Virus record (IMG/VR): IMGVR_UViG_3300042879_002433
Coordinates: 1-24,831 of that record
Reading direction: 5' to 3' (one strand)
DNA length: 24,831 nucleotides
DNA from: a virus
The notes beneath the pieces were generated by a model. The model was given only the letters and a program-made list of their open reading frames with translations. It was not told the DNA's origin and searched no databases. Position 1 is the first letter of the stretch. Every line of letters starts with the position of its first letter. Of this stretch, positions 1-24,831 are shown piece after piece. The position numbers and the translations under genes were made by a program.

Positions 1-159
1 GAGATCCTCTTCGCGAGCCATCTGCTCAAGCAGCGGCAACGCTGCCTCCGCCAGCACGCGGAACGAAAGCCGCTCCTCCGATGGCGTGTCCTCGTCTTGG
101 GTCAACGCTCGCCGGATGACGGCGGCGACGGCTGCGGCGTTGTGGCTCGATGCGGTCAT
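1..159 (-). CDS. Small hypothetical protein, 3' end cut by window edge
   Basis: An open frame of 53 codons runs from an ATG at 159 to the left edge with no stop. The start follows purine-rich AAGGAAAGGAAG, a good ribosome binding site. The visible peptide begins MTASSHNAAAVAAVIRRALT and continues with an acidic stretch and a helical segment (RVLAEAALPLLEQMAREEDL). I do not recognise a family. It is the next gene in the leftward unit after the SSB-like gene and the Sak4-like ATPase, so a part in replication or recombination is possible, but only by neighbourhood. Confidence 0.6.
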   Translation of the reverse strand, partial: MTASSHNAAAVAAVIRRALTQDEDTPSEERLSFRVLAEAALPLLEQMAREEDL

Positions 160-287
160 GGCTTCCTTTCCTTGGGGTGTATTTGCCGCGTAACGTGCGG
201 CGGTCGGTCGAGTCACCGCGTAACAAGGGAGGAAACCGCAGCCTCGACTGCACTGATACGACGCCTCTGGAGTGCTTGGCGGCGGAT

Positions 288-303
288 GTGGCTTGCCAGC
301 CAC
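288..303 (-). other. Short hairpin after the SSB-like gene
   Basis: A perfect 6-bp inverted repeat (GTGGCT / AGCCAC, loop of 4) starts 24 bases past the stop of the SSB-like gene. No T-run follows it on the minus strand, so it is at best a weak terminator or a stabilising 3' hairpin. The rest of 160-326 shows no convincing gene; the ribosome binding site of the next gene lies at its left end. Confidence 0.3.
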
Positions 304-326
304 TAGGGCAACCGCGTGCCGCTGGA

Positions 327-800
327 TCAGAACGGGATGTCATCGCCCGGCAGACGATCGACAGGCGGCTTCGGGTTGGGCTTGATCGCGGCGGGCTTCG
401 GCTGCGTCTCCGCGAGCGGCACGTACCGCTTAACCACCGCACTCGTCTTGCCCGCCTTGCTCGTGTAGTGGCTGATCTCCACCACGAGCGTCTGCCCCTC
501 GATGTCGCTCGGCGTGAGCGAGAGGCGACCATCGACGGGCTTGATGCCCAAGGCATCCGCGAGGTTCGCGGCCCGCCACCCGAGGTGATGCGGGATATCG
601 TCGAAGACGAACTTGTAGTCGCCCTCGACCGTCGCGAGCCGCAGCTTGAGGCAGTTCCCGTCGGGGTTCGTCTCGTGCCGCTTGTACTCGTTCGTGCCTT
701 CCTCGCAGTGCTTCACCAGCATCTCGTGCCGCCCGGCGGGCACGATGTCCCGCTCGCGGGTCACGGTCTCGGTCGGCTCTTCGTCAATCATGAAATCCAT
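327..800 (-). CDS. SSB-like single-stranded DNA-binding protein (phage type)
   Basis: 157 aa, starting at ATG 800 behind AAAGGA. The body (about residues 20-125) has the alternating beta-rich pattern expected of an OB-like fold, including LKLRLATVEGDYKFVFDD and TLVVEISHYTSKAGKTSAVV. A proline- and lysine-rich linker follows, and the protein ends GDDIPF. That ending matches the acidic C-terminal tip of bacterial SSB (consensus DDDIPF), which recruits partner proteins. Size, tail and position directly after a Sak4-like ATPase fit a phage SSB of the DUF669-like or Sak4-associated kind. The OB assignment is inferred from pattern only; the tail is seen directly. Confidence 0.72.
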   Translation of the reverse strand: MDFMIDEEPTETVTRERDIVPAGRHEMLVKHCEEGTNEYKRHETNPDGNCLKLRLATVEGDYKFVFDDIPHHLGWRAANLADALGIKPVDGRLSLTPSDIEGQTLVVEISHYTSKAGKTSAVVKRYVPLAETQPKPAAIKPNPKPPVDRLPGDDIPF

Positions 801-838
801 CTCTCACAGTCCTTTCCGTAGGGGTGTCGTTCCGTTCG

Positions 839-1744
839 TCACTCAGTCGCAGCGGGCTCGCCCGCCGTGGTCTCGATCGCGGCGAGCCGCTCGTTGATCT
901 GGTCAGTCAGCCTCGACCACTCGTCGCCGGTCAACTGCCCGGCGACCACGTACCCGTCGATCGCCTTGGTCGCCTTGCGGAGATCCGCGTCGGTCGCTGC
1001 CTTGGCGATGAAGGCGGCAGCCTGGGTGGCCTTCTCACTGGGCGGGGTCACGGTGGGCGTACCGCCCGCGAGCCACGCCGCCAGCCGCTCGCCCGTCGCG
1101 GGCGTGATCGGCTTCGGGTCGCCCGCGAAGAGCCCCGTCCTGTCCTTGCTCACCGTCGCGTAGTGCCCGTCGTGAATGAGGTCGAGCACGCAGGTGAACT
1201 CGAACTCCAGCCCGTCGCGGGCTTCGAGCTTCATCCCGAGCTTGGCAACCTTCTTCTTCCCGTGGTCATCCACCTGGGCGGTCTCGGTCTTAGATCGCCC
1301 GCAGCAGATGACGTGTGCAGGGCTCCGCAGGATCGCGTCCACGAACGCCCGCCAGCGGGGCGTGATGACGCTGAACGCCGACCATGTGTTCCCCCGGAAC
1401 TGGGCCTTCGCCACGTCTTCGAGGATCTCCAGGCAGCCGCCCGGCCCGCTCCAGCAGTGCGTCACCGAGTCGATGACGATCACTTCGTAGCCCGCCTCTT
1501 CGGCTGCCTTGATCGCTTCGATGTACCGCTCGGGGGAGAACGGCGGGCGAAGATCGATCACGTCGAAGTCGTGGAGGTGATCGTAGAGGTCGGACGATCC
1601 TTCCTCGGTGTCGATCACGACCGTCTTGCCGCCCATCCCTTTCGCGATCTGAAGGGCTCCCCAAGTCTTGCCGGCACCACTGGGGCCGGTGAGCAGGAGC
1701 CGCAACTTTGTTGCCGAGCGGCGGGCTTTTCTGATCTGAACCAT
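839..1744 (-). CDS. Sak4-like RecA-fold ATPase (phage recombinase)
   Basis: 301 aa, ATG at 1744 preceded by AAAGGGA. Walker A is GPSGAGKT (residues 20-27), Walker B is VIVIDSVTH (88-96), and TVVIDTEEGSSDLYDH (41-56) follows the P-loop as in AAA_24/Sak4 proteins. The core ends near residue 230. The last 70 residues form a helical tail rich in Ala, Thr and Glu. Sak4 proteins are RecA/Rad51-like single-strand annealing recombinases that work with a cognate SSB, and an SSB-like gene begins 38 bases after this stop. It lies in the leftward unit with the promoter at 2143-2170. A general AAA nucleoside triphosphatase is the alternative. Confidence 0.82.
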   Translation of the reverse strand: MVQIRKARRSATKLRLLLTGPSGAGKTWGALQIAKGMGGKTVVIDTEEGSSDLYDHLHDFDVIDLRPPFSPERYIEAIKAAEEAGYEVIVIDSVTHCWSGPGGCLEILEDVAKAQFRGNTWSAFSVITPRWRAFVDAILRSPAHVICCGRSKTETAQVDDHGKKKVAKLGMKLEARDGLEFEFTCVLDLIHDGHYATVSKDRTGLFAGDPKPITPATGERLAAWLAGGTPTVTPPSEKATQAAAFIAKAATDADLRKATKAIDGYVVAGQLTGDEWSRLTDQINERLAAIETTAGEPAATE

Positions 1745-1776
1745 CTGTCGAGTCCCTTTCGTTTCTGTCGTTTCCG

Positions 1777-1848
1777 TTCTTAAAAAGCCGCTTCCCCGTC
1801 CTAGGTAGGCGGCCCGATCCCTTCCTGGGCGTCGCCGGTTCCACCGGC
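1777..1848 (-). other. Leader between two early genes, with hairpins
   Basis: This 114-base gap precedes the ATPase gene. It holds a 6-bp hairpin (1834-1848, GCCGGT/ACCGGC, loop of 3) ten bases past the upstream stop, then a looser GCCGC...GCGGC stem followed by TTTTT on the minus strand (about 1777-1815). The second could be a weak or attenuating terminator ahead of the recombination genes. The stem is only 5 bp, so this is tentative. Confidence 0.3.
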
Positions 1849-1858
1849 TCTCCTGTGT

Positions 1859-2086
1859 TCAGTTCGCGATCGGCTCCAGCTCTTCGAGGTACATCAAGAG
1901 CCGCCCCTCGGCGGTATCCACGAGGTAAGCCCCGTCCTGCGGAGCGGCGACCACGCCCGGCTGATAGCCCCCGCCGAAGGCTTTCGGGCACCGCACGCGG
2001 TCGCCCGGCTTCGGGCGGTACACGGTGCCGTAGAAATCAGCGACAGCGGCTTCGGCGGCAGCGGCTTCGCGGTAGTGAGCGTCCAT
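1859..2086 (-). CDS. Small hypothetical protein, SH3-like C-terminal half
   Basis: 75 aa, starting at ATG 2086 with AAGGGA eight bases upstream. The N-terminal third is helical and alanine-rich. From residue 25 on, KPGDRVRCPKAF...GYQPGVV...GAYLVDTAEGRLLMYLEELEPI has the beta-strand spacing of a small KOW/SH3-like barrel. No family is recognised. It is the first gene after the promoter at 2143-2170, and the Sak4-like ATPase and SSB-like genes follow it in the same direction. Real gene likely; function unknown. Confidence 0.65.
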   Translation of the reverse strand: MDAHYREAAAAEAAVADFYGTVYRPKPGDRVRCPKAFGGGYQPGVVAAPQDGAYLVDTAEGRLLMYLEELEPIAN

Positions 2087-2142
2087 GTCGTGAGTCCCTT
2101 CGAGGTGTGGTACTGGTCATCCGTCCATCGGTGAGGGGGCGT

Positions 2143-2170
2143 ATCCTACCCCCCTCGGTTGCTCGGTCAA
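2143..2170 (-). promoter_or_regulatory. Sigma70-like promoter for the recombination unit
   Basis: On the minus strand TTGACC (2170-2165) and TAGGAT (2148-2143) are separated by 16 bases. The -10 ends 57 bases before ATG 2086, the same distance as at two other promoters in this window. An A-rich stretch lies upstream. The spacer is G-rich and lacks the palindrome found in the promoters near 7000 and 8020. Confidence 0.6.
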
Positions 2171-2226
2171 GCGAGTTTTTCTCTTCGCGGTTTCGTCGGG
2201 GAAATAAGGGGTTTTCGTTCGTGCCG

Positions 2227-2264
2227 TATGGTCTAGCGGTAGGTAGGCTATGGTCTAGCGGTAG
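2227..2264. repeat. 16-bp direct repeat, period 22
   Basis: TATGGTCTAGCGGTAG occurs perfectly at 2227-2242 and 2249-2264, in the gap between a tiny reading frame and the promoter at 2143-2170. GGTCTAGCGGTAG resembles a tRNA D-arm, but no acceptor stem, anticodon arm or T-arm can be built around either copy. With a 22-base period, about two helical turns, the copies could be tandem protein-binding sites. Confidence 0.6.
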
Positions 2265-2269
2265 TTTCG

Positions 2270-2341
2270 TCAACCGGAAAGACCAGCGGCGAGGATTCGC
2301 AGCAAAACGATCGCGAGCTCGATCCAGATTTCAGCGTTCAT
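2270..2341 (-). CDS. Tiny hydrophobic peptide with strong ribosome binding site
   Basis: A 23-aa frame (MNAEIWIELAIVLLRILAAG, then LSG) starts at ATG 2341 directly after AAGGAGGGCACC, one of the best Shine-Dalgarno sequences in the window. Residues 5-21 are almost entirely hydrophobic, with a single Arg in the middle, so a membrane-inserting or amphipathic helix is plausible. It lies just past the terminator at 2369-2412 and has no obvious promoter. It could be a toxin-like or regulatory peptide, or chance. The ribosome binding site is the main support. Confidence 0.42.
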   Translation of the reverse strand: MNAEIWIELAIVLLRILAAGLSG

Positions 2342-2368
2342 GGTGCCCTCCTTGGCGTGTGAAGAATC

Positions 2369-2412
2369 AAAAAGTGCCACCCGTTTCGGAACTGGACGCC
2401 GGGCCGGGTGGC
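2369..2412 (-). terminator. Rho-independent-type terminator
   Basis: On the minus strand, GCCACCC (2412-2406) pairs with GGGTGGC (2382-2376), a 7-bp GC-rich stem with a 23-base loop, followed at two bases by TTTTT (2373-2369). It lies 18 bases past the stop of the small gene 2430-2606, closing the unit that begins at the promoter near 3409. The loop is long, so efficiency is uncertain. Confidence 0.55.
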
Positions 2413-2429
2413 CCCACCGTGTGATTTGC

Positions 2430-2606
2430 CTAGTGCCAGAACTGCAACTTGCCGCCGAGTCGCTTGGCGGCAGTGACCGCGGCCGCTCGGCTGCGATACT
2501 TGCGACCTACAACGTCCATTCGACCATTCTCGGTCTGCCGCAGAATCCAGTAGCGACCCTTTTCGTCTCGCTCTCCGATCACGGTGATGACTTTTGTTGC
2601 GATCAC
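2430..2606 (-). CDS. Small hypothetical protein, GTG start
   Basis: 58 aa. The GTG at 2606 overlaps the upstream TGA (GTGA) and sits six bases after AAGGGAG, which argues for this start over longer versions. The sequence (KVITVIGERDEKGRYWILRQ, then basic KYRSRAAAVTAAKRLGG) looks like a small beta-beta-alpha DUF2188-type fold, with a basic helix near the end. Translation is probably coupled to 2603-2971. No function can be assigned. Confidence 0.62.
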   Translation of the reverse strand: MIATKVITVIGERDEKGRYWILRQTENGRMDVVGRKYRSRAAAVTAAKRLGGKLQFWH

Positions 2607-2971
2607 ATCCCGCTCCCTTCGATGCCGTGGCGGCAAAGGTGCTGCTCGGGGCAAGCGACCGGGGAAAGCCAGCCGGGTTGCCCAGCATCGCAGTCAGCCC
2701 GTGCGGCTTCGTCAACCACGGCACGCACGCGAGCAGGTAGTACGTCGTACCGTGCGTAGATGTCATCGATGTGGGCGACCGCAGACGAGACGCTCGGCTC
2801 CCACTTGCCGTTGACGCCGCTCGACGAACCGTATGAAACGCTTGGGGTGACTGCGAACCCTTGCTGCGACTCGCACAGCCGCCCGCTCCCGTGCTTGCTC
2901 ATGAAGTTCCGAGTGATGCGAAAGCCCCGGTACATGAACACCATCGCGTCGATCTTCGTTGCCTTGCTCAT
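2603..2971 (-). CDS. Hypothetical protein
   Basis: 122 aa, ATG 2971 behind AAAGGGAACGAACG. There is a short N-terminal basic-aromatic stretch (MVFMYRGFRITRNFM), a Ser/Gly-rich middle, a helical stretch (SAVAHIDDIYARYD, then RVRAVVDEAARADCD) and a Cys/His-containing end (CPEQHLCRHG), which may bind metal. No family is recognised. It is the second gene of the unit started by the promoter at 3409-3437 and is separated from the first by the GC hairpin at 3002-3027. Its leader after that hairpin closely resembles the leader of 7125-7649. Confidence 0.6.
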   Translation of the reverse strand: MSKATKIDAMVFMYRGFRITRNFMSKHGSGRLCESQQGFAVTPSVSYGSSSGVNGKWEPSVSSAVAHIDDIYARYDVLPARVRAVVDEAARADCDAGQPGWLSPVACPEQHLCRHGIEGSGM

Positions 2972-3001
2972 CGTTCGTTCCCTTTCGTCTCGTGGTGTCG
3001 T

Positions 3002-3027
3002 GCCCGCCGGCCCTGGTGCCGGCGGGC
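3002..3027 (-). other. Post-stop GC hairpin, copy 1
   Basis: A perfect 10-bp stem GCCCGCCGGC/GCCGGCGGGC with a 6-base loop begins about ten bases past the stop of 3038-3352, with no T-run. The same design occurs at 7681-7705 and 7086-7121. After it comes a conserved leader element (CCACGAGAC, AAGGGAACGAA) leading into the next ATG. It may stabilise RNA or tune expression between the two genes. Confidence 0.7.
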
Positions 3028-3037
3028 GGGGTGTTGG

Positions 3038-3352
3038 TCAGAGGCTCGTGAACAATCCGGTCGCGTCGCAGAAGTCAGCCTGGAGCGTGTCGCAGTAGAC
3101 GTTCTCGCTCGTGGCGATGACGGTGTACTTGGTGCCCCAGAGGCGACCGTACTCGACCGTGTAGGTATCGCTCGGGGTGAGCCGCACCGTGACCATGTTG
3201 ATGCCGTCCTTGATCCAGCCCGCCTTGGCGGGCAGCTTGAACCGAACGCCCGACTCAATCGCGGCGAAGCACTTGGCTCCGGTCATCGCGGCGAACCGAC
3301 CGCCACCGAGTTGATCGAGGATCGTGTTTGCGACTTGCATGTTGTTGGTCAT
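3038..3352 (-). CDS. Conserved small phage/plasmid hypothetical protein
   Basis: 104 aa, ATG 3352 behind AAGGGAG. The pattern ILDQLGGGRFAAMTGAK near residue 11, a middle with SGVRFKLP and INMVTVRLTPSDTYTVEY, and the ending CDATGLFTSL resemble a widespread family of short accessory proteins on phages and plasmids (typically LGG.RF..MTGAK ... TLTP.DTY.VEF ... TGLYTSL). The family has no role I can name with confidence. It is the first gene after the promoter at 3409-3437, whose leader can form a hairpin (3379-3399). Confidence 0.75.
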   Translation of the reverse strand: MTNNMQVANTILDQLGGGRFAAMTGAKCFAAIESGVRFKLPAKAGWIKDGINMVTVRLTPSDTYTVEYGRLWGTKYTVIATSENVYCDTLQADFCDATGLFTSL

Positions 3353-3378
3353 CGTCCGGTCTCCCTTGCGTCGTGTCC

Positions 3379-3399
3379 CGCGAGTCCCATTCGCTCGCG
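3379..3399 (-). promoter_or_regulatory. 5' leader hairpin, copy A
   Basis: In the transcript, CGCGAG (3399-3394) pairs with CTCGCG (3384-3379) around a 9-base loop. The stem begins 10 bases after the -10. The same stem at the same offset occurs at 7982-8002 as CGCGGG/CCCGCG, so one A-T pair has become G-C. That compensatory change supports a real RNA structure. Confidence 0.6.
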
Positions 3400-3408
3400 T
3401 CTGGTGGT

Positions 3409-3437
3409 ACTATAGGCTATCGGTATTTGGGTTGCAA
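3409..3437 (-). promoter_or_regulatory. Sigma70-like promoter
   Basis: On the minus strand TTGCAA (3437-3432) and TATAGT (3414-3409) are 17 bases apart. The -10 lies 57 bases from ATG 3352. Upstream is a run of C residues and an A/T tract (AAAAAAATCTTTTC) that resembles an UP element. The same C-run and AATCTTT core are found upstream of the promoters near 7000 and 8020. Confidence 0.75.
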
Positions 3438-3484
3438 GGGGGTGAGAAAAGATTTTTTTGGGGGCGTTTTTCGCGGGGAAAACG

Positions 3485-3754
3485 CTACTTCCGCCGCCGG
3501 GCCGCCTTTTTCCGCTTGGCGGCGGGCCGCTTGGCGAGGTGCTTCTTGCCCGTCGCCCTGGTCGTGAGGGTGTCGCGGACGTGGGCGGCGGATCGCTTCG
3601 CCACCAGCCGCAGCCGTTTGCCCATCATCCGGCTTTCGAGCTTGCCCTCGCGGCAGAGAACCCGCACCCAGCCATCGGTGCAGCCGATGAACTCGACCGC
3701 TTCCGAGACCGTGAGGTAATCCACGCCGTCGATGTTGTACGCCATGCTGACCAT
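3485..3754 (-). CDS. Helix-turn-helix protein with lysine-rich tail (excisionase/repressor-like)
   Basis: 89 aa from ATG 3754, or 86 aa from ATG 3745. Residues 13-55 (YLTVSEAVEFIGCTDGWVRV ... GKLESRMMGKRLRL) match the HTH_17/MerR-like winged helix of excisionases and small phage regulators. The last 30 residues are strongly basic (KKHLAKRPAAKRKKAARRRK), which is unusual for this group and suggests non-specific DNA binding. It is divergent from the integrase. The promoter -10 ends only seven bases before ATG 3754, so the message may be leaderless; no ribosome binding site is visible at either ATG. It may control integrase or act as a directionality factor (inference). Confidence 0.72.
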   Translation of the reverse strand: MVSMAYNIDGVDYLTVSEAVEFIGCTDGWVRVLCREGKLESRMMGKRLRLVAKRSAAHVRDTLTTRATGKKHLAKRPAAKRKKAARRRK

Positions 3755-3760
3755 GCCCAA

Positions 3761-3788
3761 ATGGTACGTAGAAATAGTTGGGAGTCAA
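3761..3788 (-). promoter_or_regulatory. Promoter of the divergent HTH gene
   Basis: On the minus strand TTGACT (3788-3783) and TACCAT (3766-3761) have a 16-base spacer. The expected transcription start is at or next to ATG 3754, implying a leaderless message like that of lambda cI from PRM. Confidence 0.5.
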
Positions 3789-3956
3789 ACTGTCCTCATC
3801 GCCCCGCCCGCAGAATCCGCACGACCGGCGCGGGGATCGTGCCTCCCCGGCCGGCTGGCGGATACTGTGGATTAGGCAATGTTCGACTGGAGGCGGCTCC
3901 CGTCGAATCGTTGTATAGTGGACTGCTGTCCACGTATCCGATGAGCGAGGGAGTCG
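3789..3956. promoter_or_regulatory. Integrase control region with two palindromes
   Basis: No gene is seen here. TTCGAC (3882-3887) and GTCGAA (3902-3907) flank an inner GGAG/CTCC pair (3889-3892, 3897-3900), forming a 26-bp near-palindrome. Just downstream is a -10-like TATAGT (3914-3919) with no recognisable -35. GTGGAC-TGCT-GTCCAC (3918-3933) is a perfect inverted repeat overlapping that -10. A GCACGA...TCGTGC pair lies at 3819-3842. These are candidate operators, integrase arm sites or part of attP. The attP core itself cannot be located without a host junction. Confidence 0.5.
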
Positions 3957-4895
3957 ATGGAACCGATCACGCTGGCAGAGCTTTTTGAGCGGTACGGAGA
4001 CCTGCGGAATCTCGACGCCAAGACGATGCAGCTCTACGTCATGCTGCTCGACCGCCTGCGTGCGTTCTTGGGGCACGAGCCCACCACGGCCGACCTCGAC
4101 GATCTGACGATCTCGCGGTATCTCAGGCACCGAGCGACGCACCTCTATCGCGGGCAGCCGATCCGGCCCGCTAGCGTCCAGAAGGATAAGGTCATGCTCC
4201 AGGCGGTCTGGAACCTCGCCGCCCGAAAGCGATGGGTCGCCGAGTTCCCCGAGCTCCCCCGCATCAAAGTCGCCAAGAGCATCCCGACCGGGCGGGCCTA
4301 CACCGCCGAGGACGTTGCCACGCTCATCCGACGGGCTCGCCGCCGGATCGGCACGACAGGGGGACAGCCCTCGGCATGGTGGTGGAGCACGCTCATCTAC
4401 ATGGCTTACTGCACGGGCGAGCGGGCGACCGCCCTTCTCAGCCTGCGGTGGGGCGAACTCGACACTGCCCGCCGCCGGGTCATTTTCCTGGGCGCGACCC
4501 GGAAGGGATCGACCCGCGACATCGAACGAGACTTCACCGCCGACCTAGCCAAGTTCCTCGAAGCCCGCCGCCGCCGCCCCGAGGATCTCGTCTGGCCGTG
4601 GGATCGCCACCGGGGAAGCCTCTGGACGAGCCTCAAACTGCTCTGCCGGCTGGCAGGGGTGAAGTACCGGGGCTTCCATGGGCTGCGGCGTACACGGGCT
4701 TCCTACGCAGCCCTGGCGGGCGGTACGGCTGCCGCCACCCAGGTACTCGATCATTCCGACCCCAGGCTCCAAGAGCGGTACGTAGACCCCCAGATATGCC
4801 CCAGTGAGCAGAGCGGGGTCGAGGTCATGCCGCCGCTGTGCTTGGACGAGCCTGCCGCGGGGCAGGAAGACCGGCCCGACGAGCCGGAGGCGTGA
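3957..4895 (+). CDS. int: Tyrosine recombinase (phage integrase)
   Basis: 312 aa. ATG 3957 follows GAGGGAG. Residues 1-105 form the helical SAM-like core-binding domain (TLAELFERYGDL ... LDDLTISRYLRHRATHLYRG). The catalytic domain follows from about 112. The catalytic set is visible: Arg156 (CTGERATALLSLRW), Lys183 (ATRKG), His241 and Arg244 (HGLRRTR), His266 (LDHSD) and nucleophile Tyr275 (QERYVDP). The protein is acidic and proline-rich after the active site (residues 290-312). It should integrate and, with an excisionase, excise the phage genome. There is no separate arm-binding N-terminal domain of the lambda kind. It is the main rightward gene in an otherwise leftward region. Confidence 0.93.
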   Translation: MEPITLAELFERYGDLRNLDAKTMQLYVMLLDRLRAFLGHEPTTADLDDLTISRYLRHRATHLYRGQPIRPASVQKDKVMLQAVWNLAARKRWVAEFPELPRIKVAKSIPTGRAYTAEDVATLIRRARRRIGTTGGQPSAWWWSTLIYMAYCTGERATALLSLRWGELDTARRRVIFLGATRKGSTRDIERDFTADLAKFLEARRRRPEDLVWPWDRHRGSLWTSLKLLCRLAGVKYRGFHGLRRTRASYAALAGGTAAATQVLDHSDPRLQERYVDPQICPSEQSGVEVMPPLCLDEPAAGQEDRPDEPEA

Positions 4896-4903
4896 CGCTG
4901 CCG

Positions 4904-4923
4904 TATAATCCTCCCCAAAGGAG
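4904..4923 (+). promoter_or_regulatory. -10-like box and ribosome binding site for the gene at 4932
   Basis: TATAAT (4904-4909) is a perfect -10 hexamer but has no good -35. AAAGGAG (4917-4923) sits eight bases before ATG 4932. The short distance would give a leader of about 15-20 bases. Confidence 0.45.
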
Positions 4924-4931
4924 CACACGCC

Positions 4932-5207
4932 ATGCACTCAGGGCAATCACTCGTTGAGTGGCTTCACGAACACTCCAGCCGGAGGATCGTGATCGTCGCG
5001 GCCGGATACCACGACAAGGAAGGCAACTGGCACCCGCAAGAGGGCGCAGCCACGTTTGAGTTGAACACGCGGCTGCCAGACGGGCGGCAAGTCGCGTCGC
5101 GGGTTCAGATTCTCGACGAGTTGATGATCGAGCCGGCAGCCGGCGACTGGATTGTGCAGGAAACCAAAACGGCGATCGCGGCACTACTCGCTCGCGAGCC
5201 CGCCTGA
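4932..5207 (+). CDS. Small hypothetical protein downstream of integrase
   Basis: 91 aa, ATG 4932 with a strong AAAGGAG. It begins MHSGQSLVEWLHEHSSRRIV, then has a probable beta meander (FELNTRLPDGRQVASRVQIL) and an amphipathic C-terminal helix. No family is recognised. It is co-directional with the integrase, 36 bases after its stop, and converges on the HNH gene with only two bases between the two stops. A lysogeny or integration accessory role is possible but unsupported. Confidence 0.65.
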   Translation: MHSGQSLVEWLHEHSSRRIVIVAAGYHDKEGNWHPQEGAATFELNTRLPDGRQVASRVQILDELMIEPAAGDWIVQETKTAIAALLAREPA

Positions 5208-5209
5208 CG

Positions 5210-5827
5210 CTACCGCCGCTTTCTCGCCGCCCGCTTCGGCTTCGTGGCTCGCGGTCTGCCCTCGGTCTCGCTCCGCACGAGCATCCGGTCGCCCTTGCGG
5301 CAGTTATCCGATGCCCATAGCGGCTGAAGGTTGGAGTGATGGCAGCAAGCCGCAGCCTCGCAAAGTCTCCTCAGATCGCACTTGGCGAGCGGAGTGATGT
5401 GGTCAATGTGCCATTGCCCGCAGTTGCTCCACGACATGCCTTCGGTCATCTTCTCTTCGAGCACCTCGACAAGCCGAGACGGCGAGCATCCCAGGCAGCG
5501 AACCGCAATAGTTGAAGGGCTTGTCGGAAACTCTGCCTTTTCCCATCTCGGAAAACAGGCAGACATCATTCTTTTCCGAAGCATTAGCACCACATACTCG
5601 ACCGCTCGGTGCCGATAGAACTCATACGGATAGTGAATCACAAAGCCGGGGCGAGGTGCTTTGCGGACAAGCGTTCCGGCAAAGCGACTTGCGGCGGCCC
5701 GAGCGTCATCTTGATAGATGCTTTGCTCTTTGTGATGCCATTGCTTTTCAAACAAGCCCCCATTCTCAGAGACGTAAACCCACCAGCTTTCTAGCTGCGA
5801 TGCTCTCTGGATTGGTTCTGCGATCAT
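5210..5827 (-). CDS. HNH endonuclease (phage endonuclease VII-like family)
   Basis: 205 aa; ATG 5827 overlaps the upstream TGA (ATGA). The C-terminal part carries the nuclease: LGCSPSRLVEVLEEKM (112-127), GMSWSNCGQWHIDHITPL (130-147, with His140, Asp142 and His143), and HHSNLQPLWASDNCRKGD (163-180, with Asn166 and Asn175). This follows the phage HNH pattern GC.P..L..HLE..F..GM.W.NYG.WHIDHI.P...NLQPLWA..N..KG. The N-terminal 105 residues are unlike anything I recognise and include aromatic-rich ENGGLFEKQWHHKEQ. A basic tail (KPKRAARKRR) ends the protein. It may be a free-standing homing-type nuclease or a recombination/packaging nuclease. Confidence 0.82.
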   Translation of the reverse strand: MIAEPIQRASQLESWWVYVSENGGLFEKQWHHKEQSIYQDDARAAASRFAGTLVRKAPRPGFVIHYPYEFYRHRAVEYVVLMLRKRMMSACFPRWEKAEFPTSPSTIAVRCLGCSPSRLVEVLEEKMTEGMSWSNCGQWHIDHITPLAKCDLRRLCEAAACCHHSNLQPLWASDNCRKGDRMLVRSETEGRPRATKPKRAARKRR

Positions 5828-6015
5828 GACTGCTTCGGCCTCCCCATAGTGGGATGTTTCTGGTAGGCCGCGACGCTGGCGGCGTCCACGAGCCACGCCC
5901 GGCCGATGCGGGTCGCTTGGAGCACGCCGTCGTGGATCAACCGGCGTATGTGGCGATCGGTGATGCCCGCACGCCGGGCGGCTTCGGTGACGCTGATTAT
6001 GGTCGGGGTGGTCAT
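5824..6015 (-). CDS. Excisionase-like helix-turn-helix protein
   Basis: 63 aa; ATG 6015 overlaps the previous TGA (ATGA). SVTEAARRAGITDRHIRRLI, then HDGVLQATRIGRAWLVDAAS, is a textbook HTH_17/MerR-type helix-turn-helix plus wing covering most of the protein. Size and fold match recombination directionality factors (Xis) and small phage regulators. It is the second such protein in the window and lies about 0.9 kb from the integrase stop on the opposite strand. Xis or a transcription regulator are equally possible. Confidence 0.75.
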   Translation of the reverse strand: MTTPTIISVTEAARRAGITDRHIRRLIHDGVLQATRIGRAWLVDAASVAAYQKHPTMGRPKQS

Positions 6016-6374
6016 GTGGCTCTGTATTCCGGCTGGTCGATCTCGGATCGCGTGAGCACCGTCATCACGCCGTTCGGGTCGCCGCCCTCGCGACGTTCAA
6101 TCGCGAAGACGCTCAGAATCTCAAAGTCGGTGAATCGCCGTCGCGTCTCGTGATTCTTCGGGTCGGCGTATTCGTCCACGACATCGCGACCATCGGCGTC
6201 GCACTCGCAGAGCAGGATGACATGCTCGCCGGGATTGCCGCTGCCTTCGCCGAGAATCACGGACGCCACGCAGTCGATGCGGTGGTGCCAGCCAGAGCAG
6301 CCGCCGGCATCGAAGGTGATGTCGGCGTCGTTGTCGAAATCGGCAAGCAGGCGAATGAGGTCAGACTTTTTCAT
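6012..6374 (-). CDS. Hypothetical protein
   Basis: 120 aa from ATG 6374, chosen because AAAGGG-like AGGGAG lies seven bases upstream. It starts MKKSDLIRLLADFDNDADIT, a motif common in small phage proteins where a short helix leads into a beta domain. The Cys/His cluster (GGCSGWHHRIDC, then LLCECDADG) could bind a metal. The end shares the usual ATGA junction with the HTH gene. No function can be assigned. Confidence 0.62.
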   Translation of the reverse strand: MKKSDLIRLLADFDNDADITFDAGGCSGWHHRIDCVASVILGEGSGNPGEHVILLCECDADGRDVVDEYADPKNHETRRRFTDFEILSVFAIERREGGDPNGVMTVLTRSEIDQPEYRAT

Positions 6375-6585
6375 GGCGGAACTCCCTGGCCGAGCAAACA
6401 ATGCGGCGACCTTCAAACGTCCAGAAGCCGTCAGGCTCTTTTCTGTATTGCGATGCAAACCCGGACAGCCATTCGTCGCAAGAGTATGCGTTTTCCCCAA
6501 CCAGCATTACAGGCACTACATGCACATAGCCGCTGCGGGCGTAGTGCGTGATTTCATGCGTCTCAATCCACTCGTTGACTTTCAT
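6361..6585 (-). CDS. Small hypothetical protein with a very strong ribosome binding site
   Basis: 74 aa from ATG 6585. AAAGGAGGTGA lies five to eight bases upstream and is close to the full anti-SD complement, much stronger than neighbouring sites. The protein (MKVNEWIETHEITHYARSGY ... PVMLVGENAYSCDEWLSGFA) is not recognised. It overlaps the next gene by 14 bases. The strong site suggests high expression early after the 6993-7020 promoter fires. Confidence 0.65.
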   Translation of the reverse strand: MKVNEWIETHEITHYARSGYVHVVPVMLVGENAYSCDEWLSGFASQYRKEPDGFWTFEGRRIVCSAREFRHEKV

Positions 6586-6614
6586 TGCGTCACCTCCTTT
6601 CGCAAGGCGGCGGC

Positions 6615-6950
6615 TCAGAGCCACCGCTCGCCGTTGTTGTATCGGTCGCAGAGTTCTTGAGCTTGCTGGCGGGTGTAGCCAAGGTAGGAAAGGGCGGTGT
6701 CGTTCTGGTTGTTGACCGCCACGCCGTCGCGGGCAATCGTCGCGACGAGCCCGGCGAGCAGGCGGTAGATCGGCTTGCGACCTTCGGAGGCGACCCAGAC
6801 GTAGGGCTCGATCTCAACCTTGCCGCTACCCTTGGCAACCGTCCGCGTCATCTTCGTCAGCGTGGTGCTCGGCAGGAAGGTGCCGCCCGCGTAGTGCTCG
6901 CCGTTCTTCCCGATCTCGCCGCCCTGCTTGGCTCGCTTCTGGCTAGTCAT
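6615..6950 (-). CDS. Hypothetical protein, first gene after the 6993-7020 promoter
   Basis: 111 aa from ATG 6950, which sits six bases after AAGGGG. ATG 6956 and ATG 6986 are in frame; 6986 falls almost on the predicted transcription start and would be leaderless. The protein opens with basic TSQKRAKQGGEIGKN, has a central EIEPYVWVASEGRKPIYRLL segment and ends in YTRQQAQELCDRYNNGERWL. No family is recognised. The start choice is the least certain part. Confidence 0.62.
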   Translation of the reverse strand: MTSQKRAKQGGEIGKNGEHYAGGTFLPSTTLTKMTRTVAKGSGKVEIEPYVWVASEGRKPIYRLLAGLVATIARDGVAVNNQNDTALSYLGYTRQQAQELCDRYNNGERWL

Positions 6951-6992
6951 CGTCATCCCCTTCGCGTTGGTGTCGTTGCTCGTCATGCCCCC

Positions 6993-7020
6993 AGTATATC
7001 CGGTATCGGACATAGTGCAA
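6993..7020 (-). promoter_or_regulatory. Sigma70-like promoter with spacer palindrome, copy 1
   Basis: On the minus strand TTGCAC (7020-7015) and TATACT (6998-6993) have a 16-base spacer, TATGTCCGATACCGGA, identical to that at 8018-8033. ATGTCCG and CGGATAT form an 18-bp near-palindrome running from the spacer into the -10. Upstream are six C residues and an A/T tract with AATCTTTC, as in the other copy. A repressor or activator site is likely. Confidence 0.78.
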
Positions 7021-7085
7021 GGGGGGCATGAAAGATTTTCCGAAATGCGGCTTTTTACGCGACAAATGAGGGCTCGCTCCTCGGT

Positions 7086-7121
7086 TCCCCGCCCGGCGGC
7101 GATGTTGCCGCCGGGCGGGGA
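7086..7121 (-). other. Post-stop GC hairpin, copy 2
   Basis: A 14-bp perfect GC stem (CCCCGCCCGGCGGC and its complement), extendable by one T-A pair, with a 6-base loop, begins four bases past the stop of 7125-7649. No T-run follows. It lies between that gene and the promoter at 6993-7020, so it may work as a transcription barrier or RNA stabiliser. Confidence 0.7.
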
Positions 7122-7124
7122 TGG

Positions 7125-7649
7125 TCAGGCGGGGCGGCAGCCAGCGTAGCTTCCCTCAGTCACGGTCGCGGTGATCTGCACAAACCCGCGAGCGGCGTAG
7201 AACTCGACATCGGAGGAGTCGGTGCCGTCAACTCGCACAACGTGCCCGGCCTCGTTCGCGGCGAAGTAGCTGCCGACGATCGGCCGGCGAGTCACGCGGT
7301 ACAGGCAGTTCGCCGCGTCCTTGGGATTGTCCTCGACGCGATGCTTGCCGAAGCCGATGTCGATGAGGAACGGAACCGAATCAACAATCCGGCGAGCTTT
7401 CTGGCGGGCGTGGTACTCGCGGTCGCTGTCGGCCCGCTGGGCTTCGGCGACGATCGCCGACTGATGGCGAACCGCCTTCGAGCCGCGATTGCGAACCTTG
7501 CTCGCACAGATCACGCCCCAGCACTGAACGTCACCGTGACAGCCATCAGCATCGACCGGCATGACCGCGACGCGACGCTTCGGGCAGTTCGCGCCGCAGT
7601 GCTCGCACTTGCCCTCTTCCGCCATCCCCATGATCTTGAAGCCGTTCAT
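7125..7649 (-). CDS. Cys-rich hypothetical protein, probable zinc binding
   Basis: 174 aa, ATG 7649 behind AAGGGAACGAAACG. Residues 14-50 hold CEHCGANCPKRRVAVM followed by GCHGDVQCWGVICASK, a set of cysteines spaced like a small zinc-finger module that I associate with accessory phage and plasmid proteins. A long charged helix (residues 65-90, AIVAEAQRADSDREYHARQK) follows, then an unrecognised beta-rich C-terminal half. It is the second gene of the unit from the 8012-8039 promoter, with GC hairpins on both sides. Confidence 0.7.
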   Translation of the reverse strand: MNGFKIMGMAEEGKCEHCGANCPKRRVAVMPVDADGCHGDVQCWGVICASKVRNRGSKAVRHQSAIVAEAQRADSDREYHARQKARRIVDSVPFLIDIGFGKHRVEDNPKDAANCLYRVTRRPIVGSYFAANEAGHVVRVDGTDSSDVEFYAARGFVQITATVTEGSYAGCRPA

Positions 7650-7680
7650 CGTTTCGTTCCCTTGTGTCTCGTGGTCGTGA

Positions 7681-7705
7681 GCCCGGCGGCACCGTGCCGC
7701 CGGGC
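7681..7705 (-). other. Post-stop GC hairpin, copy 3
   Basis: GCCCGGCGGCAC and GTGCCGCCGGGC flank a single C, a 12-bp inverted repeat that begins 10 bases past the stop of 7716-7955. Compared with 3002-3027, a G-C pair in the stem is swapped for C-G, a compensatory change. The following leader to ATG 7649 matches the one before ATG 2971. Confidence 0.72.
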
Positions 7706-7715
7706 GGGGCTTGCC

Positions 7716-7955
7716 TCAGATCACCGTGACCTTGCGGCGGAAAATGCGGTGCAGATTGTCGAGAGCCAGCGAGTCGAACTCGCCGTTGAGCATCAGGCAG
7801 TCCCAACGAATGACAGCCGCGACGGTCTCCACCGTTGCAGCGACCGGGACAAACTCAGGAAGCCCGTAGCCGAACAGGATCTCAGTGTCGATGCCCGAGA
7901 GGTCAGCGTTGCTCTTGGCGATCTCGGCGGCGTTCTTGAACTCGGCGGCGGTCAT
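7716..7955 (-). CDS. Small hypothetical protein, first gene of the 8012-8039 unit
   Basis: 79 aa, ATG 7955 behind GGGAG. The N-terminal half is helical (MTAAEFKNAAEIAKSNADLS); the C-terminal half has a typical pattern, VAAVIRWDCLMLNGEFDSLA, then LDNLHRIFRRKVTVI, that I associate with short phage and plasmid proteins of unknown role. The leader has a structured element shared with the gene at 3038-3352. Function unknown. Confidence 0.66.
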   Translation of the reverse strand: MTAAEFKNAAEIAKSNADLSGIDTEILFGYGLPEFVPVAATVETVAAVIRWDCLMLNGEFDSLALDNLHRIFRRKVTVI

Positions 7956-7981
7956 TTTCGTGTCTCCCGTTCTTCGTGTCT

Positions 7982-8002
7982 CGCGGGTCTCACTTGCCCG
8001 CG
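7982..8002 (-). promoter_or_regulatory. 5' leader hairpin, copy B
   Basis: CGCGGG (8002-7997) pairs with CCCGCG (7987-7982) around a 9-base loop. It has the same offset from the -10 and the same loop length as 3379-3399, with one compensatory pair change. The two 56-base leaders align without gaps (about 38 identical positions by hand count). Confidence 0.6.
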
Positions 8003-8011
8003 TCTGCCCTA

Positions 8012-8039
8012 ACTATATCCGGTATCGGACATATGGCAA
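8012..8039 (-). promoter_or_regulatory. Sigma70-like promoter with spacer palindrome, copy 2
   Basis: On the minus strand TTGCCA (8039-8034) and TATAGT (8017-8012) have a 16-base spacer identical to that of the promoter at 6993-7020, including the ATGTCCG/CGGATAT near-palindrome. The -10 ends 57 bases before ATG 7955. An A/T tract and C-run lie upstream. Confidence 0.8.
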
Positions 8040-8122
8040 GGGGGGCTTGAAAAGATTTTCCGAAAACCGCGTTTTCCCCGAGGAAACCGGGGGTAGGTAC
8101 ATCCGGCGTACCCACCCGGCAC

Positions 8123-8171
8123 AGCGAGGAGGCGGCGGGGAAAGGGAGAAAACCCGCCGCCTCAACTCGCT
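8123..8171 (-). terminator. Large GC hairpin after the last late gene
   Basis: GAGGCGGCGGG (8129-8139) pairs with CCCGCCGCCTC (8153-8163) around a 13-base loop; the stem continues as AGCGAG/CTCGCT (8123-8128, 8166-8171) past a two-base bulge, giving about 17 bp. It starts 9 bases past the stop of 8180-8371. There is no T-run on the minus strand, so termination, if it occurs here, is not of the simple intrinsic type. It separates the late operon from the promoter at 8012-8039. Confidence 0.5.
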
Positions 8172-8179
8172 GGCCCGGT

Positions 8180-8371
8180 CTAGTCGGTCGCGGGCTGCCG
8201 CAGTTCCTCGCGGTACGCCGCCTCGACCTTCAGCCGCCGCACCTCGAACAGAAGCCGCATCACATCCGCCGCGAGCGAGCCGCTCGTGCCCGCATCCCAG
8301 CACCCCGAGAACCGGCGTGCCCGTTGCTCGCACTCCGCGAGGTACGCGTCGGTGAGGGGCTCACGAGTCAT
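8180..8371 (-). CDS. Small hypothetical protein, last gene of the late operon
   Basis: 63 aa; ATG 8371 overlaps the stop of 8368-8871 (ATGA). It looks entirely helical (LTDAYLAECEQRARRFSGCW ... DVMRLLFEVRRLKVEAAYRE). No family is recognised. Coupling to the upstream gene suggests joint expression. Confidence 0.6.
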   Translation of the reverse strand: MTREPLTDAYLAECEQRARRFSGCWDAGTSGSLAADVMRLLFEVRRLKVEAAYREELRQPATD

Positions 8372-8871
8372 CGGTGTTCCTCTCGGTGAAGCAAGAGAGC
8401 CAAGAGCGAGTAGCTCGCGAGATCGAAGAGGTTGTCTTCGAGCGATTCGTTCTCCAGCCGCCCGGTCGCGTTGTACGCCGCGAGCCGCGTCACCTTGTCG
8501 GAGAGCCTGACCATCGCGCCTTTCCACGATGGGATGCCGACGAACTTCGCCCCGTTGCGGATGTTCGCGAGGGGATCTTCGCCACTCGGGCAGCCGTAGT
8601 CTCGACTCTTCCTGCGGTGCATCTCCTTCAGCGAGTCGCACAGATCGAAGAACGCCTGCGATGTCGGGTGAACGTCAGACTTCAAGAGCGAGTCGCCACG
8701 CCAGACGTTGGCAAGCACCTCGGCTGCACACTGCTGGGCCGGCTCGCAGCCCGCCAGCGGCGGCGGCGTGTAGCCCACGAGCTTGTCATCGCTCGGGTCG
8801 GTGCTCGCGAGCCGCTCCCGCACCGCTGCCCGCAGTTCATCGTTCGCCTTCTCGAAGATCGCCGCTGTCAT
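8368..8871 (-). CDS. DUF1599 (Nmad1)-like protein
   Basis: 167 aa; ATG 8871 overlaps the upstream TGA. Residues 70-160 carry the family pattern: SLKEMHRRKSRDYG, DPLANIRN, GIPSWKGAMVRLSDKVTRL, then GRLENESLEDNLFDLASYSL. Phage proteins of this kind have been called nucleotide modification associated domain 1 (DUF1599). The all-helical fold with conserved acidic residues recalls MazG-like nucleotide hydrolases. Residues 1-65 (with TPPPLAGCEPAQQC) are an extra, poorly conserved N-terminus. A role in the phage nucleotide pool or DNA modification is inferred from the family name, not from this sequence. Confidence 0.72.
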   Translation of the reverse strand: MTAAIFEKANDELRAAVRERLASTDPSDDKLVGYTPPPLAGCEPAQQCAAEVLANVWRGDSLLKSDVHPTSQAFFDLCDSLKEMHRRKSRDYGCPSGEDPLANIRNGAKFVGIPSWKGAMVRLSDKVTRLAAYNATGRLENESLEDNLFDLASYSLLALLLHREEHR

Positions 8872-10055
8872 GTGAGTTCCTTTCGTGGGCCTGCGACGTG
8901 CGTCGCAATCATCCCGCCGTCGTTGGCGTAGATGAAAGTCTCCATCGCTTGTCTAGCGTTCAGAAATCCCAGGCTCGCGTGCCAATCGTCGGCAACGCAG
9001 AGCGAGGGTGCAGTTCGCACGAGCACGCCGTCGATCGTCTCGATCGGTCGCGACCACTCGGCGGCAGTGGAGTGGTAGTGCCCCGTGTGGTACTCGCGGT
9101 ACGGGCAAGCCGCCCACTGCGACGCCGCCTCGATCGCCATGAGTTGCGGGAGTTTCTTCTTCGCTCGGTGCCCGTGAGCGAAGCCCAACAGGTTCCGCCC
9201 GTGCGAGAGGTACTTCCGACCCGTGTAGTTGCCGTCGATCGTGATCCGCTTGTCGTTGCGGTATCGCTCCAGCAAGAGCCGATGGAAGACCCACGAGAGC
9301 GTCTCGTCGTGGTTGCCATGCACGAGCACCACATCGGTCGGAACCGTCTCGGCGGATCGCTCCACGATCCCGAGCAACGTCGCCACGCCGACATCGAGCA
9401 TCTTCTGCAATCGCCCGTCGCGTTCGAGCAGCGTGCCGCTGGAGGTCTCGGCACGCTCGGCCCGGTCGTAATGAAACAGATCCCCGAGGAAGGCGATCGT
9501 GCGGCGGGTGGGATTGTGGGAATCTCCCACCGCTAGGAGCTCGTGCCCAGTGTCGCGAACCACCCGCTCCGCGATCGAGAGATCCCAATCGGCTCCCGTG
9601 GTCGCCTTCCAACTGTAGTTCCCAAAATGGGTATCTGAAACGACCAGCACTTGCCAGAGCCCCGGCTTCGGCTTTCCATGGCTCTTGCTCGCCGGGCGGC
9701 GGATGTCGCGGGTCGCCGCCCCGATCATCGCCTCGACCGCCTGGGCGACGTTCGGCCCGGCTTTCGGTCGCAGCCTGACGAACACGCGATGGAGTTCGGT
9801 GACGGTCGTGCCGCCGTCGCCGTCGCTCGTGCCGACCTCCCACTTCGTCGCCTCGGATGCGGCGACCTCATAGCGGGTCATGTCCGCCTCGATGTGGGCG
9901 AGCAGATCCTCGACGGTCTTGATCCGCCGGCTCGTGGAGCGGGCTTCGAGCGTGTCGCCCTCTTGCCGCTGCGTCACCTGTTCCGCCGTGGCCGGCGGGC
10001 TGGGTGCGGGCAGGCTCGACACGACCGCCGCCTTCAGTCCTTGCTTGCCAGCCAT
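8868..10055 (-). CDS. Calcineurin-like metallophosphoesterase
   Basis: 395 aa from ATG 10055, which lies inside the end of the upstream gene. All metal-binding motifs are visible: SDTHFG (Asp141, His143), LGDLFHYD (Asp192), VHGNHDE (Asn248, His249), AHGH (His294, His296) and TGHYHS (His326, His328). The first 130 residues are a separate region, with a helical part (KTVEDLLAHIEADMTRYEVA) and Pro/Ala-rich start. The family includes phosphatases and Mre11/SbcD-like nucleases; this one lacks an SbcC partner nearby. In phages such proteins may process nucleic acid ends or 2',3'-cyclic ends, but the substrate is unknown. Confidence 0.85.
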   Translation of the reverse strand: MAGKQGLKAAVVSSLPAPSPPATAEQVTQRQEGDTLEARSTSRRIKTVEDLLAHIEADMTRYEVAASEATKWEVGTSDGDGGTTVTELHRVFVRLRPKAGPNVAQAVEAMIGAATRDIRRPASKSHGKPKPGLWQVLVVSDTHFGNYSWKATTGADWDLSIAERVVRDTGHELLAVGDSHNPTRRTIAFLGDLFHYDRAERAETSSGTLLERDGRLQKMLDVGVATLLGIVERSAETVPTDVVLVHGNHDETLSWVFHRLLLERYRNDKRITIDGNYTGRKYLSHGRNLLGFAHGHRAKKKLPQLMAIEAASQWAACPYREYHTGHYHSTAAEWSRPIETIDGVLVRTAPSLCVADDWHASLGFLNARQAMETFIYANDGGMIATHVAGPRKELT

Positions 10056-10285
10056 TCGCGTACTCCACAGAAGCCGCAGATCGTGATGCCGCGTTCTTTG
10101 CAGTTCGCCACGATCGCGGCGGCGAGCCCGCGACCCGAGGCTTGGATAGTTCCGGCGTGCCACTCGCGGCGGATCGAGAGCAGTTCCTCGCGAACGTCGG
10201 CGGGCAGGCGGTCGATCCACCGCCCCGCCGTCCTAGGAGCCTGCGGGGCGGCAGCCGCCACGATTGCCGAGCGGAGATCACTCAC
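10034..10285 (-). CDS. Small hypothetical protein, possibly DNA-binding
   Basis: 83 aa with a GTG start at 10285, six bases after AAGGAGG. It carries RWIDRLPADVREELLSIRRE, then WHAGTIQASGRGLAAAIVAN and GITICGFCGVREWL, which reads as a compact helical domain that could hold a helix-turn-helix. Similar short proteins occur in phages I have seen, without a defined role. It could be a terminase small-subunit analogue, but no large subunit is here. It overlaps the phosphoesterase gene by 22 bases. Confidence 0.6.
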   Translation of the reverse strand: MSDLRSAIVAAAAPQAPRTAGRWIDRLPADVREELLSIRREWHAGTIQASGRGLAAAIVANCKERGITICGFCGVREWLASKD

Positions 10286-10562
10286 GCGGCACCTCCTTGT
10301 AACCGAGCATGGTCAGCACCCGCCGCTGCACGCGGGCGAGTTCAGTCACCGCCTCCTCACTGATGCTCGGGCCGAGCACCGCGTGGGCGATCTCGTGGAG
10401 CACCGTCTCCATTTTTTGCGAGCCCCGGCAGCGATCGTCGATGAGGATTCGCGGGCTCGTGGCGTTGTCGAAAAACGTCCAGCCCATCGCGTCGCCCTTC
10501 AACCGGGTGAACCGCAGGAGCCAACGCTTGCCGTCGATCGTGATGTGATGATCTTCAGCCAC
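10278..10562 (-). CDS. HExxH putative metallopeptidase-like protein
   Basis: 94 aa from GTG 10562, six bases after AAAGGG; a TTG two codons upstream is less likely. METVLHEIAHAVLGPSISEE carries a zinc-binding HEIAH (residues 56-60), and glutamates follow at about 69-74 (third-ligand position). The layout resembles short ImmA/IrrE-like or SprT-like proteins in phages. The domain is minimal, so it may not be a full protease. Overlap with the next gene suggests coupled translation. Confidence 0.68.
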   Translation of the reverse strand: MAEDHHITIDGKRWLLRFTRLKGDAMGWTFFDNATSPRILIDDRCRGSQKMETVLHEIAHAVLGPSISEEAVTELARVQRRVLTMLGYKEVPRE

Positions 10563-10597
10563 GGGCAACCCTTTCGCCCGTCAGTGTCTCGGGGCTG

Positions 10598-10900
10598 TCA
10601 ACCGATGCCGAACTTGCGGCCCAACTGGGTCAGCCGCTCTTGCCGCTTCTTGCACCCGCAGTCCTTCACGCCCACTACGGCGGCGACCGCTTGGGCTCGT
10701 TCCTTCGTGATGCCAACCGCAGCGAGCCCGGCGGCCACCATGTCACCCAGGCCAGGCTTGGCCCGCGGGTACGCCGGGTGTGTCTCGTCTACCGTGATCT
10801 GGTCGCCGTCTTGGGTGACGATGCAGGGCCGTACCTCGTCGAGCGTGTAGCCACGCTGGCGGCATCGGGCCTCAAGGTGGCGCAGGCGGCAGCGGATCAT
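10598..10900 (-). CDS. Small late protein with CGC tail motif
   Basis: 100 aa from ATG 10900, which overlaps the preceding TGA (ATGA). It begins MIRCRLRHLEARCRQRGYTL, then has a short helical middle (GLGDMVAAGLAAVGITKERA) and ends VKDCGCKKRQERLTQLGRKF. The CGC..R...L ending is a pattern I have seen in small proteins of phage tail regions, of unknown function; the cysteines may bind metal. Confidence 0.66.
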   Translation of the reverse strand: MIRCRLRHLEARCRQRGYTLDEVRPCIVTQDGDQITVDETHPAYPRAKPGLGDMVAAGLAAVGITKERAQAVAAVVGVKDCGCKKRQERLTQLGRKFGIG

Positions 10901-11298
10901 GGCAGCGGGTTGCAGGGATAGATATCTACTGTTTGACCCGTGCACAATAGTGACACAAAGAAATCTTCTAACGTTATGCTGGTCGGCTCTGCCTCCCCAT
11001 CAACTCCACCGCAGCAATCGCCAAGAACACGAAGCGTAAACCCAAAACCCAGGGTAGCAAAACTGATTTCTACTCGCGCGTTTGCATATCCAGCGTTTTC
11101 TATTTCTGAAAGCACATTGGCGTTTTGTATTTCTTGCTGTAAAGCAGCAATGTCAGCATCGCGGCTTTCTTCTGTTATGTTGCTATTGCTGCAGAACAAA
11201 AACCCAACGGCACAATCTTGGCAGCAACACGCCTGCTCCGTGCCGACCTTGCCGTCACGCAGCACGACCTTGCCGTCTTGAATCGTGATGAGCGTCAT
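10897..11298 (-). CDS. Cys-rich late protein in an AT-richer patch
   Basis: 133 aa from ATG 11298, ATGA junction with the upstream gene. It opens with a doubled DGKV (IQDGKVVLRDGKVG) and a cysteine cluster CCCQDC, with later cysteines (FCSNS, CCGG, LLCTG, YPCN). The middle is a helical Asn/Glu-rich stretch followed by a hydrophobic segment (VEISFATLGFGFTLRV). DGK...GT..ACCC openings are familiar to me from proteins in prophages, possibly of Planctomycetota. Positions about 10920-11220 are visibly richer in A/T than the neighbours, suggesting recent acquisition. Role may be in the tail tip; unknown. Confidence 0.7.
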   Translation of the reverse strand: MTLITIQDGKVVLRDGKVGTEQACCCQDCAVGFLFCSNSNITEESRDADIAALQQEIQNANVLSEIENAGYANARVEISFATLGFGFTLRVLGDCCGGVDGEAEPTSITLEDFFVSLLCTGQTVDIYPCNPLP

Positions 11299-11714
11299 GG
11301 GCTAGAGGTTGCCGTGGCGCAGGTCGTGATCGAGAACCATTGAATGATTCCCCCGCTATCCTTGCCCAACACCTGCTGCTCAAGGGCTACATAGTCAGGC
11401 TGGAGAGCCAAGTTCGCCGACACCAAATGCCATGTGCCGCGATGGAGAGCCGCCCAGCCCTGCCCCACGTTGACGCCAGCAAACGTGTTTTTTGCTACGG
11501 CAGTAATCGAGGAATCAACGAACTCAATCGTGCTCGTGCTGTTCGCTGGCCACTCGCCCGACCACTGCACGTACCGCACCCGCTTGCCCGCTTCGGGCTG
11601 TACCTTGCCGAATGTCAGCGGTGCCCCGTCGCGATTGCCGCCCTCGACCTGACGCACGACGGCAGCGATCCGCTCGGCGGCACCGCGAGTGAAATCGACG
11701 CGGGCGGTACTCAC
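11295..11714 (-). CDS. Tail-tip/baseplate-region hypothetical protein
   Basis: 139 aa from GTG 11714, which overlaps the previous TAG by one base (TAGTG). The sequence has a helical start (ARVDFTRGAAERIAAVVRQV), then KRVRYVQWSGEWPANSTSTI, AKNTFAGVNVGQGWAALH and a Ser/Thr-rich end. Beta-rich, exposed, fibre-like character fits a virion surface protein. No family is recognised. The position after the tape measure and tip candidates suggests tail tip or fibre. Confidence 0.62.
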   Translation of the reverse strand: MSTARVDFTRGAAERIAAVVRQVEGGNRDGAPLTFGKVQPEAGKRVRYVQWSGEWPANSTSTIEFVDSSITAVAKNTFAGVNVGQGWAALHRGTWHLVSANLALQPDYVALEQQVLGKDSGGIIQWFSITTCATATSSP

Positions 11715-12082
11715 TACTCCTCCAAGATCTGGAGGAGCAGCCGCGAGTCGGGAGCGTTCGCCTGGGCGGCGTAGTTGCCCGCCGCGAGCCGCAACACGGC
11801 GGCATCGCCCGGCTTCAGCCGCACCGTCTCGAAGAGCGTCGTGCCGCTGACCCGGCCGAACGAGATCGTATGCGTGCCAGCGGTCGCCAGCGACCGAGCG
11901 AAGCACAGCCCGAGGGCCGACGCCGACGCCGTGGTGATCGCCTGGGTGCTCGTGCCGACGTTGAGCGTCAGGGCCAGAAGCCCCGTCGCAGAGAAGTCGC
12001 TCGTGATGTTCGACGCGTTGAGGTTTTGGTTTAACGCCCCGGCGTTGACGTTCACGTTCACGCTGTAGCTGATGTCTGCCAT
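11714..12082 (-). CDS. Tail-tip/fibre-like hypothetical protein
   Basis: 122 aa from ATG 12082. The Shine-Dalgarno sequence (TAGGAG) overlaps the stop TAG of the upstream gene, a tight reinitiation layout also seen at 16063. It is beta-rich with many Asn, Thr and Ser (SVNVNVNAGALNQN, then LALTLNVGTSTQA), and ends in a short acidic helix (LLLQILEE). It resembles small virion surface proteins. Function unknown. Confidence 0.62.
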   Translation of the reverse strand: MADISYSVNVNVNAGALNQNLNASNITSDFSATGLLALTLNVGTSTQAITTASASALGLCFARSLATAGTHTISFGRVSGTTLFETVRLKPGDAAVLRLAAGNYAAQANAPDSRLLLQILEE

Positions 12083-12090
12083 GAGAACTC

Positions 12091-12960
12091 CTAGGACGGC
12101 GGCGTGCCAAAATACTGTGACATACTGATTCGCTTGTAGACGCGACGGGTCAGGATCGCGGGCAAGGTCGCGCCCGCTTGTTTGCCGCCGCTGCCGTTCA
12201 ACGCGATCGGGTTCGCGGAGGCGACTTGCTCGCCGTCCGGCCCCTCGACATCGGCCCGCTTCTTCACACCACCGTCGATGTAGTTGAATCCCACATCGGG
12301 CAAGAGCAGGCTCCACCCACTCTGACGGCAGAGCAGTTCGCTCGTGATCTTCCAGTACCGCACTTCCTGCCCGTTCACCGACTCGACCGCTTGCTCGCCG
12401 CTGATGCCCTGCACCTTCACGCCGTCCTGGGGGAAGCCGAGGTAGCTGCCGTCGTTGACGCAGTTCGTGACCGCCGCCGCGAGAGCCGAGGGGAAGTTTT
12501 GTCGGTTGCTCTGGATCGTGACTTTCTGCTGGGCTTCATCGACGCTCAGCCCCTCGAAATAGTCGCCGGCCGAGTTCGTGAGCGGCTTCTGCGTTGAGCC
12601 GTCGTAGTAGTAGAGGGCGGGCACCGCGACGCCTTGGGTCTGAAACTTCCACACGTCGGGCCGCAGCCACGGTAAGAGGGCGATGTCTCGCTCGCTCGCC
12701 GCTGGCACCTTATACCGAGCGATCGCCTCGTGCCAGTAGCGGTTGTCCTCGAACGCCTCGTTGACCTCGACTTCGTAGCACAGGGCGAACGCGTACTCGG
12801 GATGCGACGAGCCGTGCGTGCAGCCGATCGCCGCGATCACCGTGCCCGCGTTCGTGTTCGGGTCGTTGAGCGTCGCGATAAATCGCCGCTCGAACTCGGG
12901 CGATGCCCCGATCAGGTGCGTCGCGGTACGCGGCAGTTCTCGCCAGGAGTGAACGCTCAT
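12091..12960 (-). CDS. Putative minor tail/tail-tip protein
   Basis: 289 aa from ATG 12960, immediately after the tape measure stop. In siphoviruses this position holds the distal tail protein or another tip component. Seen here: an aromatic, charged N-terminal region (WRELPRTATHLIGASPEF, then LNDPNTNAGTVIAAIGCTHG), a middle with WHEAIARYKVP and a C-terminal beta-rich region (WSLLLPDVGFNYIDGG). I do not recognise the fold from sequence. Assignment is by position. Confidence 0.65.
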   Translation of the reverse strand: MSVHSWRELPRTATHLIGASPEFERRFIATLNDPNTNAGTVIAAIGCTHGSSHPEYAFALCYEVEVNEAFEDNRYWHEAIARYKVPAASERDIALLPWLRPDVWKFQTQGVAVPALYYYDGSTQKPLTNSAGDYFEGLSVDEAQQKVTIQSNRQNFPSALAAAVTNCVNDGSYLGFPQDGVKVQGISGEQAVESVNGQEVRYWKITSELLCRQSGWSLLLPDVGFNYIDGGVKKRADVEGPDGEQVASANPIALNGSGGKQAGATLPAILTRRVYKRISMSQYFGTPPS

Positions 12961-12962
12961 GG

Positions 12963-15380
12963 TCAGCCCGTCCCCGCGAGGATGTCAACCTTCTCGGCGT
13001 TCAACTTGGCGATCTCTTTCCGCATCGCCTGGAGTTCCTTCGTCTGGGCTTTCGCCTCCGCGATGGCGGGATCTTCCTTCAGCGTGTCGAAGAATGCCGA
13101 GATGCCGCCCGAGCGGATGTCGTTGATCTCGACCGAGCCAGTGCGGACGGTGGCGAGCTCTTCGGCACGGGCGAGTTCGATCTGGTATTGGCGGTCGCTG
13201 ATCTTTGCCTGGGCGTCCGCGATCTGCTGGCTAACGCGTTCAAGTTCGCGTCGCTGATCTTCGGCTCGCCGCTCGGCCTCCTCGGCAATCCGCTCTGCTT
13301 CCTTGGCAGCGTCCTCTCGGGCTTTCTTGGCACCGCTCGCAATGTCGCCCTCGCGGGCCTCTACTTGATCGAGCGTCGCAAGCCGGGAGGCGAGGGCGTT
13401 GATTGCCTCGGTGTCCCCGGCGGCTCTGGCTGCCTGGAGTTGCTCCTCAACCCGCACGATCTCCTGCTGGATCTTGAGCAGACTATCGGCCGCCCTCGCC
13501 CGGCTGGAGTCGCCGCCGAACTGCTCATCGACGCGGATCTGTTCGAGGTTCGCGTCGATGATGTCTTGCACTGCCTTGGCTTCCGCTTCAGCCCGCCGCT
13601 GGGCTTCCTCAGCGATCCGCTTGTTCTCCTCCGCGACCCGTCGTGCCACGTCGATCTGCTTCTCAAACTCAGCGGTAGCATTGGCAACGCCGCGAGCGTA
13701 CTGCTCTGCGTTCAGTTCGCCGTCGTTCGCTTGCTCTTGCAAGTCAGCGAGTGCTTGCTCGAACTCGAACGCGGCATCGAAGCCAGCCTGACCGAACTCG
13801 CCAGCCTTGGCGATGATCGCATCGAGCCCCTTCTGGCTATCGGCATACGCCTTGTCGAGTGCCTTGACCTCCTCGGCCGAGCGAGTGACAGCTTCCGCCG
13901 TCTTCTCTGTAGCCGCTGCGGTCTCTTCAGCGGTCGAGAAGAACGACCGAAAGAAGCCGATCGTGCCGTTGACGGCATCGCCGAACGCTCCGAACACCGC
14001 TCCGATGGTGCTGAGAACCGGGCCGAGCACCGTGCCGATCGTCTGGGCTACTACCGTGACGATGTTGATGAGTCCGCTAAATGCCGTTGCGATCCCTTCA
14101 ACAAGCCCGACGAACGGCAGAAGCACCGACTGACCGAGACCTTGGATCGATACGCCGACTTGATCGAATGCGGCACCCAACCCCGCGAACGCGGTGCGGT
14201 CAGTCTCGCTCAGTGCCGCCCCGAAAGTCTGGATGTCATCGGCGGCACCGCCCAACTCATTGAAGAACGGAAGCAACTGCACGCCGCTGCGACCAAACAG
14301 GGCGATCGCCGCCGCTGACCGCTGGGCAGGGTCTTCGATTGCAGCCAGACGCTCGCCGATCAAGTCGATCCGCTGTTGCTCCGAGAGTGCCCCGAAGTCT
14401 TGAACCGACACGCCGAGCCGCTGCAACGCCGCCTGGGCTTTCTTGCTCTCTTCGTCCGCCCCCGCGAGCGTGTTCTGAAGCCGGGCGAACGAGCCGCTCA
14501 ACTGCTCGATCGAAACGTCAGCCCTGCGGCCCGCTTCCTCCAGCACTTGCACGAACTCGAACGAGACGCCCAACTGGGTCGCCAAGCGACTGAGCCGCTC
14601 GACGCGATCCTCCAGGGCAACCAAGCCACGCACAACAGCAACCGCCCCAGCCGCGAACGCCGTGATCCCGGCGAGGGCGAGGTTCCAAGATGTAGCCAAA
14701 GATGTAAGTTGCGATGCAAGCCCGCTGATGCCTGACTTCAGCCCGCCCGCGAACACCCGCGACAGCCCCTCGCTCGCACTCGCGATGCCCGAGATGCGGC
14801 CCGCGATGTTGCCCAGCGGCCCGGGCAGCACCGAGAACACCCCCGAGAGTTCGTTGAACTTGAGCGTCGTGCTCGTCGCTGCGGTGTCGATTTCTTTCTG
14901 CTGCACCGCCAGCCCGCGAGCCGCACGCTCCGCGTCGGTCAGCCCCTTCGCGGCGTTCTCGGTCGCCCGGTTGTAGGTGTCTAGCGAGATCCGCCCGGCG
15001 TTCAGTTGCTCGTTCAGTTCCGCCTGGGTGCGGTCGAACCGCTCCAGCGGCAAGAGGTTCGCTTCGGTAATCCGGGCCGCCCGCTCGAACGCGGCGGCTT
15101 CCTTGTTAACCGCCTCGGTCAGCCGCTCGAAGCCCACGGCGAACTGCGTCGCAGCCCCTTCGCCACCATCGCGGAGCGTGTTGATGAGATCCTGCGACTC
15201 CTTCTCGAACCGAGCCTGAGCCGACGCCGCCGCTTCGCTCTCGCCCGCGAACTTCGCGAACTGACTCGTGAGCTTGTCGGCTTGATCGCCCAGCCCCACA
15301 AGCGCACGCTGCACCGGATCGAGCTTCAGCCCGCTGGCGTCAGCCGTGACCCGCAACGCTAGTGAGAGGACGTTAGCCAT
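12963..15380 (-). CDS. Tape measure protein
   Basis: 805 aa from ATG 15380, overlapping the chaperone stop by 8 bases. It is the largest protein in the window. Helical N-terminal half, then hydrophobic stretches at about residues 233-256 and 418-478 (LLPFVGLVEGIATAF ... LINIVTVVAQTIGTVLGPVL), then long charged coiled coils from about 540 to 745. This is the usual plan of siphovirus tape measure proteins, which set tail length and aid DNA entry. The known rule of about 1.5 angstroms per residue gives a tail of about 120 nm. The end is short and lacks an obvious lytic domain. Confidence 0.9.
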   Translation of the reverse strand: MANVLSLALRVTADASGLKLDPVQRALVGLGDQADKLTSQFAKFAGESEAAASAQARFEKESQDLINTLRDGGEGAATQFAVGFERLTEAVNKEAAAFERAARITEANLLPLERFDRTQAELNEQLNAGRISLDTYNRATENAAKGLTDAERAARGLAVQQKEIDTAATSTTLKFNELSGVFSVLPGPLGNIAGRISGIASASEGLSRVFAGGLKSGISGLASQLTSLATSWNLALAGITAFAAGAVAVVRGLVALEDRVERLSRLATQLGVSFEFVQVLEEAGRRADVSIEQLSGSFARLQNTLAGADEESKKAQAALQRLGVSVQDFGALSEQQRIDLIGERLAAIEDPAQRSAAAIALFGRSGVQLLPFFNELGGAADDIQTFGAALSETDRTAFAGLGAAFDQVGVSIQGLGQSVLLPFVGLVEGIATAFSGLINIVTVVAQTIGTVLGPVLSTIGAVFGAFGDAVNGTIGFFRSFFSTAEETAAATEKTAEAVTRSAEEVKALDKAYADSQKGLDAIIAKAGEFGQAGFDAAFEFEQALADLQEQANDGELNAEQYARGVANATAEFEKQIDVARRVAEENKRIAEEAQRRAEAEAKAVQDIIDANLEQIRVDEQFGGDSSRARAADSLLKIQQEIVRVEEQLQAARAAGDTEAINALASRLATLDQVEAREGDIASGAKKAREDAAKEAERIAEEAERRAEDQRRELERVSQQIADAQAKISDRQYQIELARAEELATVRTGSVEINDIRSGGISAFFDTLKEDPAIAEAKAQTKELQAMRKEIAKLNAEKVDILAGTG

Positions 15381-15711
15381 TGTTCACTTCGAGATCGCCG
15401 AGACCGAACTGCCGTCGCAACTCCAACAACGCCGCCATGTCCTGCGACTCGTGCTGCGGCGGCTTCTCTATCGGAATGAAATCCTCGGGCTTGGGTCGTT
15501 TCGAGTTCTTCCCGATGTGCGGAGCCAGGAGTGCCGTGACGATCAACGCCGTCTCCCGCCACGAGTCGGGCAACGCCGAGTAGTAGCGGTTGTAGGCGAT
15601 CCACTCAGAGAACTCGGCCGAATCCATTCGCGTGCCCAACTCACCGACGGTCATGTGTAAGTCGCGAGCGACCGCGAACATATACCGCCGGGTCGGGCTC
15701 GCGTTCAGCCT
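15373..15711 (-). CDS. Tail assembly chaperone GT, C-terminal part made by -1 frameshift
   Basis: This frame has no convincing start of its own and begins right at the slippery site. A -1 shift at 15711-15717 joins residue 113 of the G protein to 112 further residues (RLNASPTRRYMFAVARDLHM ...), giving a 225-aa fusion. The join reads ...ELGK|RLNAS.... The T part is helical (DSAEFSEWIAYNRYYSALPD) and ends just inside the tape measure gene. In lambda and relatives gpGT recruits the tail tube protein to the tape measure. Confidence 0.82.
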   Translation of the reverse strand, partial: RLNASPTRRYMFAVARDLHMTVGELGTRMDSAEFSEWIAYNRYYSALPDSWRETALIVTALLAPHIGKNSKRPKPEDFIPIEKPPQHESQDMAALLELRRQFGLGDLEVNNG

Positions 15712-16049
15712 TTTCCCAACTCCTGCACATCCTCCTCTGTCATCCGGTTGTGCTTCATCGCTTCGTCGAACAGCCGACCCATCACCGCACCGCTCTTGCT
15801 CGCGAGCTTGTCGATCTGGTCGCGAGTGAACAGGAGCTTGCCGGCCTCGTCGCACAGCACGCCCGCGAGGTACTGCGTGCGGAAGTTCTCGATGCCGGTT
15901 TCCTTCTTGCCGATCCACTTCCGCTCATACGAGTCACGCTCGCCCACGCTCATGACGCGGATGAAGACATCGCCGCCCCACTCGGGGACAGGAACCCGCT
16001 TCAGCCCCATGTCATCCGCCGCGAGAATCTGATCTGCCGTCAGTGCCAT
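15705..16049 (-). CDS. Tail assembly chaperone G
   Basis: 114 aa from ATG 16049. It opens MALTADQILAADDMGLKRVP, followed by GGDVFIRVMSVGERDSYERK, FRTQYLAGVLCDEAG and LASKSGAVMGRLFDEAMKHN, which match phage tail assembly chaperones. It ends in GGA AAA GGC TGA, with the -1 slippery heptamer GGGAAAA at 15711-15717. The next gene is the tape measure. The unshifted product is G; the shifted one is GT. Confidence 0.85.
   Translation of the reverse strand: MALTADQILAADDMGLKRVPVPEWGGDVFIRVMSVGERDSYERKWIGKKETGIENFRTQYLAGVLCDEAGKLLFTRDQIDKLASKSGAVMGRLFDEAMKHNRMTEEDVQELGKG
15711..15717 (-). other. -1 ribosomal frameshift site GGGAAAA
   Basis: In the 0 frame the codons read TTG GGA AAA GGC TGA. G-GGA-AAA can re-pair as GGG-AAA after a -1 slip, matching the X XXY YYZ rule. 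The -1 frame is open for 112 codons. The lambda site is the similar GGGAAAG. I see no clear downstream pseudoknot by eye. Confidence 0.82.
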
Positions 16050-16062
16050 CTGTCACGATCTC

Positions 16063-16425
16063 CTAGGGATTAGTCGGAGCCCCGACCGTATCCTGCACTC
16101 TAAAAGTGAAGGCAAGCCGCACGACCTCATTCGCGACGGCTTCGATCCGCTGGTCTTCGTAGATGCAATCTGAATCGAAGAACGTGACCAGCGTTCCCGC
16201 CGACGCGGTGCGACCCGAGAACGTCAACCGCTTCCGCCGCCCGTACTCACTCACGGGCAGATGAGCGGTCGAGAATCCAGCCAGCCGCAACGTGCCCAGG
16301 CTCGGCGTCCACGTCGTGATGCGACCGAGCGGCAGCCCACGAGCGGCGTCCAGGTCAAACGCCTGCACCTCTTGGAGCGACTGGCCGCCCCAGGTGATCG
16401 TGAACCCTTGGCATGGAATCGCCAT
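16063..16425 (-). CDS. Small tail protein, unknown
   Basis: 120 aa from ATG 16425. It lies between the tube candidate and the chaperones. Beta-rich, with TITWGGQSLQEVQAFDLDAA and TLRLAGFSTAHLPVSEYGRR, and C-terminal EVVRLAFTFRVQDTV. It may be a second tail tube-like or tail completion protein. Its stop TAG overlaps the Shine-Dalgarno sequence (TAGGAG) of the chaperone gene. Its start codon is inside a perfect hairpin (16423-16442). Confidence 0.68.
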   Translation of the reverse strand: MAIPCQGFTITWGGQSLQEVQAFDLDAARGLPLGRITTWTPSLGTLRLAGFSTAHLPVSEYGRRKRLTFSGRTASAGTLVTFFDSDCIYEDQRIEAVANEVVRLAFTFRVQDTVGAPTNP

Positions 16426-16442
16426 GACGGCACCCCGTCATG
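16423..16442 (-). promoter_or_regulatory. Hairpin enclosing a start codon
   Basis: CATGACGG/CCGTCATG, 8 bp with a 4-base loop, lies directly after the stop of the upstream gene. In the messenger RNA the 3' arm contains AUG 16425 and the loop contains the only G-rich element near it. Translation of this gene would depend on ribosomes finishing the upstream gene and opening the stem. Confidence 0.6.
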
Positions 16443-16443
16443 A

Positions 16444-16875
16444 CTAGCGGGCGACCGTGATGACGCCCTGGCCCCGGATCGCGTCGTTCGTCGCCAGCGT
16501 CAGGGTCGAGCTCTGCACGGTGTGGTAGCTCGCCGTGGTGCCACCGACCAGCGTCACGCCCGCAACCTGAATGTGATACGTGCCGGTCGCCCCGTCCGAG
16601 ATGACGATCTTGCCGATATAGTCGAACGTGATCTGCCGACCCGAACCGCCGTCCTCGGCAGGCACCACGAGCGGCGGCGTCAGCCGGGCCGCCAGTTCGC
16701 CCGTTGACTGCCCGAGGTGGGCAACGTCCACCAGAGCATCAGCACCCGCGCCGGGATTGCTGTTCGAGATCACGATGTTGCTCACGACGTAAGTCGAGGA
16801 AACACCGTTGAGCGTGAGCGTGAGCTTCGTCCCACTGCCGGAAACCGAGGTATCGTGCGGGGTCGAGAATGACAC
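16444..16875 (-). CDS. Putative major tail (tube) protein
   Basis: 143 aa from GTG 16875, ten bases after AGGAG. It is almost all beta strand, rich in Thr, Ser, Gly and Val (TKLTLTLNGVSSTYVVSNIV, then GRQITFDYIGKIVISD), as expected for tail tube monomers. Position between the tail terminator and the chaperones is the classic tube position. It is on the short side for siphovirus tubes. The 120-aa protein that follows is the alternative candidate. Confidence 0.7.
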   Translation of the reverse strand: MSFSTPHDTSVSGSGTKLTLTLNGVSSTYVVSNIVISNSNPGAGADALVDVAHLGQSTGELAARLTPPLVVPAEDGGSGRQITFDYIGKIVISDGATGTYHIQVAGVTLVGGTTASYHTVQSSTLTLATNDAIRGQGVITVAR

Positions 16876-16879
16876 GGTT

Positions 16880-17299
16880 CTAGATCTCCTGCCAGAGAAT
16901 GGTGTAGGTCTGCGTCACGCTGTAGACGGCGGGCAACTCGCCGCCGGCCAACTGCACGAACCCGTCGCTCTCACTGAGCAGCGACACGTTCCTGACTGAA
17001 ATCCAGTTTCCCAGCGTGCCGCCGAAACCATCCAGTACCGCCCGGCAGCGGTCGGCCAGTTCCCTTACTCCCTCATAGGTCGTGGCGTACATATCCACGG
17101 CCAGCGTCACGGTCGCGATCCCAGACGGGCCGGAGAGGGTCGCCTCCCGCTGCACCGCCTGCCGCCGCCAAGTGACGAACGGAATCGCCGCCGAGGCGGG
17201 GGCGATGACGGGGTACACCCGGTCGCCCACGATCTCCGCGACGGCGGGGGCGGCGACCAGGGCATCGCCGATGAGACGTTCGGGGGATTTGACGCTCAT
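16880..17299 (-). CDS. Tail terminator/completion protein, DUF3168-like
   Basis: 139 aa from ATG 17299, overlapping the upstream stop (ATGA). LIGDALVAAPAVAEIVGDRV, then YPVIAPASAAIPFVTWRRQA, and ELADRCRAVLDGFGG match the DUF3168 pattern (L...L..d..v..lvg.RiyP..aPq....P.i.y). Family members cap the tail tube at the head-proximal end. Position between the gp10-like protein and the tube fits. Confidence 0.82.
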   Translation of the reverse strand: MSVKSPERLIGDALVAAPAVAEIVGDRVYPVIAPASAAIPFVTWRRQAVQREATLSGPSGIATVTLAVDMYATTYEGVRELADRCRAVLDGFGGTLGNWISVRNVSLLSESDGFVQLAGGELPAVYSVTQTYTILWQEI

Positions 17300-18129
17300 G
17301 TGCCGATGGTTCCCGTGGATCGCTGCGAGAGGGTGTCGAGGGCTTGCTCCAGCGAGAGCCGCAGTTCCCGCTGGAGGATCTCGGCGACGGTGGGCTGCGT
17401 GCGTGCCCACGCGGTCTTGAGGGGAGGCTGCCCGTCACTGCCGCCCGCCGGCATCGCCGGAATCGTGATCGGCTGACGCGACTTCTTGAAGAAAGCGTTC
17501 GGATAGCCCGGCTCAGTGATGAAGCCTCTCTCGCCGCCTCGGAACTTGTTGATCTTGAACGGCCCGAGGCGGCTGTAGCTGCTCGCGTAGAAGTAAGAGT
17601 TCGGGTCGTTCACGAGATGTGAGGTAACGCCGTGCCCGCGAACCGAATGCCCCTGCACGGTGAACGTCTTGCCATTGCGGGTCATCGTGTACGTGCGTCG
17701 CTCGAAGCCCGGCTTGTTGTAGCCAGGGCGGTTGTATGCCTTCGGCGGCGACGGTAGGCGGATCTGCCGGGGCTGCGTTCCCTCTTCGAGCCACCACTGG
17801 TGAAATGCCCGGTCAGGGCCGGCTCGCACCGTGCCGCCGGCAGCACTTACGGAGTCCGAAAGCCCCGCACGTCGGAACCCGAGCACCGCAACCGCCGCCC
17901 CGTCCTTCGCGTAGACGAGGATCTTCTTCGCGACCGCCCGCCGCAGGTTGCCGGTCGGCCCGAGCGGCGTGGTCTGCTTCAACGCTTGGAACGCAGGCTC
18001 GATCGCCTTCGTGAGTGCCGCCTTCAGAATGCGAGCCTTGTCAGCCGGCGAAAACAGCCGGCCGATGTCCTGCTGCAACTGCCGCAGTTCCGCCATCTCA
18101 GCAGTGATTTCAATGCCCGCGACTGCCAT
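17296..18129 (-). CDS. HK97 gp10-like head-tail/tail protein, long form
   Basis: 277 aa from ATG 18129, whose A of ATG follows directly in TAATG with the previous stop. The start GIEITAEMAELRQLQQDIGR and KARILKAALTKAIEPAFQAL, then TPLGPTGNLRRAVAKKI, match the HK97 gp10 family (putative tail component). It is about twice the usual family length because of a middle and C-terminal extension rich in Arg, Tyr and Gly (YNRPGYNKPGFERRTYTMTR, GHGVTSHLVNDPNSYFYASS). Confidence 0.82.
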   Translation of the reverse strand: MAVAGIEITAEMAELRQLQQDIGRLFSPADKARILKAALTKAIEPAFQALKQTTPLGPTGNLRRAVAKKILVYAKDGAAVAVLGFRRAGLSDSVSAAGGTVRAGPDRAFHQWWLEEGTQPRQIRLPSPPKAYNRPGYNKPGFERRTYTMTRNGKTFTVQGHSVRGHGVTSHLVNDPNSYFYASSYSRLGPFKINKFRGGERGFITEPGYPNAFFKKSRQPITIPAMPAGGSDGQPPLKTAWARTQPTVAEILQRELRLSLEQALDTLSQRSTGTIGT

Positions 18130-18452
18130 TACTCCACCCTCTCCGTGCAGAGCAACTCGTGCTCGCTGCGGTTCGCGTGTTCGAGCAGCGTCGTGATCTC
18201 CAGCACCCGACCACGCCACAGAAGCCGCATCGTCTGCACGAGCCCCGTCACGTACCGCAGCCGCACGCGGTGCGTGCCTTCGGTCTGCTGCTGCCCCAAG
18301 AGCAGCACCTCGCGAGACGAGAGCCCTTCGACGCTCGCCCATCGCTCGGCAAACGTCGCCCACTCCAGCGTGGTCTCGCCGAGCGAGTTGCGTCGCTCGG
18401 TCGCCTGCTGGATCGTCACCCGCTCGCGGAGTTTACCGGGGTCAAGTGCCAT
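18129..18452 (-). CDS. Head closure protein (SPP1 gp16-like)
   Basis: 107 aa from ATG 18452, overlapping the previous gene by 11 bases. PGKLRERVTIQQATERRNSL, then EWATFAERWASVEGLSSREV and THRVRLRYVTGLVQTMRLLW match the Phage_H_T_join family (PF05521). It seals the head after packaging and links to the tail. Length is typical for the family. Confidence 0.87.
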   Translation of the reverse strand: MALDPGKLRERVTIQQATERRNSLGETTLEWATFAERWASVEGLSSREVLLLGQQQTEGTHRVRLRYVTGLVQTMRLLWRGRVLEITTLLEHANRSEHELLCTERVE

Positions 18453-18870
18453 AGATCACGACGGTGTAAGTTCCGGTAGCGCCAGCGGACGACGACGCCA
18501 CGGCCATCTGCACGCCCGGCAACTGATTCACGCTCGTCATGGCCGGCTCGCCGGAGCTAGCCCGCATCGAAAACGCAAAGTCCGCCGTTTCGTTGAGCGT
18601 GGCTGACGCGGAGCCGTTCCAGTCAAACACGACTCGCCGCACGTCGGAAAACGTGACCAGTTGCCCAGAGGCATTGCGATAGCCAACGCCTGACAGGGTG
18701 CTGACCGTCACTGCCGTCGTCCCTACCGTCCCCGTCACGATCGCCACCTTGCCCGTCGTGTACTCGGTCGCATCCCGCAGCACGATCGTCTTCAGCGACT
18801 GTGCCCCGCTCACGGTCGTGCTGTCAGTGAACGCCACATCGACCGAGATCGTTCCGCGAACGCTGCTCAT
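18442..18870 (-). CDS. Small beta-rich virion protein, unknown
   Basis: 142 aa from ATG 18870, overlapping the connector stop (ATGA). Very rich in Thr, Ser and Val (RGTISVDVAFTDSTTVSGAQ, then VAIVTGTVGTTAVTVSTLSG), ending GTYTVVIYG. It resembles the tail tube and decoration candidates here in composition. Placement between connector and head closure protein is uncommon; a head fibre or decoration role is possible. Confidence 0.65.
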   Translation of the reverse strand: MSSVRGTISVDVAFTDSTTVSGAQSLKTIVLRDATEYTTGKVAIVTGTVGTTAVTVSTLSGVGYRNASGQLVTFSDVRRVVFDWNGSASATLNETADFAFSMRASSGEPAMTSVNQLPGVQMAVASSSAGATGTYTVVIYGT

Positions 18871-19463
18871 CGGTAGCTCCCCCACTTCGCCGAATCGAGC
18901 AAAGCCTTCACGCCGAATGGAATCTCCGACAGGCTCACCGCATCAGCCGCCATGCGGCGTTCGTACCACATGCCCACGAGCCACAGGATCGCGTTCTTCA
19001 CCCGCTGCGGCACGCTCGCCCCGGTGCCGTCACGCCCGGCGTGCCACGTCACCGCAACCGCGTTGTAGTCCAGCAGATGCGAGGGCCAGGAGCCGTTGTA
19101 GTTCGTCCGCAGGACGCCCGGCACGCTGTCACGATCGACCCGGTACTCGGCAGTCGAGAGCGTCGCGGTGCTCTGGTTCTCCAGCGTGTAGGTGATGCTG
19201 ACCGCCGTCACCGTGCCGCTGGTCGCCATCGGCGGGCGGGGCAACTCGATCTCCACGGGGAACGAGTCGAGCGTCATCCGGTACTGCGTGTGAACGAATG
19301 TCTCGTCGCAGTACGCCTCGCACCACTCGCGAGCCGCCTTGAGGTACGCAGCGATCAGAGCATCGTCGGTGTCGGTATCGACCCGGCAATGTGCCTTCGC
19401 TTCCGCGAGCGAGACCGGCTCAACCGCCGGCTGCGTCAGAGTCTTGAGACTGCGGTATCGCAT
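18867..19463 (-). CDS. Head-tail connector protein (gp6-like)
   Basis: 198 aa from ATG 19463. The N-terminal pattern PAVEPVSLAEAKAHCRVDTD, then DDALIAAYLKAAREWCEAYC is the signature of the HK97 gp6/SPP1 gp15-type connector family. The middle is beta-rich; the end helical (VPQRVKNAILWLVGMWYERR). It should form the ring below the portal. Confidence 0.88.
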   Translation of the reverse strand: MRYRSLKTLTQPAVEPVSLAEAKAHCRVDTDTDDALIAAYLKAAREWCEAYCDETFVHTQYRMTLDSFPVEIELPRPPMATSGTVTAVSITYTLENQSTATLSTAEYRVDRDSVPGVLRTNYNGSWPSHLLDYNAVAVTWHAGRDGTGASVPQRVKNAILWLVGMWYERRMAADAVSLSEIPFGVKALLDSAKWGSYR

Positions 19464-19659
19464 TCGGTTTCCTGCCGCGTCGCGGTCGTGCGTCAGCCCG
19501 CTCGACCTCGGGCTCGGCCGTCGCCGTCTCGATCAAATCCATCTGCGGCTCCCGCACGGCGATGCCGTCGCGAATGAGCCGCTCCGCTGTGTCGCCCTCG
19601 CAATCGACCACCCGGCCGACCGTGTAGGTCGAGTAGTTCTGCACCAGTTTGATTTTCAC
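19420..19659 (-). CDS. Small head-region protein
   Basis: 79 aa from GTG 19659, which overlaps the glycosyltransferase stop (GTGA); an ATG at 19677 is in frame but has no ribosome binding site. The start KIKLVQNYSTYTVGRVVDCE, then GDTAERLIRDGIAV is common in short proteins next to connectors in HK97-like phages. The C-terminal half is acidic then basic and disordered (ADARPRRGRKPN). Role unknown; overlaps the connector gene by 44 bases. Confidence 0.65.
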   Translation of the reverse strand: MKIKLVQNYSTYTVGRVVDCEGDTAERLIRDGIAVREPQMDLIETATAEPEVERADARPRRGRKPNAIPQSQDSDAAGG

Positions 19660-20390
19660 GATTTGGGGACACTCCATGCAGTTTTGGGGCGACCGTTCGC
19701 CGTATAGTCACCGACGTATTGAAACACGGGCTTCTGAAGATCCGGCCCCGGCCAGACCGAGACGTACTCGCCGTGACCGATCGAGACGCGGGGCGTGACG
19801 TAGACGCGGTTGCCGCCCTTGCGGAACTGCCTCCACATATGGATGTCCGAGTCAGTTCTGCCGTCTCCGTACTCGCCCTTGTCGTTGGGGATGTCTTGGA
19901 ACCACGGCTTCGGCGTTCGCTTCAACGCCTTGGTCGAGATGAGCGTGCAGCCGAAGTGAGCCGAGTCCACCTCTTGCACGGGCTCCGCGAACCACGACAT
20001 CGGCAGTTCGGTAGACCCGCCCTCGGGCGGGTTGTCCAGCGTGCCGGGCAGGGTGAACATCGGGCGACCGTCTTCGCGTTTGACTTGCAGCGGGGCGAGA
20101 GCGTCGCACTGAAAAGCCATCGCGAGGGCGACGAGTTCCTCGACCGTCTTGCGATCCCAGAAGGAATCGTAATCGGTCGTGAGGATGTACTCGGTCGAAT
20201 CAACGAACTGCTCTAGGCACCGCTGGAGCACTTGCCCCCACAGAGCTCCTTGCCCGAGCGTCGGGCGGATGCCGAGCGGCATGAGAGCCTGTGCCCAGCC
20301 GAAGAGATTCGCCAGCGGGCCGAATCGCGGGCCGCTCATCACGCACTCAATCCGAACATCGACATCCGTACCGCCGACCTTGACGATCAT
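19656..20390 (-). CDS. Glycosyltransferase-like protein (GT-A type) in the head operon
   Basis: 244 aa from ATG 20390, with GAGGG six bases upstream. YILTTDYDSFWDRKTVEELV (68-87) has a DxD-type metal site (Asp73, Asp75); HFGCTLISTKALKRTPKPWF (145-164), SDIHMWRQFRKGGNRVYVTP (181-200) and SIGHGEYV (203-210) follow, matching the usual order of donor site, acceptor loop and late acidic/His residues in GT-A enzymes. No signal peptide or membrane segment. It is in the head module between the decoration candidate and connector, so a structural protein may be its target (inference). Confidence 0.75.
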   Translation of the reverse strand: MIVKVGGTDVDVRIECVMSGPRFGPLANLFGWAQALMPLGIRPTLGQGALWGQVLQRCLEQFVDSTEYILTTDYDSFWDRKTVEELVALAMAFQCDALAPLQVKREDGRPMFTLPGTLDNPPEGGSTELPMSWFAEPVQEVDSAHFGCTLISTKALKRTPKPWFQDIPNDKGEYGDGRTDSDIHMWRQFRKGGNRVYVTPRVSIGHGEYVSVWPGPDLQKPVFQYVGDYTANGRPKTAWSVPKS

Positions 20391-20464
20391 GAAGCCCTCA
20401 AACAGAGATGGCGGGCACGGCTCATGCCGCACCCGCCATCCACTGTGTCGAGGCTGTCAAGCGA

Positions 20465-20893
20465 TCAGCCGCTGTACTTCGCGAGCACGCCCTTGGCGGA
20501 AGCCGACTCGGGGCCGACCTCGCCCTTGCCGAGCCGAGCGACAATCGTGGTCGCAAGGCTGGTCGCGGGGGTAGCGTCGACCTTCACGTAGCGGCCCTTT
20601 CCACGCAGATCGACATCGAGCCGAACCACGCTGGGCTGGTTCGTCACGGCCACGCTCGCGGCGGGAACCGCCACGGTGTAGACCGAGGAGCCCGCCGTGT
20701 TGGTGTCGCCCTGTGAGAGCGTCAGCACGTTGAGGATCGACGCGGCAGTGTTCGCCGGGGTCGTGCTGACAGCCACCGCAACGTCGATCGACACGTAGTC
20801 GTAGCCGAGGCGGTCGATGGTCAGGGTCGCCGTTCCGGCGGCCGAGGTCACGGTGGAACCCACGACCGTCTTGGATGCTTCGAGGTGGTTCAC
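20465..20893 (-). CDS. Head decoration/stabilisation protein candidate
   Basis: 142 aa from GTG 20893, with CTAGGAG upstream. Beta-rich and very rich in Ser, Thr, Ala and Val (VVGSTVTSAAGTATLTIDRL, then SVYTVAVPAASVAVTNQPSV). A decoration role is suggested by the place directly after the capsid gene and by composition. Many Ser and Thr residues could accept sugar from the following glycosyltransferase-like protein. No family is recognised. Confidence 0.65.
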   Translation of the reverse strand: MNHLEASKTVVGSTVTSAAGTATLTIDRLGYDYVSIDVAVAVSTTPANTAASILNVLTLSQGDTNTAGSSVYTVAVPAASVAVTNQPSVVRLDVDLRGKGRYVKVDATPATSLATTIVARLGKGEVGPESASAKGVLAKYSG

Positions 20894-20923
20894 GAGTCAG
20901 AGTCTCCTAGAGGGTCAGAGGGT

Positions 20924-22303
20924 TCACGAGGCGAACTTGAGAGCGACGAGCGGGCCAGCCTTGCTGGAGTCACCAAGGTCGTGGGCGACCATCGCCACGC
21001 GAGCGGTCGCGAAGGTCAAAAGCTGGTCGAACTCCACGAAGCGAGACGCGTCGGTCTTGACGCTGATCTCCCGCCGGGTGCCCATCGTGCAAGCCTGCGA
21101 GAGGTCGCCGAACAGGCAAGCGATCTGGTTGGCGGTGGCCGACAACCGGCTCTCCAAGGGATGCACGAGCACCACCGGGAAGCCCAGGAAGGACAGGTTC
21201 GCACCGCCAGCCACGTCGGCCTGGTTGTTGCCGCTCGCAGCCATCATGAGCCGCAGCATCGACGAGCCGTAGCCAGCCGGGCTGATGTACCACTTGGCAT
21301 TCCGCCGAGCGTACAGGGGCAGCCGAGCGACCACGTTCGTGTAGTCCGAGAGGTCGAGCCCGCTCGTGGTGTCCGCACCGAACGTGTTGTTGCCGGTCGC
21401 AGCCGTCACGACGCTCGCCGAGTGCGTGCCGTCGTTGATCGCGACCGCAACGCCCACGGTGCCGTGGTAGAGCGAGCCGCTGCCGGTTCCGATGAACCCG
21501 GAGTTGTCGAAGGCTTCGGCGTAAGCCTGGGCCACCTCGACCGCCATCGCATCGGCGAGATTGATAACCGAGTCCTCGATCAGGGACATCGGGACGCGGT
21601 TATCCACGCCCCAGATCTTCGCGACGAGTTGCACGTTGTCGAAGGTCACGTCGCTCGGGGTCGGAGCGGCGTTCTCACCGATCGGGCGAGCCGACAGACC
21701 GCCGGTGCGACGGGCGATGAGCAGCGTGTCGCTGTTCATCGTCACGTTGCGGGCGTTCGCCGGATAGGCACCGAACTCCTCCACGAGCCGGATGATCTCG
21801 GTCGAGAGTTCGTCATTGGTCAGCACGCCGCCGAGCGAGTTGATCCCGCCAGCCTGGGCACGGCTCTGAACGCCGTGATCGGCACACCACCGACGAGCCT
21901 CCTCGTCATTGAGCAGGCCGGCACGGATCGCCATGCCAGCACGGTAGGCACGCTCTTCGCTCTTGAAACCGCGAAGGGGACGGCTCGACTTCGGGATCGC
22001 GAACACGGGGGTCTTGCGACTCTCCACGGCGGGGGTCTCCTCAACGGTGGCTTCGATCTTCTTGGCGGGAGCGGCACGCTCCAGAACGCTGCGGAGTTCC
22101 AGTTCCTTCGCCTGCACGCGAGTCAAGAACTCGATCCGCTCCTTGAGCTTGTCGGCCCGAACTTCGAGCGACCGGAGCGACGCCTCTTGCTCTTCGGTCA
22201 TCGGCTCGGCGGGAGCCTCGCCCTCGGGGGCGTCCTCGGTCATCGCCTCCATCTCGGCAACGACGGCGGCCAGTTCTTCGAGCAGTGCCTTGATCTTGTC
22301 CAC
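20924..22303 (-). CDS. Major capsid protein, HK97 fold
   Basis: 459 aa from GTG 22303, with AGGAG upstream. The N-terminal 80 residues are a charged coiled-coil delta domain (KIKALLEELAAVVAEMEAMT; SLEVRADKLKERIEFLTRVQ) that acts as internal scaffold and is usually removed by the protease. The HK97-fold part runs from about 140: GGVLTNDELSTEIIRLVEEF, DNRVPMSLIEDSVINLADAM (E-loop/spine region) and SFLGFPVVLVHPLESRLSA, then ISVKTDASRFVEFDQLLTFA. Typical length and neighbours. Confidence 0.92.
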   Translation of the reverse strand: MDKIKALLEELAAVVAEMEAMTEDAPEGEAPAEPMTEEQEASLRSLEVRADKLKERIEFLTRVQAKELELRSVLERAAPAKKIEATVEETPAVESRKTPVFAIPKSSRPLRGFKSEERAYRAGMAIRAGLLNDEEARRWCADHGVQSRAQAGGINSLGGVLTNDELSTEIIRLVEEFGAYPANARNVTMNSDTLLIARRTGGLSARPIGENAAPTPSDVTFDNVQLVAKIWGVDNRVPMSLIEDSVINLADAMAVEVAQAYAEAFDNSGFIGTGSGSLYHGTVGVAVAINDGTHSASVVTAATGNNTFGADTTSGLDLSDYTNVVARLPLYARRNAKWYISPAGYGSSMLRLMMAASGNNQADVAGGANLSFLGFPVVLVHPLESRLSATANQIACLFGDLSQACTMGTRREISVKTDASRFVEFDQLLTFATARVAMVAHDLGDSSKAGPLVALKFAS

Positions 22304-22388
22304 GAGGGAGGCTCCTGTAGTCGGGTTCGTGGCGACGCAATCGCATCGCCTACCCCGAAACTAGGAGCCACGCCCCGAAACCATTCAG

Positions 22389-22571
22389 TTAGGCACGCTC
22401 GGCAGTAAAAGACTTCCGCCGCACTTCACTGCCCGGCACGATCTGCTTGTCGGTGCAGCCGCACCGCTGGCACCGCAGATAGCGAGTCTGATACTCGCCG
22501 CTGCGAACACTCGACGCGACGGCGAGCTTGCCATCGCGGCACCGGGGGCACGAATCACCACTAGCGGCCAT
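22389..22571 (-). CDS. Zinc-ribbon protein between protease and capsid
   Basis: 60 aa from ATG 22571, overlapping the protease stop by 11 bases. Two CxxC pairs, CPRC (8-11) and CQRC (34-37), form a zinc ribbon; the second continues CGCTDK. The protein is basic at its end (SEVRRKSF). A small zinc protein in this position is unusual; it may regulate late genes or be a capsid assembly factor. Confidence 0.68.
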   Translation of the reverse strand: MAASGDSCPRCRDGKLAVASSVRSGEYQTRYLRCQRCGCTDKQIVPGSEVRRKSFTAERA

Positions 22572-23577
22572 GCTGCCTCAGATACTCGCGAATCTCGGCA
22601 GCACGCGACCGGGCAAGCGAACGCTTCGCCACCTCGATCTCCTGCTGCTGCCGGTACTGGTCAAATGACCGCTGGGCAACCTTCACATCGGCATCGGGAT
22701 ACGCGGGGAACGTCACCGGCCCGACATCGAGCAGCGTGTCGATCTTCTGGATCGTCCGCACGCTGCGACCGTCCTCGACCGCCCACGAATCGCCGCCGCT
22801 CGGCACGGTGAAACTGAATGACGAGCCCTTGACGATGCCCGCCCGGATGTTGCTCGCGATGTCCCGCCCGTAGGACGTGTCGGGGACGGGGAACTCGTAC
22901 CGCAGCCCGACCTCATCCACGGTCATCCGCAGCGTGCCGGGATAGCGGGCGAGCGGGTAGTTCGGGTCGTGGTTCCACAGGGCTCGCGTCTCCAGCGGCT
23001 TCCGCCGGCCGCGTCGCTCGGCGACCAGCCCGAAGGCACCGGGGTCGATCCGCTCCACGAAGTCGCCCAGGTCGAGGGACAGCACGCCGAACTTCGCCGC
23101 GTAGCCCACGACGTATTCGCGTTCGCTGCCGTCATCCTCGCTGCGGCTCTCGACCGCGAGCAGCGGCACTGCCGACTCGATCTCGTCGATCGCCAAGGAA
23201 CGTCTTTCGATGTTGCCCATGATGCTCCTGCCCTCCTCGTCAGCCGCTTCGATCTGCTTGGTCAGTTTGCTCGCCCACGCTTGCCCCGGATCGCCGCCCC
23301 ACAGAGCCCACGCGATCCGGCCCGCACTCGGGAAGCCGTCCTCGCCGGGGCTCCAGCCCTCGCCCTGCTTGTCCACTTCGTGCCGGGCGAAGTAGCTCGC
23401 CATCCGCTTCGCCGTGTCGGGCGAGATGTTCGTTCCGTTCGATAGGTCGCGTGCTCGGGCAACGCCGACTGCCGTGCCGCCTCGGCCGTACTCGTCTCGC
23501 CACGCGAGCCCCTTCGCTGCTTCCTCCCGCACGCCAGCCGGCGGGCTGAAGTCGATGCGGTCATACCTAGCTGCCAC
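22561..23577 (-). CDS. HK97-type prohead protease with extra N-terminal domain
   Basis: 338 aa from GTG 23577, seven bases after GGAGG; an ATG at 23613 is less well placed. Residues 1-115 are a separate domain (RYDRIDFSPPAGVREEAAKG, GGTAVGVARARDLSNG, RHEVDKQGEGWSPGEDG, RIAWALWGGDPGQAW) found in other phage proteins. The S78 protease follows: WNHDPNYPLAR (catalytic His about 203) and IVKGSSFSFTV (catalytic Ser about 252-255), then LLDVGPVTFPAYPDADV. It cuts the capsid delta domain. Confidence 0.87.
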   Translation of the reverse strand: MAARYDRIDFSPPAGVREEAAKGLAWRDEYGRGGTAVGVARARDLSNGTNISPDTAKRMASYFARHEVDKQGEGWSPGEDGFPSAGRIAWALWGGDPGQAWASKLTKQIEAADEEGRSIMGNIERRSLAIDEIESAVPLLAVESRSEDDGSEREYVVGYAAKFGVLSLDLGDFVERIDPGAFGLVAERRGRRKPLETRALWNHDPNYPLARYPGTLRMTVDEVGLRYEFPVPDTSYGRDIASNIRAGIVKGSSFSFTVPSGGDSWAVEDGRSVRTIQKIDTLLDVGPVTFPAYPDADVKVAQRSFDQYRQQQEIEVAKRSLARSRAAEIREYLRQHGR

Positions 23578-24831
23578 GCTTCCGCCTCCGAGGCTTCCGC
23601 TTTGGCTTCCCATACGCCCGCGCCGCCTCTGGCTCTTCTGCCGGTTGCAGTTCGGAAACCGCGACCGGCACCGGCTCGCCGAACGACTCGCCTTCCCACA
23701 CGCTCACGAGAGCCACCGGGGCGTCAGGCGTCGCGGGCATCGCCACGTCGCCCAGGTTCAACTCGCCCTCGGTCATGACGTGATCCACGCGGCCCACGCG
23801 ACCATCGGGCAGCGTGACCCAATCGCCTTCGTAGTAAGGGGCGGCACGCGAAGCAGGCTCCCTCTCAAGCGGGTCAATCTTCGTGAGGGTAGAAAACCTG
23901 TGGCCCACCAGCGTGTCAGTAGCATTCCAGCCGTCCGCCAGTTCGCGGTACACGCGAATCAGTGCGGCGGGGTCATCCTCGGTTCCCTGGATAGTGAAGG
24001 AAGAATCGGGCACGTTGATTTCGCCGTCTCGAACGACGCGGGTGATGCGGCCACGGCCGCGACCGTCGCCTGAGCCCCACGACACGAAGTCGCCAACATC
24101 AACACCGTCAGGGGCGGCACGCTGCGAGGCTTCCTCCAGGGCGGGAGCCTCGGGCTCCACGACCGGCCCGGGGGCTGGAGCTTCGCCCGGCATCGCGACC
24201 GGGGCGGTGCTGGTGCCCGCGATAATCGCGTCGATTGTCGATGCAGGGATGCCGGGAAACGCAGCAGCGATGATCGCCTTCGCACCTTGCTCGTTGAGGA
24301 GCCCGGCGTTGTATTGGGCGACGATCTCCAAGAGGCTGGAGACTTGCGCCCCGTTGAGCGAAACGTCGGCGATCTGCGGCCCCTCTTCCGCCTCGACCGG
24401 GGCGGCGTCCGCGACCGGCTCGGGAGCCGGGGCGGTCTCGTCCACCACGATCTCTTCGACCACGGTCGCGGGCATCGGCTCGGGGGTCGCCGCTGCCTTG
24501 TCGAGCGTGGTCATGTTCAACTGCACGAACCTGACATCGCCGCTTTCGACCGGGTTGAGATTCTCCAGCGAGCGGATCTCATTCACGCTCAACACGCCAA
24601 GATTCCAGAGCGTGTTGTAGTACGATCCTCGCCCGGCAGCGTCAGCCCGCAGCACGCCACGAGTGTCGAACTCCGCGAAGTATTCGTCATCGCCTTCAAG
24701 CAAGTCGCGAGCGATCGAAGACTCGATGCGACGCAGATACGGCATCAGCCCGTTCGTCAGGAAGTCGAGCGATTGCTGCTCAATATTCGAGAAAGAACTT
24801 CTGGTCAAATCGCCTACGAGGTGTGGGGGAA
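23567..24831 (-). CDS. Portal protein (HK97 family), 5' end beyond window, tandem KOW/Tudor-like C-terminus
   Basis: About 420 residues are visible, open at the right edge. The first visible residues PPHLVGDLTRSSFSNIEQQS and SLDFLTNGLMPYLRRIES match the HK97 portal clip/stem region; SYYNTLWNLGVLSVNEIRSL and LENLNPVESGD end the core near residue 115. Then comes an Ala/Pro/Glu linker, a helical domain (LNGAQVSSLLEIVAQYNAGL), two SH3/Tudor-like repeats (DVGDFVSWGSGDGRGRGRIT ... TDTLVGHRFSTLTKI; YYEGDWVTLPDGRVGRVDHV) and a basic tail. It forms the DNA channel of the head. Confidence 0.88.
   Translation of the reverse strand, partial: PPHLVGDLTRSSFSNIEQQSLDFLTNGLMPYLRRIESSIARDLLEGDDEYFAEFDTRGVLRADAAGRGSYYNTLWNLGVLSVNEIRSLENLNPVESGDVRFVQLNMTTLDKAAATPEPMPATVVEEIVVDETAPAPEPVADAAPVEAEEGPQIADVSLNGAQVSSLLEIVAQYNAGLLNEQGAKAIIAAAFPGIPASTIDAIIAGTSTAPVAMPGEAPAPGPVVEPEAPALEEASQRAAPDGVDVGDFVSWGSGDGRGRGRITRVVRDGEINVPDSSFTIQGTEDDPAALIRVYRELADGWNATDTLVGHRFSTLTKIDPLEREPASRAAPYYEGDWVTLPDGRVGRVDHVMTEGELNLGDVAMPATPDAPVALVSVWEGESFGEPVPVAVSELQPAEEPEAARAYGKPKRKPRRRKRGS

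Follow-up and report, generated by a model that had tools for sequence, protein, structure and literature searches.

An apparently exchangeable promoter cassette with a predicted, covarying 5'-leader hairpin in front of unrelated small genes of tailed phages

Small hairpins with a conserved loop occur near the start of phage early transcripts in the antitermination RNAs of the lambda nut boxB and HK022 put type. T4-like phages possess promoter-early stem-loops (PeSLs; Arbiol 2010, Comeau 2014), described as composites of promoter and terminator (PMC4503421, PMC3950731). Cluster K mycobacteriophages carry SAS/ESAS elements, which are repeated before the start codons of some small genes, about half of them with an inverted repeat; the ESAS consists of 17-bp inverted repeats, in which the arms follow a conserved consensus while the spacer is variable (PMC3203893). 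Stem-loops at the 5' terminus are further known to stabilise mRNAs, as in the ompA, papA and aprE type (reviewed in PMC3997798). A single-stranded 5' end is required by both RppH and RNase E; stem-loops at the 5' terminus hinder RppH as well as the tethering of RNase E to that end, and the bla mRNA was stabilised by an added 5' hairpin (PMC3997798).

The stretch of DNA analysed here (24.8 kb, hereafter the window) is an IMG/VR virus record with structural genes of a tailed phage, including the capsid, and with small genes in its left part. No DNA match to the window was found among isolated phages, its major capsid and tape measure proteins are only distantly similar to those of other tailed phages, and the longest records related to it measure 41-49 kb. 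A search for the host in GTDB genomes, with a strict hairpin pattern and with a capsid-profile search whose peptide patterns were poor, gave no match. Two of the small genes stand behind promoter-leader units that run leftward from 8039 and 3437 and are composed as follows:

8061-8088, minus strand: upstream dyad region GGTTTCCTCGGGGAAAACGCGGTTTTC of the 8039 cassette, with a TTT(Y)-GC core-AAA dyad as in 41 of 53 cassettes
8048-8060, minus strand: A-tract or UP-like element GGAAAATCTTTTC of the 8039 cassette, kept in nearly all cassettes
8012-8039, minus strand: promoter TTGCCA-16-TATAGT, a real consensus match
8018-8029, minus strand: operator-like palindrome TCCGATACCGGA in the spacer of the 8039 promoter
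7982-8002, minus strand: 5'-leader RNA hairpin CGCGGG-CAAGTGAGA-CCCGCG, predicted from its fold, a covariance-model match of 54.7 bits and covariation over 37 leaders
7964-7968, minus strand: Shine-Dalgarno-like GGGAG (from sequence and fold), unpaired in the predicted fold
7716-7955, minus strand: 79-aa gene of unknown function behind the 8039 cassette, with orthologues in nine IMG/VR loci
3464-3485, minus strand: upstream dyad GCGTTTTCCCCGCGAAAAACGC of the 3437 cassette
3446-3459, minus strand: A-tract AAAAAAATCTTTTC of the 3437 cassette
3409-3437, minus strand: promoter TTGCAA-17-TATAGT, likewise a real consensus match
3415-3426, minus strand: operator-like ATACCGATAGCC in the 3437 promoter
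3379-3399, minus strand: 5'-leader RNA hairpin CGCGAG-CGAATGGGA-CTCGCG, predicted from a covariance-model match of 52.0 bits and covariation
3038-3352, minus strand: 104-aa gene behind the 3437 cassette, PHROG 9437 (unknown function; E 2.5e-26)

The 79-aa protein belongs to no Pfam family and has no significant PHROG match. Homologues of the 104-aa protein occur in 32 isolated-phage records, and relatives with 41-52% identity are found in phages of hosts as different as Rhizobium, Pseudomonas, Rhodobacter and Tunturiibacter. GC-rich inverted repeats lie at the ends of genes, just ahead of the next gene or promoter, at 3002-3031, 7087-7120 and 7684-7710; they have no U-tract and are possible processing or termination sites.

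Aligned without gaps, the two leaders (7956-8011 and 3353-3408, minus strand) are identical at 38 of 56 positions, as the original prediction had counted, against a maximum of 30 in 10,000 composition shuffles. Its coordinates for the two hairpins hold as well, each hairpin being the predicted minimum-energy fold of its leader and beginning 9 nt past the -10, and the change of an A-T to a G-C pair between the two stems was read correctly. In the hairpin at 7982-8002 an additional inner C-G pair can form, which reduces the loop to a hexaloop next to a bulged A. Relative to shuffled sequences, the fold attains a z-score of -2.4 for the 8039 leader and of only -0.8 for the 3437 leader, so that fold energy alone would not prove the hairpin.

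The RNA structure, for which the prediction had relied on one base pair, is backed by covariation among numerous relatives, which were collected by scanning IMG/VR both by gene and by pattern. Ten leaders were used to build a covariance model, which, when run on whole records, places real elements at 22 bits or more and the background at 15 bits or less. Further homologous leaders with the anticipated covariation do exist: over 37 distinct leaders 96.5% of the cells are paired, and five of the seven pairs are altered on both sides. Cells with both sides changed number 30 against 7.3 in shuffles, where these cells represent sequences and not independent events, many cassettes being close copies; none of 500 shuffles reaches the observed value, and slid controls lie far lower. 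The replacement of whole stems, including GTCAGG/CCTGAC and CGGCCG/CGGCCG, is independent of this problem of close copies. Indeed, the arms are variable, with lengths of 5-8 bp, a few G-U pairs and the variants CGCGAG, CGCGGG, CGCAAG, TGCGAG, GTCAGG, CGGCCG and the 8-bp GTCGCGAG.

Since the earlier search patterns had included portions of the hairpin, the helix was also put to three tests with less bias. When IMG/VR was scanned with a pattern blind to the stem, 30 distinct matches were returned, 26 having a stem of 5 bp or more and four having none. A search of related records for the promoter, blind to the hairpin and counting stems that start 6-14 nt after the -10, found a stem of at least 5 bp in 35 of 41 cases, against a mean of 1.2 and a maximum of 5 in shuffles; the other six promoters have no hairpin. 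Finally, an IMG/VR-wide scan that used only the A-tract and C-run ahead of the -35, and hence neither operator nor hairpin, yielded 38 places; the operator is present in 28 of them and the hairpin in at least 21, and the remaining places are mostly chance matches in unrelated sequence. The position of the hairpin over the relatives is 6-11 nt after the -10. Rfam 15 gave no match at the gathering threshold for the whole window and none up to E = 5 for 7940-8060. Judged from the sequences, the leader hairpin is a real covarying helix inside an exchangeable promoter cassette.

This cassette of about 140-180 bases, larger than the unit of the original prediction, comprises putative binding sites, the promoter and, where the message is predicted to begin, a small RNA hairpin. 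Its parts follow one another in the order upstream dyad, A-tract, C-run, -35, CCGAT box, -10, hairpin, unpaired ribosome site and ATG. The TTT-GC-AAA dyad of the 41 cassettes lies 28-32 nt before the -35 in 40 of them, with 0.06 expected in mononucleotide shuffles, a comparison in which related copies are not independent. As a terminator this dyad was rejected, because its T residues precede the core and its A residues follow it, which is the wrong geometry. The operator-like CCGAT box between -35 and -10 is present in loop-bearing elements and is often palindromic (e.g. CCGATCGG, CCGATATCGG). Most loops read C-RANUGA-G-A, with C11, U15, G16 and G18 invariant in the 37 leaders, and the conserved C and G are able to pair, giving a hexaloop with a bulged A. 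Since the hairpin-blind search also recovered stems with other loops (TGAGGAA, CAAGGAA, AACGG, ACGATGAGAG), the loop is preferred and not required, and its apparent conservation is partly a matter of ascertainment, because loop or promoter motifs were used in the searches.

The promoter occurs a third time in the window, here with a different leader:

6993-7020, minus strand: third promoter copy TTGCAC-16-TATACT, with the palindrome TCCGATACCGGA at 6999-7010 and a leader without hairpin
6615-6985, minus strand: 123-aa gene behind this hairpin-less cassette

Over 77 nt the 7020 and 8039 units share 77% identity, and a stem was looked for in the 7020 leader and not found; similar hairpin-less leaders occur in three further loci (G003, L006, L023). 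The distance of 57 bases from -10 to ATG, which the original prediction had regarded as fixed and as shared by an unrelated leader at 2086, stands in so far as 56 bases intervene in the 8039, 3437 and 2086 leaders, but it is not constant among relatives (50-58 nt, mode 57, one outlier of 69). Neither is the 2086 leader a family member: it is not homologous, and together with its orthologues it makes up a promoter class of its own, in which a GAGGGGGG...GCCCCCTC dyad covers the -10 and a conserved stem is absent. Since the distance varies and the 2086 leader is non-homologous, the spacing is no signature of the family, and its equality at 2086, in a leader of another promoter class, is a coincidence. 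The promoter in question (2141-2170, upstream of the gene at 1859-2086) reads TTGACC-16-TAGGAT with the strong dyad GAGGGGGG-TAGGATAC-GCCCCCTC over the -10, and both are kept before orthologues of this 75-aa gene in other phages. At 2226-2262 lies a tandem direct repeat TATGGTCTAGCGGTAG, which resembles the operator-like box in the HTH promoters of relatives (CTACCGCTAG) and is possibly a regulator or recombination site.

Some phages carry up to five cassettes, and about 20 unrelated families are represented among the downstream genes; the products are 53-163 aa long, and almost none has a known function. In the closest pairs of cassettes before unrelated genes, promoter and leader are 91-100% identical and the coding starts 26-43%; because the former are near-identical while the latter differ, genes appear to have been swapped at or near the start codon. 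The proposal of a dedicated cis-acting element for several small accessory genes is borne out, its RNA hairpin being backed by covariation, and the recurrence of the cassette before so many unrelated genes in a family of uncultured phages suggests a plug-and-play control unit. The hairpin-less copy at 7020, the palindrome in the promoter, the upstream dyad and this modular use had escaped the original prediction. LPD29, a domain known from phage polyvalent proteins, is present in one of the downstream families and was seen in the cargo of cassettes E16, E10, E20 and E12 (in G017, G018, G030 and G031, respectively), a hint of an early role in infection for some of the cargo. The loci L007, L008 and L009 encode proteins about 90% identical to that of 3038-3352, with completely different promoter and stem sequences; here the cassette seems to have been replaced independently of the gene that it precedes.

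A putative regulator is encoded next to the 3437 cassette, and the window also has an integrase gene:

3485-3754, minus strand: gene immediately ahead of the 3437 cassette, coding for an HTH_17 protein (HTH_17 match just below the cut-off) whose K/R-rich tail is conserved
3957-4895: tyrosine integrase

The K/R-rich tail is kept in most lineages. In all 14 records in which the HTH gene was found next to the integrase-side cassette it is directly upstream of the cassette; in G029 it is located elsewhere, not at the cassette, and no HTH gene of this family was found in G013, G014 and G025. The protein is a candidate for the regulator of the cassettes, and we treat this role as a hypothesis because the operator-like box is better than shuffles in seven of 12 HTH-gene promoters, yet was not found in the window's own. 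That promoter (TTGACT-16-TACCAT, within 3754-3788) leaves only about 6 nt before the ATG at 3754, so a leaderless transcript is predicted.

The sequences themselves show which parts the cassette has and that these keep a fixed order, that the helix covaries, and that identical cassettes stand before unrelated genes. The reading that we favour, and to which we give an even chance, is that of an exchangeable cassette which combines shared operator control with a 5'-terminal stem-loop protecting the mRNA. Different small accessory genes would be plugged in at its start codon, and all cassettes would be switched together at the operator by a regulator of the phage, for which the adjacent HTH protein is a plausible candidate. 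From the -10 we infer a transcription start about 7 nt downstream, which would leave 0-5 unpaired nt before the stem, and the hairpin would mainly shield the mRNA from decay that depends on the 5' end, so that a newly acquired gene would be expressed at once and its message would last. We prefer this combination of mRNA protection and operator control because of the 5'-terminal geometry, the free ribosome site and a stem that is more general than the loop; indeed, the stem is retained where the loop changes, as predicted for a protective hairpin. Against pure protection speaks the loop, C-RANUGAG-A, which is more conserved than a protective hairpin needs, and against the favoured mechanism as a whole the six of 41 promoters that lack the hairpin and the operator box missing from the HTH promoter of the window.

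This same loop, kept while stems were fully replaced (GTCAGG, CGGCCG, CGCAAG, TGCGAG) and invariant at C11, U15, G16 and G18, would be explained if the hairpin were the site of a phage RNA-binding protein, a translational regulator or an antitermination element of the lambda nut boxB or HK022 put kind, reading the C-RANUGA-G loop and the bulged A and controlling all cassette genes after transcription start. Loop preference and a linked basic-tailed protein, whose HTH gene is directly upstream of the cassette in most records, make such a protein-binding element a serious rival, which we consider possible though on the doubtful side, and the GC-rich inverted repeats between cassette genes could be the terminators to be overridden. 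However, alternative loops are tolerated, the basic tail is absent or weak in G011, G012 and G023 despite a canonical loop, the basic-tailed HTH protein was not found in G013 or G025, neither a boxA-like element nor an Rfam match was identified, and the intergenic repeats have no U-tract. Carried further, the idea would amount to a new phage RNA regulon, in which an RNA-binding protein, perhaps the adjacent basic-tailed HTH protein, recognises the C-RANUGA-G hairpin at the 5' end of every cassette transcript, so that, together with the operator, a shuffled pool of accessory genes would be under two-layer control; this we advance as a speculation, slightly less probable than the binding site itself.

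A dyad at the transcription start could also be an operator in the DNA and no RNA structure at all. Its location fits a repressor site, and symmetric changes would preserve a DNA dyad too, but the variable arms around a conserved asymmetric centre are the reverse of an operator, for which reason we disfavour this reading; with the 5' bulged A that replaces the 3' one in L012 and L014, and the few G-U pairs, it appears unlikely. Still less probable is that the NTG of the loop (ATG, GTG or TTG) starts a short leader peptide through which translation would be coupled to the main gene. In every element examined TG is preceded by A, G or T and never by C, and in many of them the frame would end at a TGA overlapping the main ATG; we nevertheless reject the peptide because indels of 1-2 nt between loop and ATG in orthologues (offsets of +33, +34 and +35 before the same 163-aa gene) show that the frame is not kept, and a ribosome site ahead of the loop is lacking. 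That the two leaders are ordinary recent duplications with an incidental hairpin is hardly credible: many cassettes are near-identical copies, but 35 of 41 promoters found blind to the hairpin have a stem where chance gives 1.2, complete stem replacements keep the pairing, and the covariation counts refute it.

If the favoured cassette mechanism applies, this phage family may put newly gained genes to immediate use by swapping coding sequences, at the start codon, into a standard control cassette. Promoter and hairpin could serve as a handle by which to search uncultured phages for accessory genes and for possible genes of host takeover, and the natural variants, with the hairpin present, absent, re-paired or changed in its loop, would allow the role of 5' hairpins in phage mRNA to be tested.

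By its way of working, the closest known kind of element is the PeSL of T4-like phages. Like the PeSLs as described, the cassette combines a promoter and a stem-loop, repeated in a plastic region before varied small genes and apparently shuffled between phages, and an early-type promoter repeated before unrelated small genes is indeed what the roughly 20 families present. The PeSL terminator stem-loop upstream of the promoter is not seen here, where the stem-loop lies 6-11 nt after the -10 without a T-run. Whereas PeSLs are described as composites with a terminator, the cassette has its conserved stem-loop downstream of the promoter, within the 5' leader; the stem covaries, the loop is kept and a U-tract is absent. 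The cassette also has an operator-like box inside the promoter and an upstream dyad. Nor is the phage itself T4-like, to go by its distant capsid and tape measure matches, related records of 41-49 kb and tyrosine integrase. Like SAS/ESAS, the cassette is a repeated element before the start codons of small genes, but its arms vary and its loop is conserved, the reverse of the ESAS, and the conserved 13-bp SAS GGGATAGGAGCCC is absent from the leaders listed in the searches. With the ompA, papA and aprE type it would share a small stem-loop a few nt from the 5' end, as predicted from the gap of 6-11 nt between -10 and stem, and a free ribosome site; it differs in being one hairpin family with a conserved loop before many genes, in which stabilisation would be the presumed effect. 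A small conserved-loop hairpin near the predicted transcript start is likewise reminiscent of nut and put, whereas the cassette has a single hairpin, no boxA or N-like protein was identified, and there is one element per short gene group and not per long operon. Mobile promoters are a known kind, to which the present phages add a covarying 5'-leader hairpin that is absent from Rfam.
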